Source: Lachnospiraceae bacterium (GTDB lineage Bacteria > Bacillota > Clostridia > Lachnospirales > Lachnospiraceae). Taken from it: DNA of 64,000 nucleotides. A program made the position numbers and the translations under genes. The notes under the pieces were generated by a model that searched no databases, was not told the origin of the DNA, and saw only the letters and a list, made by a program, of their open reading frames with translations. The stretch spans positions 1 through 64,000 of the forward strand of contig JAETOL010000008.1 in NCBI GenBank assembly GCA_021771755.1. Reading direction: 5' to 3'. Shown piece by piece: positions 1-64,000 of this stretch; the stretch's first letter is position 1; the number at the start of each line of letters is the position of its first letter.

Positions 1-81
1 GAGCAGATCCTGAATATGTTTTCACGCACCCGTACAAATGGAGAGTTTGTTCAGACTGCAAAAAAACAGAAATTTTTATAA
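1..81 (+). CDS. rho: Transcription termination factor Rho, C-terminal fragment (5' end outside window)
   Basis: Open frame from base 1 encodes EQILNMFSRTRTNGEFVQTAKKQKFL*, matching the Rho C-terminus; upstream of rpmE as in many Firmicutes. Confidence 0.8.
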   Translation, partial: EQILNMFSRTRTNGEFVQTAKKQKFL

Positions 82-195
82 ACGACTTGCATTTGCTTTA
101 GGGGTATGTTATAATCAGAGAGCTGTAAAATAATAAATTCGTCTAATCAAATACGAATAGAAAATAATAGAAAGAAATACAGAGAGGTGAAAATC

Positions 196-399
196 ATGCG
201 CGAAGGAATCCATCCGAACTATCATCAGGCAACTGTAACCTGCAACTGTGGAAACACATTTGTAACAGGTTCTACAAAAGAAGATATCCATGTGGAGATC
301 TGCTCCAAATGCCATCCGTTCTACACCGGACAGCAGAAGGCTGCTCAGGCTCGCGGACGTATCGACAAGTTCAACAAGAAATACGGCTTAAACAAATAA
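196..399 (+). CDS. rpmE: 50S ribosomal protein L31
   Basis: [22 protein letters not shown]...[16 protein letters not shown]...[14 protein letters not shown] agagaggtg before ATG 196. Confidence 0.95.
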
Positions 400-424
400 T
401 TGAACAATATGAGAAATGTGAGTA

Positions 425-452
425 CAGGTTGAGGTTGGGAAATCTCAACCTG
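425..452 (+). terminator. Stem-loop between rpmE and yqhQ (possible weak terminator/attenuator)
   Basis: CAGGTTGAG / CTCAACCTG perfect 9-bp stem, 10-nt loop, followed by tctttgcttt. Confidence 0.55.
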
Positions 453-478
453 TCTTTGCTTTACAACGGAGATTTTAT

Positions 479-1471
479 ATGCAGAACAGATCATCGAATA
501 TTGGCGGTCAGGCAGTCATGGAAGGAATCATGATGCGGCACAAGGATAAATATTCCATTGGTGTCCGCCGTCCTGACGGAGAGATAGAATTAAAAGTAGA
601 AGATTATAAATGTACATTTGGAAAAGCGGCTTTTCTGCGGAAGCCTATCATCCGGGGCATTGTCAGCTTCGTGGACAGTCTTGTGATCGGAACGAAGTGT
701 CTGATGTATTCTGCCGAAGTGGCAGGGGATGAGGAAGATGAGAAGGAAGCTGCGAAGAATGCGCATCTTACGGAAGAACAGCGGCAGGCAAAGAAAGAAA
801 AAGAGGACAGACAGTTTAAATGGCTTCTTTATGGAACCGTAGCCGTTTCCATTGTAGTGTCTATTGCAGCGTTCATGCTGCTGCCTTATGCCATTGCAAG
901 TCTTCTGAATAAGGTTGGAGCATCCGAAGTAATTGTGACGATTGCAGAAGCTTTTGTAAAGCTTGCCCTTTTTATGGGCTATATGCTTCTGGTGTCACGG
1001 ATGAAAGATATTCAGAGAACTTTCATGTATCATGGTGCAGAACATAAATGTATCAACTGTGTGGAAAACGGACTTCCTCTTACGGTAGAGAATGTAATGA
1101 AAAGCTCCAGACAGCATAAACGCTGTGGAACAAGTTTTCTGTTTCTGGTTATGCTGGTCAGTATTTTTCTTCACTTTATCTTTGTACTGGTACCGGTTTA
1201 CTGGGTGCGTCTGCTGGGACGGCTGCTCATGGTTCCGATCGTAGCCGGAATTTCTTTTGAGATCATCCAGTGGGCGGGAAGAAGTGATAACAAAATTGCC
1301 TCTTTTCTGAGTAAACCCGGGCTTGCCATGCAGAAACTGACTACAATAGAACCTACGGAGGATATGGCGGAAGTTGCCATTGCTGCAGTAGAAGCAGTCT
1401 TTGACTGGAAAAGCTATTTAAAAGAGGAATTCGGCTGGGAGCCGGGAGAAGAAACGAATGAAAACGCTTGA
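479..1471 (+). CDS. DUF1385 family membrane protein (YqhQ-like)
   Basis: IGGQAVMEGIMMRHKDKYSIGVRRPDG... and FMYHGAEHKCINCVENG...KSSRQHKRCGTSFLF motifs. Confidence 0.9.
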   Translation: MQNRSSNIGGQAVMEGIMMRHKDKYSIGVRRPDGEIELKVEDYKCTFGKAAFLRKPIIRGIVSFVDSLVIGTKCLMYSAEVAGDEEDEKEAAKNAHLTEEQRQAKKEKEDRQFKWLLYGTVAVSIVVSIAAFMLLPYAIASLLNKVGASEVIVTIAEAFVKLALFMGYMLLVSRMKDIQRTFMYHGAEHKCINCVENGLPLTVENVMKSSRQHKRCGTSFLFLVMLVSIFLHFIFVLVPVYWVRLLGRLLMVPIVAGISFEIIQWAGRSDNKIASFLSKPGLAMQKLTTIEPTEDMAEVAIAAVEAVFDWKSYLKEEFGWEPGEETNENA

Positions 1472-2351
1472 AGCACTTCTGAGAGAAGGAAGTCTGATGC
1501 TGGAAAAGGCAGGGATAGGAGAAGCCAGGCTGGATGCCTGGCTCCTTCTGGAATATGTGACGGGAAGAAACAGAGCCTGGTATTTTGCCCACAGCAGCGA
1601 GCAGGCAGAGGAAGAACAGGAAAAACGGTATCAGGAGCTGTGCCGGAAGCGGGCAGTCCACATTCCTCTTCAGCATTTGACAAAAAATGCCTGTTTTATG
1701 GGATATGATTTTTACGTGGATGAGAACGTTCTTGTGCCAAGACAGGATACAGAGATTCTGGTAGAGCAGGCGCTTCTGCTTCTGAAAGAGCAGAAATCCC
1801 CATATATTCTTGATATGTGTACAGGTTCCGGATGTATTTTACTCAGTATCCTGAAGGAAATTCCGGAAGCGGCTGGAGTTGGCGCAGATCTTTCAGAGCC
1901 GGCGCTTAAGGTGGCACAGAGGAATGCAGACAGCCTTCAGGTAAAGGAACGGGCGCATTTCGTGCAAAGCGATCTGTTTTCCGGAAAATATTTTATACAA
2001 AACGGTAGCAAAAAACAGACAGAGTATGATATGCTTATCTCGAATCCGCCGTACATTGCAACCAAAGAGATACAGAAACTGATGGACGAGGTACGTCTTC
2101 ATGATCCATATATGGCTTTGGACGGAAAAGAGGATGGACTGTATTTTTACCGCAGGATCACAGCCCAATGCGGCAGATATCTGAAAACCGGCGGCTGGCT
2201 TCTTTATGAGATCGGTTATGATCAGGGCGGCGCTGTGGCTGAAATTATGGAAAAAGCAGGATTTGATCATATTGAAGTCAAAAAAGATCTGGCAGGGCTT
2301 GATCGGGTAGTACTGGGACAGAAAAACAAACAGGAGGAACAGGATGTTTGA
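1458..2351 (+). CDS. prmC: Peptide chain release factor N5-glutamine methyltransferase
   Basis: SAM motif [14 protein letters not shown] and NPPY motif; directly upstream of prfA with overlap. Confidence 0.93.
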
Positions 2352-3417
2352 TAAATTAGAGGATCTTCTGATCCGTTTTGATGAGGTTCTGAATGAGCTG
2401 GGAGAACCGGGAGTTACGGATAATCAGGAACGGTTCCAGAAGCTTATGAAGGAACAGAGTGATCTGCTGCCTATTGTAGACGCTTATAAAGAATATAAAG
2501 AAAATAAAGAGACGATTCAGGACAGCCTCTCCATGCTGGAAGAGGAGAAGGATGAAGAAATGCGGGAAATGCTCAAGGAAGAGCTTTCTGATGCAAAGAA
2601 AAGAGTAGAGGAACTGGAGCATGAGATCAAAATCCTCCTTCTTCCAAAGGATCCGAATGACAGCAAAAACGTAATCGTGGAGATCCGTGCAGGCGCCGGC
2701 GGCGATGAAGCTGCTCTTTTTGCGGCGGAGATTTATCGTATGTATGTAAAATATGCAGAAAGCCTTCGCTGGAAAACGGAGATGATGAGCCTGAATGAAA
2801 ATGGTATCGGCGGTTTCAAGGAAGTTACTTTTATGATACAGGGGCAGGGTGCATACTCCCGCCTGAAATACGAAAGCGGAGTTCACCGTGTACAGCGTGT
2901 GCCGGAGACAGAATCCGGAGGAAGGATTCATACCTCTACCTGTACGGTAGCCATTATGCCGGAGGCAGAAGAAATTGATTTCCACCTGGATATGAATGAC
3001 TGTAAATTCGACGTATTCCGTGCATCCGGAAACGGAGGCCAGTGTGTCAATACTACAGACTCTGCAGTTCGTCTGACTCATATTCCAACAGGCATCGTGA
3101 TTTCTTGTCAGGATGAGAAATCACAGCTGAAAAATAAAGATAAGGCTTTGAAGGTTCTTCGTTCCCGTCTTTACGAGATGGAGATTGCCAAGCAGCATGA
3201 TGCAGAGGCGGAGGCAAGAAGAAGTCAGATCGGAACAGGAGATCGTTCTGAAAAGATCCGTACCTATAATTTCCCGCAGGGACGTGTGACAGATCACCGG
3301 ATCAAGCTTACCCTGCATCGCCTGGACAGCATTCTGGGCGGAGATCTCAGCGAGATCATTGACAGTCTGATCGCGGCAGACCAGGCTGCAAAACTTGCAA
3401 ACTTAAATGAAGAATAA
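2344..3417 (+). CDS. prfA: Peptide chain release factor 1
   Basis: GGQ motif [28 protein letters not shown]1 length and context. Confidence 0.95.
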
Positions 3418-3455
3418 CTGTCAGAAAGTCTGACAATGAAATATGGAGGAGAAAA

Positions 3456-4373
3456 ATGAAAAAAACAGCACTTGTGATCATGGCAGCAGGAATTGGAAGT
3501 CGTTTTGGCAAAGGAATCAAACAGCTTGCACCGGTAGGACCAAACGGTGAGATCATTATGGATTATTCTATCCATGATGCGCTGGAGGCAGGATTTAATA
3601 AGGTCGTTTTCATTATCAGAAAAGATATTGAAGAAGAATTCCGTTCTGTGATCGGGAATAAGATCGAGAAGATCACAGAAGTAGAATATGCATTCCAGGC
3701 GTTGGAAGATCTTCCGGAGGGATTTGAGAAACCGGACGACAGAACAAAACCGTGGGGAACCGGACAGGCTGTTCTTGCAGCAAAGAAGGTACTTTCCGAG
3801 CCATTTATGGTCATCAATGCAGACGATTACTATGGAAAAGAAGCATATGTAAAGGTGCATGACTATCTGGTACAGGATCAGCCGGATGACGGTATCATGC
3901 ACATCTGTATGGCTGGTTTCCGTCTTGGAAATACTTTAAGTGATAATGGCAGTGTTACCAGAGGCGTATGCCATATTGAAAATGGTGCTCTGACAGGTGT
4001 CACAGAAACTCATGATATTTATAAAACAGAAAATGGAGCAGAATCCAGAAGCGAAGAAGGTCAGGCAGTACCTCTGGATGTGAATAGCCTTGTATCTATG
4101 AACATGTGGGGACTGACACCACAGTTTATGGATGTGTTGGAAGAAGGCTTTGTGAAGTTTTTAAGTGAGATAAAACCAGGAGATATAAAAAAGGAATACC
4201 TTCTTCCTGAAATGATCGACATGCTGATCAAGGCAGGAAAGGCAAAGGTAGATGTTCTGGACACAAAAGATACCTGGTTTGGTGTTACTTATCAGGAGGA
4301 CAAGGCTTCTGTGACAGCGGCTTTTGAAAAGCTTGTAAAGGACGGGGTATACCCGGAAAACCTTTATAAATAA
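3456..4373 (+). CDS. NTP-transferase family sugar nucleotidyltransferase
   Basis: N-terminal ALVIMAAGIGSRFGKGIKQLAPVGPNGEIIMDYSI nucleotidyltransferase signature. Confidence 0.8.
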   Translation: MKKTALVIMAAGIGSRFGKGIKQLAPVGPNGEIIMDYSIHDALEAGFNKVVFIIRKDIEEEFRSVIGNKIEKITEVEYAFQALEDLPEGFEKPDDRTKPWGTGQAVLAAKKVLSEPFMVINADDYYGKEAYVKVHDYLVQDQPDDGIMHICMAGFRLGNTLSDNGSVTRGVCHIENGALTGVTETHDIYKTENGAESRSEEGQAVPLDVNSLVSMNMWGLTPQFMDVLEEGFVKFLSEIKPGDIKKEYLLPEMIDMLIKAGKAKVDVLDTKDTWFGVTYQEDKASVTAAFEKLVKDGVYPENLYK

Positions 4374-4425
4374 ATGTAACAGCTGTTTGTATTCACCTGC
4401 AGGAGCAGGCAAAGGAGGAATTATT

Positions 4426-5772
4426 ATGGGAAAATATTTTGGAACTGACGGATTTCGAGGAGAGGCAAATGTACAGCTGACAGTTGATCATGCTTTTAAG
4501 GTAGGGCGTTATGTAGGCTGGTACTATGGACGTGACCATAAGGCAAAGATCGTGATCGGTAAGGATACCAGAAGGAGCAGCTATATGTTTGAATATGCGC
4601 TGGTTGCAGGCCTGACAGCATCTGGTGCAGATGCATATCTCCTTCATGTTACAACGACACCAAGTGTTTCTTATGTGGTACGTACAGAAGATTTTGATTG
4701 TGGAATCATGATCTCTGCAAGCCATAATCCATTTTCAGACAACGGAATCAAACTCCTGAACGGAAGCGGACAGAAGATCGAAGCTGAGGTTGAGGCAAGG
4801 ATTGAGGCATATCTGGATGGAAAGCTGGAAGAGCTTCCTCTGGCAACCGGAGAAGATATTGGAAGAACTGTGGACTTTGCATCTGGAAGAAACCGTTATA
4901 TCGGATATCTGATTTCCATTCCATGCCGTGATTTTAAAAATATCCGTGTAGGTCTGGACTGTTCTAACGGAAGTTCTTCCGCGATTGCCAAAAGTGTTTT
5001 TGACGCTCTTCGGGCAAAGACCTATGTGATCAACAACGATCCGGATGGAACCAACATTAATACAAACTGCGGATCGACTCATATTGAAGTGCTTCAGAGA
5101 TATGTTGTGGAAAAAGGACTGGACATCGGATTTGCCTATGACGGAGATGCTGACCGCTGTATCGCAGTAGATCACAGAGGAAATATCATCGATGGCGATA
5201 AGATCATGTATGTTTGTGGAAAATATATGAAAGAAAAGGGCAGACTGAACGGAAATACAGTGGTTACAACCGTTATGTCCAATATGGGACTGTATAAAGC
5301 TCTGGAAAAAGAAGGAATTGACTATGAGCAGACTGCAGTCGGCGATAAATATGTGGCAGAGAACATGCTGGAAAATAATTACAGTATCGGAGGAGAACAG
5401 TCCGGTCATATTATTTTCAGCAAATATGCTGCAACAGGAGATGGAATCCTGACTTCTCTGATGCTCATGGAGGCATGTGTGGAGAAAAAATCAACACTTT
5501 GTGATCTGGCAAAAGAGATGAAGGTATATCCTCAGATCCTGAGAAATGTCCGTGTGGCAGATAAAGTGGCGGCAAGAGAAAATCCGCGTGTAAAAGAAGC
5601 GGTAGAGGCGGCAGCCAGAGCTTTGGGAACGGACGGACGTATTCTTGTAAGAGAAAGTGGTACAGAACCTTTGATCCGTGTTATGGTAGAGGCAGGAACC
5701 GAGGACATCTGTGCAGAACATGTGGATAATGTAGTAAAAGTAATAGAAGCAGAAGGACTTATTATAGAATAA
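4426..5772 (+). CDS. glmM: Phosphoglucosamine mutase (phosphohexomutase family)
   Basis: MGKYFGTDGFRGEAN start, active site MISASHNPFSDNGIKL, metal loop DGDADR, RESGTEPLIRVMVE; SD aggagg before ATG 4426. Confidence 0.88.
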   Translation: MGKYFGTDGFRGEANVQLTVDHAFKVGRYVGWYYGRDHKAKIVIGKDTRRSSYMFEYALVAGLTASGADAYLLHVTTTPSVSYVVRTEDFDCGIMISASHNPFSDNGIKLLNGSGQKIEAEVEARIEAYLDGKLEELPLATGEDIGRTVDFASGRNRYIGYLISIPCRDFKNIRVGLDCSNGSSSAIAKSVFDALRAKTYVINNDPDGTNINTNCGSTHIEVLQRYVVEKGLDIGFAYDGDADRCIAVDHRGNIIDGDKIMYVCGKYMKEKGRLNGNTVVTTVMSNMGLYKALEKEGIDYEQTAVGDKYVAENMLENNYSIGGEQSGHIIFSKYAATGDGILTSLMLMEACVEKKSTLCDLAKEMKVYPQILRNVRVADKVAARENPRVKEAVEAAARALGTDGRILVRESGTEPLIRVMVEAGTEDICAEHVDNVVKVIEAEGLIIE

Positions 5773-5781
5773 GGAAGATAC

Positions 5782-6837
5782 ATGGGTACAAAAAAAACCG
5801 GACGGATACTGGCAGTATGTATGGGAGTAACTCTTCTGGCAGGCTGCGGAGGGGAAAAAAAGAATATTTACAGACAGGCAGAGGAAAATCTGGAACAGGG
5901 AAATTATCAGGAAGCACTGGAAGGCTATGAGATGTCGGCAGCTAATGACTACAAAAAGACAGAAGCCCTTCGGGGCGCCGGAATTGCCAGACTGCGATTG
6001 GAAGACCCGGAAGGAGCCGTGGAGGCTTTTACGCAGGCCCTGGAGACAGATAAGGCAGGCAAAGCGCTGAGACAGGATATCCTTTCCTATCGTGCCACAG
6101 CAGAACTGCAGGCAGGACTTGAGGATGATGCCATGGCAGACTGTCAGACTCTGGCATCGGATTATTCCATGAATGCAGACGCCTATTTCCTTACAGGAAG
6201 TGTGGCTCTTGCCATGGATGGATATGATGAGGCGGCCTCCAATTTTCAGCAGGCATATGGAGAACAGCCGGATTATGAGATGGCACTTCAGATTTACGAG
6301 GCATATGAAGCCAGGGATATGGAGGCTGACGGTACCAGATATCTGGAAGCAGTTCTGGAAAATGCGCCTAAGAATGCTCAGGATTATTATGAGCGGGGAC
6401 ACATTTATTATTACATGGAAGATTATGACAATGCAAAAAAAGAACTGACAAAGGCTTCCGAAAAAGGCAGCGCCCCGGCAGAGCTTCTTCTGGGAATGGT
6501 GTGTCTTGCTCAGGGAGATACAGCTGCGGCAAGATCTATGTATCAGGATTATCTGAATCTTGAAGAAAGCAGCAAAGCGCCCGGCTATAACGGCATGGCG
6601 CTCTGTGATCTGGCAGATGGAGATCCGGACAGCGCGCTTGCCAATATTTCCAGCGGCCTCGAGGCTGCCGGAACAGAGGAAATGCAGGAACTTCTTTTTA
6701 ATGAGATTGCGGCTTATGAGAAAAAACTTGATTTTTCTACCGCATATGCAAAAGCCCAGGAGTATATCAAAATGTATCCGGACGATATGGAAGCTCAGAA
6801 AGAACTGGCATTCCTTAAGTCCAGAACCGGAGAATAA
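5782..6837 (+). CDS. TPR-repeat lipoprotein
   Basis: Lipobox LLAGC after signal peptide; repeated TPR-like helices (YQEALEGYEMSAAND..., ADAYFLTGSVALAMDGYDEAASNFQQA). Confidence 0.8.
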   Translation: MGTKKTGRILAVCMGVTLLAGCGGEKKNIYRQAEENLEQGNYQEALEGYEMSAANDYKKTEALRGAGIARLRLEDPEGAVEAFTQALETDKAGKALRQDILSYRATAELQAGLEDDAMADCQTLASDYSMNADAYFLTGSVALAMDGYDEAASNFQQAYGEQPDYEMALQIYEAYEARDMEADGTRYLEAVLENAPKNAQDYYERGHIYYYMEDYDNAKKELTKASEKGSAPAELLLGMVCLAQGDTAAARSMYQDYLNLEESSKAPGYNGMALCDLADGDPDSALANISSGLEAAGTEEMQELLFNEIAAYEKKLDFSTAYAKAQEYIKMYPDDMEAQKELAFLKSRTGE

Positions 6838-6839
6838 AT

Positions 6840-8090
6840 ATGCAGTTTTATGATTTTAAGGAGATTCAGGAGAGAGTGATCCTGATTGGTGTTCAGACAG
6901 ACGCAGAAGAAGATGTGGAAGCTTCTCTGGATGAACTGGAAGAACTTGCGCAGACCGCAGGGGCGGAGACAGCAGCCAAGGTGATCCAAAACCGGGAGTC
7001 TGTCCATCCGGGAACCTATATCGGTCGGGGAAAGATCCAGGAGGTAAAAAATCTTCTGGCTGTACTTGATGCCAACGGGATCATTTGTGACGATGAGCTT
7101 TCGCCTTCGCAGATGAATAATCTGGAGCGGGAACTGGAGTGCAAGGTCATGGACCGGACACTTCTGATCCTGGATATTTTTGCGGGAAGAGCAGTGACGA
7201 GTGAAGGTAAGATCCAGGTAGAGCTTGCACAGCTGCGCTATCGCTCTGCACGTTTGGTGGGACTTCGTGATTCCTTGTCCAGACTGGGCGGAGGAATTGG
7301 AACAAGAGGCCCGGGAGAAAAGAAACTGGAGACAGACCGACGACTGATCCGGACCAGGATATCCGCGCTGAAGGCAGAACTTGTTCAGGTGGAAAAACAC
7401 AGAGAGCTGATCCGTGGCAATCGTTCCAGAGGAACGCTTAAAACAGCGGCAATCGTAGGCTATACCAATGCCGGAAAGTCAACGCTTTTAAATACACTTA
7501 CCGGTGCGGAGATCCTGGCAGAGGATAAGCTTTTTGCCACGCTGGATCCAACGACAAGAGTTTTGGAGCTTGATGACGGACAACAGATTCTTTTGACAGA
7601 TACCGTAGGATTTATCCGCAAACTTCCGCACCACCTGGTAGAAGCTTTTAAGAGTACGCTGGAAGAGGCAAAATATGCAGACTATATCATTCATGTGGTA
7701 GATGCGTCGAATCCTCAGGCGGAAATGCAGATGGAAGTGGTCTATAAGACGCTTCAGGAACTGGGCGCTGCCGGCAAAAAAGTGATCACTCTGTTTAATA
7801 AACAGGATCTTGTACTGGAATCTGAACTTCGAGATCCCCATGCGGACCAGATCGTAAAATGTTCAGCAAAGACCGGAAGGGGACTGGGTGAACTGAAAGA
7901 GGCTCTGTCAGGATTTCTGGCAGAAGAGCAGGTATATCTGGAAGAACTTTATGCTTATCGGGAAGCGGGAAAGATTCAGATCATCCGGGAATATGGACAG
8001 CTTCTTTCTGAGGAGTACAGAGAGAACGGGATTTTTGTCCGGGCAAAAGTTCCGGTAGAATTTTTTGCAAAAGTAATGCCGGAAGGATAA
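6840..8090 (+). CDS. hflX: Ribosome-associated GTPase HflX
   Basis: GGIGTRGPGEKKLETDRR, GYTNAGKSTLLN, DTVGFIRKLPHHLVEAFKSTLEE. Confidence 0.95.
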   Translation: MQFYDFKEIQERVILIGVQTDAEEDVEASLDELEELAQTAGAETAAKVIQNRESVHPGTYIGRGKIQEVKNLLAVLDANGIICDDELSPSQMNNLERELECKVMDRTLLILDIFAGRAVTSEGKIQVELAQLRYRSARLVGLRDSLSRLGGGIGTRGPGEKKLETDRRLIRTRISALKAELVQVEKHRELIRGNRSRGTLKTAAIVGYTNAGKSTLLNTLTGAEILAEDKLFATLDPTTRVLELDDGQQILLTDTVGFIRKLPHHLVEAFKSTLEEAKYADYIIHVVDASNPQAEMQMEVVYKTLQELGAAGKKVITLFNKQDLVLESELRDPHADQIVKCSAKTGRGLGELKEALSGFLAEEQVYLEELYAYREAGKIQIIREYGQLLSEEYRENGIFVRAKVPVEFFAKVMPEG

Positions 8091-8227
8091 AACAGGTATA
8101 TCCGGGAAATAAAAAACAGTATAAAAGAAAATATGTTCGGGCGATGAAAAGGCGGAAAAAATTTTTTTTCAGCAGTTTTCGAGTTGGCTGAAATGCCGGA
8201 AACGCCTGTAAATACAAGAAAAATGAA

Positions 8228-8273
8228 CCATCATATATTGTGTTTTCTGTGAGCGAAACACAATATATGGTGG
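8228..8273 (+). promoter_or_regulatory. Pair of NrdR-box-like sites upstream of nrdD
   Basis: 8228-8243 CCATCATATATTGTGT (13/16) and 8258-8273 ACACAATATATGGTGG (14/16) against the NrdR consensus ACACWATATATWGTGT; spacing 30 bp. Confidence 0.65.
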
Positions 8274-8292
8274 TTTTATGCTTTCTGAGTTG

Positions 8293-8321
8293 TTGACGGA
8301 AAGCAGATAGTCTGATAGAAT
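8293..8321 (+). promoter_or_regulatory. Sigma-A-type promoter for nrdD
   Basis: TTGACG - 17 nt - TAGAAT. Confidence 0.6.
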
Positions 8322-8447
8322 GTAACTTACCAGCGAAAAGATGAGCACCGGCACAGCCAGGGCTCATTTTGCAACTGACAGGATAAAATAATGATCCGGT
8401 TTTTTACAATTTATCATATGAGGTGTAGTAAGGGAGGAAATAGCAGT

Positions 8448-10820
8448 ATGTTTCAGGTAGTTAAACGAGACGGAGAGATTGCCGATTTCCAGATGGCAAA
8501 AATATCATCAGCGATCAATAAGGCTTTTGAGGCAAAAGAGAAAAATTACAGTCAGGATATGATCGATCTTCTGGCTCTTCGGGTGACTGCGGACTTTCAG
8601 GATAAGATCCTGGACGATCAGATAACAGTGGAGGACATTCAGGACAGTGTGGAAAACGTTCTGATCCAGGCTGGCTACAGTGATGTTGCCAAGGCTTATA
8701 TTCTTTACCGGAAGCAGAGAGAAAAGATCCGCAATATGAAATCAACGATCCTTGACTACAAGGAGATCGTAAACAGCTATGTCAAGGTAGAAGACTGGAG
8801 AGTAAAGGAAAATTCCACAGTTACCTATTCCGTTGGCGGACTGATCCTCAGCAATTCCGGTGCGGTGACGGCAAATTACTGGCTGTCCGAAATCTACGAC
8901 AATGAGATCGCAGAGGCACACAGAAATGCAGATATTCATATCCACGACCTTTCCATGCTTACCGGTTACTGTGCGGGCTGGTCTTTAAAGCAGCTGATCC
9001 AGGAAGGCCTTGGAGGTATTGAGGGCAAGATCACTTCTGCTCCGGCGAAGCATTTAAGCGTACTCTGCAACCAGATGGTGAATTTCCTGGGCATTATGCA
9101 GAATGAATGGGCGGGAGCACAGGCATTTTCTTCTTTTGATACGTATCTGGCGCCTTTTGTCAAAGTGGATAATTTAAGTTACCGTGAGGTAAAAAAATGC
9201 ATTGAATCCTTTATTTACGGTGTAAACACACCAAGCCGCTGGGGAACTCAGGCACCGTTTTCCAATATCACTCTGGACTGGACCGTACCGGACGATCTGG
9301 CAGAGCTTCCGGCTATTGTAGGCGGCAAAAATATGGACTTTAAATATAAAGACTGCAAAAAAGAAATGGATATGGTCAATCGTGCCTTTATTGAGACTAT
9401 GATCGAGGGCGATGCCAATGGAAGAGGTTTCCAGTATCCGATTCCGACCTACTCTATCACAAAAGATTTTGACTGGTCTGATACATTAAACAACCGCCTT
9501 TTGTTTGAAATGACAGCGAAATACGGAACGCCGTATTTTTCCAATTATATCAACAGCGATATGAAGCCCAGTGATATCCGCAGCATGTGCTGCCGTCTCC
9601 GCCTGGATCTCCGGGAACTGCGCAAAAAGAGCGGCGGTTTCTTTGGCTCCGGCGAAAGCACCGGATCAGTAGGCGTTGTTACCATCAATATGCCGCGTAT
9701 CGCTTATCTTTCCAAGACTCCGGAGGAATTTTACCGGAGACTGGATCATATGATGGATATTTCAGCCAGATCCCTGCACATTAAGAGACAGGTGATCTCC
9801 AAACTTCTGGATGAAGGCCTGTATCCTTATACCAAACGTTATCTGGGAAGCTTTAACAATCATTTTTCCACCATTGGTCTGGTGGGAATGAATGAAGCTG
9901 GTCTCAATGCCAGATGGCTGGGCTGTGATATGACAGACGAGCGTACCCAGAAGTTTACCAAAGAAGTTCTGGAGCATATGAGAAACCGCCTTTCTGATTA
10001 TCAGGAGCAGTATGAGGGTGAGCTTTTTAACCTGGAGGCAACTCCGGCAGAATCCACAGCTTATCGTCTTGCCAAGCATGACAGAAAGCATTGGCCGGAC
10101 ATCAGGACAGCAGGTAGCAAGGGGGATACTCCGTATTATACAAACAGCTCCCATCTTCCGGTGGAGTTTAGCTCTGATATTTTTGACGCTCTGGATATTC
10201 AGGATGAGCTGCAGACCCTTTATACCTCGGGAACAGTATTCCATGGCTTCCTTGGCGAGAAGCTGCCTGACTGGAAAGCAGCCGCCTCTCTGGTCCGTAA
10301 GATCGCAGAGAATTATAAGCTTCCGTATTATACCATTTCTCCTACTTATTCCGTGTGCAGTGAGCATGGATATTTAAGCGGCGAGCATTTTACCTGTCCG
10401 AAATGCGGCAAAAAGGCTGAGGTTTACAGCCGGATCACAGGTTACTATCGTCCGGTACAGAACTGGAATGACGGTAAAGCACAGGAGTATAAAAACAGGA
10501 CTTTATACGATATCACCCATTCTACATTGAAAAAAGTCCATACCAGCATGGTGACCATGACGAAAGATGATGTAAAGGTAGAGCCACTGGAAATGCACAA
10601 GTATTTATTTACGACCAGTACCTGCCCGAACTGCCGTATGGCAAAGAAGATGCTGGAAGGGGAAGAACTGGAAGTGATTGATGCGGAAAAGAATCCGGAA
10701 ATGGCAAGACAGTTCGGCATTATGCAGGCGCCGACCCTGGTGATCACCGACGGAGAACACCTGAAAAAATACGTGAATGCCTCCAATATACAGAAGTATG
10801 TGGATGAGGAGCTTTCATAA
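8448..10820 (+). CDS. nrdD: Anaerobic (class III) ribonucleoside-triphosphate reductase with C-terminal redoxin domain
   Basis: ATP-cone N-terminus, CPKCG zinc site, glycyl-radical region RITGYYRPVQNWNDGKAQEYKNR; C-terminal YLFTTSTCPNCRMAKKML...QAPTLVI. Confidence 0.93.
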   Translation: MFQVVKRDGEIADFQMAKISSAINKAFEAKEKNYSQDMIDLLALRVTADFQDKILDDQITVEDIQDSVENVLIQAGYSDVAKAYILYRKQREKIRNMKSTILDYKEIVNSYVKVEDWRVKENSTVTYSVGGLILSNSGAVTANYWLSEIYDNEIAEAHRNADIHIHDLSMLTGYCAGWSLKQLIQEGLGGIEGKITSAPAKHLSVLCNQMVNFLGIMQNEWAGAQAFSSFDTYLAPFVKVDNLSYREVKKCIESFIYGVNTPSRWGTQAPFSNITLDWTVPDDLAELPAIVGGKNMDFKYKDCKKEMDMVNRAFIETMIEGDANGRGFQYPIPTYSITKDFDWSDTLNNRLLFEMTAKYGTPYFSNYINSDMKPSDIRSMCCRLRLDLRELRKKSGGFFGSGESTGSVGVVTINMPRIAYLSKTPEEFYRRLDHMMDISARSLHIKRQVISKLLDEGLYPYTKRYLGSFNNHFSTIGLVGMNEAGLNARWLGCDMTDERTQKFTKEVLEHMRNRLSDYQEQYEGELFNLEATPAESTAYRLAKHDRKHWPDIRTAGSKGDTPYYTNSSHLPVEFSSDIFDALDIQDELQTLYTSGTVFHGFLGEKLPDWKAAASLVRKIAENYKLPYYTISPTYSVCSEHGYLSGEHFTCPKCGKKAEVYSRITGYYRPVQNWNDGKAQEYKNRTLYDITHSTLKKVHTSMVTMTKDDVKVEPLEMHKYLFTTSTCPNCRMAKKMLEGEELEVIDAEKNPEMARQFGIMQAPTLVITDGEHLKKYVNASNIQKYVDEELS

Positions 10821-10954
10821 AAAATAAAACATCCCTGCATGGAATGAATATCCATGCGAAATAGGAATGACGGAATATCCCCCCCGGTAGCTTGTTGGGT
10901 ACAGGGAATTCTGATAAGGTAGGTAAGACATCAAAACAAAAGGAGAAGGAAACC

Positions 10955-12499
10955 ATGAAAAACAAAGGTTTAAAAATGATCGGGCTTTTTCTGGCGTGCA
11001 CCCTGGCGATCGCTCCTGCGTCTTACGTATCTGCAGATGAAAAAGGGGAAACGCTTGTATACGGCAGCGGGGATTATACAAGAATCAATCCGGCAATGGA
11101 TGAACATGGAGAGATCAATATTCTGATTTTTAATGGACTTACTGCCCATGACGGAGAAAATCAGGTGGTTCCCGGTCTTGCGGAAAGCTGGGAGTTTGAT
11201 GAAGCAGCATGTACTTACACCTTTCATCTGTCAAAGGATGCCAAATGGCAGGACGGGGAAGACGTTACGGCAGATGACGTAAAATTTACCATCGAGGCGA
11301 TCATGGATCCGGAGAACGGTTCTGAGAACGCGCCGAACTTTGATGACGTAGAGGAAATCACAGTGGTTGACGAGGATACGGTAGCCTTTCAGCTGACGGC
11401 TCCGAATGTGGCATTTCTCGACTACATGACAATGGCTGTTCTTCCAAAACATCTTCTGGAAGGAGAGGATATGCAGACCTCTGACTTCTTCCGCAATCCG
11501 GTAGGTACAGGTCCGTACAAGGTGGAAAGCTGGGATGAAGGACAGGCGATCACCCTGACAAAGAATGAAGATTACTTCAAAGGGGAGCCGAACATTGACA
11601 CGATTGTATTTAAGATCGTTCCTGACGACAACGCGAAAGCGCTTCAGTTAAAATCCGGAGAACTGGATCTTGCCCTTCTGACACCGAAGGATGCGGCTTC
11701 TTTTGCAGAGGATGAGGCATTTGCCTGCTACGATATGAAAACAGCAGATTACAGAGGAATCATGTTTAATTTTGGAAACGAATACTGGCAGAAGAACAGA
11801 GATCTGATCCCTGCAGTGTGCTATGGACTTGACCGCCAGGCGATCATTGATGCCGTGATCCTCGGACAGGGAATGACTGCATATGGGCCGCTTCAGAGAA
11901 ATACCTATAATAATGAAGAGGTAGAGCATTATGATTATGATCCTGAAAAGGCAAAAGCCGTTCTGGAAGAGGCAGGATGTGAGATGGGTGATGACGGATT
12001 CTACTACCGCGACGGAGAAAAAGTGGGATTTGTGATCAGTGTCAGCTCTGGCGACCAGGTTCGGATCGACATGGCTCAGATCGCAGCTCAGCAGCTTCAG
12101 CAGATCGGAATGGATGTTACGGTTGATATCCCGGCTGAGACTGACTGGAGCGGACAGATGGCATTTCTGATCGGATGGGGAAGTCCTTTTGATGCAGACG
12201 ACCACACCTATAAAGTATTTGGTACGGATAAAGGTGCCAATTATTCCAGCTATTCCAATGAACTGGTGGATCAGTATCTGACAGAAGCCCGTCAGTCAGA
12301 TGATCCGGAGGTACGCGCAGAGGCATATGATAAGTTCCAGGTGGAACTGGCCAAGGATCCTGCTTACGCTTTTATTTGCTATATTGATGCGAATTACGTT
12401 GCAGAGTCTTCCCTTCAGGGGATTGATCCGGATACCGTTATGGGACATCACGGAGTGGGTATCTTCTGGAATGTGGCAGACTGGACAATCGAAGAATAA
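10955..12499 (+). CDS. ABC transporter substrate-binding protein, family 5 (peptide/nickel type)
   Basis: Signal peptide, then GSGDYTRINPAMDEHGEINILIFNGL...VPGLAESWEF...TYTFHLSKDAKWQDGEDVTADDVKF; SD aggagaagg. Confidence 0.9.
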   Translation: MKNKGLKMIGLFLACTLAIAPASYVSADEKGETLVYGSGDYTRINPAMDEHGEINILIFNGLTAHDGENQVVPGLAESWEFDEAACTYTFHLSKDAKWQDGEDVTADDVKFTIEAIMDPENGSENAPNFDDVEEITVVDEDTVAFQLTAPNVAFLDYMTMAVLPKHLLEGEDMQTSDFFRNPVGTGPYKVESWDEGQAITLTKNEDYFKGEPNIDTIVFKIVPDDNAKALQLKSGELDLALLTPKDAASFAEDEAFACYDMKTADYRGIMFNFGNEYWQKNRDLIPAVCYGLDRQAIIDAVILGQGMTAYGPLQRNTYNNEEVEHYDYDPEKAKAVLEEAGCEMGDDGFYYRDGEKVGFVISVSSGDQVRIDMAQIAAQQLQQIGMDVTVDIPAETDWSGQMAFLIGWGSPFDADDHTYKVFGTDKGANYSSYSNELVDQYLTEARQSDDPEVRAEAYDKFQVELAKDPAYAFICYIDANYVAESSLQGIDPDTVMGHHGVGIFWNVADWTIEE

Positions 12500-12515
12500 G
12501 ATTTTACAGGAACAG

Positions 12516-12545
12516 ATAAGGGGCATTTATGCCCCTTATTTGTTT
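12516..12545 (+). terminator. Stem-loop with T-rich tail between SBP and ABC ATPase genes
   Basis: ATAAGGGGCA TTTA TGCCCCTTAT then TTGTTTT. Confidence 0.75.
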
Positions 12546-12565
12546 TGGGTATAGAAGGAGTGACA

Positions 12566-13579
12566 ATGGAAAACCTTTTGGAAGTAAAAAATCTGTCGGT
12601 CAGCTTTGACAGTCCGGCAGGAGAGGTACAGGCAGTCCGGGATGTTTCTTTTTCGTTGAAAAAGGGAGAGGTGCTGGCAATTGTGGGGGAGTCGGGATGT
12701 GGTAAAAGTGTGCTTTGCAAAAGTATTATGAAACTTTTGCCGGCAAGCGCCAGGATAAAAGAAGGAAAAATCCTGATCCGGGGATGCGATATTACGAATT
12801 ACAGGGAACAGGACATGCAGAAGATCAGAGGAAGCATATTTTCCATGATCTTTCAGGATCCCATGACATCCCTGAATCCAACCATAAAGATCGGTCAGCA
12901 GATCGCAGAGGCAATTCTGGTACATGAAAAAAAGATGACAAAGGAGCAGGTTTATCAGAGAGTCATCGAACTTATGGAACTGGTAGGCATAGATCATCCC
13001 CGGGAACGTTTTCACCTCTATCCATATAATTTTTCCGGAGGTATGCGGCAGAGGAGCGTAATGGCCATTGCTCTGGCATCAAATCCGGATATTTTATTTG
13101 CAGATGAGCCAACGACAGCTCTTGATGTGACGATCCAGGCGCAGATCCTGGATCTTTTGCGGGAAGTGCAGGAAAAGCTGGGGACAGCTACGATCCTGGT
13201 GTCGCATGATCTGGGAGTTGTGGCAAGGGTGGCAGACCGGGTTGCGGTGATGTATGCAGGAAAGATCGTGGAAACAGGAACGGCAGAGGAAGTCTATTAT
13301 GATCCGAGACATCCTTATACATGGGGACTTATGCGTTCCCTTCCTGCTTTTTCAAAAGGTAAGGACAGCCTCTATACGATCTCGGGAATGCCCCCTACGC
13401 TGATCAATCCGCCCAAAGGTGATGCATATGCCTGCAGGAATGAGTATGCGCTTGGAATTGATTATGAAAAAATGCCCCCGATGTTTCGGATCACAGACAC
13501 GCATTATGCGGCAACCTGGCTTTTAGATAAACGGGCACCTCAGATTATTCCGCCGACAGGAGGGACAAAACTTGGATAA
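12566..13579 (+). CDS. Peptide/nickel-type ABC transporter ATP-binding protein (OppD/DppD-like)
   Basis: Walker A GESGCGKS, signature FSGGMRQR, Walker B ILFADEPTTALD, C-terminal oligopeptide extension. Confidence 0.92.
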   Translation: MENLLEVKNLSVSFDSPAGEVQAVRDVSFSLKKGEVLAIVGESGCGKSVLCKSIMKLLPASARIKEGKILIRGCDITNYREQDMQKIRGSIFSMIFQDPMTSLNPTIKIGQQIAEAILVHEKKMTKEQVYQRVIELMELVGIDHPRERFHLYPYNFSGGMRQRSVMAIALASNPDILFADEPTTALDVTIQAQILDLLREVQEKLGTATILVSHDLGVVARVADRVAVMYAGKIVETGTAEEVYYDPRHPYTWGLMRSLPAFSKGKDSLYTISGMPPTLINPPKGDAYACRNEYALGIDYEKMPPMFRITDTHYAATWLLDKRAPQIIPPTGGTKLG

Positions 13580-14489
13580 AGAAGTACTTGTAGATGTGCA
13601 GAATCTGACGCATCAGTTTCAATTGACAAAAAGGACAGCAATACGTGCAGTGGACAACATTTCTTTTCAGATTTATAAAGGGGAGATCCTGGGGCTGGTA
13701 GGAGAATCCGGTTCCGGAAAATCAACTGCAGCCAGATGTCTGATGAACATTTATGAGCCATCGTCAGGATCGGTCAGGTATCATGGGATTGATATCTGTG
13801 ATAAAAAACAATTTCGGGCCAACAAAAAAATGCTTCAGACAAGAAGACAGATTATTTTTCAGGATTCCGGCTCCAGCCTGAATCAGAGGATGAAGGCTTC
13901 CGAGATCATAGCAGAGCCGATGAAGATCAGCCATATGACTCCGCCCAGAGGAAGCTACAGGGCAGAAGCACAGTTTCAGATGAAGTATGTAGGGCTGGAC
14001 CAAAGCTTTCTTGACCGGTATCCTTCCGAATTGTCAGGAGGACAGCGGCAGAGGATCGCCATAGCAAGAGCACTCAGTATGGAACCGGAATTTCTGGTTG
14101 CGGACGAACCGGTTGCAGCTCTGGATGTGTCGATACAGGCACAGGTGATCAATCTTTTTAAACATCTGCAAAAGGAGCATGGATTTACCTTCCTGTTTAT
14201 TGCGCATGATCTGGCAATGGTGGAATATCTCTGCGACCGGGTGGGCGTTATGTATCATGGAAAACTGGTGGAGCTTGCGCCGGCCGGAGAATTGTTTTCA
14301 AATCCTCTTCATGGATATACAAGATCGCTTTTGTCTGCAATCCCAATCCCGGATCCGGTCAGAGAACGACAGAGAAAGCTTCAGGTATATGACGGGGCGG
14401 ATCTGGGAGACGGCAGGTTTACGGAGGTCTGTCCCGGTCATTTTGTATGGAGAGCGCAAAAAGGAGGGGATATGCATGAAGAAGCGTAA
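13572..14489 (+). CDS. Peptide/nickel-type ABC transporter ATP-binding protein (OppF/DppF-like)
   Basis: [43 protein letters not shown] start. Confidence 0.92.
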   Translation: MDKEVLVDVQNLTHQFQLTKRTAIRAVDNISFQIYKGEILGLVGESGSGKSTAARCLMNIYEPSSGSVRYHGIDICDKKQFRANKKMLQTRRQIIFQDSGSSLNQRMKASEIIAEPMKISHMTPPRGSYRAEAQFQMKYVGLDQSFLDRYPSELSGGQRQRIAIARALSMEPEFLVADEPVAALDVSIQAQVINLFKHLQKEHGFTFLFIAHDLAMVEYLCDRVGVMYHGKLVELAPAGELFSNPLHGYTRSLLSAIPIPDPVRERQRKLQVYDGADLGDGRFTEVCPGHFVWRAQKGGDMHEEA

Positions 14490-15483
14490 CTGGCTGATAT
14501 ACTGCGGGAAAAAAATCATGGCATTTCTGCTCAGCGTGTTTGTTCTCTCAGTGGCAGTATTTTATGTTGCACGCCTTGCGCCCGGAGATCCTCTGGTCTC
14601 CTATTATGGAGAGCGGGCGGAAAAAATGAGCCCTCAGGAACGGCAGTGGGCAATGGAAAAGCTGGGACTGGATCAGCCCGTTTATATCCAGTATGAAAAA
14701 TGGGTGAAAAATGCTTTTCACGGAGACTTTGGCATTTCCTTTAAATATAAGCAGGACGTTGTGGAAGTGATCAGCGGACGAATCGTAAACACGCTTTTGC
14801 TGGGAGGCATTGGATTCCTTCTGATCTTTGCAGGCTCTCTTCTTCTTGGCGTGCTCTGTGCATGGCATGAGGACAAATGGGCGGATCGGATCCTGTGTAA
14901 GCTTGGAACCATATCAAGCTGTATTCCGGAATTCTGGCTGTCGCTTGTTCTGATACTGATCTTTTCCGTTACTCTGAAAATCCTTCCGAGCAGCGGAGCC
15001 TACACGATCGGAAAGGCAGATGATATTGCGGATCGAGCCATTCACCTGATTATGCCGCTGACAATCGTGACTCTGGAGCATCTCTGGTATTATGCATATA
15101 TGATACGAAATAAGATCCTGGAGGAAGTGCGGGCAGATTATGTCCTTCTGGCAAAATCCAAGGGGCTGAACAGGAGAAAAATTCTGTTTCGCCACTGTCT
15201 GAGAAATGTTATGCCTGCCTATCTCAGTATTATGGCAATAGCAGTACCTCATGTTCTTGGCGGGACCTTTGTTGTGGAAAGTGTGTTTTCCTATCCGGGG
15301 ATCGGAGCATTGTCTTATGAGAGCGCCAGATACCATGATTACAATCTTCTGATGCTTCTTTGCATGATGTCAGGGATCCTTGTGATTTTCTGTAATATTC
15401 TGGCACAGACCATCAACGAACATATCGATCCCCGTGTAAAAGCAAATGAAGTAGTGGAGACATCGGAGGTGACCGGTTTATGA
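14476..15483 (+). CDS. ABC transporter permease (OppB/DppB-like)
   Basis: FYVARLAPGDPLVSYYG..., Dpp/Opp permease EAA-type loop; start ATG 14476 after aaggagg. Confidence 0.9.
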   Translation: MKKRNWLIYCGKKIMAFLLSVFVLSVAVFYVARLAPGDPLVSYYGERAEKMSPQERQWAMEKLGLDQPVYIQYEKWVKNAFHGDFGISFKYKQDVVEVISGRIVNTLLLGGIGFLLIFAGSLLLGVLCAWHEDKWADRILCKLGTISSCIPEFWLSLVLILIFSVTLKILPSSGAYTIGKADDIADRAIHLIMPLTIVTLEHLWYYAYMIRNKILEEVRADYVLLAKSKGLNRRKILFRHCLRNVMPAYLSIMAIAVPHVLGGTFVVESVFSYPGIGALSYESARYHDYNLLMLLCMMSGILVIFCNILAQTINEHIDPRVKANEVVETSEVTGL

Positions 15484-16367
15484 CAGATACAGCTTTTGAA
15501 ATTGTAGGGCAGCGTGACATACAGGAAGAGCAGCCTTCTCCAAAGAAAAAATGGTATCAGGGGAAACCAGTGCTGTCAGCAGGAATCCTGGCGGTGATTC
15601 TGATCGGATGCTTTTTTGCAGAGGCAGTTATGACAAAAGATCCTTCCTATATGGATATTCTTAATTATAATAAGGCGCCGGACGGGGAATTTCTGTTCGG
15701 AACAGATACCATGGGAAGAGATGTTTTTTCCATGATCTGGTATGGAGGACGGATATCCCTGACGATTGGGGCTTTGTCTACCCTGATCTCTACGGTTGTG
15801 GCAGTTGTGATCGGAGCCTTCAGCGGCGCGGCGCCTCAGTGGCTGGACAATCTGCTTATGCGTTTTACGGAAATTTTTCTAGGTGTTCCTTCACTTTTGC
15901 TTGTGATTCTTTTTCAGGCAATCCTGGGAAAGGCCAATGTACTCAGTCTTTCCATTGTTATTGGCCTTACGGGCTGGACAAGCATCGCCAAGGTGGTACG
16001 AACAGAAGTGAGGCAGATACGAAACAGTGAATATGTGATTGCGTCAAGATGCATGGGAGGAAGATTTTTTCATATTTTGTGGAAACATCTGGCTCCGAAC
16101 TTTGTCTCTTCCATTATGTTTATGGTGATCATGAATGTGAGGAGTGCGATCATATCAGAGTCCACGCTTAGTTTTATGGGAATCGGACTGCCCCTTGAAA
16201 TTGTTTCCTGGGGAAGCATGCTGTCTCTGTCTGAAAAAGCGCTGATGACAAATTCCTGGTGGATCATTCTTATTCCCGGGATTTTTCTTGTGGGAACACT
16301 GCTGTGCCTGACGAATATAGGAAATTATATGAGGAAACATGTAAACCGGAAGGAAAGCAATCTGTAA
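15480..16367 (+). CDS. ABC transporter permease (OppC/DppC-like)
   Basis: FLFGTDTMGRDVFSMIWYGGRISL; SFMGIGLPLEIVSWGSML. Confidence 0.92.
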   Translation: MTDTAFEIVGQRDIQEEQPSPKKKWYQGKPVLSAGILAVILIGCFFAEAVMTKDPSYMDILNYNKAPDGEFLFGTDTMGRDVFSMIWYGGRISLTIGALSTLISTVVAVVIGAFSGAAPQWLDNLLMRFTEIFLGVPSLLLVILFQAILGKANVLSLSIVIGLTGWTSIAKVVRTEVRQIRNSEYVIASRCMGGRFFHILWKHLAPNFVSSIMFMVIMNVRSAIISESTLSFMGIGLPLEIVSWGSMLSLSEKALMTNSWWIILIPGIFLVGTLLCLTNIGNYMRKHVNRKESNL

Positions 16368-16400
16368 TCGGAAAGGGAATGAGAAAGGGGGTGGAAACAG

Positions 16401-17312
16401 GTGCTTGATACAAAAGAAATACAGTGCTTTGCAGCCTGTGCTCAGACAGGATCCTTCAGTAAAGCGGCTGAGAAACTGTTTACTACGCAGTCCAGTGTCA
16501 GCAAGATCGTGAAGGCAATGGAAGAAAAGACAGGAATGGTTCTTTTTGAACGGCTGTCGAAAGGAATCCGGATGACGCCTGAGGCAGAAAAAATATATCC
16601 ATATGCAATTTCAGTTCTTGAAAACCTCAAACAGATCCAGATGTCTGATAAAAAGAAGACGGCCGGGACTCTTTCCGTATCCTGCAATCCCAGTTCGTGG
16701 TTTGCGGATTATTTTGTTAAATTTTACAGGCTGAAGCAGGAAGAGGAACTTCACTATCAGATCCATTCCGCAGACTGCAGGGAGATCGTAGAGCGTGTGA
16801 GAAAAAGAGTGGATGACATTGGATTTGTGTACATTATGAAAAATCAGACAGCTGCGTTTCAGTATTATGTTTCCAGAAATTATCTGGAATTTACACCCTT
16901 AAAAGAAACAGAAGCTACCATATATTATGGCGGGGGAAGCAGCCGGGAACCGGAAACCGAAGGATCCCTTGATTTTTCCGGAATGAAGCTGGTCCAGAGA
17001 TTTCCGGATGAGTTTTCTCCTGATAATTACTGGAATATTGTGGATTCAAACGGGAGAGCTGCTTCAGAAGCGGAGATCGTGATTACTACAAACAGCGATT
17101 ACATTATGGAAAGACTTCTGCAGTCAGGAGATCTGGCAAATATCAGCGGCGGGTATCTGTCAGGAAAGCCGGAGCAGGAGATATCGAAAGGAAAAGCCTG
17201 CTCTGCATCAGAAACAAGGATCCTGTTTGGATATGTAAAAAGAAAGGGTGAGAAGCTTTCAGAGGCGGCAAATGATTTTCTTGAATTTCTTATCAGCAGC
17301 CTGAAAGACTGA
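16401..17312 (+). CDS. LysR family transcriptional regulator
   Basis: N-terminal HTH EIQCFAACAQTGSFSKAAEKLFTTQSSVSKIVKAMEEKTGMVLFER; GTG start. Confidence 0.9.
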   Translation: MLDTKEIQCFAACAQTGSFSKAAEKLFTTQSSVSKIVKAMEEKTGMVLFERLSKGIRMTPEAEKIYPYAISVLENLKQIQMSDKKKTAGTLSVSCNPSSWFADYFVKFYRLKQEEELHYQIHSADCREIVERVRKRVDDIGFVYIMKNQTAAFQYYVSRNYLEFTPLKETEATIYYGGGSSREPETEGSLDFSGMKLVQRFPDEFSPDNYWNIVDSNGRAASEAEIVITTNSDYIMERLLQSGDLANISGGYLSGKPEQEISKGKACSASETRILFGYVKRKGEKLSEAANDFLEFLISSLKD

Positions 17313-17319
17313 ATGAGCA

Positions 17320-17351
17320 AACAGCCCCTGATCTGCACTCAGGGCTGTTCG
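17320..17351 (+). terminator. Stem-loop downstream of lysR-type gene
   Basis: AACAGCCCCTGA...TCAGGGCTGTT (one bulged C); poor T-tract. Confidence 0.5.
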
Positions 17352-17440
17352 TTCTCATGTGCCTCCTGATCAAATAGATAATTACAAGTGTCCTTTTATG
17401 ATTGTACACGTTTTTGCCTCTGCGGGCAATGAAAAAGTGG

Positions 17441-17483
17441 CCGGGAAATTTCTGTTTACATTTCCCGGATAAGAACGTATAAT
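17441..17483 (+). promoter_or_regulatory. azlCD promoter with overlapping inverted repeat
   Basis: TTTACA (17455-17460) - 17 nt - TATAAT (17478-17483); perfect CCGGGAAAT/ATTTCCCGG dyad at 17441-17468. Confidence 0.6.
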
Positions 17484-17515
17484 GGGGTACGGAGTAAGGA
17501 GTGTGAACAGGAATT

Positions 17516-18241
17516 ATGGAACAAAAGATAAATAAACAGCAGTTTATGCGGGGGCTCCATGATGGAGTCCCTATTGCTTTGGGATATTTTGCCGTGTCCT
17601 TTACCTTTGGCATGATGGCGGTCTCGGGAGGATTGTCTGTATGGCAGGCAACGCTGATATCGCTGACGAATCTTACCTCAGCGGGACAGTTTGCAGGTCT
17701 GGATATTATGATCGCCTGCGGCTCTCTGTGGGAAATGGCTCTGACCCAGCTGATCATTAATCTGCGCTACAGCCTGATGTCGTTTTCTCTGTCCCAGAAG
17801 CTGGAAAGAAATCTGGCTCCCTGGCACAGATTTGCAGTGGCCTTTGGCATGACGGATGAGATTTTCGGGGTCAGCGCCAGTCAGCCGGGACGCCTGAATC
17901 CTTTTTATAATTACGGAGCTATGAGCGTGGCTGTTCCGGGATGGACCTTTGGTACTCTGGCAGGAGCCATTGCAGGAAATATCATGCCGGGATTTCTGGC
18001 AAGTGCGCTGAGCGTGGCGATTTACGGCATGTTTCTGGCAGTGATCATCCCGCCGGCAAAGAAGCATCGGGCAGTCCAGAAGGTGGTAGTGGGAGCGATG
18101 GCAGTCAGCACCTTGTTCGCCTGCACACCGGTTTTGAATAAAGTCTCTTCAGGCTTTGTGATCATTATCACAACCCTGGCAGTGGCGGGAATGGCTGCAT
18201 ATTTCTGCCCGATAGAGGACGGAGAGGAGGAAGACGCATGA
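17516..18241 (+). CDS. azlC: AzlC family branched-chain amino acid exporter subunit
   Basis: GLHDGVPIALGYFAVSFTFGMMA...SAGQFAGL; followed by AzlD. Confidence 0.9.
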   Translation: MEQKINKQQFMRGLHDGVPIALGYFAVSFTFGMMAVSGGLSVWQATLISLTNLTSAGQFAGLDIMIACGSLWEMALTQLIINLRYSLMSFSLSQKLERNLAPWHRFAVAFGMTDEIFGVSASQPGRLNPFYNYGAMSVAVPGWTFGTLAGAIAGNIMPGFLASALSVAIYGMFLAVIIPPAKKHRAVQKVVVGAMAVSTLFACTPVLNKVSSGFVIIITTLAVAGMAAYFCPIEDGEEEDA

Positions 18242-18558
18242 ACTGGAACGTTTATATGTATATTCTGGTAATGGCGGGAGTGACTTATCTGATCCGTATG
18301 CTTCCGCTGGTGCTTTTTAAAAAGGAGATCACCAGCCCGTTTTTGAAATCTTTTTTGTATTATGTCCCCTATGCCTGTCTGGCAGCGATGACCTTTCCTG
18401 CCATCCTGACAGCGCCGTCCTCGGGAATGATCGCCGGCGCGGCCGGGCTGGCGGCTGCACTGATCGCGGCATACCGGGAAAAAAGCCTTCTGACTGTGGC
18501 GCTTTTTGCCTGCGGAGCGGTATTTGTAGTAGAGAGAGTGATGGAAATAATTGGGTAA
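18238..18558 (+). CDS. azlD: AzlD family protein
   Basis: Small hydrophobic MNWNVYMYILVMAGVTYLIRMLPLVLFKKEI; overlaps azlC end. Confidence 0.9.
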   Translation: MNWNVYMYILVMAGVTYLIRMLPLVLFKKEITSPFLKSFLYYVPYACLAAMTFPAILTAPSSGMIAGAAGLAAALIAAYREKSLLTVALFACGAVFVVERVMEIIG

Positions 18559-18687
18559 GAAGAGTAGAATTAAGGAGTTTTGCACTTTATATTGTTAAAG
18601 TAATGAAAAAATGTTATACTGTAAAAGTCCTATATGTGAAACCTGAGAACGTACATGGATAATTTATTATGCGGAAGGAAGTAGAAC

Positions 18688-19467
18688 ATGTCAGATCAGT
18701 TAGAGATACTTCGTGAAAATCTGGAACAATGTGATGAGATCATTCTGGATGCGCTCCTTATGCGCAATCGTATCGTGGAGGATATTATGGCCTGTAAAGA
18801 GGCTGAAAATATTCCGATTCTTCAGCCGGAACAGGAGCTGAAGCGGGAAGTCTGGCTTGAGAAGAAACTGGAAGGCAGACGACATAAAAAAGAGGTGGAG
18901 GATGTATTCTTCCGGATCAGACAAAACAGTAAGCAGATCCAGGCCCGTAAGCTGTTCAATTATAATATTGTGCTGATTGGATTTATGGGTGCGGGAAAAA
19001 GTACAATCTCTGATTATTTAAGAACGGCTTTTGCCATGGAGGTTGTAGAAATGGATCAGATTATTTCAGAAAGACAGGGAATGAGTATTTCTGATATTTT
19101 TGAGACATATGGAGAAGAATATTTCCGTGATCTGGAAACCAATCTGCTGATTGAGATGCAGTCCAGAACAAATGTGGTGATCTCCTGCGGAGGAGGCGTG
19201 CCCATGAGAGAACGCAATGTGACAGAAATGAAGAAAAATGGAAAGGTCGTTCTTCTTACGGCAAAACCGGAGACTATTCTGGAACGAGTGCGGGATAATC
19301 ATGACCGGCCGCTTCTGGAAGGAAACAAAAATGTGAATTTTATTGCAGGGCTTATGGAAAAGCGTCGCCAGAAATACGAAGCTGCCGCAGATATTATCAT
19401 TGAAACAGATGGCAAGAATGAACTGCAGATCTGTGAAGAGCTGATACAGGGGATTTTGAAAAACTGA
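18688..19467 (+). CDS. Chorismate mutase (AroQ-type)-shikimate kinase fusion
   Basis: Residues 1-90 AroQ-like helices (LRENLEQCDEIILDALLMRNRIVEDIMACKE...VFFRIRQNSKQIQ); then shikimate kinase IVLIGFMGAGKSTISDYL...EEYFRDLE...VISCGGGVPMRERN. Confidence 0.88.
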   Translation: MSDQLEILRENLEQCDEIILDALLMRNRIVEDIMACKEAENIPILQPEQELKREVWLEKKLEGRRHKKEVEDVFFRIRQNSKQIQARKLFNYNIVLIGFMGAGKSTISDYLRTAFAMEVVEMDQIISERQGMSISDIFETYGEEYFRDLETNLLIEMQSRTNVVISCGGGVPMRERNVTEMKKNGKVVLLTAKPETILERVRDNHDRPLLEGNKNVNFIAGLMEKRRQKYEAAADIIIETDGKNELQICEELIQGILKN

Positions 19468-19600
19468 TTTGAAATATGTCAGATGAATTGTTTGGCAGTT
19501 TTTTGTTGTAAAACAGAGAAAACTGAGCTAAAATTAGAATACAAATTTTGACGTTGTAAAGTGCGAAGTTTTGAGACGGACGTCACAGGAGGAGAAAAAT

Positions 19601-20482
19601 ATGGAAAACAGGATTAAGGGAACAACAGGGCTTTTGATGCTGATTGGCAGTCCGGTAGGGCATTCCGGCTCTCCGGCCATGTATAATTTCAGCTTTCAGC
19701 ATAACAACCAGGACTATGCATACATGGCTTTTGATATTAAGGAAGATCAGGTAGGGGCGGCTCTGGACGCCATGCGGCTTTTTAAAATGAGAGGAGCCAA
19801 TGTGACCATGCCCTGCAAAAATGAAGCGGCAAGACTTGTAGATGAGCTTTCTCCGGCAGCAAGGATCATCGGGGCGGTCAATACCATTGTTAACGAGGAC
19901 GGAAAGCTGATCGGCCATATCACAGACGGAACCGGATTTGTACAGAATTTAAGAGAACATGGAGTTGACGTAAAGGGCAAAAAAATGGTGGTTCTCGGCG
20001 CGGGAGGAGCAGCTACAGCCATTCAGGTACAGTGTGCTCTTGACGGAGCCGCTTCCATTACGATCTTTAACCCGGACGATCCGTTTCTTGAGCGGGCAAG
20101 AAATACTGCGGAAAAGCTGAAAAAAGAAGCGCCGGACTGTCAGGTACAGGTATTCTGCCTGGAGGATCAGGAGAAACTGAAGGAAGAAGTGGAAAAGGCA
20201 GATATTCTTGTAAACGGAACTCTTGCGGGAATGAAACCTCATGAGGACACCACACTGATCACAGATAAAACCATGTTCCGTCCGGATCTGGTGGTGGCTG
20301 ATGTGGTTTATAATCCGGAAGAGACCAGACTTCTCCGGGAGGCAAAGGAAGCCGGATGCAGAACTGTAGGCGGCAAAGGAATGCTTCTCTGGCAGGGAGC
20401 TGCAGCCTATAAGCTTTATACAGGAATGGAAATGCCGGTAGAGGAATATCGGAGATTTCAGGAAGAAAACCAGGAAAAATAA
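19601..20482 (+). CDS. aroE: Shikimate dehydrogenase
   Basis: LIGSPVGHSGSPAMYN, GANVTMPCKNEA, VLGAGGAATAI; SD caggagga. Confidence 0.92.
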   Translation: MENRIKGTTGLLMLIGSPVGHSGSPAMYNFSFQHNNQDYAYMAFDIKEDQVGAALDAMRLFKMRGANVTMPCKNEAARLVDELSPAARIIGAVNTIVNEDGKLIGHITDGTGFVQNLREHGVDVKGKKMVVLGAGGAATAIQVQCALDGAASITIFNPDDPFLERARNTAEKLKKEAPDCQVQVFCLEDQEKLKEEVEKADILVNGTLAGMKPHEDTTLITDKTMFRPDLVVADVVYNPEETRLLREAKEAGCRTVGGKGMLLWQGAAAYKLYTGMEMPVEEYRRFQEENQEK

Positions 20483-20505
20483 AACGGAAAAAGAATTGCT
20501 TCAGT

Positions 20506-20561
20506 AAAAAAGCCGAGTGGACAGGGAACAGAAGAAAAGTTCTCTGCCATTCGGCTTTTTT
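20506..20561. terminator. Bidirectional terminator between convergent aroE and dapF
   Basis: AAAAAAGCCGA ... TCGGCTTTTTT. Confidence 0.85.
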
Positions 20562-20579
20562 GTTTTACAAAAAATCTGA

Positions 20580-21434
20580 TTATTTTTCAAGGAAAGAAAG
20601 ATCAATCTCACCTTCAAAAACCGTAGTGGCCGGACCGGTCATGTAGACCAGATTTTCCTGACGGTTCCACAGGATCTCCAGATCGCCTCCCAGCAGTTTG
20701 ACAGTGATGGGAACATCTTCATCTACCAGACCGTTTAAGGTGGAAGCTACTGCAACGGCACAGGCGCCGGTTCCGCAGGCAAGAGTTTCTCCGGAGCCTC
20801 TTTCCCATACGCGCATCTGAAGGGTATGCCGGTCAATGACTTTTACAAACTCAGTGTTGATCCGGTCCGGAAAATTAATATGATTTTCAAACAAAGGACC
20901 GATCCTGGCAATATCCAGACCATCCACATCATCCATATAGACAATGGCGTGGGGATTTCCCATGGAAACAGCGGTGATATGGTAGGTTTCTCCGTTTACA
21001 TCCAGAGGCTCATTGATCACCTGCTCCCTGGGGGATACTACAGGAATGGTTTTTGCATTCAGAATGGGAGACCCCATATTAACCTTTACAGAGGAAACCT
21101 TGCCGTTTTTGACGGTAAGATCCAGATATTTGATGCCGCTCTTAGTTGCTACACTGATGTTTTTCTTGTTTACAATGCCTTTATCATAGGCGAATTTTGC
21201 TACACAGCGGATTCCGTTTCCACACATGGCACCCTGTGAGCCGTCCAGATTATACATATCCATTTCGCAGTCTGCCACGTCAGACGGCTTTACCAGGATC
21301 AGTCCGTCTGAACCGATTCCAAAATGCCGGTCGCTGACAAATTTTGCCACTGCGGAAGGGTTGTTTACGGTTTCCTGGAAACAGTCTACATAGACATAGT
21401 CGTTTCCGATTCCCTGCATTTTTGTAAATTTCAT
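20580..21434 (-). CDS. dapF: Diaminopimelate epimerase
   Basis: MKFTKMQGIGNDYVYVDCF, MCGNGIRC, ACGTGACAVAVAS. Confidence 0.96.
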   Translation of the reverse strand: MKFTKMQGIGNDYVYVDCFQETVNNPSAVAKFVSDRHFGIGSDGLILVKPSDVADCEMDMYNLDGSQGAMCGNGIRCVAKFAYDKGIVNKKNISVATKSGIKYLDLTVKNGKVSSVKVNMGSPILNAKTIPVVSPREQVINEPLDVNGETYHITAVSMGNPHAIVYMDDVDGLDIARIGPLFENHINFPDRINTEFVKVIDRHTLQMRVWERGSGETLACGTGACAVAVASTLNGLVDEDVPITVKLLGGDLEILWNRQENLVYMTGPATTVFEGEIDLSFLEK

Positions 21435-21572
21435 AAAGCTCCTCCTCGTTATTTATACACTGCAAAGCCGGAAAAGGGATTTCCATGCCCTGCACCCCTT
21501 GTTTTATAACGCTACCAGTATATAGAAAAAATGTTATGGTTTTGTGAAATCAGAATAAAAAAACCGGAAATT

Positions 21573-22808
21573 TTATAACAGATTCCGAAATTCCGGGAAA
21601 GGAATAAGGCTTCTTTCCAGAATGCCGGTGATCTGAGCAATCAGGATCCCGTAATTGGTAATGGGGACATTCTGGTCACGGCAGCATGCAATCCGGTATT
21701 TCATTTCTCTTTCGTTGAGCATACACCCTCCGCAGTGAACCACCAGTTTATAATCAGAAACATCATCTGGAAATTCGGTTCCGGAGGTAAAGACGAACTC
21801 CGGATCCGCACCTGTGAATTTCCGGATCATTCCGGGAATCTTTACGGTTCCGATATCGTCGCACTGCCGGTGATGGGTACAGCCTTCTGCGATCAGGATT
21901 TTATCGCCGTTCCGGATGTTTTTCAGAGCGGCGGCGCCTTCCACAGATGTACCAAGATCTCCCTTGTATCTTGCAAACAGGATGGAGAAAGAGGTAAGGG
22001 CAATATCCGCAGGAGTATCCCTGGAAACCCGGGCAAAAGCCTGACTGTCTGTGATGACAAGTCCGGGTCTTACACCTTTTGATAGAAAATGTTCCAGTGT
22101 GTCTTTTAACTCGGTGTCCCTTACCACAAGGGAAAGCGCGCCGCGTTCCAGAATGGCACGGATGGTCTGCTGCTGGGGCAGGATCAGCCGGCCTTTTGGA
22201 GCGGCCTTGTCAATGGGAACTACCAGGATCACCAGATCCAGAGGTTTGATAAGATCACCGACCAGTGGATATTTATGCGTATCCTCCGGTTTCAGGGAGG
22301 CGATTTTTTCCTTTAATTCATGTATCCCTGATCCGGTGGCTGCACTGACGAAGATTTCATTGGAAGCAGTGTCGGTCTGAAGAGCGGAGGATGCAGCGGA
22401 AGCTTCTTCGGGAAGAAGATCAATCTTATTATAGACCAGCAGCCAGGGAATGTTTTTTTCCTGAAAGCGGCGGATCAGAGCCTCTTCATACTCCGTTTTG
22501 CCAAGGGTGCTGTCCACCACAAGTACAGCGATATCCGTTTTGTTCAGAACCTGGTAGCTTTTTTTGATCCGGAGCGCTCCCAGTTCCCCTTCGTCGTCGA
22601 TTCCCGGGGTATCAATGACCATTACCGGCCCAAGCGGCAGCAGCTCCATGGTTTTGTATACCGGGTCCGTGGTGGTTCCCTTTACATTGGAAACAATGGC
22701 AAGATCCTGACCGGTAACCGCATTGATGACACTGGATTTTCCGGCATTGCGCTTTCCGAAAAAGCTGATATGAATCCGCTCGGAAGCGGGCGTCTGATTC
22801 ATTCCCAT
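21573..22808 (-). CDS. hydF: [FeFe]-hydrogenase maturation GTPase HydF
   Basis: GKRNAGKSSVINAVTGQDLAIVSNVKGTTTDPV, C-terminal HCGGCMLNEREM cluster-binding motif; start CAT 22806-22808 with SD ggagga. Confidence 0.94.
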   Translation of the reverse strand: MGMNQTPASERIHISFFGKRNAGKSSVINAVTGQDLAIVSNVKGTTTDPVYKTMELLPLGPVMVIDTPGIDDEGELGALRIKKSYQVLNKTDIAVLVVDSTLGKTEYEEALIRRFQEKNIPWLLVYNKIDLLPEEASAASSALQTDTASNEIFVSAATGSGIHELKEKIASLKPEDTHKYPLVGDLIKPLDLVILVVPIDKAAPKGRLILPQQQTIRAILERGALSLVVRDTELKDTLEHFLSKGVRPGLVITDSQAFARVSRDTPADIALTSFSILFARYKGDLGTSVEGAAALKNIRNGDKILIAEGCTHHRQCDDIGTVKIPGMIRKFTGADPEFVFTSGTEFPDDVSDYKLVVHCGGCMLNEREMKYRIACCRDQNVPITNYGILIAQITGILERSLIPFPEFRNLL

Positions 22809-22921
22809 AGATTTGTCCTCCTTTGATCTGAAAAAATGATTTTTGCATATAATTATCGTTTTTTGTGCATATGAAAGTATTTTTATTATAGAAAATATTT
22901 TTTTATTATGCAAGTAAACTA

Positions 22922-22949
22922 TTGCATTTTCCAAAAAACATGGTAAAAT
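22922..22949 (+). promoter_or_regulatory. Candidate promoter of amino-acid ABC SBP gene
   Basis: TTGCAT - 16 nt - TAAAAT. Confidence 0.45.
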
Positions 22950-22993
22950 TAGAATCATGATTTTGAAGATTTTATGCAACGAAAATGTATAAA

Positions 22994-23011
22994 TATACCA
23001 ACGGTGGTATA
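22994..23011 (+). promoter_or_regulatory. Inverted repeat (candidate operator)
   Basis: TATACCA ACGG TGGTATA, 22-39 bp before SBP start codon. Confidence 0.4.
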
Positions 23012-23032
23012 ATGTTTAAGGAGGAAAAAAGA

Positions 23033-23842
23033 ATGAAAAACATGAAAAAATTTGCAGCACTTGCTCTTTGTGCAGCAATGACAACAACTATGCTTGGTGG
23101 AGTAAGCGTTTTTGCCAATGACAGTGGAATTGAAGGCGTAGATGACCTTCCGGGCAAAAAAATCGGTGTTCAGCTGGGAACTACCGGTGATATCTATGCG
23201 TCTGACTACGAGGGCGACGAAGAAGGAACTACAATTGAGCGTTTCAATAAGGCAAACGATACCGTTATGGCTTTGAAGCAGGGCAAGATCGACTGCATCA
23301 TCATCGACAGTCTTCCGGCAGAGAAATTTGTTGAGAACAATGATGATCTGGAAATTCTGGAAGAGGATTTTGCCACAGAGGAATATGCCATTGCAATAAA
23401 GAAAGGCAATGATGAGCTGACTGAAGCGATCAACGGAGCTCTTAAAGAACTGAAAGAGGACGGAACTCTGGATCAGATCAACGAAAACTATATCGGAGAT
23501 GATGACGTTAAGGGAACCTGCCCTTATGAATCTCCAAAAGATGTAGATCGTTCCAAAGGAACTCTCACAATGGCTACCAATGCGACCTTCCCTCCATATG
23601 AGTACTATGAAGGCGATAAGATCGTAGGTGTTGATGTGGATATGGCACAGGCTGTCTGCGATAAGCTGGGATATGAGCTGAAGATTGAGGATATGGAATT
23701 TAATGCAATCATAAACGCAGTAGATTCCGGTAAAGCAGATATCGGTGTAGCTGGTATGACGGTAACAGAAGATCGTAAAGCAAGTGCAAACTTTACAGAT
23801 TCTTACACAACTGCAAAACAGGTAATCATTGTCCGCAAATAA
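23033..23842 (+). CDS. Amino-acid ABC transporter substrate-binding protein with circularly permuted SBP_bac_3 domain order
   Basis: Signal peptide, then GVDDLPGKKIGVQLGTTGDIYASDYE...ALKELKEDGTLDQINENYI (normally C-terminal half), linker, then GTLTMATNATFPPYEYYEGDKIVGVDVDMAQAVCDKLG...GVAGMTVTEDRKASANFTDSYTTAKQVIIVRK (normally N-terminal half). Confidence 0.9.
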   Translation: MKNMKKFAALALCAAMTTTMLGGVSVFANDSGIEGVDDLPGKKIGVQLGTTGDIYASDYEGDEEGTTIERFNKANDTVMALKQGKIDCIIIDSLPAEKFVENNDDLEILEEDFATEEYAIAIKKGNDELTEAINGALKELKEDGTLDQINENYIGDDDVKGTCPYESPKDVDRSKGTLTMATNATFPPYEYYEGDKIVGVDVDMAQAVCDKLGYELKIEDMEFNAIINAVDSGKADIGVAGMTVTEDRKASANFTDSYTTAKQVIIVRK

Positions 23843-23891
23843 TAAAACAAAGTTTATGACTGTCTGAGAATAGTCTGAAAACAGGAAAATT

Positions 23892-23937
23892 ATTCCGGGT
23901 ACCCGGCATCGAAACAATCGGTATGGGAACCCGGAAT
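23892..23937 (+). terminator. Stem-loop in SBP-permease intergenic region (probable attenuator or processing hairpin)
   Basis: ATTCCGGGTACCC / GGGAACCCGGAAT, 12 of 13 paired. Confidence 0.6.
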
Positions 23938-23975
23938 TTGTTATGAACTGCTGAAAACAGGTTAAAAAAGAGAAA

Positions 23976-24677
23976 GTGGTGAATGCTTTGGCAGATTTTA
24001 TTGCAAAATTTCAATTGAATTTCATAGAAGAAAAGCGCTATGAATTTATTTTCAGTGGTCTGAAGACTACGTTGATCATTACGGCATTTGCAGTTTTGAT
24101 CGGTATTATTCTTGGATTTATCATTGCCATGATCCGTTCCACTCATGACAGAACCGGAAAAATGAAAATCCTCAATGCGATTTGTAAGGTGTATCTGACT
24201 GTGATCAGAGGAACACCGGCAATGGTACAGCTTCTGATTATGTATTATGTTGTGTTTGCGGTTCATGATCCGGGGAAAATGGTGACAGCTGTAATTGCCT
24301 TTGGTCTGAACTCTGCCGCGTATGTGGCTGAAATTGTACGTTCGGGTATCATGTCCATCGATCAGGGACAGTTTGAGGCAGGAAGAAGTCTTGGTTTCAA
24401 TTATCGTCAGACCATGCTTCTGATCATCCTTCCTCAGGCCTTTAAGAACGTGCTTCCGGCTCTTGCCAATGAATTTATCGTTCTTATGAAAGAAACTTCC
24501 ATCAGTGGTTATATTGGTATCACTGACCTGACTCGAGGCGGAGATATCATCCGAAGCCAGACTTATGAAGCTCTTCTGCCTCTTCTTGCAGTTGCAGCAA
24601 TTTATCTGGTACTTGTTATGTTCCTGTCTTATCTGGTAGGAAAGCTGGAAAGGAGGCTGAGAAACAGTGAACGCTAA
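23976..24677 (+). CDS. Polar amino-acid ABC transporter permease
   Basis: [20 protein letters not shown]...[19 protein letters not shown] start uncertain. Confidence 0.92.
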
Positions 24678-25410
24678 AGGTGAAGTATTGCTTGATGTGA
24701 AAGGACTGAAAAAATCTTTTGATGGAATGCAGGTTCTTAATGGAATCTCCACGCAGATCTGCAAAGGAGAGGTGGTTGCCATCATCGGACCTTCCGGCTG
24801 TGGAAAATCAACATTTCTTCGTTCGCTGAATCTTCTGGAAACTCCAACTGGCGGACAGATCCTGTTTGAAGGAACGGACATTACAGACAAGTCTGTAAAC
24901 GTAGATAAAATGCGCCAGAAGATCGGTATGGTATTTCAGCAGTTTAATCTGTTCCCACATCTGACCATTAAGAAAAATATTATGCTTGCACCGGAAAAAC
25001 TGGGGCTGATGACAAAAGAAGAAGCTTCCAAACGTGCAGACGAGCTGTTGGAGCGAGTTGGCCTTCCGGATAAAGCAGATGCATATCCAAGTCAGCTTTC
25101 CGGCGGACAGAAGCAGAGGATCGCTATTGCCAGAGCTTTGGCTATGAATCCGGATGTGATGCTGTTTGACGAGCCTACTTCTGCGCTGGATCCGGAAATG
25201 GTAGGAGAGGTCCTGGAGATCATGAAGGAACTTGCCCAGTCGGGAATGACCATGATAGTGGTCACACATGAGATGGGATTTGCCAGAGAGGTGGCGACTC
25301 GTGTGATGTTCATTGATGAGGGAAAGATTCAGGAAGAAAATACTCCGCAGGAGTTTTTTGCAAATCCGAAAAATCCAAGACTGAGAGAATTTTTGTCCAA
25401 AGTTTTATAA
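24667..25410 (+). CDS. Polar amino-acid ABC transporter ATP-binding protein (GlnQ-like)
   Basis: [47 protein letters not shown]. Confidence 0.95.
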
Positions 25411-25426
25411 AATATGAAGAACCCAT

Positions 25427-25485
25427 AAAAAAGACCACTGTGTCTGAACCGCAGAGCATTTACGGATCAGTTGCAGTGGTCTTTT
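25427..25485. terminator. Bidirectional terminator
   Basis: AAAAAAGACCACTG ... CAGTGGTCTTTT. Confidence 0.8.
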
Positions 25486-25549
25486 GCTTACCGGGAAAGG
25501 AATACATTTTGTATGAATTTTTCCGGTTCATAAAAATCTAAGAAATCCA

Positions 25550-26011
25550 TCAGTGGCCGGAACGGGCTTCTGTATGGCTTTCTTCCGGGGGAACCCGGTC
25601 AGCATAGGCTTTTTTCAGTTCCTTGTAACAGTATTTGATAATCTCCTTACGGGTGATGATCCCGATGAAAAATCCCTGGTCATCTACAACCGGAACATAA
25701 TTCTGGTTAATGGCACGATCCAGGAGATCCTCCATATCGGCATCTGCATGCACCGGTTTATAGGTGGCCCGTCTGGGAATCGCCATAATGGAGATATCTT
25801 CCATTTCCTTAACATCCATGGTGTTCAGACGCTTCAGTCCCCAGAGAAGATCCCCTTCAGAAATGGTACCTGTATAGCGGCCGTCTATACTGAGGAGCGG
25901 GATACAGGAAAACTTCCTGTGTTCCATTTTTTCGATGGTCTGCCGCAGCGTATCATCCTCAAATATATAAGCTACTTCACTTTTGGGTGTCAGAAAAAAT
26001 AAAATATTCAC
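25550..26011 (-). CDS. CBS-domain pair protein
   Basis: Two CBS repeats: EDDTLRQTIEKMEHRKFSCIPLLSIDGRYTGTISEGDLLW and ADMEDLLDRAINQNYVPVVDDQGFFIGIITRKEII. Confidence 0.85.
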   Translation of the reverse strand: MNILFFLTPKSEVAYIFEDDTLRQTIEKMEHRKFSCIPLLSIDGRYTGTISEGDLLWGLKRLNTMDVKEMEDISIMAIPRRATYKPVHADADMEDLLDRAINQNYVPVVDDQGFFIGIITRKEIIKYCYKELKKAYADRVPPEESHTEARSGH

Positions 26012-26160
26012 TTTGTGTACCTCTGTCTTTCCTGTCAGTGAAGAGAACGTCTGCTATCAAACATTCTCTCTTTTTTGTGTTGCTTTTCTATTGATATGAT
26101 AGTATGAAGGTACATGGCTGTCAATAAGTTAATTATTAAAATTTGGTGAAATATACAGTA

Positions 26161-26187
26161 AAAAACCACCTGAGTCAGGCGGTTTTT
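26161..26187 (-). terminator. Terminator of asnA
   Basis: AAAAACC-A-CCTGA/TCAGG-C-GGTTTTT. Confidence 0.7.
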
Positions 26188-26220
26188 GGCTACTGTTCAC
26201 AGAATGGACAGAAAAATTAT

Positions 26221-27228
26221 TTACAGCAGGCTGATGCCGTTAGCTTCTGCTTCTGCAAGAATCTCTTTTGGCCAGAGAGAAGCGTGAACCTCTCCGATGT
26301 GAGCCTTGCGAAGGAAAAACATACAGATACGGGACTGGCCGATACCGCCGCCAATGGTGTAAGGAAGTTCTTTGTTCAGGATCGCTTTCTGGAACTCCAG
26401 TTCTCTGCGGTCATCGCATCCGGATTCTGTAAGCTGAGCATCCAGGGCTTCTTCGTCAACACGGATTCCCATGGAAGAAAGCTCCAGAGCAATGTCCAGC
26501 ACCGGATAGTAAACAAGAATATCTCCGTTCAGCTCCCAGTCATCATAGTCAGGAGCGCGTCCGTCATGGCGTTCTCCATTGGTGAGAGCTTTGCCTACCT
26601 GCATAAGGAAAACAGCGCCTTTTTCCTTAACGATTTTATATTCTCTTTCCTTAGGTGTGCAGTCCGGATACATGTCTACCAGTTCCTGAGTAGATACAAA
26701 AGCAATTTCCTTAGGAAGGATTTCTTCTATATAATCATACTGGACAGCCATGTATTTTTCTGTTTTGCGGAGGACACTGTAAATAGAGCGGACGGTGTTG
26801 ATCAGAGTCTCCATGGTACGTTCTTCTTTGGAGATGATCTTTTCCCAGTCCCACTGATCTACGTATACAGAATGGATATTGTCAATATCTTCGTCTCTTC
26901 GGATGGCGATCATATCGGTATAAAGTCCTTCACCGTGAGAAAAACCGTATTTTTTAAGCGCATAGCGTTTCCATTTGGCAAGAGAGTGGACGATTTCAGC
27001 ATTTTCATCCATCCCTTTGATCTCAAAGCTTACCGGACGCTCTACACCATTCAGATTATCGTTCAGTCCGGAAGAAGGAGATACAAATACAGGAGCAGAC
27101 ACACGGAGAAGATTCAGTTTCTGAGCAAGAGTCTGCTGAAAAAAGTCTTTGACGGTCTTGATGGCTACCTGGGTATCATGAAGGTTCAGATCTGACTGAT
27201 ACCCTGCAGGAATTTTGAATTGTTCCAT
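26221..27228 (-). CDS. asnA: Aspartate-ammonia ligase
   Basis: LNLLRVSAPVFVSPSSGLNDNLNGVERPV, YTIGGGIGQSRICMFFL; SD aggagg. Confidence 0.96.
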   Translation of the reverse strand: MEQFKIPAGYQSDLNLHDTQVAIKTVKDFFQQTLAQKLNLLRVSAPVFVSPSSGLNDNLNGVERPVSFEIKGMDENAEIVHSLAKWKRYALKKYGFSHGEGLYTDMIAIRRDEDIDNIHSVYVDQWDWEKIISKEERTMETLINTVRSIYSVLRKTEKYMAVQYDYIEEILPKEIAFVSTQELVDMYPDCTPKEREYKIVKEKGAVFLMQVGKALTNGERHDGRAPDYDDWELNGDILVYYPVLDIALELSSMGIRVDEEALDAQLTESGCDDRRELEFQKAILNKELPYTIGGGIGQSRICMFFLRKAHIGEVHASLWPKEILAEAEANGISLL

Positions 27229-27360
27229 AATAATCCTCCTCAATGTTTTCGATAAGCCATATTATATCAGGAAAAACTTTCTAATGCAATTTTTAACTTG
27301 CGGGATTTTGTCATATTCGATACAATAAAATCAGAAATCATATAAGGGAGGGTGGAGTGT

Positions 27361-28218
27361 ATGAGATGTCAGTTATGTGACGGTCCGATCGTGAATGGAA
27401 GATGCCGGGACTGTGGAATGCCTTATAGAAAAGACGAACTGTTGTATCATCTGAACGAGGATCGCAGAACGCATGAGAAACATGCTACAAACAAAGCGAG
27501 GGAGGAGCTTTTGAAGCGGATGGTTCCTCTGGGGGATACGGTAAAACAATCGGTGGATCAGGCTGTTCAAAAAAATGTGCAGAAGAAAGCAGGAAAAATG
27601 ACAGGTAAGACCATCGTACAGCCATCCGGTCAGACGCTGCAGCAGGCAAAGCAGAAGCAAAAAGCGGCTGCGAAAAATAAGAAAGAATTTGGCAGGAGCA
27701 ATAACAGTTCCTGGAATGTTGAAACAAAGGGCAAAAAAAAGAAATCTTTGGGAAGTGTCCTGTTTTGGATCCTTGTTGTTCTGGCCATCTTAGGATCTTC
27801 TGCCGGCGAGCTTGTGACTGAATGGAAAGAAGAGGAGACCTATACAGACACCACTTCTTTGGAGGATTTTCCGAAAAAGGACGTTGTGTATACAATCGGG
27901 GAGCCGGGAGGGAACGACGAGAACGATACCTATTCTTTTTCTTCCTGGTCCGGTCCGGATGGCAGGACAGTGTATGAGCTTGTTGCAGGCTTTGGCTCTG
28001 TAGAGGTGGGCATGAAACTGCCTTCCGGAGACTACAGGATCTATACAGACAATGACGAGGTCAAAATGATTTATAAAAAATCTGATGAGAAGAAAGCGGA
28101 AGTCTTTGAATTAAAGGAAGGCGATACGCTGGAGATGTTTTTGGCGCAGGGAGACATCCTGAAACTGGATGGAAACGGTGATTCTTATAAAAGCATGTAT
28201 TTTCAGGAACTTGACTGA
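27361..28218 (+). CDS. Zinc-ribbon plus single-TM protein of unknown function
   Basis: N-terminal CQLCDGPIVNGRCRDCG, basic linker, TM SLGSVLFWILVVLAILG, exported C-terminal domain. Confidence 0.7.
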   Translation: MRCQLCDGPIVNGRCRDCGMPYRKDELLYHLNEDRRTHEKHATNKAREELLKRMVPLGDTVKQSVDQAVQKNVQKKAGKMTGKTIVQPSGQTLQQAKQKQKAAAKNKKEFGRSNNSSWNVETKGKKKKSLGSVLFWILVVLAILGSSAGELVTEWKEEETYTDTTSLEDFPKKDVVYTIGEPGGNDENDTYSFSSWSGPDGRTVYELVAGFGSVEVGMKLPSGDYRIYTDNDEVKMIYKKSDEKKAEVFELKEGDTLEMFLAQGDILKLDGNGDSYKSMYFQELD

Positions 28219-28226
28219 GGATTTCG

Positions 28227-28262
28227 AGGGGGAATAAAAAAGTAAAAATTCCCCCTTTCTTT
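28227..28262 (+). terminator. Intrinsic terminator
   Basis: AGGGGGAAT...ATTCCCCCT then TTCTTTT. Confidence 0.8.
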
Positions 28263-28310
28263 TTACAGGATATTGTGTTATACTCAATTTTGCAACACTA
28301 GATATGGGGA
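28263..28310 (+). promoter_or_regulatory. Pair of NrdR-box-like sites upstream of second nrdD
   Basis: 28263-28278 TTACAGGATATTGTGT and 28295-28310 ACACTAGATATGGGGA, each 12/16 to NrdR consensus; spacing 32 bp. Confidence 0.5.
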
Positions 28311-28378
28311 AAATATCGTAGGGATGCACATGGAAGAGACGTGCATTTTTTTACGAGATGAAATAGGAGAAAAATGGT

Positions 28379-30514
28379 ATGATTTATGTGATCAAAAAAG
28401 ATGGGACAAAGGAAGAATTTAATCCACAGAAGATCGTAGCTGCGGTAAATAAGTCTGCCGCAAGGATTCTGTATACATTTTCTCAGGAGGAGAAAGACTT
28501 TATCTGCCGTTTTGCGCAGGAACATGCAGATTCCCTTGGTAAAAACGAGATCCAGATTCAGGAGATGCATAATATCGTGGAAGGAGCTCTGGAAAGAGTG
28601 AATCCGGCAGTGGCAAAAAGCTATCGCGACTACCGTAATTATAAGCTGGATTTTATCCACATGATGGATGATGTGTATACCAAGAGCCAGGCAATCCGCT
28701 ATATTGGTGACAAGAGTAATGCGAATACAGACAGTGCTCTTGTAGCAACAAAGAGAAGTCTGATCTTTAACGAACTGAATAAGGAACTGTACCGTAAATT
28801 TTTTATGAACCGCAACGAGCTTCAGGCATGTAAAGATGGTTACATCTATATCCATGACCAGTCTGCCCGTCTGGATACCATGAATTGCTGCCTTTTTGAT
28901 GTGGCGTCTGTACTCAAAGGCGGATTTGAGATGGGAAATGTGTGGTATAATGAACCCAAAACCCTGGATACCGCTTTTGATGTTATGGGAGATATTGTCC
29001 TCAGTACTGCTGCTCAGCAGTATGGTGGTTTTACAGTGCCGGAGGTAGATAAGATCCTGGCTCCTTATGCACAGAAAAGTTATGATAAATATGTACAGGA
29101 ATTCCTGAAATATTCTGATCAGAGCTGGACCGGAAGGGAAGAGAAAGCAATTGAATATGCGCTGGATAAGGTTCGCAGAGATTTTGATCAGGGATGGCAG
29201 GGAATTGAGTATAAGCTGAATACAGTCGGATCTTCCAGAGGAGATTATCCGTTCGTGACGGTAACGCTGGGATTGGGAACAGGACGTTTTGAAAAAATGT
29301 GCAATATGTCCCTTCTGGAAGTACACAAAGGCGGACAGGGCAAGGACGGCCATAAAAAACCGGTTCTTTTCCCGAAAATTGTATTCCTTTATGATGAAAA
29401 TATCCATGGACCGGGACAATGCTGTGAGGATGTATTTGAGGCAGGTGTGGACTGCTCTGCCAAGACGATGTATCCGGACTGGCTGTCTATGTCAGGAAAA
29501 GGCTATATTGCCAGTATGTATAAGCAGTATGGAAAGGTGATCAGTCCGATGGGATGCCGTGCATTTTTGAGCCCCTGGTATGAAAGAGGCGGCATGTATC
29601 CGGCAGACGAGAAGGACAGCCCGGTATTTGTAGGCCGCTTTAATGTGGGCGCTGTAAGTCTTCATCTTCCGATGATCCTTGCAAAAGCACGGGCAGAGAG
29701 CAGAGACTTCTATGAAGTGCTTGATTTTTATCTGGAAATGATCCGCAACCTTCACATTCGTACCTATGAGTATCTGGGCCAGATGAGAGCATCTACCAAT
29801 CCTCTTGCATACTGTGAGGGAGGATTTTACGGCGGACATCTGCAGCCGCATGAAAAGATCGGCAAGATCCTGAAACCGATGACTGCTTCTTTTGGAATTA
29901 CAGCGCTGAATGAGCTGCAGGAGCTTTACAATGGCAAATCTATCCGCGAGGACGGACAGTTTGCTCTTGAAGTACTGAAATATATCAACAATAAGGTAAA
30001 TCAGTTCAAAGAAGAGGATGGAAACCTCTATGCAATCTACGGAACACCGGCAGAAAGTCTCTGCGGTCTTCAGGTAGAACAGTTCCGTAAGATGTATGGT
30101 ATTATCGAAGGCGTTTCCGATCGTCCTTATGTAAGCAACAGCTTCCACTGTCATGTAACAGAGGATGTGACTCCGATCGAGAAACAGGATCTGGAAGGCC
30201 GCTTCTGGGAACTCTGCAATGGCGGAAAGATCCAGTATGTCCGCTATCCGATCGGATATAATAAAGAAGCTATCCGCACACTGATCCGCAGAGCTATGGA
30301 TCTGGGATATTACGAAGGAGTAAACCTTTCTCTGGCTTACTGTGATGACTGTGGCCATGAGGAACTGGAGATGGATGTATGTCCGGTATGCGGTTCTACC
30401 AATCTGACAAAGATTGACCGTATGAACGGATACCTTTCCTACAGCCGTGTCCATGGAGATACACGTCTTAACGAGGCCAAGATGGCAGAGATCGCAGAAA
30501 GAAAATCTATGTAA
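28379..30514 (+). CDS. nrdD: Anaerobic ribonucleoside-triphosphate reductase (second, divergent paralogue)
   Basis: N-terminal ATP cone; DTMNCCLFDVASVLKGGFEMGN; C-terminal CDDCGHEELEMDVCPVCGS and RMNGYLSYSR glycyl-radical region. Confidence 0.88.
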   Translation: MIYVIKKDGTKEEFNPQKIVAAVNKSAARILYTFSQEEKDFICRFAQEHADSLGKNEIQIQEMHNIVEGALERVNPAVAKSYRDYRNYKLDFIHMMDDVYTKSQAIRYIGDKSNANTDSALVATKRSLIFNELNKELYRKFFMNRNELQACKDGYIYIHDQSARLDTMNCCLFDVASVLKGGFEMGNVWYNEPKTLDTAFDVMGDIVLSTAAQQYGGFTVPEVDKILAPYAQKSYDKYVQEFLKYSDQSWTGREEKAIEYALDKVRRDFDQGWQGIEYKLNTVGSSRGDYPFVTVTLGLGTGRFEKMCNMSLLEVHKGGQGKDGHKKPVLFPKIVFLYDENIHGPGQCCEDVFEAGVDCSAKTMYPDWLSMSGKGYIASMYKQYGKVISPMGCRAFLSPWYERGGMYPADEKDSPVFVGRFNVGAVSLHLPMILAKARAESRDFYEVLDFYLEMIRNLHIRTYEYLGQMRASTNPLAYCEGGFYGGHLQPHEKIGKILKPMTASFGITALNELQELYNGKSIREDGQFALEVLKYINNKVNQFKEEDGNLYAIYGTPAESLCGLQVEQFRKMYGIIEGVSDRPYVSNSFHCHVTEDVTPIEKQDLEGRFWELCNGGKIQYVRYPIGYNKEAIRTLIRRAMDLGYYEGVNLSLAYCDDCGHEELEMDVCPVCGSTNLTKIDRMNGYLSYSRVHGDTRLNEAKMAEIAERKSM

Positions 30515-30519
30515 ATACA

Positions 30520-30557
30520 AAAATCCCGGCAGGTTTCGCGAAACCGCCGGGATTTTT
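30520..30557. terminator. Terminator between convergent nrdD and eutJ-like gene
   Basis: AAAATCCCGGC...GCCGGGATTTTT hairpin. Confidence 0.85.
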
Positions 30558-30565
30558 CAGATGGT

Positions 30566-31399
30566 TTATTTTGTTTTTAATTCCGGAAGCTGACAGCAGT
30601 ATGCGATGCCCAGAGGGGTTACCAGAAGCGGATGGACCGGCTGATAAACTGGCAGCTTCAGCTTTTTCTCAAATACAGAAGTGAATTCCCGGAACATGGA
30701 GGAACCGCCGACTACATATACGGCAGGAACTTCATAGCCCTTCAGGAATTTCTCTGTGATCAGTGCCATTTTTTCTACCGTGGCTTTGATCACCGGGAAA
30801 ATTTCATCCTGCTTATCCGGCTGGGTCTTCAGGACTTCTGCTTCTTCATAGGGAATGCGGTAATGTCCGGCTACCGTCATGGTCATATGTGTGCCGCCGG
30901 TGGCCTCATCGTCTGTATAAATAACCTTTCCGTCTTTCAGAATACTGATTCCGGTAGTGCCGCCGCCTACATCTACAACCGCTCCATCGGTGATCTTCAG
31001 AACGGCCGATGCTGCGGTAGGCTCGTCTACGATATTTGTAACCTCGAAGCCGGCGCCTTCCAGCACATAGCCGATACTTTTGACACTGCCCTGGTTTACA
31101 CCGGGAGGAATGGCTGCTGCAGCATAGGGAAGCTCGGTTCCAAGTCTTTCTTCCAGAGTTTCTTTCAGTCTGGAAACAAGCTGTACAGACTCATAATAAT
31201 TGACGATCACTCCGTCCTGGATTGCATGAGAAGGAGCAGAGATTCCGGCGATGGGGCGGTTGGAAGTGTCCACTACAGCAAGGACTGTGTTGGCTGTTCC
31301 AAGATCCACTCCTACTTTTAATCGTCCTCTGTATTTTTTGCATTCGCCTGTGCGGACAAGTTCTGCAAAATTTGACAGTGTTCTGCTTTTTAAATCCAT
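30566..31399 (-). CDS. eutJ: EutJ-family Hsp70-like protein
   Basis: VGVDLGTANTVLAVVD, AIPPGVNQGSVKSIGYVLEGAGFEV, VVDVGGGTTGISILKDGKVIYTDDEATGGTHMTMTVAG, VVGGSSM. Confidence 0.85.
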   Translation of the reverse strand: MDLKSRTLSNFAELVRTGECKKYRGRLKVGVDLGTANTVLAVVDTSNRPIAGISAPSHAIQDGVIVNYYESVQLVSRLKETLEERLGTELPYAAAAIPPGVNQGSVKSIGYVLEGAGFEVTNIVDEPTAASAVLKITDGAVVDVGGGTTGISILKDGKVIYTDDEATGGTHMTMTVAGHYRIPYEEAEVLKTQPDKQDEIFPVIKATVEKMALITEKFLKGYEVPAVYVVGGSSMFREFTSVFEKKLKLPVYQPVHPLLVTPLGIAYCCQLPELKTK

Positions 31400-31445
31400 T
31401 TTGGTACTCCGTTTTACGGCTGCTTATTCTTACAGCAGCTGTTTT

Positions 31446-32378
31446 TTATTTTATGATGGTTCCGGTTTTTTCTTTATATCCTTCTTCGGCATGAGCAATA
31501 TCGGTGATAATAGCACGTCTGCCTTCGCCTTTTTCAATGAAGGAAAGTCCGGCTTCGATTTTGGGGAGCATGGAACCCTTTGCAAACTGACCGGCTTCTA
31601 CATATTTATGTGCATCTTCTGCTGACAGGGTGCCAAGAAGCTCTTCTTTTTCAGTGCCCATGTTCAGGCTGACTTTTTCTACACTTGTGAGAATGAGAAG
31701 AGTGTCTGCATTTAATTCTTCAGCGAGAAGTCCGCTGGCAAGATCTTTTTCGATAATGGCGCTGGCTCCATGAAGCTCAATGCCCTGCTCCAGAACCGGG
31801 ATTCCGCCGCCGCCTGCTGCGATCACGATCTGTTCGGCTGCAGTCAGTGCGCGTACAGTTTCAAGCTCCACAATACGCTGGGGCTTCGGAGAAGCCAGGA
31901 TTCTCCGGAACTGTCCTTCGGAGATTTCCGTTACATAATTTCCTTTTTCTTCTTCTGTTTCTGCTTCTTCGGCAGTCAGTACACGGCCGATGATCTTTTC
32001 CGGTTCTGCAAAAGCGTCATCATAGGGATCGATGACTACCTGGGTAAGTACGGTTGCCACCGGTTTATAAATACCGCGGGAGAGAAGCTCTGCGCGGATC
32101 GCATTCTGCAGGTCATAGCCGATATATCCCTGGCTCATTGCGGAACATACAGACATAGGGGCAAACGTATATTTCGGATGTGCCTTACCGAATTCATTCA
32201 TTGCAGTGTGGATCATACCTACCTGAGGTCCGTTGCTGTGGGAGATCACTACATTTGTGCCGTCTTCAACCAGATCGGCAATCGCTTTTGCCGCTGCCTT
32301 GGTGGCAATTTTCTGTTCCGGCAGGGTGGTTCCCAGTGCCTTGTGTCCTAATGCAACTACTACAGTTTTTTCGCTCAT
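31446..32378 (-). CDS. arcC: Carbamate kinase
   Basis: VVALGHKALG, SHSNGPQVGMI, VIAAGGGGIPVLE, IEKDLASGLLAEELNADTLLILT. Confidence 0.93.
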   Translation of the reverse strand: MSEKTVVVALGHKALGTTLPEQKIATKAAAKAIADLVEDGTNVVISHSNGPQVGMIHTAMNEFGKAHPKYTFAPMSVCSAMSQGYIGYDLQNAIRAELLSRGIYKPVATVLTQVVIDPYDDAFAEPEKIIGRVLTAEEAETEEEKGNYVTEISEGQFRRILASPKPQRIVELETVRALTAAEQIVIAAGGGGIPVLEQGIELHGASAIIEKDLASGLLAEELNADTLLILTSVEKVSLNMGTEKEELLGTLSAEDAHKYVEAGQFAKGSMLPKIEAGLSFIEKGEGRRAIITDIAHAEEGYKEKTGTIIK

Positions 32379-32537
32379 AGGAATTCCTCATTTCTTTTTC
32401 GTTTTGGATAACCCTAATTATAAAAGAATGAAGATGGAATTGCAATAGAGGATTAAAGATGAAGGCATTTACACATTAAAAAAACGATGGACGAAAGCAG
32501 AACGGAATATATACTTGCTGATTGGAACGGCGAGGCA

Positions 32538-32577
32538 AAGGAAAAGCCGCCTGTTTTCACAGACGGCCGTTTTCCTT
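32538..32577. other. Long imperfect hairpin upstream of arcC
   Basis: AAGGAAAAGCCGCCTGT TTTC ACAGACGGCCGTTTTCCTT, 2-nt bulge and one mismatch. Confidence 0.55.
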
Positions 32578-32768
32578 AACTTTTTTGAGGGGGGAGATAG
32601 AGAGTGGTTATTCATCTATCCAAAACATATTATATCGGAGAATTGTGTGCAAAGTGTGTACTGTTTCTAAAAGAAATAGAAAAAATATAAAGAAAAATTA
32701 AATTAAAAGGATTTTTATCCTCGTCTATTGTTTATTTTTTCAAACCATGTTACAGTAAAAACATTCAG

Positions 32769-32925
32769 CCCGCAGTCTGCGGGTGCGTAACGGCAGATGC
32801 CTGTTTCGGGGGTGTTTGACAGCTGTCTGCAGTATATTTCTTAGTGCCGTGTCGGCACACATTCCAATCAGTTCCTTATTATAAATGACTGTTAAATGAC
32901 TGCTTTGGCAGGAGTTTTTTCCTGC
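32769..32925 (+). other. Cluster of inverted repeats in intergenic region upstream of surface protein (unclassified)
   Basis: CCCGCAGTCTGCGGG (32769-32783), GTGCCGTGTCGGCAC (32844-32858), GCAGG...CCTGC (32908-32925). Confidence 0.45.
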
Positions 32926-33058
32926 GGCAAAAAAGAAAAGAAAGGGGAGATGCCATTGTCCTTGGAGAAAAACAGGAGAAAAACGGGGCGGATCATATGC
33001 TGCAGAAGATCTGTGCTCCGGAAACGATAAGCACTGCAGCAGAAAGAGAGCGGATATT

Positions 33059-34465
33059 ATGAAAAAAAGAATATGGCACAGGATACAAAGGATCGGTCTG
33101 GCGGCAATGATTGCCGGAAGTGTTCTGATATCCGGAAGTGTTCAGGCACAGACGGTAAATGAAGAAAATCCTATTTCTGTAGATTTGGGATATGAAGAAA
33201 ACGTCCAAGGACAGGAAGCAGAGTCCGTGGAGGAAGAATGCATGGATATACCATTACAGGAAGGAACGGGAGATTTTTTGGAGAATGAAGGAGTTTTGGG
33301 CGATTCTGTAGAGATACAGGAAGAAATCGCAGAAGGAGACACCGGAGAGCAGGAGGAACCTACAGAAGGAGATGCCGAAGACCGGGGAGAGATTATGGAA
33401 GGAGATGACGAAGATCAGGAGGAATCTACAGAAGGAGATGTCGAAGACCAGGGAGAAACTGAGGATGAGGAACCGGGGAAACTTCCTGAATTATCGGAAC
33501 CCACAGAGACAGCTTCGTTTATGCTGACAGTGGAGGCAGTTCCGGATACTGCGGCAGCAGGAAGAAAGCTTCTGTATGAGGTTCAGGTGGAAAATACAGG
33601 AAACCTTCCATTTAAATCCATACGATTTACTGAAATTCTGGAAGAGGACTGGTCTGTAATCTGGGAGAAGGAAAGTGGAGAAGAGATGACGGAACCAGTG
33701 TTGGGATGGCTGGAGCCCGAAGAAAAAAGAATCTGCTACCTGGGTGTACCTGTGCCGGAAGACTGGACAAAATCTGTGAAGCTAGAATTGTCTGCAGAAG
33801 GGGAAGCTGTGGTGGAGGAAGTCTCAGAGGAAACTCTGTCTGTTATAAGACAAACGGAGATTTTAACAGAGATCACGCCTTTGAAAGTGGATTTCCAGGT
33901 GACAAAAACTGCGGATCGTACAGTGGCAGTACCAGGCGACCGTGTTTTATTCAGGATCTGTATTCGAAATACAGGTGAACGGACTCTGCATTCTGTTGTA
34001 ACAACAGAAAAATTTCAGTTGGAAAAGGTGACGGCTGTATTTCTGGAGCAGGATGGGGTGATCTTAAACAATACAAAGACGAAGGCACTGATACGAAGGC
34101 TGGATCCGGGAAGATCCATAAGCCTTCAGGCAGTCGTTGTTCTGCCGGAAAAGCTGACAGAAAAGAAACTGATCAATGAGGTGGAGGTTGTTTCTAAAGA
34201 AACAGGAGAAAGGGTGATTACATCTCAGGCGGAATTACAGATACAGGCAGAAGAACAGCAAGAAGAGAGATTAGAGCCTGACAATTGTCTGCGGGAAACA
34301 GATATCTGTAATACAGGACAGAGCCGCCCGATATCTGCAAATCCTAAAACAGGAGATGTATCTGATTGTCAGAGTATGAAAGAAAACGCAGGGCTGGCGC
34401 TGTTAATGATGGGTGTTTTGTCTGCAGTACGTATAAAAAGGAAACGGTGCGGCACAGAGGAATAA
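33059..34465 (+). CDS. Sortase-anchored surface protein with acidic repeats and DUF11-like domains
   Basis: Signal peptide; two NTG-containing DUF11-like segments; C-terminal NPKTGD, hydrophobic stretch, RIKRKR tail. Confidence 0.75.
   Translation: MKKRIWHRIQRIGLAAMIAGSVLISGSVQAQTVNEENPISVDLGYEENVQGQEAESVEEECMDIPLQEGTGDFLENEGVLGDSVEIQEEIAEGDTGEQEEPTEGDAEDRGEIMEGDDEDQEESTEGDVEDQGETEDEEPGKLPELSEPTETASFMLTVEAVPDTAAAGRKLLYEVQVENTGNLPFKSIRFTEILEEDWSVIWEKESGEEMTEPVLGWLEPEEKRICYLGVPVPEDWTKSVKLELSAEGEAVVEEVSEETLSVIRQTEILTEITPLKVDFQVTKTADRTVAVPGDRVLFRICIRNTGERTLHSVVTTEKFQLEKVTAVFLEQDGVILNNTKTKALIRRLDPGRSISLQAVVVLPEKLTEKKLINEVEVVSKETGERVITSQAELQIQAEEQQEERLEPDNCLRETDICNTGQSRPISANPKTGDVSDCQSMKENAGLALLMMGVLSAVRIKRKRCGTEE
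33329..33460 (+). repeat. Four tandem 33-nt (11-aa) acidic repeats
   Basis: AEGDTGEQEEP / TEGDAEDRGEI / MEGDDEDQEES / TEGDVEDQGET. Confidence 0.85.
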
Positions 34466-34645
34466 AAACGAAAGATTGAAAACGCTACCTGTGTGTGATA
34501 TTCTATAAAAGAGTATATCAAATGCATTGGGATTCGAAGAAGTATGTCTGTGAAAGCGGAGCAGGATCCCATGCCGGGACTCACAGGCGAGTCTTGAATT
34601 ATCGGCAGAAAATCAGCCGTATGCTTCTTGGAGGGAAGATTAAAA

Positions 34646-36115
34646 ATGAAAGTATCAGCACTGTTAGAACGTATAGAATACACCTGCTGTCAGGGAAGTA
34701 TCGAGCAGGAAGTAAGTACCGTTGTCTATGATTCCCGCAAGGTACAGGAGAATTCTCTTTTCATCTGTATCCGCGGAGCTGTTGTGGACGGACATAAATT
34801 TATTCCGGATGTGATCGCCAGAGGTGCCAGGACACTTGTGGTGGAAGAAGAAGTCCAGGTTCCTGAGGACGTTACCGTGATCCTGGTAAAAGATACCCGC
34901 TACGCAATGGCATTTATTTCTGCCGCATATTTTGGCTATCCGGCGGAGCAGCTGAAAACCATTGGGATTACAGGAACCAAAGGAAAAACCACGACCACCT
35001 ATATGGTGAAATCTATTCTGGAGAATGCCGGATATAAAGTGGGACTGATCGGTACCATTGAAGCCATTATCGGAGATGAGGTGATCCCGGCTGCAAATAC
35101 GACTCCGGAATCCTATGTAGTACAGGAATATTTCCGCAGAATGGCAGATGCAGGCTGTGACTGTGTGGTTATGGAGGTTTCTTCTCAGGGACTGATGCTC
35201 CACAGAACACAGGGATTTGTTTTTGATTATGGTATTTTTACAAACATTGAGCCGGATCATATCGGACCTAATGAACATAGAGATTTTGATCATTATCTTT
35301 CCTGTAAATCGATGCTCCTGCGTCAGTGCAGAGTGGGAATCGTGAACAGAGATGATGAGCACTTTGACAGGATCATTGAAGGTCATACATGTCAACTGGA
35401 AACCTATGGTTTTTCTCCAAATGCAGATCTGCGCGCAGAGGATGCCCATATGGTAGGCGGAAAAGGATATCTGGGTATTTCTTATCAGCTGAAAGGGCTG
35501 ATGGAGTTTCCGGTAGAGATAGATATTCCGGGAAAATTCAGTATTTATAATTCCCTGACTGCGATTGCAATCTGCCGTCACTTCCAGGTTTCCAAAGAAA
35601 ATATCATCCGCGCCCTGAAGGTTGCCAGAGTAAAAGGCAGAATCGAGACGATCAAAGTATCTGATGAGTTTACGTTGATGATCGATTACGCACACAATGC
35701 AATGGCATTGGAAAGCCTTCTGACAACACTGAGAGAATATCATCCTCACAGACTGGTATGCCTTTTTGGATGCGGAGGAAATCGAGCCAGATCACGCCGG
35801 TATGAAATGGGAGAAGTGTCCGGACGACTTGCAGATCTGACAATTATCACTTCAGACAATCCAAGGTTTGAAGAACCCCAGGCGATCATTGATGATATTA
35901 AAACCGGTATTTCCCGCACAGAAGGGAAATACGTGGAGATCATTGACAGAAAAGAGGCGATTGCCTATGCGATCCATCATGGCGAACCGGGAGATATTAT
36001 TATACTTGCCGGTAAGGGGCATGAAGATTACCAGGAGATCCAGGGAAAGAAATATCCAATGGATGAGCGTGTTCTGATCGCAGAAATACTTGAAGAGGAT
36101 AACAGACAGAATTGA
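34646..36115 (+). CDS. murE: UDP-N-acetylmuramoyl-tripeptide synthetase (probable meso-DAP type)
   Basis: GITGTKGKTTTTYM, TPESYVVQ, DYAHN, DNPR motif associated with DAP-adding MurE. Confidence 0.93.
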   Translation: MKVSALLERIEYTCCQGSIEQEVSTVVYDSRKVQENSLFICIRGAVVDGHKFIPDVIARGARTLVVEEEVQVPEDVTVILVKDTRYAMAFISAAYFGYPAEQLKTIGITGTKGKTTTTYMVKSILENAGYKVGLIGTIEAIIGDEVIPAANTTPESYVVQEYFRRMADAGCDCVVMEVSSQGLMLHRTQGFVFDYGIFTNIEPDHIGPNEHRDFDHYLSCKSMLLRQCRVGIVNRDDEHFDRIIEGHTCQLETYGFSPNADLRAEDAHMVGGKGYLGISYQLKGLMEFPVEIDIPGKFSIYNSLTAIAICRHFQVSKENIIRALKVARVKGRIETIKVSDEFTLMIDYAHNAMALESLLTTLREYHPHRLVCLFGCGGNRARSRRYEMGEVSGRLADLTIITSDNPRFEEPQAIIDDIKTGISRTEGKYVEIIDRKEAIAYAIHHGEPGDIIILAGKGHEDYQEIQGKKYPMDERVLIAEILEEDNRQN

Positions 36116-36134
36116 CGGAAGAAAGAGAGTTTGC

Positions 36135-38354
36135 ATGATTTATGCGGATATCATCGTGGATATCTCCCATGAAAAGCTGGACCGCAGCTTTCAGTATCTG
36201 GTTCCGGAAGAACTGGAGGGAGAAATCCGCATTGGAATGGTTGCGGCCATTCCTTTTGGAAATGGAAACTGTGAACGAAAGGGGTATGTGATCGGTCTTT
36301 CGGAAAAGCCAAAGATCTCTCCGGACAAGATGAAGTCTCTTTTGAGACTGGTAAGCAGTGAAGAAACTACGGAGACCCGGCTTGTTTCTCTGGCAGCATG
36401 GATGAGTGAGAGATACGGAGCCACTATGGCTCAGTCTTTAAAGACCGTCATTCCGCTGAGAGAAAAGGTACGGGCAAAGGAAAAGAGGCTTTTGTACCTG
36501 AACATAGACAAAAAGAAAGCAGAAGAACTGGCAGAAGCTTTGGAATCTGGAAGATGCAAGGCTAGAGCACGAGTAATCCGTGCGCTGCTGGAGAATGAAG
36601 TGCTGGATTACACACAGGCCTGTGCAGAACTGAAGATCACAGCTGCAGTATTGAAACCGCTGATCGCACAGGGAGCTGTCCGTATAGAACAGGATGAGAT
36701 CTACCGGATGTCTGTGAATGGAGACAATATTCCCCGGGAACAAAGATCCCTGCTTACTCCTGTACAGCAGAATGCACTGGAACAGATCCAGAAGGAATGG
36801 GAAAAACCTGTGCCGCGTCCAGTGGTCCTTCATGGCGTTACCGGAAGCGGGAAAACACAGGTCTATATGAAATTGATCGAACAGGTTATTGCAGAGGGCA
36901 GACAGGTGATTATGCTGATTCCGGAAATTGCCCTGACCTACCAGACAGTAAGACGATTTTACGGATGGTTCGGGGATAAGGTTTCTGTATTAAATTCCAG
37001 ACTTTCTCAGGGAGAGCGATACGACCAGTTCAAAAGAGCGCGGCGAGGTGAGATTCAGATCATGGTGGGCCCGCGCTCCGCACTTTTTACACCTTTTTCC
37101 AGATTGGGGCTTATTATTATTGATGAAGAACACGAACAGACCTATAAAAGCGAAAGCAGTCCCAGATACCATGCGCGTGAAACAGCGGTACAGCGTGCAT
37201 TTATGGAAGGGGCAAAAGTAGTGCTTGGCTCTGCAACCCCGTCTCTGGAAGCCTATACAAAAACAGTATCCGGAGAGTTTGCCCTGGTGGAAATGAATGC
37301 AAGGTTTGGAGATCGTCCTCTTCCTCATGTATCTGTCGTAGACCTAAGAGAAGAATTAAAAGCAGGAAATCGTTCTATTCTCAGCAGAGCGCTTAAGGAA
37401 GCAATAGAGGAAAGGCTGAAAGCCGGAGAACAGGCCATGCTGTTCCTGAACCGCAGAGGTTATGCCGGATTTGTATCCTGTCGTTCCTGCGGACAGGTAC
37501 TAAAATGTCCCCATTGTGATGTGGCTCTTTCTGAACATAACAATGGAAAGATGATCTGTCATTATTGCGGATATCAGCAGCCAAAGGCAGAAATCTGTCC
37601 TTCCTGCGGATCTCCGTACATTGGAGGCTTCAAGGCAGGGACGCAGCAGATAGAGCAGGTTCTGAGCAAGAAGTTTCCAAAAGCCAGGATTCTGAGAATG
37701 GACTACGATACAACCAGAGCAAAAGGAAGCTATGAGGAAATACTGGCATCTTTTGCAGCTCATGAAGCAGACATTCTGATAGGAACACAGATGATCGTAA
37801 AAGGCCATGATTTTCCGGAGGTAACTCTGGTGGGAGCTGTGGCGGCAGATCTTTCGCTGAACATGGCAGATTATCGCTGCGGCGAAAGAACATTTCAGCT
37901 TCTTACCCAGGCCGTGGGACGATCTGGAAGAGGCCGTAAGCCGGGTGAGGCGTTTATTCAGACTTATCATCCGGAACATTACAGTATACAGGCCGCAGCA
38001 GATCAGGATTATCAGCGGTTTTATCAGGAAGAGATGAGTTACCGGATGCTTTTGGATTATCCTCCGGCAGCTCATATGCTTTCAATTCTTGCAAGTGGGC
38101 AGGATGAAGAACTTCTGGAAAAAGGAATGGAATTTCTCAGGAAATTTGTGGAAAGAATAAGCCCCGGAGACAGCCTTCATATCATTGGGCCGGCGTGGGC
38201 GGCAGTAGGAAAGGTAAATGATGTATACCGTAAAGTCCTTTATATGAAACATACAGAAGAAAACATACTGATGAACATAAAAAATAAAATTCAAAAATAT
38301 ATAGAGATTAATTCCGGTTTTCGGAAATTATATATAATGTTTGATTACCAATGA
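36135..38354 (+). CDS. priA: Primosomal protein N' (PriA helicase)
   Basis: LHGVTGSGKTQVYM, IIIDEEHEQTYK, Cys-rich zinc region CRSCGQVLKCPHCD...CHYCG...CPSCGS. Confidence 0.95.
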   Translation: MIYADIIVDISHEKLDRSFQYLVPEELEGEIRIGMVAAIPFGNGNCERKGYVIGLSEKPKISPDKMKSLLRLVSSEETTETRLVSLAAWMSERYGATMAQSLKTVIPLREKVRAKEKRLLYLNIDKKKAEELAEALESGRCKARARVIRALLENEVLDYTQACAELKITAAVLKPLIAQGAVRIEQDEIYRMSVNGDNIPREQRSLLTPVQQNALEQIQKEWEKPVPRPVVLHGVTGSGKTQVYMKLIEQVIAEGRQVIMLIPEIALTYQTVRRFYGWFGDKVSVLNSRLSQGERYDQFKRARRGEIQIMVGPRSALFTPFSRLGLIIIDEEHEQTYKSESSPRYHARETAVQRAFMEGAKVVLGSATPSLEAYTKTVSGEFALVEMNARFGDRPLPHVSVVDLREELKAGNRSILSRALKEAIEERLKAGEQAMLFLNRRGYAGFVSCRSCGQVLKCPHCDVALSEHNNGKMICHYCGYQQPKAEICPSCGSPYIGGFKAGTQQIEQVLSKKFPKARILRMDYDTTRAKGSYEEILASFAAHEADILIGTQMIVKGHDFPEVTLVGAVAADLSLNMADYRCGERTFQLLTQAVGRSGRGRKPGEAFIQTYHPEHYSIQAAADQDYQRFYQEEMSYRMLLDYPPAAHMLSILASGQDEELLEKGMEFLRKFVERISPGDSLHIIGPAWAAVGKVNDVYRKVLYMKHTEENILMNIKNKIQKYIEINSGFRKLYIMFDYQ

Positions 38355-38381
38355 TGATTATATAGAAAAGGAGAAATGATT

Positions 38382-38858
38382 ATGGCACTGAGAACAATAA
38401 GAACTGAGGGAGATCCTGTATTAAGAAAAGTCAGCAGACCGGTTACGGAGATGAATCAGAAGATCCGGACGCTGATTTTTGACATGCTGGACACCATGTA
38501 TGAATCTATGGGAGTAGGCCTTGCTGCTCCGCAGGTGGGGATTTTAAAAAGAGTTGTGACCATCGATGTAGGTGACGGTCCGATCGTACTGATCAATCCT
38601 GAAATCCTGGAAACTTCCGGAGAGCAGACAGGGGATGAAGGATGTCTCAGTGTCCCGGGAATGGCCGGACAGGTAACTCGACCGAATTATGTAAAAGTAA
38701 AAGCTCTGGATGAAAACATGGAAGAAGTGATCTATGAAGGGACAGAACTGCTTGCAAGAGCTTTCTGCCATGAAATCGACCATCTGGATGGAAAAATGTA
38801 TACAGATTTGGTGGAGGGAGAACTTCATAGAACTGTATATGATGATGACGAGGTGTGA
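38382..38858 (+). CDS. def: Peptide deformylase
   Basis: GVGLAAPQVG, EGCLSVPG, FCHEIDHLDG. Confidence 0.95.
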   Translation: MALRTIRTEGDPVLRKVSRPVTEMNQKIRTLIFDMLDTMYESMGVGLAAPQVGILKRVVTIDVGDGPIVLINPEILETSGEQTGDEGCLSVPGMAGQVTRPNYVKVKALDENMEEVIYEGTELLARAFCHEIDHLDGKMYTDLVEGELHRTVYDDDEV

Positions 38859-38863
38859 GAAGA

Positions 38864-39811
38864 ATGAAGATTGTTTATATGGGAACGCCGGACTTTGCAG
38901 TTCCGGCTCTTGCAGCGCTGGCAGAATCAGGATATGAGGTGGCTGGTGTAGTAACGCAGCCGGATAAACCGAAAGGAAGAAGCAAAACTCTTGTTCCTAC
39001 ACCGGTAAAAGAAGAGGCACTGAAACATGGGATTCCGGTCTATCAGCCAAAAAAAGTACGAGAACCGGAATTTGTGGAGACACTAAAGGAAATTGGACCG
39101 GATATTATTATTGTGGCAGCTTTCGGCCAGATCATTCCAAAGGAAATTCTGGATATGCCGGAATTTGGCTGTATCAATATTCATGCGTCCCTCCTTCCGA
39201 AATACAGAGGTGCAGCACCGATTCAGCAGGCTGTGATCAATGGAGACAAGGAAGCGGGAGTTACCATTATGAAAATGGGAATCGGACTGGATACAGGAGA
39301 TATGATTTCTCAGGCATCTGTTCCGCTGGCAGAAGATGAGACAGGAGGAAGCCTCTTTGACAGACTTGCAGATCTGGGAGCAGATCTCCTTGTAAAAACA
39401 CTTCCGTCTATTTTTGACCGGACAGCAGTCTATGAACCGCAGCCAGAGGAAAGCCCTACACCATATGTCGGAATGATTACGAAACAGATGGGACTTCTTG
39501 ATTTTCATAAAGATGCAGAAGAACTGGAACGTCTTATAAGAGGTATGGATCCATGGCCAAGTGCATATACTTTCCTTAATGGGAAATCTTTAAAGGTGTG
39601 GAAAGCAGCCGTAGAGCAGAAGGTTTCCGGATCAGAAGAGCCGGGAACAATTGTGAACACAGATAAGGAAGGCATCCATGTTGCATGCGGACAGGACAGA
39701 CTTGTGCTGAAAGAAATCCAGCTGGAAGGAAAAAAACGTATGGATGCAGCAGCTTTTCTTCGTGGATATCCGATAGAAACAGGAACAATGCTGAAAGATC
39801 ATAAGGAGTGA
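38864..39811 (+). CDS. fmt: Methionyl-tRNA formyltransferase
   Basis: IVYMGTPDFAVPALAAL, INIHASLLPKYRGAAPIQ. Confidence 0.96.
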   Translation: MKIVYMGTPDFAVPALAALAESGYEVAGVVTQPDKPKGRSKTLVPTPVKEEALKHGIPVYQPKKVREPEFVETLKEIGPDIIIVAAFGQIIPKEILDMPEFGCINIHASLLPKYRGAAPIQQAVINGDKEAGVTIMKMGIGLDTGDMISQASVPLAEDETGGSLFDRLADLGADLLVKTLPSIFDRTAVYEPQPEESPTPYVGMITKQMGLLDFHKDAEELERLIRGMDPWPSAYTFLNGKSLKVWKAAVEQKVSGSEEPGTIVNTDKEGIHVACGQDRLVLKEIQLEGKKRMDAAAFLRGYPIETGTMLKDHKE

Positions 39812-39815
39812 CAGA

Positions 39816-40526
39816 ATGTACAGATACGGTTATGGATTTTATGGTTTTGACAGAACATATATATTGCTGATTTTGGGCATGATTCTTTCTCTGGCAGCTT
39901 CTGCAAAGCTTAAGAGTACATTTGCAAAATACAGAACGATCAGAAGTGCCTCCGGTCTTACCGGAGAACAGGCTGCCAGGAGGATACTTCAGGCGGCCGG
40001 GATTACGGATGTCCAGATCCGGGCAGTTCGCGGAAGTCTTACAGATCATTATGACCCAAGGACAAAAACAGTAAATCTTTCACAGGATATTTATGGACAG
40101 ACTTCGCTGGCAGCAGTTGGAGTCGCGGCTCATGAATGTGGACATGCCATTCAGCATGCCATCCATTATGCGCCTCTGGAGATCAGAAGCGCTATTGTGC
40201 CGGCAGCAAATCTGGGAAGCACTCTTGCATGGCCGATCTTTTTTCTGGGACTGGTTATGAGCGCAAGACCTTTGATCACAGCTGGAATTGTTCTTTTTTC
40301 TTTGGCGGTGCTGTTCCAGCTGGTAACGCTCCCTGTGGAGATCAATGCTTCATCCAGAGCTCTTCATATGCTGGAAGCCACAGGAATTCTGGGAGAGAAT
40401 GAAAACAAAGGAGCGAGAAAGGTTTTGACAGCGGCAGCGATGACGTATGTAGCAGCGCTTGCCGGATCTATTCTGCAGCTTCTGAGACTTTTGATACTTG
40501 CAGGAGGAAGAAGAAACGATGACTAG
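39816..40526 (+). CDS. Membrane zinc metallopeptidase (YugP-like)
   Basis: AAHECGHAIQHA zinc motif with TM segments; between fmt and rsmB. Confidence 0.88.
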   Translation: MYRYGYGFYGFDRTYILLILGMILSLAASAKLKSTFAKYRTIRSASGLTGEQAARRILQAAGITDVQIRAVRGSLTDHYDPRTKTVNLSQDIYGQTSLAAVGVAAHECGHAIQHAIHYAPLEIRSAIVPAANLGSTLAWPIFFLGLVMSARPLITAGIVLFSLAVLFQLVTLPVEINASSRALHMLEATGILGENENKGARKVLTAAAMTYVAALAGSILQLLRLLILAGGRRNDD

Positions 40527-41871
40527 CGGTATCAACACAAGAGAAATGATTCTGGAGATACTTCTCCAGATCAACGAAGAAGGAGAGCACAGCCATATTG
40601 CTGTTCGGAATGCCTTGTCAAAATATCAGTTTCTGCCAAAGCAGGAACGCGCTTTTGTCACAAGAGTATGTGAAGGCACTTTGGAATACCGGATTTATAT
40701 TGATTATATGATCGATTCTTTTTCGAAGATTTCTGTGGATAAGATGAAACCACCTATCCGTGAAATCCTCAGAAGCGCGGTATACCAGATGAAATTTATG
40801 GATCGTGTGCCGGACAGCGCAGTATGCAATGAGGCAGTGAAACTGGCCCAAAAGAAGGGCTTTTATAATCTGAAACCTTTTGTGAACGGCGTACTGAGAG
40901 CAATTGCCAGAAATAAGGATCAGCTGGAACTTCCATCCCGGGAAACAAATCTGGTGAGACATCTTTCTGTGAGATATTCTATGCCGGAACCTTTGATTTT
41001 GCGATGGATGGAGGTATATGGAGAAGAAGTTACAGAAAAAATCCTCCAGGATTTTCTGGAGGAAAAACCATTGACCGTTCGCTGCCGTACATATTTGAAT
41101 TCGGTAGAAGATATTTGTGAGAGCCTTCGTTCTCAGGGTGTGAAAGTAGAAGATGCTCCTTATCTTCCTTATGCAAAAAAAATATCAGGATTTAATCACA
41201 TTCTGGCGTTGGATGCTTTTATCCAGGGAAAGATTACTGTTCAGGATGTAAGCTCCATGCTGGTGGCTGAAGTTGCAGCTCCTTCCAGAGGCGATTATGT
41301 GATCGATCTCTGTGCGGCACCAGGAGGAAAAAGCCTTCATATCGGTGATAAAATGGAGGGCTTTGGAACAGTGGATGCTCGTGATGTCAGTCAGTATAAG
41401 GTGGGACTTATTGAAGAAAACATCCACAGGACTGGTTCCATTAATGTGCAGGCCCGGGTGAAGGACGCGACGATTTTTGATGTGGATTCCGAATGTCAGG
41501 CGGATATTGTTCTGGCAGATGTGCCCTGTTCCGGTTATGGCGTGATAGGAAAGAAGCCAGAGATCAAATACAGATCCACATCTCAGAAACAGGAAGAGCT
41601 GGTGATCCTTCAGAGAAATATTTTGGATAAGGCAGCAGAATATGTGAAACCAAGGGGTGTGCTGATCTTCAGTACCTGTACGATCGCGAGGGAAGAAAAC
41701 GAAGAAAATATGATGTGGTTTATGAATAATCATCCCTTTAAACTGGAAAGCATTGATCCATATATTCCGGAGGAACTGAGATCAGAAACGACCGCTCTGG
41801 GATACCTGCAGCTCTTGCCGGGTGTACATGGAACAGATGGATTTTTTATTGCAAGATTCAGAAGGAAGTAA
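40519..41871 (+). CDS. rsmB: 16S rRNA (cytosine967-C5)-methyltransferase
   Basis: NusB-like N-terminus; DLCAAPGGKSLHIG; ADVPCSGYGVIGKKPEIKY. Confidence 0.94.
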   Translation: MTSGINTREMILEILLQINEEGEHSHIAVRNALSKYQFLPKQERAFVTRVCEGTLEYRIYIDYMIDSFSKISVDKMKPPIREILRSAVYQMKFMDRVPDSAVCNEAVKLAQKKGFYNLKPFVNGVLRAIARNKDQLELPSRETNLVRHLSVRYSMPEPLILRWMEVYGEEVTEKILQDFLEEKPLTVRCRTYLNSVEDICESLRSQGVKVEDAPYLPYAKKISGFNHILALDAFIQGKITVQDVSSMLVAEVAAPSRGDYVIDLCAAPGGKSLHIGDKMEGFGTVDARDVSQYKVGLIEENIHRTGSINVQARVKDATIFDVDSECQADIVLADVPCSGYGVIGKKPEIKYRSTSQKQEELVILQRNILDKAAEYVKPRGVLIFSTCTIAREENEENMMWFMNNHPFKLESIDPYIPEELRSETTALGYLQLLPGVHGTDGFFIARFRRK

Positions 41872-41875
41872 ACAG

Positions 41876-42916
41876 ATGACAGATATCAAATCAATGACCA
41901 TAGATGAGCTGAAAGAACTTATGACAGAGCTGGGAGAAAAGCCTTTTCGAGCAAAGCAGATTTACAGCTGGCTCCATGAACATCTGGCCGTTTCCTGGGA
42001 TGAGATGTCAAATCTTCCCAAGGGACTGAAAGAGAAGCTGGCTGATTATCCCATCACCGCCCTGGAAACAGTGGATGTTCAGATCTCTAAAATAGACGGC
42101 ACCAGAAAGTACCTGTTTCAGCTCAGCGATGGCAATATGATAGAAAGTGTACTTATGAAATACAAACATGGAAATTCTGTGTGTATTTCTTCTCAGGCAG
42201 GATGCCGTATGGGCTGCAGGTTTTGTGCTTCTACCATAGGCGGACTTGCCAGAAATCTTCTGCCCTCTGAGATGCTGGACCAGATATATCGGATCCAGGC
42301 CTCCACAGGGGAGAGGGTTTCTAATGTAGTTGTTATGGGTTCCGGAGAACCTTTGGATAATTATGACAATCTTTTGAGATTTATTCATATCCTTACGGAA
42401 GAGGGAGGAATCCACATCAGTCAGAGAAACCTGACGGTTTCTACCTGTGGACTGGTTCCAAAACTGTATGAGCTTGCAGAGGAAAAATTTCAGATGACAC
42501 TGGCAGTATCCCTTCATGCGCCCAATGATGAAAAACGCCGGGAACTGATGCCCATTGCAAATAAATACAGTATGGATGAACTGCTGGAAGCATGCAGGAA
42601 TTATTTTGAAAAAACAGGACGCAGGATCACGTTTGAATATAGTCTGGTAGCCGGTGTAAACGACAGTCCGGAAAATGCCCGGGAACTTGCGGCGCGGCTG
42701 AGAGGCCTGAACTGTCATGTGAATCTGATTCCGGTAAATCCGGTAAAAGAGCGTTCTTTTATACGTTCTACACGTCAGGCGGTGGAGAACTTCAAAATAA
42801 ATCTTGAAAAATGTGGAATTAATGGTACTATAAGAAGAGAAATGGGCAGCGACATAGACGGTGCCTGTGGGCAGCTAAGAAAAAGATATATGGAAAAAAC
42901 AGAAAGCGAGAAGTGA
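41876..42916 (+). CDS. rlmN: 23S rRNA (adenine2503-C2)-methyltransferase (radical SAM)
   Basis: CRMGCRFCAST; VVMGSGEPLDNYDN. Confidence 0.95.
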   Translation: MTDIKSMTIDELKELMTELGEKPFRAKQIYSWLHEHLAVSWDEMSNLPKGLKEKLADYPITALETVDVQISKIDGTRKYLFQLSDGNMIESVLMKYKHGNSVCISSQAGCRMGCRFCASTIGGLARNLLPSEMLDQIYRIQASTGERVSNVVVMGSGEPLDNYDNLLRFIHILTEEGGIHISQRNLTVSTCGLVPKLYELAEEKFQMTLAVSLHAPNDEKRRELMPIANKYSMDELLEACRNYFEKTGRRITFEYSLVAGVNDSPENARELAARLRGLNCHVNLIPVNPVKERSFIRSTRQAVENFKINLEKCGINGTIRREMGSDIDGACGQLRKRYMEKTESEK

Positions 42917-42917
42917 C

Positions 42918-43664
42918 ATGAGGGTATATTCAGCTACGGATGTGGGGCAGAAGCGGAAAATGAACCAGGATTATGTGTTCGTGTCCAAAGACCCGGTAGG
43001 AAATCTTCCCAATCTGTTTGTCGTTGCTGATGGAATGGGCGGTCATAACGCGGGAGATTTTGCATCTTCCCATGCAGTTCAGATATTAGTGAACGAGATT
43101 CGGAAAGATGCAGATTTCAACCCTGTCAAGGTGATCCGTCATGCCATAGAAACTGCCAACACGGAGATTCTGACCCGTGCGCAGGAGGAGGAAGACCTCA
43201 GAGGAATGGGAACTACCATTGTAGTAGCGACCATTGTAGGACATTATGCATATGTGGCAAATGTAGGGGACAGTCGCCTGTATCTTATCCAGGGACAGAT
43301 CCATCAGATCACAAAAGACCATTCTCTGGTACAGGAAATGGTTCAGATGGGTGAAATCAAACCAGAAGAGGCCAGAAATCATCCGGACAAAAACATCATT
43401 ACCAGAGCGCTTGGGGCAGAGAGAACAGTGGACATTGATTTCTTTGACCTGAAGCTGGAACCGGGGAGCACGATCCTGATGTGTTCAGACGGTCTTAGTA
43501 ATATGGTGGAAGACAGTAAGATCCAGGAAATCATACTGGATGGAACAAAAGAGCTGCCGCAAAAGGGGGAAATGCTTCTTGGAGAGGCAAACCGAAACGG
43601 CGGCAAGGATAATATTGCAGTAGTATTAGTAGAACCATTCACAAATGAGGTGGACAAATGTTGA
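42918..43664 (+). CDS. PP2C-family Ser/Thr protein phosphatase (Stp/PrpC)
   Basis: VADGMGGHNAGDFAS, NVGDSRLYLI, GGKDNIAVVLV; upstream of PASTA kinase. Confidence 0.94.
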   Translation: MRVYSATDVGQKRKMNQDYVFVSKDPVGNLPNLFVVADGMGGHNAGDFASSHAVQILVNEIRKDADFNPVKVIRHAIETANTEILTRAQEEEDLRGMGTTIVVATIVGHYAYVANVGDSRLYLIQGQIHQITKDHSLVQEMVQMGEIKPEEARNHPDKNIITRALGAERTVDIDFFDLKLEPGSTILMCSDGLSNMVEDSKIQEIILDGTKELPQKGEMLLGEANRNGGKDNIAVVLVEPFTNEVDKC

Positions 43665-45835
43665 AAGCAGGAATGATCATAGCAGAGCGCTATGAGGTTT
43701 TAGGGAAAATAGGCACAGGCGGCATGGCCGATGTGTACAAAGCAAAAGATCATAAACTAAACCGTTTTGTAGCGGTGAAAGTTCTGAAACCGGAATTTAG
43801 AGAAGATAAAACCTTTATCCGTAAGTTCCGAAGTGAGGCACAGGCGGCGGCCGGACTGACACATCCAAATATCGTTAATGTTTTTGATGTAGGAGACGAT
43901 GAGGGTGTTTATTACATTGTTATGGAGCTGATCGAAGGCATAACTCTGAAAGAGTATATTGCCAAAAAAGGAAAGCTTTCCATAAAAGAAGCAACCAGCA
44001 TTGCGATTCAGGTTTCTATGGGACTGGAAGCAGCACATAATCACGGGATCGTTCATCGCGATGTAAAACCGCAGAATATCATTATTTCAACAGACGGAAA
44101 AGTAAAAGTGACAGATTTTGGCATTGCCAGAGCTGCTTCATCCAATACGATCAGTTCAAATGTAATGGGATCTGTTCATTACAGTTCTCCGGAACAGGTG
44201 CGAGGCGGATACAGTGACGAAAAGTCCGATATCTATTCCCTTGGTATCACCTTGTATGAGATGGTGACAGGAAAAGTTCCTTTTGACGGTGATACAACTG
44301 TTGCCATTGCGATCAAACATCTTCAGGAGGAAATGGTTCCGCCAAGTGTTTATACAGAGAACCTGCCATATAGCCTGGAACAGATTATTTTTAAATGTAC
44401 GCAGAAGAGTGTCGGACGCAGGTATGAAAGAATGGAGGATGTGATCGCTGATCTGAAACATTCTCTTATCGATCCGCAGGGAGACTTTGTAAAACACAGC
44501 GATGTGGATACGGATGCAAAGACAGTTGTGATCTCTGATGAAGAACTGGGAGAAATCAAGCACACACAGAAGAATCGTTCTTCTCAGAGAAAACCTGAGG
44601 TGGCTCAGCTTGAAGAGGAAGAGTACGAGACAGATTATGATGACGGCGACGATGACGAAGAGTATCAGCGCCGGCGTGCAGCCTCCAGGGCAAGAAAGAA
44701 CAAAAAGCGCAGATCCCAGAGCAGGATTCTGACGATCCTTGGTTTCCTTGTAGGAGCTGTCGTGCTTGCAGCTGTGATATTCTTTGTTGTGAAAAAGACA
44801 GGCCTTTTTGACAAAAAAGAAGAAAACGGACAAGTACAGCAGGTTGAGGACAATAAGGATGCTATGGTCACAGTTCCGGATCTTGTAGGAAAGACAGAGG
44901 AAGAGGCAAAAGCACTTATGGACGGGCTTCAGATCGGTACTCAGATGGTAGGTGAAGAAGCATCCTCACAGGAAAAAGGCAGAATCTCTTCTCAGGATAT
45001 TCCGGCAGGAACTCAAGTAGAAGCTTATACTACATTAAGATATTATATCAGTAAGGGACAGGAAGAGGTTACGATCCCGTCCACAGAAGGACAGACCGCA
45101 TACGCGGTACAGAAGTCTCTGGAAGAAAAGGGACTGAGTATAAATGTACAGAAAGAATACAGTGAAGATGACGGTGAAGACAATCCGGTAGTGGATCCGG
45201 GATATGTGATCGCTATCTTCCCGGAAGAAGGCACAGTTGTGAAGGCGGGAGATACAATCACCATGACAGTCAGCCGCGGACTTGACCGTGGAGACAGTGC
45301 ACTTGTTCCGAATGTTGTAGGAAAGACAGAAGAAGAGGCTGTAACTAAGTTTGGAAAATGGATGGATATCCAGATCACAAGAGAGCAGAGTACAGATGTT
45401 CCGGAAGGTCAGGTAATTTCCCAGAGTCTGACAGCGGACGAAGCGGCAGATCCGGATGAGCCGGTAAGTCTTGTGATAAGCAGTGGAAATCAGGAGCCGG
45501 AAGCAGAGACACCTGAATCTTCACAGACAGAAGGAACTTCAAGTGCAGCCCAGCAGCAGGCGGCTGCAAATGGTGAAATATGGAAATGTACACAGAGTCT
45601 GAATACACCTCAGGGATATAACGGAGGAGTTCTCCGTCTGGAACTGATACAGGATAATGCCGGTGTATCACAGGCAACCACCGTGTCAGATGGAAAGGCG
45701 CTTACCTTCCCATACAAAGTGGATATCACAGGTGTTCCGGGAGTAGGAGAAGGAACTCTTTGTGTATATGAAATGATCAATGGCGAATATCAGCAGCTTG
45801 GTTCTTATCCTCTTACCTTCGAAAAGGCACAGTAA
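43658..45835 (+). CDS. prkC: PASTA-domain Ser/Thr protein kinase (PrkC/StkP family)
   Basis: IGTGGMADVYKAKDHKLNRFVAVKVL, HRDVKPQNI, TM segment, three PASTA repeats (VPDLVGKTEEEA etc.). Confidence 0.94.
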   Translation: MLKAGMIIAERYEVLGKIGTGGMADVYKAKDHKLNRFVAVKVLKPEFREDKTFIRKFRSEAQAAAGLTHPNIVNVFDVGDDEGVYYIVMELIEGITLKEYIAKKGKLSIKEATSIAIQVSMGLEAAHNHGIVHRDVKPQNIIISTDGKVKVTDFGIARAASSNTISSNVMGSVHYSSPEQVRGGYSDEKSDIYSLGITLYEMVTGKVPFDGDTTVAIAIKHLQEEMVPPSVYTENLPYSLEQIIFKCTQKSVGRRYERMEDVIADLKHSLIDPQGDFVKHSDVDTDAKTVVISDEELGEIKHTQKNRSSQRKPEVAQLEEEEYETDYDDGDDDEEYQRRRAASRARKNKKRRSQSRILTILGFLVGAVVLAAVIFFVVKKTGLFDKKEENGQVQQVEDNKDAMVTVPDLVGKTEEEAKALMDGLQIGTQMVGEEASSQEKGRISSQDIPAGTQVEAYTTLRYYISKGQEEVTIPSTEGQTAYAVQKSLEEKGLSINVQKEYSEDDGEDNPVVDPGYVIAIFPEEGTVVKAGDTITMTVSRGLDRGDSALVPNVVGKTEEEAVTKFGKWMDIQITREQSTDVPEGQVISQSLTADEAADPDEPVSLVISSGNQEPEAETPESSQTEGTSSAAQQQAAANGEIWKCTQSLNTPQGYNGGVLRLELIQDNAGVSQATTVSDGKALTFPYKVDITGVPGVGEGTLCVYEMINGEYQQLGSYPLTFEKAQ

Positions 45836-45838
45836 TTT

Positions 45839-46717
45839 ATGGAAGGAAAGATCATAAAAGGAATTGCCGGCTTTTACTATGTATATGGAGAAGACGGAGA
45901 AATTTATGAATGCAGAGCCAAGGGGATTTTTCGAAAGGATAATCAAAAACCGCTGGTAGGAGATAATGTAGAGATCACGGTGCTGGATCCGGAAAAAAAA
46001 GAGGGGAATCTGGTGAAGATACTTCCCAGAAAAAATTCCCTGATCCGTCCGGCAGTAGCCAATGTGGATCAGGCATTTGTGATCTTTGCCATGGATGATC
46101 CAAAACCCAATTTTATGCTGCTTGACCGTTTCCTGATCATGATGGAGCAGGCAGGAGTCCCTGCGGTGATCTGTTTTAACAAAAAAGATCTCGCAGAGGA
46201 AGAAGAAGTCAGGGAACTCTATGACACCTACAGAGGATGTGGATATCAGGTGATCCTTTCCAGCGCTCTCTACGAAGAGGGGATAGAAGAAATCCGAAAT
46301 ATCCTGAAGGGAAAGACGACAGTGGTTGCCGGTCCTTCCGGTGTAGGAAAATCATCTCTTACAAACCTTCTCCAGCAGGAGGTTCAGATGGAAACGGGAG
46401 AGATCAGCAGAAAATTAAAGCGTGGAAAACACACAACCCGACATTCGCAGGTGATTCCTGTAGGGGAACAAACATATCTTATGGATACTCCGGGATTTTC
46501 TTCTCTGTATCTTACTGATATGGAGGAACAGGAGCTGAAAGACTATTTTCCGGAATTTCGGAACTATGAAGACCAGTGCAGGTTTCAGGGATGCAGACAC
46601 ATTCATGAACCGGAATGCTGTGTAAAGGAAGCTCTTGAAGCCGGTGAGATCAGCAGATTAAGATATGAAGATTACTTAAGTTTATATGAAGAATTGAAAG
46701 AGAAAAGGAGATATTGA
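45839..46717 (+). CDS. rsgA: Ribosome small subunit-dependent GTPase A
   Basis: GPSGVGKSSLTNLL, HTTRHSQ, DTPGFSSL, C-terminal zinc region. Confidence 0.96.
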   Translation: MEGKIIKGIAGFYYVYGEDGEIYECRAKGIFRKDNQKPLVGDNVEITVLDPEKKEGNLVKILPRKNSLIRPAVANVDQAFVIFAMDDPKPNFMLLDRFLIMMEQAGVPAVICFNKKDLAEEEEVRELYDTYRGCGYQVILSSALYEEGIEEIRNILKGKTTVVAGPSGVGKSSLTNLLQQEVQMETGEISRKLKRGKHTTRHSQVIPVGEQTYLMDTPGFSSLYLTDMEEQELKDYFPEFRNYEDQCRFQGCRHIHEPECCVKEALEAGEISRLRYEDYLSLYEELKEKRRY

Positions 46718-46721
46718 TCAC

Positions 46722-47396
46722 ATGGACTATCATTTGTGTCCCTCGATTTTGTCAGCAGATTTTAATCGGCTGGGTCAGCAGATACAGATTTTGGAGAAAG
46801 AAGGAGTAAAATGGCTCCATATTGATGTAATGGATGGAGATTTTGTTCCCAGCATTTCATTTGGAATGCCGGTGATCCGTTCAATAAGAAAAGAATCCAA
46901 TATGTTTTTTGATGTACATCTTATGGTGTCAGCGCCGGAACGTTATATTCAGGATTTTGTGGATTGCGGTGCAGATTCTATCACAGTGCATGCAGAAGCC
47001 TGTGAAGATCTGGAACGTGCTATTGAACTGATTCGTGATGCAGGCGTTAAGGTTGGAGTTTCTATTAAACCGGCTACCCCGGTTAATGACATCAGCCATC
47101 TTCTCAGTGACGTTGATATGGTATTGATCATGACAGTCCAGCCTGGATTTGGAGGACAGAAGTATATTGACGACTGTACAGAAAAAATCTGTGAGATCCG
47201 TGAACTGATCGAAAAAGAAAATCTGGATGTAGATGTTCAGGTGGACGGCGGAATCAATGATGAGACAATGGAGACGGTTATGAAGGCCGGGGCAAATCTT
47301 CTGGTTGCAGGTTCCTATGTGTTCAACGGAGATCTCAAATCTAATGTGCGCAGCATTAAAAAGAGAATGGAGCATATTAAAGAGGATATCGAATGA
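46722..47396 (+). CDS. rpe: Ribulose-phosphate 3-epimerase
   Basis: CPSILSADFNRLG, HIDVMDGDFVPSISFG, VQPGFGGQKY, VDGGINDET. Confidence 0.97.
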   Translation: MDYHLCPSILSADFNRLGQQIQILEKEGVKWLHIDVMDGDFVPSISFGMPVIRSIRKESNMFFDVHLMVSAPERYIQDFVDCGADSITVHAEACEDLERAIELIRDAGVKVGVSIKPATPVNDISHLLSDVDMVLIMTVQPGFGGQKYIDDCTEKICEIRELIEKENLDVDVQVDGGINDETMETVMKAGANLLVAGSYVFNGDLKSNVRSIKKRMEHIKEDIE

Positions 47397-48061
47397 AGCA
47401 TATAAAAAATGCAGTCATTGTAAGCGGGGGCAATATCGATGTAGATTTTGCCCTCGATTTTTTGAAAAAAATAAAAAGAAAAGAGCCTTTTATGATCGCA
47501 GCGGACAGAGGACTGGAGTTTTTTGAAAAGACAGGTCTTGTTCCGGATGCAGCGGTGGGAGATTTTGACAGCCTTTCCATAGAAGGACAGAAGTTTTTGG
47601 ATACACTGAAAAATACAGAAATCCTAAGACTGAAACCGGAGAAAGATGATTCGGATACACAGTCTGCTGCCTGTTTTGCCATGGACAGAGGGGCAGAAAG
47701 TATTTTTATCCTGGGGGCAACAGGGAAACGCATTGATCATCTGCTTGCAAATTTTGGTCTTCTGGTATTGGGAGCAGAAAAAGGAGCAGAGATCATTCTT
47801 GTAGACCCCTGGAATTATATGAAACTGATCAGAAGCGGAACAATTCTGAAAAAATCAGAGCAGTTTGGCAAATATGTATCGTTCTTTTCTCTGGATGGAG
47901 ATGTGCCTGGACTGACACTGAAAGGATTCAAGTATCCTCTCAATCGTCATTATCTGACTGCATCGGACAGTGGTCTTACGGTCAGCAATGAAATCGTGGA
48001 AGAAGAAGCCAGCATAGAATTTGATAAAGGAATCCTTTTAATGCTTATGACAAAAGACTGA
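47393..48061 (+). CDS. thiN: Thiamine diphosphokinase
   Basis: IAADRGLEFFEKTGLVPDAAVGDFDS, KPEKDDSDTQSA, GATGKRIDHLLANF. Confidence 0.94.
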   Translation: MKHIKNAVIVSGGNIDVDFALDFLKKIKRKEPFMIAADRGLEFFEKTGLVPDAAVGDFDSLSIEGQKFLDTLKNTEILRLKPEKDDSDTQSAACFAMDRGAESIFILGATGKRIDHLLANFGLLVLGAEKGAEIILVDPWNYMKLIRSGTILKKSEQFGKYVSFFSLDGDVPGLTLKGFKYPLNRHYLTASDSGLTVSNEIVEEEASIEFDKGILLMLMTKD

Positions 48062-48090
48062 CAGACAGGTTATAAATTAAAAACTGAATA

Positions 48091-48119
48091 TTCACAAAGA
48101 GAAAATGCTATGGTACAAT
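48091..48119 (+). promoter_or_regulatory. Candidate promoter of ychF
   Basis: TTCACA - 17 nt - TACAAT. Confidence 0.45.
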
Positions 48120-48259
48120 ATAAGATACTGTATCAGAGCTTTTTTGAAAGAAATACTGATGTGCAGCCGGTGAAAAATATGGAAATCAGTATCGATTTGC
48201 AGCACAAGCCGGATTAAGAAAAGATGAAAGCACAGGATTTATAGGAGGAAATAGAAAAA

Positions 48260-49357
48260 ATGAAATTAGGTATCGTAGGTCTGCCGAATGTGGGTAAGAG
48301 TACACTTTTTAATTCTTTGACAAAGGCAGGAGCAGAGTCTGCAAACTATCCTTTCTGTACGATTGACCCTAACGTGGGAATCGTTACAGTACCAGATGAG
48401 AGACTGAAGCTTCTGGGAGATTTTTATCATTCAAAAAAAGTGACTCCGGCAGTGATTGAGTTTGTAGATATTGCAGGTCTTGTAAAGGGAGCCTCTAAGG
48501 GAGAGGGTCTGGGAAACCAGTTCCTTGCCAATATCCGTGAGGTGGATGCAATCGTTCATGTGGTTCGTTGCTTTGAGGACCCGAATGTGATCCATGTAGA
48601 TGGAAGCATCGATCCTCTTCGCGATATTGAAACCATCAACCTGGAACTTGCATTTTCCGATCTGGAGATTCTGGAGAGAAGGATCGCCAAGGTGACAAAG
48701 ACTGCCAGAATGGATAAAGAGGCTGCAAAAGAGCTGGATTTCCTTCAGAAAGTAAAAGCGCACCTAGAAGATGGAAAAATGGCTATCACTATGGAGATGG
48801 AAAATGAGGATGAGGAAGCCTGGATGGGAAGCTATAATCTCCTTACCTGGAAACCGGTGATCTATGCTGCGAATGTGGCAGAAGACGAACTGGCAGATGA
48901 TGCTGCATCGAATCCTCATGTACAGGCAGTGAAAGAGTATGCCAGCCAGCAGAAAAGCGAGGTCTTTGTGATCTGCGCAGAGATTGAAGAAGAAATCTCA
49001 CAGCTGGATGAAGATGAGAAAAAAATGTTCCTGGAGGATCTGGGACTGAATGAATCCGGTCTTGAGAAGCTGGTACGTGCAAGCTATCGTCTTCTTGGGC
49101 TCATGAGCTTCCTTACATCTGGAGAAGATGAGACAAGAGCATGGACCATTAAAATTGGGACAAAAGCTCCTCAGGCTGCAGGAAAGATCCATACAGATTT
49201 TGAACGTGGATTTATCAAGGCTGAAGTTGTAAATTATAAAGATCTTCTGGACTGTGGTTCCTATGCAGGAGCCAGAGAAAAAGGTCTTGTACGAATGGAA
49301 GGTAAGGAATATGTGGTTCAGGATGGCGATGTGATCCTGTTCCGTTTCAATGTATGA
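48260..49357 (+). CDS. ychF: Redox-regulated ATPase YchF (OBG family)
   Basis: [42 protein letters not shown]. Confidence 0.97.
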
Positions 49358-49370
49358 TAAAGGTGTTTTT

Positions 49371-50564
49371 ATGAATACATCAATTCGATTTCCAAATCTG
49401 GATATAAATTTCAGATATGTGGGCCGCTCCGTATCTGCTTTTGGAGTTGAGATCACTTTTTATGGAATACTGATCACAGCAGGAATGTTAGCTGCTCTGA
49501 TCTACATGATCCTTCATGCAAAAAGAAAAAAAGAAGATCCTAATCTGTGTCTGGAGATGATGATTTCCTCTCTGATCGGAGGTGTGATCGGAGCGCGGCT
49601 TCTGTATATAGGAACTCATTGGGAGATGTTTTCCGGAAAAACAGTTTCGGAGTTTCTGGATATCTCCAGAGGCGGAATGGATTTTTTGGGCGGACTTCTT
49701 GGAGGAATACTCTTTGGCGCTGTATACTGCCGGATACGCAAGGTGTCTTTTATGCGTTTGGCAGATACTGCCAGTATGGGAACTTTGATTGCGCAGATAA
49801 TAGGAGTATGGGGAAACTTCTTTAGCCGGGAAGCTTTTGGAGAATATACAGATACTTTGTTTGCGATGCAGATTCCGGTGGATGCGGTAGATAAAAGTCT
49901 GATCACTTCTTTGATGCAGTCGCATCTGGCGGAGGCAGAAGGGATTTCTTATATTCAGGTTCATCCACTGTTTCTTTATAAAAGCTTCTGGTTTCTGTTC
50001 CTGTTTATCATTCTGCTTTCCTATGCCTACAGAAAAAAATACGCAGGAGAGATTTTTCTCAGATATCTATCCGGGTATTCTCTGGGAATGGCTGTGATGG
50101 AATGGCTGAGTCCGGACAAATGGCTGATTCCGGGCACAGAGATTCCGGTGCTGCCGCCTTTGTATGCTGTGGCAGCAGTGATCTTATGGATCACGGCAGC
50201 AGTACGCAGAATCCTTTCGAAAAAAAGAGAAAAATACAGACGGCGCAGAAGAGATGCCTACGATTCCTGTGATAAAAAGTCTGGTCTGAACTATGATGAG
50301 ATCCAGACTTATGAAGATGTTTCTCATGAATTTCTGGAAACTGATTTGGCAGACCAGAAAGAAAAAACCGAAGAAAACGAGGTTTCTGAATATGCAGAAA
50401 CAGATGAAAAATCGGAAACAGAAACAGAATCAGCCTGTGGAGAGAAAACGGATCATTCAGAAGAAGCTGAAGCGGAAGATACATCATTGCCGCAGGAAAC
50501 TCAACGGAATGATACAGAACAGGGAGGATCTTTCCCGGTGTCTGAAGATGAGCAGAAAGCTTGA
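49371..50564 (+). CDS. lgt: Prolipoprotein diacylglyceryl transferase with acidic C-terminal extension
   Basis: Membrane protein with GGMDFLGGLLGG and RIGNFF-like GVWGNFFSREAFGEYTD regions; roughly 110-residue Glu-rich tail. Confidence 0.88.
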   Translation: MNTSIRFPNLDINFRYVGRSVSAFGVEITFYGILITAGMLAALIYMILHAKRKKEDPNLCLEMMISSLIGGVIGARLLYIGTHWEMFSGKTVSEFLDISRGGMDFLGGLLGGILFGAVYCRIRKVSFMRLADTASMGTLIAQIIGVWGNFFSREAFGEYTDTLFAMQIPVDAVDKSLITSLMQSHLAEAEGISYIQVHPLFLYKSFWFLFLFIILLSYAYRKKYAGEIFLRYLSGYSLGMAVMEWLSPDKWLIPGTEIPVLPPLYAVAAVILWITAAVRRILSKKREKYRRRRRDAYDSCDKKSGLNYDEIQTYEDVSHEFLETDLADQKEKTEENEVSEYAETDEKSETETESACGEKTDHSEEAEAEDTSLPQETQRNDTEQGGSFPVSEDEQKA

Positions 50565-50593
50565 TAAATTAATAGAAAAAATAGAAATTTTAT

Positions 50594-50646
50594 AAGAAGA
50601 GATGGGGAACTTACCGTGTTAGAGAGTAGGTTCCTCTTCTTTGTTT
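50594..50646 (+). terminator. Terminator after lgt
   Basis: AAGAAGAG...GGGAAC ... GTTCC-TCTTCTT then TGTTTTT. Confidence 0.65.
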
Positions 50647-50680
50647 TTGGGATGGAACTAAAAAAACCTGAGATTCCCAC

Positions 50681-50709
50681 TTGTATTTTCCACATAAATA
50701 GGGTAGAAT
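50681..50709 (+). promoter_or_regulatory. mraZ/dcw promoter
   Basis: TTGTAT - 17 nt - TAGAAT. Confidence 0.6.
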
Positions 50710-50717
50710 GGTTGCAT

Positions 50718-50753
50718 AAGTGGTAGAAAGTGGTGAAAAGTGGTAGCGAATGG
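50718..50753 (+). promoter_or_regulatory. MraZ operator (direct repeats)
   Basis: AAGTGGTAGA AAGTGGTGAA AAGTGGTAGC GAATGG, exact 10-bp period, just downstream of -10. Confidence 0.75.
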
Positions 50754-50832
50754 AAGGAACATGGCAGACCTGTCCATTTCTGCTGAAAAGTACGAAGGGG
50801 AGAATCGTACTTTCCGAGAGTAGGTGAGTTAC

Positions 50833-51264
50833 ATGTTCATGGGAGAATACAACCATACAATCGACGCGAAGGGGCGTCTGATCATCCCTGCTAAGTTCAG
50901 AGAACTTCTGGGAGAGGAGTTTGTACTGACGAAGGGACTGGATGGTTGCCTTTCAGTTTATCCTATGGATGAATGGAAAGCCTTTGAAGAAAAGCTAAGA
51001 GCCTTACCACTTACAAGTAAAGAAGCAAGAACCTTCGCACGTTTCTTTGTTGCAGGTGCGATCATGTGTGAACTGGACAAGCAGGGGAGAATTCTTGTGC
51101 CTCAGGCACTGCGGGAATTTGCTGATCTGGAAAAAGAAGTGGTCATTACCGGAAACCTGAATAAGGCGGAAATATGGAGCAAAGAAAAGTGGAGCGAGAA
51201 CTGCTGTTATGATGATATGGAAAGCGTTGCAGAAGGCATGCGGAAAATGGGTATCATCATTTAA
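50833..51264 (+). CDS. mraZ: Division/cell wall cluster transcriptional repressor MraZ
   Basis: [24 protein letters not shown]. Confidence 0.97.
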
Positions 51265-51302
51265 GCGTTACGCTGGAAAGAAATCCAACACAGGAGACGG
51301 AT

Positions 51303-52247
51303 ATGGAATTTAAACACAAATCTGTATTACTGGAAGAAACCATTGAGGGTTTAAGGGTAAAACCCGACGGGATCTACGTGGATGGAACTCTGGGAGGTGC
51401 AGGGCATGCCTCAGAAGTGTGCCGAAGACTTTCTGCCAAGGGGAGATTTATTGGCATAGATCAGGACCAGGATGCAATAGTTGCTGCGAGTGAAAGGTTG
51501 GCTGCCTATAAAGACAGAGTGACGATCATTCGCAGCAACTATTGTTACATGGTAAATGAATTGAAGAACCTTGGTATCCATCAGGTAGACGGAATAGTGC
51601 TGGATCTGGGAGTTTCCTCCTATCAGCTTGATAATGAAGAGCGCGGCTTCACTTATAGAGTAGACGCGCCTCTTGACATGCGTATGGATCAGAGACAGAG
51701 CCGGACAGCAGCAGACATCATCAATGGTTACGAAGAAAAAGAACTGTACCGTATCATTCGTGATTACGGTGAAGATAAATTTGCAAAGAACATTGCGAAA
51801 CACATTGTTGCAGCAAGACAGGAGAAACCTATAAACACAACAGGAGAGCTGACAGAGATCATACGCCGTGCCATACCTATGAAGATTCAGGCAGCAGGCG
51901 GTCATCCGGCAAAAAGAACATTTCAGGCTGTTCGTATTGAACTGAACAGAGAACTGGATGTACTCAGGGAATCTTTGGACGGGATGATCGATATTCTGGG
52001 AGATGGAGGGCGCATCTGCGTGATCACGTTCCATTCTCTGGAAGACAGGATCGTCAAGACGATTTTCCGCAAAAATGAAAATCCCTGTACCTGCCCTCCG
52101 GATTTTCCTGTATGTGTCTGCGGCAAAAAGCCGAAAGGAAAGGTGATCACACGAAAACCGATCCTGCCCGGAGAACAGGAACTGGAAGAAAATTCCAGAT
52201 CTAAAAGTGCGAAGCTGCGTATTTTTGAGCGCAGGCTGGAGCAGTAG
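51303..52247 (+). CDS. rsmH: 16S rRNA (cytosine1402-N4)-methyltransferase
   Basis: [12 protein letters not shown]...[27 protein letters not shown]. Confidence 0.97.
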
Positions 52248-52284
52248 GCAATTGTTTTTGAAAGTGAAAGAAAGTTAGTGATAG

Positions 52285-52857
52285 ATGATGGACAGGACAA
52301 ACAGAGCAGTGACAGACAGAAGAAGCAGAGAGAATGCCAGAAACATTCAGAATGTGTATGTAGATGGAAATGCTGCAAGAAGACTGCAGGAAGTCCCTGA
52401 CAGAAGATATTCTTCCGGGAGACCTGCACAGAACAGAAAAAGAAAAAGTTCTCGGAGTGCAGCTTCTGCAAAAGCGTCAGGCCGCGCAAGAGAGGTCAGC
52501 AGAACAACGCTGAGAAACCGCAGAAAGGCAATGAGCATGGGGCGGGGATACGTTGTATTTCTTACCGTGGTCTCAGTAGCAGTCCTGTTTTTCTGTGTAC
52601 ATTACCTTCAGCTCAGATCAGATGTTACAGGGAGGATCAAAACAGTCGCAGCTCTTGAATCAGAGTTAAGTGAGCTTCGGGAAGAAAATGATGCGTATGA
52701 AAGCCAGGTGAATTCAGATGTGGATCTGAACAGGATCAAAAAGATCGCCATCGGCCGCCTGGGAATGAATTATCCACGAGATGATCAGAAAAAAACATAC
52801 AGTATGTCAAACAATAGTTATGTGAGACAGTATCAGGACATTCCGGATAAAAAATAA
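52285..52857 (+). CDS. ftsL: FtsL-like septum formation protein
   Basis: Basic N-terminus, single TM, short coiled coil; between rsmH and pbp in dcw cluster. Confidence 0.75.
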   Translation: MMDRTNRAVTDRRSRENARNIQNVYVDGNAARRLQEVPDRRYSSGRPAQNRKRKSSRSAASAKASGRAREVSRTTLRNRRKAMSMGRGYVVFLTVVSVAVLFFCVHYLQLRSDVTGRIKTVAALESELSELREENDAYESQVNSDVDLNRIKKIAIGRLGMNYPRDDQKKTYSMSNNSYVRQYQDIPDKK

Positions 52858-52868
52858 GAGGTGAGAAT

Positions 52869-55118
52869 TTGGAAAACAGCAGGAGGAGAAAAAAACCACA
52901 GAGAAAAATCAATCATCAGATGAGAGGAAAGCTGGCAGGACTGTTTGGAGCAGTGCTGCTGGCTTTAGTTTGTTTGCTGGGAAGAATTACCTATATTAAT
53001 GCGACCAGCGGAAATAAATACAAAAAACAGGTACTGACCCAGGCTCAGCAGAAATATGCCAGCAATGTTCTTCCGGCAAAGCGAGGCAATATTTATGACA
53101 GAAATGGAAATATCCTTGCTACAAGTAATAAGGTATACAATGTGATTCTGGACTGTAAGACAGTAAATTCTGACGAGGATTATGCGGAGCCGACGATTCG
53201 TGCCCTGGATAAAATCCTGGGTGTGGAAGAAGAAAAAGTACGTTCGCTTCTTACAGATCAAAGTACCAGCAACAGTCAGTATCAGATTCTGATCAAAAAA
53301 CTTTCCATGGATAAGAAAAAGGAATTTGAAAATTACTGTACTGTGGAAGAGGACAGTGGGCTTTCTGAGACAGAAATAAAAGAAAGGACCAATGTAAAAG
53401 GTGTCTGGTTCGAAGAAGACTATCTCAGAAGCTATCCGTTTAACAGTCTTGCCTGTGACACGATTGGCTTTACTCTTTCCAGAGATGTTGCGGATGTCGG
53501 TCTTGAGAGTTACTACAACAGTACACTTATGGGAGCGGATGGGCGTCAGTATGGATATTTTAACAGCGATTCAGATGTTGAACAAACGATCATTGAACCA
53601 GTGGATGGAAAAAATATTGTAACCACTATCGATGTAGGAATACAGCAGATCGTAGAAAAATACGTAAATGGATTTAAGAAAAAAATGGGAGCCAAAGATA
53701 TCGGTGTTATCATAGAAGATCCCAATACCGGTGAAATTCTTGCTATGGATGCAGGAGACCGTTACGATCTGAATGACCCGCGGGATCTTTCCAGTGTTTA
53801 TTCCGAGGAAGAGATCAAGGCAATGAATGATGCGGAAACGGTGCAGGCACTGAATGATATGTGGAACAATTTCTGTATCACAGATGCATATGAACCGGGT
53901 TCCGTAATCAAACCGATCGTTGTAGCGGGTGCTTTGGAAAAAGGCGGGATTTCTGAAACCGATACCTTCTTGTGTGACGGCGGAGAAGCTTTTGGAGCAA
54001 ATGGAGACCCATATATTAAATGTGCGGTGTGGCCGGACGCCCATGGGCAGGAGGATCTGACACATGTGATCGCAAATTCCTGTAATGACGGTATGATGGC
54101 CATTGCTGCGGCGATGGGGGCAGATGAATTTATCAAGGCACAGAGTCTTTTTAATTTTGGAAGCCGTACAGGAATCGACCTTCCTAATGAAGGGTATGGA
54201 ATCATCCATACTTCAGAGACAATGGGTGTGACAGAGCTTGCATGTTCTGCATTTGGACAGGGAATCACCTGTACCATGATCCAGGAGATCAATGCCATGT
54301 GTTCAGTTATCAATGGAGGCTATTATTATCAGCCCCATCTGGTAAAAGAAGTACAGGACAACAGCGGAAGCACTGTGAAAAATATTGATCCGGTTCTTCT
54401 GAAACAGACCATTTCTTCGGAGATTTCTGCTGATATCCGGTCTTATATGGAGGCAAGTGTTGTGGAAGGTACCAGCCGTACGTCAAAAGTCCAGGGCTAC
54501 AGCTCCGGCGGTAAGACAGGTACAGCGGAGAAACTGCCGCGAGGAAATGGTAAGTATCTGGTATCCTTTATTACTTTTGCTCCGGTGGAAGAACCCCAGC
54601 TTGTTTTGTATGTGGTAGTAGACGAACCGAATGCGGAAAATCAGGCAGACAGTAAATATCCTCAGTATATTGCACAGGGAATCCTGTCGGAACTTCTTCC
54701 TTATATGAATATTGAGCCAGATGAGGCAGAAGATGGAAATGTTCCGGAAACAGAATTATGGGAAGGATTTGATGGTGTTCTGGAGGATATTTCCGGAGGA
54801 AGCGTAGATGCAGCCGGAAATCTTGTAGATGCAGAAGGCAATCTGATCGATATGGAAGGAAACCGGGTAGACGAGGAAGGATACCTCCTTAACGATGAGG
54901 GCCAGAGAAAAATAGATGAAAATGGTGAGTATATCAAATCTCAGAATATGGAAACCTTTTCTGGAGAAACGCTTCCGTCTTCGGAAAGCGGTGAGTCGGT
55001 AGGAGATGCAGTGTCCAACCCGGCGGCTCCGGCTCCGCCGGAAGGCGAAGAAGATCCTGTTGATGGAAACAATATGGAAAGTGAAGGAATCACGAATGAG
55101 GAAGCCGGACTGGAATAA
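52869..55118 (+). CDS. Class B penicillin-binding protein (FtsI/PBP2B family)
   Basis: SVIK (EPGSVIKP), SCN (ANSCND), KTGTAEK; TTG start; long C-terminal tail. Confidence 0.93.
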   Translation: MENSRRRKKPQRKINHQMRGKLAGLFGAVLLALVCLLGRITYINATSGNKYKKQVLTQAQQKYASNVLPAKRGNIYDRNGNILATSNKVYNVILDCKTVNSDEDYAEPTIRALDKILGVEEEKVRSLLTDQSTSNSQYQILIKKLSMDKKKEFENYCTVEEDSGLSETEIKERTNVKGVWFEEDYLRSYPFNSLACDTIGFTLSRDVADVGLESYYNSTLMGADGRQYGYFNSDSDVEQTIIEPVDGKNIVTTIDVGIQQIVEKYVNGFKKKMGAKDIGVIIEDPNTGEILAMDAGDRYDLNDPRDLSSVYSEEEIKAMNDAETVQALNDMWNNFCITDAYEPGSVIKPIVVAGALEKGGISETDTFLCDGGEAFGANGDPYIKCAVWPDAHGQEDLTHVIANSCNDGMMAIAAAMGADEFIKAQSLFNFGSRTGIDLPNEGYGIIHTSETMGVTELACSAFGQGITCTMIQEINAMCSVINGGYYYQPHLVKEVQDNSGSTVKNIDPVLLKQTISSEISADIRSYMEASVVEGTSRTSKVQGYSSGGKTGTAEKLPRGNGKYLVSFITFAPVEEPQLVLYVVVDEPNAENQADSKYPQYIAQGILSELLPYMNIEPDEAEDGNVPETELWEGFDGVLEDISGGSVDAAGNLVDAEGNLIDMEGNRVDEEGYLLNDEGQRKIDENGEYIKSQNMETFSGETLPSSESGESVGDAVSNPAAPAPPEGEEDPVDGNNMESEGITNEEAGLE
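54804..54935 (+). repeat. Heptad-like tandem repeats in PBP C-terminal tail
   Basis: VDAAGNL/VDAEGNL/IDMEGNR/VDEEGYL/LNDEGQR/KIDENGEY. Confidence 0.8.
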
Positions 55119-55155
55119 ATTTTTTTATTCTTATGGTTTCAGGTAACGAAACATA

Positions 55156-55207
55156 CCCCACAGAGACAGCTCATATATTTTTATGAGAATCTCTGTGGGG
55201 ATTTTTT
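55156..55207 (+). terminator. Terminator-like hairpin abutting the second PBP start codon
   Basis: CCCCACAGAGA (55156-55166)/TCTCTGTGGGG (55190-55200), inner CTCATA/TATGAG, then ATTTTTT and ATG 55208. Confidence 0.8.
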
Positions 55208-56962
55208 ATGAAAAAAAATATGACATATCATAAAAAGAAGGTGTGGGTAGTTTTTCTTTTGTGTATCCTGATGCTTTTTGGGCTGGTGGGAAGACTTGTG
55301 TGGCTGATGGGATTTCGCTCTGATCACTATTATGAAAAAGCAGAAGATCTTCATGAAAGAGAACGGGATATCAAAGCTGCCAGAGGAAGAATCCTGGACG
55401 CCAATGGAAAGGTGCTGGCAGATAATAAAACCGTATGTACGGTATCTGTGATTCACAGTCAGGTAAAAGAACCGGAGAAAGTAATCCGTCTGCTTTCGTC
55501 GGAATTGGGGATATCTGAGGGGGAAATCCGAAAAAAAGTGGAAAAAGTATCTTCTATTGAAAGAATCCGGACAAATGTAGAAAAAGAAACAGGAGATGCC
55601 ATACGAAAAGCAGGGCTGGAAGGAGTGAAGGTGGATGAAGATCACAAAAGATATTATCCATACGATACTTTGGCATCCACAGTTTTGGGATTTACCGGAG
55701 GAGACAATCAGGGGATCATAGGACTGGAAGTAGAATATGAGGAGGTTTTAAGAGGGACACCGGGCAAAATACTGACGACTACAGACGCAAGGGGAGTAGA
55801 AATCGATGAGATAGGGGAAAGCCGGGTGGAACCGGTAAACGGAGGGGATCTCAGATTAAGTCTGGACATCAGTATTCAGGAATTTGTTCAGCAGGCTGCT
55901 CTGAAAGTAATGGAAGAAAAACAGGCAGAAAGAGTTTCTATTCTTTTGATGAATCCTCAGAATGGAGAAATCTATGCATGTGTCAATGTGCCGGAATTTG
56001 ATCTGAACCACCCCTTTGAACTGAATACAGGAGAAGATGTTTCCTCCATGAATACACAAAAAGTCCAGGAGCTTTTAAACCGTATGTGGAGAAATCCCTG
56101 TTTAAATGATACTTATGAGCCGGGTTCTACCTTTAAGATTATTACAATGGCAGCGGGACTTCAGGAAGGAGTTGTTTCTCTTGAAGACCGATTTTATTGT
56201 CCGGGTTATAAGCTGGTGGATGACAGAAGGATCCATTGTGCAAACCGAAGAGGTCATGGTTCTCAGAATTTTGTAGAAGGCGCTCAGAATTCCTGCAACC
56301 CTGTTTTTATTGAGGTGGGTCTCCGGCTGGGAGTGGAAAAATATTATGAGTATTTCCGCAGGTTCGGGCTGATGGAAAAAACAGGGATCGACCTTCCTGG
56401 AGAAGCAGGTACGATCATGCACAAGATGGAGAATATGGGAAATGTAGAACTGGCGACGGTGTCTTTTGGGCAGTCTTTTCAGATCACACCTGTCCAGCTT
56501 GCCGCAACGGTCAGTTCTTTGATCAATGGAGGGAAAAGGATCACCCCTCATTTTGGTGTGGCTGTCCAGAGTGAAGATGGAAAATATATAAAGGAACTGA
56601 AATATCCTTCCAGATCCGGAATTATATCTCAGGATGTTTCGGAAAAGGTCCGAGGTATTCTGGAAACGGTGGTTTCTCAGGGATCTGGACGGAATGCGTC
56701 TGTTCCTGGTTATTCCATTGGAGGAAAAACTGCCACTTCTCAGACACTTCCAAGAAGCGCCAACCGCTATATTTCCTCTTTCCTTGGATTTGCACCTGCC
56801 GAAGATCCTAAGGTACTGGCATTGTGCGTGATCCATGATCCGAAAGGGATTTATTATGGAGGGACGATTGCAGCTCCGGTAGTCAGAAGCATCTTTGAAA
56901 ATGTGCTGCCCTACCTGGGAATCAAAAAAACAGCGGTGCCGATACAGGAGGGTGACAGTTAA
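55208..56962 (+). CDS. Class B penicillin-binding protein (SpoVD/FtsI family)
   Basis: STFK (EPGSTFKI), SCN (QNSCNP), KTATSQT in place of KTG; follows first PBP. Confidence 0.92.
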   Translation: MKKNMTYHKKKVWVVFLLCILMLFGLVGRLVWLMGFRSDHYYEKAEDLHERERDIKAARGRILDANGKVLADNKTVCTVSVIHSQVKEPEKVIRLLSSELGISEGEIRKKVEKVSSIERIRTNVEKETGDAIRKAGLEGVKVDEDHKRYYPYDTLASTVLGFTGGDNQGIIGLEVEYEEVLRGTPGKILTTTDARGVEIDEIGESRVEPVNGGDLRLSLDISIQEFVQQAALKVMEEKQAERVSILLMNPQNGEIYACVNVPEFDLNHPFELNTGEDVSSMNTQKVQELLNRMWRNPCLNDTYEPGSTFKIITMAAGLQEGVVSLEDRFYCPGYKLVDDRRIHCANRRGHGSQNFVEGAQNSCNPVFIEVGLRLGVEKYYEYFRRFGLMEKTGIDLPGEAGTIMHKMENMGNVELATVSFGQSFQITPVQLAATVSSLINGGKRITPHFGVAVQSEDGKYIKELKYPSRSGIISQDVSEKVRGILETVVSQGSGRNASVPGYSIGGKTATSQTLPRSANRYISSFLGFAPAEDPKVLALCVIHDPKGIYYGGTIAAPVVRSIFENVLPYLGIKKTAVPIQEGDS

Positions 56963-57077
56963 TGTAAACGGAGTGAACAGTAACGGTTGATAAATTCTTC
57001 AAAAAGCTTTATACTGTTTATGATATGTGTTTATGAAATAAAACATAAAAAACGAAAGAATGATAAGAGGTGTAAGG

Positions 57078-58034
57078 ATGAATTATCAAGTTATAATCCC
57101 GGTTCTGGTTTCTTTTGCCATCAGTCTGGTTCTGGGACCAGTGATCATCCCGTTTCTGAGGAAACTCAAGATGGGACAGACAGAACGAGTTGAGGGCGTA
57201 CAGTCTCATTTAAAAAAAGCAGGGACTCCTACCATGGGAGGAATTATCTTCCTGATTGCAGCAGTGGTTACATCTTTGTTTTATGTAAAAGATTATCCTT
57301 CTATTATACCGATTCTGTTTTTGACACTGGGATTCGGAATCATCGGATTTCTTGACGATTATCTGAAGGTAGTGCTGAGACGTTCCGATGGTCTTCTTCC
57401 ATGGCAGAAATTTTTGCTCCAGGTGATCGTAACCGGGATTTTTGTATTCTACCTTCTTAATTATACAGATATCTCGCTGAATATGCTGATCCCGTTCTGG
57501 CCAGGTCATTATCTTAACCTTGGCATTCTGGCAGTTCCAGTTCTGTTTATTGCTGTGATCGGTACAGTTAACGGTGTGAACTTTACAGACGGACTGGATG
57601 GACTGGCGTCCAGTGTTACTTTGATCGTTGCAGTATTCTTTACTGTAGTATCTATTGGTATGAAAAGCGGTATAGAATCTGTTACCTGCGCAGTGGTAGG
57701 CGGATTGATGGGATTTCTGCTGTTTAATGTGTATCCGGCAAAGATCTTTATGGGAGATACCGGTTCTCTGGCTCTTGGAGGATTTGTGGCAGGAACTGCA
57801 TATGTGCTGCAGATGCCGCTGTTTATTCTTCTTGTGGGAATCATCTATCTTATTGAGGTGCTTTCCGTTATGATCCAGGTAACATATTTTAAGGCGACAC
57901 ATGGAAAGAGAATCTTTAAGATGGCGCCGATCCATCATCATTTTGAGCTTTGCGGATGGTCAGAAACAAGGGTGGTAGCTGTATTTTCCATAGTGACTGC
58001 TATTATGTGCCTGATCGCGTTTATGGCATTATGA
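57078..58034 (+). CDS. mraY: Phospho-N-acetylmuramoyl-pentapeptide transferase
   Basis: GTPTMGGIIFL, NFTDGLDGLASS, MAPIHHHFELCGWSE. Confidence 0.96.
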   Translation: MNYQVIIPVLVSFAISLVLGPVIIPFLRKLKMGQTERVEGVQSHLKKAGTPTMGGIIFLIAAVVTSLFYVKDYPSIIPILFLTLGFGIIGFLDDYLKVVLRRSDGLLPWQKFLLQVIVTGIFVFYLLNYTDISLNMLIPFWPGHYLNLGILAVPVLFIAVIGTVNGVNFTDGLDGLASSVTLIVAVFFTVVSIGMKSGIESVTCAVVGGLMGFLLFNVYPAKIFMGDTGSLALGGFVAGTAYVLQMPLFILLVGIIYLIEVLSVMIQVTYFKATHGKRIFKMAPIHHHFELCGWSETRVVAVFSIVTAIMCLIAFMAL

Positions 58035-58051
58035 TCGGGGAGGATACACAA

Positions 58052-59407
58052 ATGGATTTAAAAGGAAAAAAAGTTCTGGTATTCGGTTCTGGAAAAAGTG
58101 GAATTGGAGCTGCAGAACTGCTTGGACAGGTCGGTGCCGATCCGATTATTTATGATGGCAATGCTGATCTGGATAAAGAGGCAGTCATACATAAGCTTCC
58201 GAATATCAAAAATCTGGAGGTCTATGCAGGAGAGCTTCCGCAGGATGTACAGAAAAATCTGGATCTTGTTGTCCTGAGTCCGGGCGTGCCTACGGATCTT
58301 CCTTTGGTAAAAAGTTTTTATCAGCAGGGATTATCTGTGTGGGGTGAGGTGGAACTGGCCTATCGCACAGGAAAAGGACGTGTTCTTGCAATTACAGGAA
58401 CAAATGGAAAAACAACTACAACGGCTCTTCTTGGAAAGATCATGAGCGATGCAGAAAAATCAGTATTTGTTGTAGGAAATATCGGAACTCCATATACCTC
58501 CAAGGCACTGGATATGAAAGAGGATTCTGTGACAGTGGCAGAGATTTCCAGTTTTCAGCTGGAAACAGTGGAGCGGTTTGCTCCGGAGGTAAGTGCCATC
58601 CTGAATATCACAGAAGATCATCTGAATCGTCATCATACCATGGAGGAATATATCCGGGTAAAAGAACTGATTGTAAAAAATCAGAATCCGGAAAACGTAT
58701 GTGTTTTGAATTATGAGGATCCGGTGCTGAGGGAATTTGGAAAAAACATTGTTCCAAAGACGGTTTACTTTTCCAGTGATCGAATCCTGGATCAGGGAAT
58801 CTATCTGGATGAAGACCAGATCATCCTGAAAACAGAAAAAGAAGAGATTCTTCTGGCAAAGACAGGAGAACTGAAGCTTCTTGGAAAACATAATTATGAA
58901 AATGTAATGGCAGCTGCTGCAATGGCTTATTATGCAGGAGTTCCGGTGGAGAGTATTCGCAGGAGCATCTGTCAGTTTACAGCCGTAGAGCACAGGATCG
59001 AATATGTAACAGAAAAAAATGGAGTGGTTTATTATAACGATTCCAAGGGAACGAATCCGGATGCAGCTATTAAAGGAATTCAAGCTATGGATCGTCCTAC
59101 CTGGCTGATTGCAGGAGGCTACGACAAAGGTTCCTGTTATGATGAATGGCTGAAATGCTTTGACGGGAAAGTCCGCTCCCTGATCCTGATCGGACAGACA
59201 AAAGAGAAGATACGAGATGATGCAGAACGCCTGAACGTTTGCTCCTGTATCCTTTGCGAGGATTTGGAAGAAGCTGTGAAGGTATGTGCCGAGAAGGCCC
59301 GGCCGGGAGATGCAGTTCTTCTTTCTCCGGCCTGTGCAAGCTGGGGACAGTTTGAGAATTATGAACAGCGTGGAGATATGTTCAAGAAATTCGTGAATGA
59401 TCTTTGA
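58052..59407 (+). CDS. murD: UDP-N-acetylmuramoylalanine-D-glutamate ligase
   Basis: VFGSGKSGIGAAELL, ITGTNGKTTTTALLG, YYNDSKGTNPDA; SD ggggagg. Confidence 0.96.
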   Translation: MDLKGKKVLVFGSGKSGIGAAELLGQVGADPIIYDGNADLDKEAVIHKLPNIKNLEVYAGELPQDVQKNLDLVVLSPGVPTDLPLVKSFYQQGLSVWGEVELAYRTGKGRVLAITGTNGKTTTTALLGKIMSDAEKSVFVVGNIGTPYTSKALDMKEDSVTVAEISSFQLETVERFAPEVSAILNITEDHLNRHHTMEEYIRVKELIVKNQNPENVCVLNYEDPVLREFGKNIVPKTVYFSSDRILDQGIYLDEDQIILKTEKEEILLAKTGELKLLGKHNYENVMAAAAMAYYAGVPVESIRRSICQFTAVEHRIEYVTEKNGVVYYNDSKGTNPDAAIKGIQAMDRPTWLIAGGYDKGSCYDEWLKCFDGKVRSLILIGQTKEKIRDDAERLNVCSCILCEDLEEAVKVCAEKARPGDAVLLSPACASWGQFENYEQRGDMFKKFVNDL

Positions 59408-59447
59408 ACCAAAGATGTCAGTTAAAACCCTATATTATATATCACAG

Positions 59448-59480
59448 AAAAAATGACCGGTATTCTGCCGGTCATTTTTC
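59448..59480 (+). terminator. Terminator between murD and ftsW
   Basis: AAAAATGACCGG TATTCTG CCGGTCATTTTT. Confidence 0.8.
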
Positions 59481-59539
59481 AGTTCTTTTGACAAAAGAAA
59501 AAACATATTCATTATTAATGAGGCTGTGGGAGTAAGCTT

Positions 59540-60652
59540 ATGCAAAAGGAAATCCAGGAAAGAACAGGCAAGATGGATGTACTCCTTTTGGTGCTGGTGC
59601 TGTTTCTGACAGTTTTTGGACTGGTGATCCTGTACAGCGCCAGTTCGTATAATGGAAGAGTCCGCTTTCACGATCCTGCCTATTATTTTAAAAAACAGCT
59701 TTTTGCCACTGCGCTGGGGCTTGGCGTTATGTATGCAGCTTCCAGGATAGACTATCATGTTCTGGTATCATGGGCGCCGGCGGTTTATCTTCTTTCTATT
59801 TTGATGAGTGTGGCAGTCCTTCTGGTCGGAAAAGAAATCAACGGTTCCAAAAGATGGCTGGCTCTGGGGCCTTTTTCTTTTCAGCCATCAGAGTTTTCCA
59901 AGCTGGCGGTTATTCTTTTTCTTGCATGGCAGATTGACAGAAGCAGGAAAAAGACTTCGGGTTTCTGGTTTATGTGCAGAACGATGGCTACGCTTCTTCC
60001 TATCGTAGGACTTGTTGGTTCCAATAATTTAAGTACCGCTATCATTATTTTGGGGATCGGCGTGATATTGATTTTTGTTTCCAGTCCGGGATATGTGCAG
60101 TTTATTGGAATGGGAGCTGCCGGAATCGGTTTTGTGGCTGTGTTTCTGGCGGCAGAAAGCTACCGGCTGGAGCGGCTTGCCATATGGAGAAACCCGGAAA
60201 AATATGAAAAGGGATTTCAGACGATTCAGGGCCTTTATGCCATTGGAAGCGGCGGGCTGTTTGGGAGAGGGTTGGGAAGCAGCCTTCAAAAACTGGGATT
60301 TGTACCTGAAGCACAAAATGATATGATTTATTCAATTATCTGTGAAGAACTGGGGCTTGCAGGAGCGACAGTCCTTATCTTTGTGTTTGCGCTGCTTTTG
60401 TGGAGGCTTTCTGTGATTTCCATGCACAGCAGAGATCTGCAGGGGACCCTGATCTGTGCCGGTATTATGGGACATATGGCAATTCAGGTGATTTTGAATA
60501 TTTCAGTTGTGACAAATACGATTCCGAATACAGGGATCACGCTTCCTTTTGTCAGTTATGGAGGAACTTCAGTTATGTTTCTTCTGGCTGAAATGGGGCT
60601 GGCGCTCAGCGTCAGCTGTCACAGAAAAATAAAACCGGCATATGATAAATAA
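59540..60652 (+). CDS. ftsW: SEDS family glycosyltransferase (FtsW/SpoVE)
   Basis: KEINGSKRWLALGPFSFQPSEFSKLAVI; FVPEAQNDMIYSIICEELG; PFVSYGGTSVMF. Confidence 0.94.
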   Translation: MQKEIQERTGKMDVLLLVLVLFLTVFGLVILYSASSYNGRVRFHDPAYYFKKQLFATALGLGVMYAASRIDYHVLVSWAPAVYLLSILMSVAVLLVGKEINGSKRWLALGPFSFQPSEFSKLAVILFLAWQIDRSRKKTSGFWFMCRTMATLLPIVGLVGSNNLSTAIIILGIGVILIFVSSPGYVQFIGMGAAGIGFVAVFLAAESYRLERLAIWRNPEKYEKGFQTIQGLYAIGSGGLFGRGLGSSLQKLGFVPEAQNDMIYSIICEELGLAGATVLIFVFALLLWRLSVISMHSRDLQGTLICAGIMGHMAIQVILNISVVTNTIPNTGITLPFVSYGGTSVMFLLAEMGLALSVSCHRKIKPAYDK

Positions 60653-60667
60653 AGAGGCTTTTGGGGA

Positions 60668-61990
60668 GTGAAGGGATTGGGGGAAATTCGCATTACAGGA
60701 GGAAGACCTCTTAGAGGTACCATATCCATACAGGGCTCCAAAAATGCTGCGCTTCCTATGATGGCTGCTGCGCTTCTTTATAGAGGTGTCAGCGTACTCA
60801 GAGGCTGTCCGGCAATTACAGATGTTTTCTGTATGGAGGAGATCCTGAGATCTTTGGGCGCAGTCACCTGGTGGGAGGGAAAGGATCTGTATCTGGACTG
60901 CAGCTATGCAGACGGAACAGAGATTTCCGGGGAAAATACAGGAAAAATGCGCTCTTCCCTGATCCTTTTGGGAGTCCTTCTTGCAAGAAACGGGAAGGGA
61001 ACCGTAGGATATCCGGGAGGCTGTGTCATTGGTAAGCGTCCTGTGGATCAACATCTTCATGTGCTGAAGGAGCTTGGAGTCTGTATTGTGGAGGAAGCAC
61101 ATCTTCTGGAAGCTTCCTGTGAACGGATGAAGGGGAACCGGGTATCCTTTGCAAAAAGAAGTGTAGGTGCAACAGAGCAGGGGATTCTTGCAGCTGTGAC
61201 AGCAGAAGGAAAAACCAGGCTGCTGAATTGTGCCAGAGAGCCGGAGATCATCTGGCTGTGCCGGTATCTCAGGAAGATGGGCGCAGAGATAAGAGGAGAA
61301 GGAAAAAGCTGTATTGAGATTACCGGCGTAAAGGAAATGAAGGCCGGTGATATGGAAGTACCGCCGGATCGGATCGTCGCAGGAACCTATATTTGTGCGG
61401 CTGCTGCAACCAGGGGAAGGATCGTTATAGAAAATCCTCCGGAAGGGGAACTGGATGCATTTCTGAAAGTGTACAGGAAAATGGGTGGACAATATATCCG
61501 AAAGAGTGGTAAACTAATAGCTGACGGAAGGGGAACGGCTTATCCGGTTCCTTATCTGGAAACGGAAGTTTATCCTGGTTTTCCAACAGATCTTCAGTCT
61601 CCGCTGATGGCAGTCCTTGCTACAGTTTCCGGTGAAAGCTGTATACGGGAGAATATCTTCGAAGACCGGTTCAGGGCAGCAGAGGAGTTAAATAAAATGG
61701 GCGCCCGGATCACTGTTTTCGAAAGAGAAGCGAAGATCCAGGGAGGTTTTCCTCTTCGAGGCTGCAAAGTAACTGCCAGAGAATTGCGGGGAGGAGCGGC
61801 TCTGCTCATAGCGGCTTTGGCTGCACAAGGAGAAACCATTGTGGAAGGATGTTCCTTTATCTGTCGGGGATACCAGCATATTTGTAAGGATCTGACAGCC
61901 CTGGGCGGTCAGATAACAGAGGATACAGGAACTGCATTTTATGAGAACATCGAAATACCGAAAAAAATTAAACATTACACACAAACATAA
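60668..61990 (+). CDS. murA: UDP-N-acetylglucosamine 1-carboxyvinyltransferase
   Basis: GSKNAALPMMAAALL; catalytic-Cys loop GYPGGCVIGKRPVDQHL; GTG start. Confidence 0.9.
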   Translation: MKGLGEIRITGGRPLRGTISIQGSKNAALPMMAAALLYRGVSVLRGCPAITDVFCMEEILRSLGAVTWWEGKDLYLDCSYADGTEISGENTGKMRSSLILLGVLLARNGKGTVGYPGGCVIGKRPVDQHLHVLKELGVCIVEEAHLLEASCERMKGNRVSFAKRSVGATEQGILAAVTAEGKTRLLNCAREPEIIWLCRYLRKMGAEIRGEGKSCIEITGVKEMKAGDMEVPPDRIVAGTYICAAAATRGRIVIENPPEGELDAFLKVYRKMGGQYIRKSGKLIADGRGTAYPVPYLETEVYPGFPTDLQSPLMAVLATVSGESCIRENIFEDRFRAAEELNKMGARITVFEREAKIQGGFPLRGCKVTARELRGGAALLIAALAAQGETIVEGCSFICRGYQHICKDLTALGGQITEDTGTAFYENIEIPKKIKHYTQT

Positions 61991-63137
61991 AAAAATGATA
62001 CTGGGAGGATTGGGCGCAGTCCTTCTTGCCGGGATCATCTTTTTCTTTTCTTACTATCAGGTAAAGAATGTGGAAGTTATGGCAAGTGATCATTACACAG
62101 AAAAAGAGATCAGGACCATGATTCTCAGAGGGCCGATGTCTGGAAACTCGATTCTGGCGCCGCTCCTCTATTCCACAGAAGATACAGGAGATATCCCTTT
62201 TGTAGATGCTTTTACAGTTTCCAGATCAAACCGGAATACAATTGTGATCGGTCTGAAAGAAAAGAAGGCTGTGGGTTGTATTCCGTATCTGGACAGTTAT
62301 ATTTATTTTGACAGAAACGGGATTTTTATTGAGGGAGAGAAGACCAGAGATGAGAAGGTTCCGTTTTTTGACGGGATTGCAGTAAATCGTGTGGTCAAAA
62401 ATGAAAAGCTTCCCATTAAAGATACGGTTCTGAATACAGCGGTAGCGCTTTCCACTATTTTTTCTAAAAATGACAGTGTTCCGGATCATATTGAATTTGA
62501 TGAGAATTACGAGATCAGCCTTCTGTATGGAGATGTTACAGTAAATCTCGGAAAAGATGTAAATCTGGAGGATAAAATGACCCGTGTGATCGCCATTCTG
62601 CCTCAGCTTTCCGGACAAAAAGGAGTGCTTCATGCCGAAAATATCAGCAGCACAGTAAAGACGATCACTTTTGAGGCGGAAATCGAGGAGGTAACTGCAG
62701 AAAACTGGACAGGCGGTTATGACGAAAATGGAGATTATACCGGTGACGGTGAATACGATGAAAATGGACGTTATGTAGGACCGAAGCCAATGACGGCTCT
62801 TGATTATGCTCTGGAGAACTGGGTGGGCGGATATGATGAAGAAGGCGACTACACAGGAGCTGGAGAGTACGATGCAAACTGGAATTATGTGGGGCCTGCT
62901 CCGACACAGGAAAGCATAGATGCCATGGGTGACTGGACAGGCGGTTATAATGAAGAAGGCGGATTTAATGGAACAGGAGAATATGACAGAGAAGGCAATT
63001 ATGTAGGCCCTGCTCCTGCTGCGGCAGATGATATCTCCGGAGAAGAAGACGGAGGGACGGAAGAGGATTATTCAGAGGATGGATATGAAGAAGAATCTTA
63101 TGAGCAGTGGGAAGAATATTCCGAAGAGAGTTATTAA
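61941..63137 (+). CDS. ftsQ: FtsQ/DivIB family cell division protein with C-terminal repeats
   Basis: Basic N-terminus, one TM, POTRA-like VKNVEVMASDHYTEKEIRTMI; located directly before ftsZ. Confidence 0.88.
   Translation: MRTSKYRKKLNITHKHKKMILGGLGAVLLAGIIFFFSYYQVKNVEVMASDHYTEKEIRTMILRGPMSGNSILAPLLYSTEDTGDIPFVDAFTVSRSNRNTIVIGLKEKKAVGCIPYLDSYIYFDRNGIFIEGEKTRDEKVPFFDGIAVNRVVKNEKLPIKDTVLNTAVALSTIFSKNDSVPDHIEFDENYEISLLYGDVTVNLGKDVNLEDKMTRVIAILPQLSGQKGVLHAENISSTVKTITFEAEIEEVTAENWTGGYDENGDYTGDGEYDENGRYVGPKPMTALDYALENWVGGYDEEGDYTGAGEYDANWNYVGPAPTQESIDAMGDWTGGYNEEGGFNGTGEYDREGNYVGPAPAAADDISGEEDGGTEEDYSEDGYEEESYEQWEEYSEESY
62703..63017 (+). repeat. 2.8 copies of a 114-nt/38-aa tandem repeat in FtsQ tail
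   Basis: NWTGGYDENGDYTGDGEYDENGRYVGPKP... (62703), NWVGGYDEEGDYTGAGEYDANWNYVGPAP... (62817), DWTGGYNEEGGFNGTGEYDREGNYVGPAP (62931). Confidence 0.9.
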
Positions 63138-63313
63138 ACTGCCGGTTCCGACGGCTCTTGTCAGTGGGAATGAGATGCTTTCAGTGACGAAAATCCATGA
63201 AAAAAGTATAAAAAAACAAAAATAGTAGTTGATTAATTTTATAAAAAACTATATGATATACTATATGCAGGTAGATTACGATAAATATCGGTGAAATAAA
63301 AGGAGGAAGTACA

Positions 63314-64000
63314 TTGTTAGAGATCATGTCAAATGAAGCTGAGTCCTCTGCCAAGATTATTGTTATTGGTGTGGGCGGAGCTGGAAATAATGCAGTAAAC
63401 AGAATGGTGGAAGAGACCATCGGAGGGGTAGAGTTTGTAGGTGTAAATACTGACAAGCAGGCCTTAACTCTCTGTAAAGCTCCAACAGTACTTCAGATTG
63501 GTGAAAAGATAACGAAAGGCCTTGGTGCAGGTGCACAGCCGGAAGTTGGTCAGAAGGCCGCTGAGGAAAGTATAGAAGAAGTAAAACAGTTAATGGAAGG
63601 CGCAGACATGGTATTCGTTACCTGCGGAATGGGCGGCGGTACCGGAACAGGTGCAGCACCTGTGATCGCAGCAGCAGCCAAGGAAATGGGAATCCTGACA
63701 GTTGGCGTTGTGACCAAGCCTTTCCGTTTTGAGGCAAAGACACGTATGAACAATGCTCTTGCAGGAATCGAGAACCTGAAGAAGTCTGTGGATACTCTGA
63801 TCGTTATCCCTAATGATAAACTTCTCGAGATCGTTGACCGCCGTACAACTATGCCAGAGGCGCTTCGTAAGGCTGACGAAGTTCTTCAGCAGGCTGTTCA
63901 GGGCATCACTGATCTGATCAATCTGCCGGCACTGATCAACCTTGACTTTGCAGACGTTCAGACAGTTATGACAGATAAGGGTATTGCCCATATCGGTATC
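63314..64000 (+). CDS. ftsZ: Cell division protein FtsZ (3' truncated by window)
   Basis: TTG start with SD aggagg; [46 protein letters not shown]; absent from supplied ORF track because it has no stop in the window. Confidence 0.95.

Follow-up and report, generated by a model that had tools for sequence, protein, structure and literature searches.

The gene located at positions 23033-23842 (+) of the window, a 64,000-nucleotide stretch of DNA from a Lachnospiraceae bacterium, raises the question of whether an amino-acid substrate-binding protein (SBP) carrying its two halves in inverse order is a natural and functional variant of the family. Its open reading frame is translated into 269 amino acids without interruption. 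We put at roughly 90% the probability that it encodes the predicted SBP subunit of a polar-amino-acid ABC importer whose ancestral A-B chain has been circularly permuted to B-A, A being the normal N-terminal half of an SBP_bac_3 chain and B its normal C-terminal half. An earlier note on this DNA had read the protein as a natural and probably functional permutation with the second SBP half preceding the first, and this reading is backed by reversed matches in Pfam, NCBIfam and the PDB, by conservation, by the operon, by selection on both halves and by the prediction of a single fold.

Indeed, a PF00497 (SBP_bac_3) profile search, which the earlier note had called for, matches the protein in two partial stretches in reversed order (125.8 bits for a cut-off of 26.4, E 1.2e-36), the top stretch bringing residues 178-269 onto positions 1-92 of the 132-position profile. 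Likewise, the C-terminal half of TIGR01096 (NCBIfam, profile 118-250) corresponds to residues 28-154, and both halves are well matched, reversed and in one copy each, to the PDB chain 4zv1 (AncQR), chain 8-104 aligning with residues 174-269 and chain 106-233 with residues 29-156. In all three alignments B stands before A, and the canonical collinear A-B order is not found. Among the solved chains listed, only 6h30 gives a single-stretch match spanning B and A (query 28-262 on chain 97-323). At the level of sequence, the window protein is confirmed as a circularly permuted SBP_bac_3 amino-acid-binding protein made of a signal peptide, B, a linker and A (Table 1). The point at which B is split into B1 and B2 was taken from the second permutation type described below (B2-A-B1), and the length and pattern of the linker (PYxSPxxVDRSNG) are alike throughout the B-A clade. 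A plain signal peptide without lipobox is also present in many homologues of the genus, although the latter is Gram-positive.

Table 1. Predicted features of the permuted SBP gene and of its operon (positions in the window)
Feature	Position	Strand	Basis
Signal peptide, residues 1-28 (...GGVSVFA/ND), without lipobox cysteine	23033..23116	+	sequence
B1, lobe-2 core, normally central part of the SBP, residues 29-103	23117..23341	+	4zv1 alignment, B1 profile
B2, strand into hinge 2 and lobe-1 C-terminal part (the normal C-terminus), residues 104-156	23342..23500	+	4zv1 alignment, profiles
Linker between old C- and N-termini, residues 157-173, DDVKGTCPYESPKDVDR	23501..23551	+	29-sequence B-A alignment, linker list
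A, normal N-terminal half, with hinge 1 and first lobe-2 strand at the new C-terminus, residues 174-269	23552..23839	+	PF00497, 4zv1
Cognate permease gene (BPD_transp_1), closest in NCBIfam to cystine and glutamine permease models	23976..24677	+	profiles
Cognate ATPase gene, GlnQ/TcyN-like	24667..25410	+	profiles
Strong RNA hairpin in the SBP-permease intergenic region	23892..23937	+	folding of the region 4.5 sd more stable than that of shuffles (z -4.5)

The structure prediction that the earlier note had also called for was made with AlphaFold2 for the monomer, using an alignment of 29 natural B-A sequences, and confidently models the permuted chain as one compact fold (mean pLDDT 91.6, pTM 0.84) with no low-confidence segment, the mean pLDDT being 84-98 per block of 10, linker included. 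A Foldseek search of the PDB finds SBPs and related folds with a full-length TM of only 0.3-0.5, a range which is expected for a permutation, and is no proof of one, because Foldseek aligns in sequence order; one 77-column stretch superposes on 4zv1 at 0.9 Å. Both termini of canonical SBPs are on lobe 1, and it is these that the conserved linker of ~17-20 residues joins. Together with a monomer model that is confident throughout, this argues against the permuted SBP working only as a domain-swapped or intermolecular assembly, in which the B of one chain would close with the A of another in a dimer or a chain of molecules. Such an assembly, which we regard as unlikely, would find a parallel in the swapped elements reported for permuted ribose-binding protein constructs (PMC10601554) and in tandem-SBD proteins, where sequence-adjacent B and A belong to different domains, as in the match of 6h30 across its tandem.

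In the permuted monomer that we favor, the old termini would be joined by the linker, the new ones would lie in lobe 2 right after the strand that follows hinge 1, and two lobes would still form, capture an amino acid by closing around it, and pass it on to the permease and ATPase specified by the neighboring genes; the B-A SBP should then work mechanistically like any PAAT-type binding protein. The positions aligned to the GlnBP ligand contacts F13, F50, G68, T70, R75, and D157 are kept in the window protein, and D10, K115, G119, and H156 are replaced by N, Q, T, and I, residues that are identical in the canonical relatives L061 and L066. With some contacts kept and others replaced, the ligand is probably an amino acid, not necessarily glutamine. 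Cys88 (IDCIIID; 23294-23296) is invariant in 29 of the 29 aligned B-A proteins and is an alanine in L061 and L066.

The hinges of Escherichia coli GlnBP are residues 85-89 and 181-185. Hinge 1 aligns to residues 257-261 of the window protein (YTTAK, Y257-K261), after which the chain runs 8 residues further into lobe 2, these C-terminal residues (QVIIVRK and a neighbor) forming the final strand of the predicted structure (E233-242 in the numbering of the modelled chain); hinge 2 aligns to a stretch ending at Y118. From this alignment, the chain would start in lobe 2, pass through crossover 2 into lobe 1, continue via the linker within lobe 1 and return through crossover 1 to the last lobe-2 strand. 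Both interlobe crossovers probably remain covalent, the break being in a loop just inside lobe 2, and the view of the earlier note that one hinge crossover is no longer covalent is probably wrong given this continuation past hinge 1. With the break inside lobe 2, the N-terminal anchor of B-A proteins would shift from lobe 1, its place in canonical SBPs, to lobe 2. The likeliest mechanical change would then reside in the tether, with lobe 2, and no longer lobe 1, holding the signal peptide or the lipid anchor and also, where relatives have one, the fused permease.

The permuted protein belongs to a family in which several architectures coexist. All open reading frames of the fetched loci were scanned with profiles for A, B1, B2, permease, and ATPase, giving, duplicates included, 121 B1-B2-A, 33 B1-B2-A-permease, 66 canonical A-B1-B2, 8 B2-A-B1, and 1 (A-B1-B2)3-permease proteins. 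In the B2-A-B1 proteins, the lipobox is followed by sequences such as LKILDTEYADEDYAI and the chain finishes with sequences such as IDSEPAKAYVEANNQ, which locates the cut just before the strand leading into hinge 2; judged from these ends, they are a second circular permutation of the same SBP family with a distinct cut site. They are found in L207-L213, from other Clostridia families, and in Lacrimispora saccharolytica (L088:4842-5759), whose protein is predicted from natural fragment rows only with a pLDDT of 93.8 and a pTM of 0.86. A divergent SBP (L089:2354-3286) appears cut at a third place, inside lobe 2: when it is aligned to a canonical relative in L068, its residues 114-302 match positions 24-195 and, weakly (E 0.003), its residues 45-144 match positions 201-298. 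By sequence comparison, every cut site found is in lobe 2. The gene of this divergent protein lies ~1.6 kb from a canonical SBP gene. The B-A-permease fusions (~500-540 aa; L055, L059, L134, L136, L142-L147, L163-L164 and others) are joined at the new C-terminus, beside hinge 1. A divergent one, L155:903-2450 (G139), has 33% identity and an unrelated linker, and may be an independent permutation.

A tree was built on rotated sequences (92 rows). Its main B-A clade (99/92) takes in 14 of the 15 B-A-permease fusions, together with a single canonical protein, L060:4785-5690, which stands beside the B-A protein L058:351-1181 (100/99) and is a possible reversion of the permutation. Outside this clade, some B-A rows group with the canonical L066 and others are deep; the B2-A-B1 rows occupy two places beside different canonical proteins, in addition to that of L088. 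AU tests on 87 rows, with five long-branch rows left out and groups partly named after the tree was seen, reject a single never-reversed clade of all B-A proteins (p 0.006) or of all B2-A-B1 proteins (p 0.0003). They do not reject one B-A clade with L060 and L066 as reversions (p 0.17) or one B2-A-B1 clade with L070 as a reversion (p 0.086), and p is 0.075 when the main B-A clade is constrained together with L060 outside. Furthermore, the linker pattern YESPxDxDRSNG is common to the main B-A clade and L159, which favors a common B-A ancestry for both. We conclude firmly that the two cut sites represent separate events and that each permuted order either arose more than once or reverted.

These trees also bear on whether B and A could come from two different SBP genes and form a chimera in place of one permuted gene. 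The half-trees are short on columns with most forks unresolved, which leaves some room for such an origin, but the numbers of label changes are similar in both (BA 6-7 and CAB 2 in each) and the joint tree supports the permuted clade well, with canonical Clostridia relatives, making a chimera highly improbable. As to the permutation of one gene, the tandem duplication (AB-AB) followed by loss of the outer halves proposed in the earlier note is a plausible route. Its first step, an in-frame tandem duplication, does occur in the family, as seen in a 973-aa protein made of three nearly identical canonical A-B units and a permease (L141:913-3831, G254:C2); these copies are nearly identical and recent, and offer an example of duplication rather than an ancestor. 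No intermediate is seen on the actual lineage, and a tblastn search at E 10 finds no remnant of the lost outer halves beside the window gene.

It seems to us somewhat more probable than the opposite that one Clostridia amino-acid SBP family has been permuted repeatedly at two or three lobe-2 cut sites (B1-B2-A and B2-A-B1 beside the two hinges, one divergent protein deeper), with possible reversions and with a permuted form fused to the permease, and that the choice of the lobe that is tethered to the membrane or permease may be under selection. In A, B-A and canonical SBPs are up to ~70% identical.

The permuted order is widely conserved. The homologue search, likewise suggested in the earlier note, shows it recurring collinearly in the genus, family, order, and class. 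A collinear full-length or near-full-length homologue is present in ~45 of the 60 genomes of the genus (Blautia; 57-94% identity) and in ~80 of the 397 sampled Lachnospiraceae genomes (collinear match at E < 1e-59, the tandem protein of G254 being excluded), the identity range for genus and family being 44-94%. B-A homologues at 39-68% identity occur in other families of the same order and class (Clostridia), and one genome of another class of the same phylum has a divergent form (L214, 34%). Homologues 94%, 87%, and 77% identical to the window protein come from independent genomes, and the named records, Blautia caecimuris DSM 29492 (L034), Blautia schinkii DSM 10518 (L049), and Pseudobutyrivibrio sp. 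MD2005, are all isolates, which excludes a metagenome artefact. In the window's own genome, a distant paralogue of canonical order (37%) is the sole other match. Pairwise dN/dS between the window gene and four relatives is ~0.02-0.09 and is low per half where computable; against L033 and L034, dN is 0.023-0.053 for a dS of ~1.1, with low values in each half. Both halves are under strong purifying selection. An assembly rearrangement is ruled out by the conservation in independent genomes, isolates included, and an assembly error or decaying gene fragment as the source of the B-A order is barely conceivable in view of the same order in isolates and contigs of many studies, the strong purifying selection and the conserved operon. 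No plasmid-borne copy was found beyond one match of 34% to a record from Enterococcus faecalis bearing the annotation substrate-binding protein/permease, which is taken to be a tandem-SBD GlnP-type protein. L149 (G171:C48:57953-59683) harbors a tandem pair of B-A SBP genes, with ~54% and ~69% identity to the window protein.

Compared with GlnH/HisJ/ArtJ-type SBPs (PF00497; type II, cluster F), the window protein has both halves homologous, most ligand-contact positions and an operon with a GlnP-type permease and a GlnQ-type ATPase, but its halves are reversed and its termini would have moved from lobe 1 to lobe 2. The nearest precedent is TpMglB-2 (Tp0684) from Treponema pallidum, a natural circularly permuted type I sugar SBP for which 'type Ic / cluster Bc' was proposed; it binds D-glucose, changes conformation and has relatives in Gram-positive gut bacteria, and its authors suggested a link between its permutation and anchoring (PMC4990184). 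Both are natural circularly permuted ABC substrate-binding proteins with relatives in Gram-positive gut bacteria, but TpMglB-2 is permuted inside its N-lobe, making a fourth crossover, and represents a separate event in another family (PMC4990184). The matches of the window protein are to type II profiles and chains, SBP_bac_3 and its relatives, with no MglB-like one among them, and the protein falls outside type Ic / cluster Bc, which is defined by MglB homology and a type I fold. The tandem SBD1-SBD2-permease GlnPQ (6h30; PMC8025302) is of the same family, contains a B-linker-A segment within A-B-A-B and has its SBDs fused to the permease, but each SBD is canonical and the adjacent B and A are from different domains. 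Engineered permutants, from the sensor work cited in PMC7683729 and the RBP constructs cited in PMC10601554, show that permutation is tolerated by SBPs, and are designed whereas the window protein is natural. The author of the earlier note knew of no description of this arrangement, and our search of open papers, with most subscription literature outside it, likewise found none for a permuted amino-acid (type II, SBP_bac_3) SBP, the only relevant finds being TpMglB-2 and the engineered permutants.

Circular permutations found in nature tend to be isolated curiosities; in this family, close relatives display the canonical, B-A, B2-A-B1, permuted-plus-permease, and tandem forms, which illustrates how freely a two-lobed protein can be re-cut by evolution. 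With several orders in close relatives, long-standing questions become open to direct test: by what route permutations arise, whether they can reverse, and whether order or tether position alters Venus-flytrap dynamics and transport. Permuted SBPs are missed by annotation and by order-dependent structure search, and the one described here is commonly found in Blautia and in other Lachnospiraceae of the gut.

SBP, permease, and ATPase, whose joint encoding is a criterion of PAAT systems, are encoded together at the window locus. The normal permease and ATPase genes already recognized in the earlier note have counterparts directly downstream of 98 of the 105 distinct B-A ORFs. No Rfam match to a riboswitch or T-box, from which the ligand could be deduced, is present in the 64-kb window. 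The hairpin between the SBP and permease genes resembles internal terminators reported from ABC operons of Clostridia (PMC9045158), and by analogy with these it may set the SBP:permease ratio.
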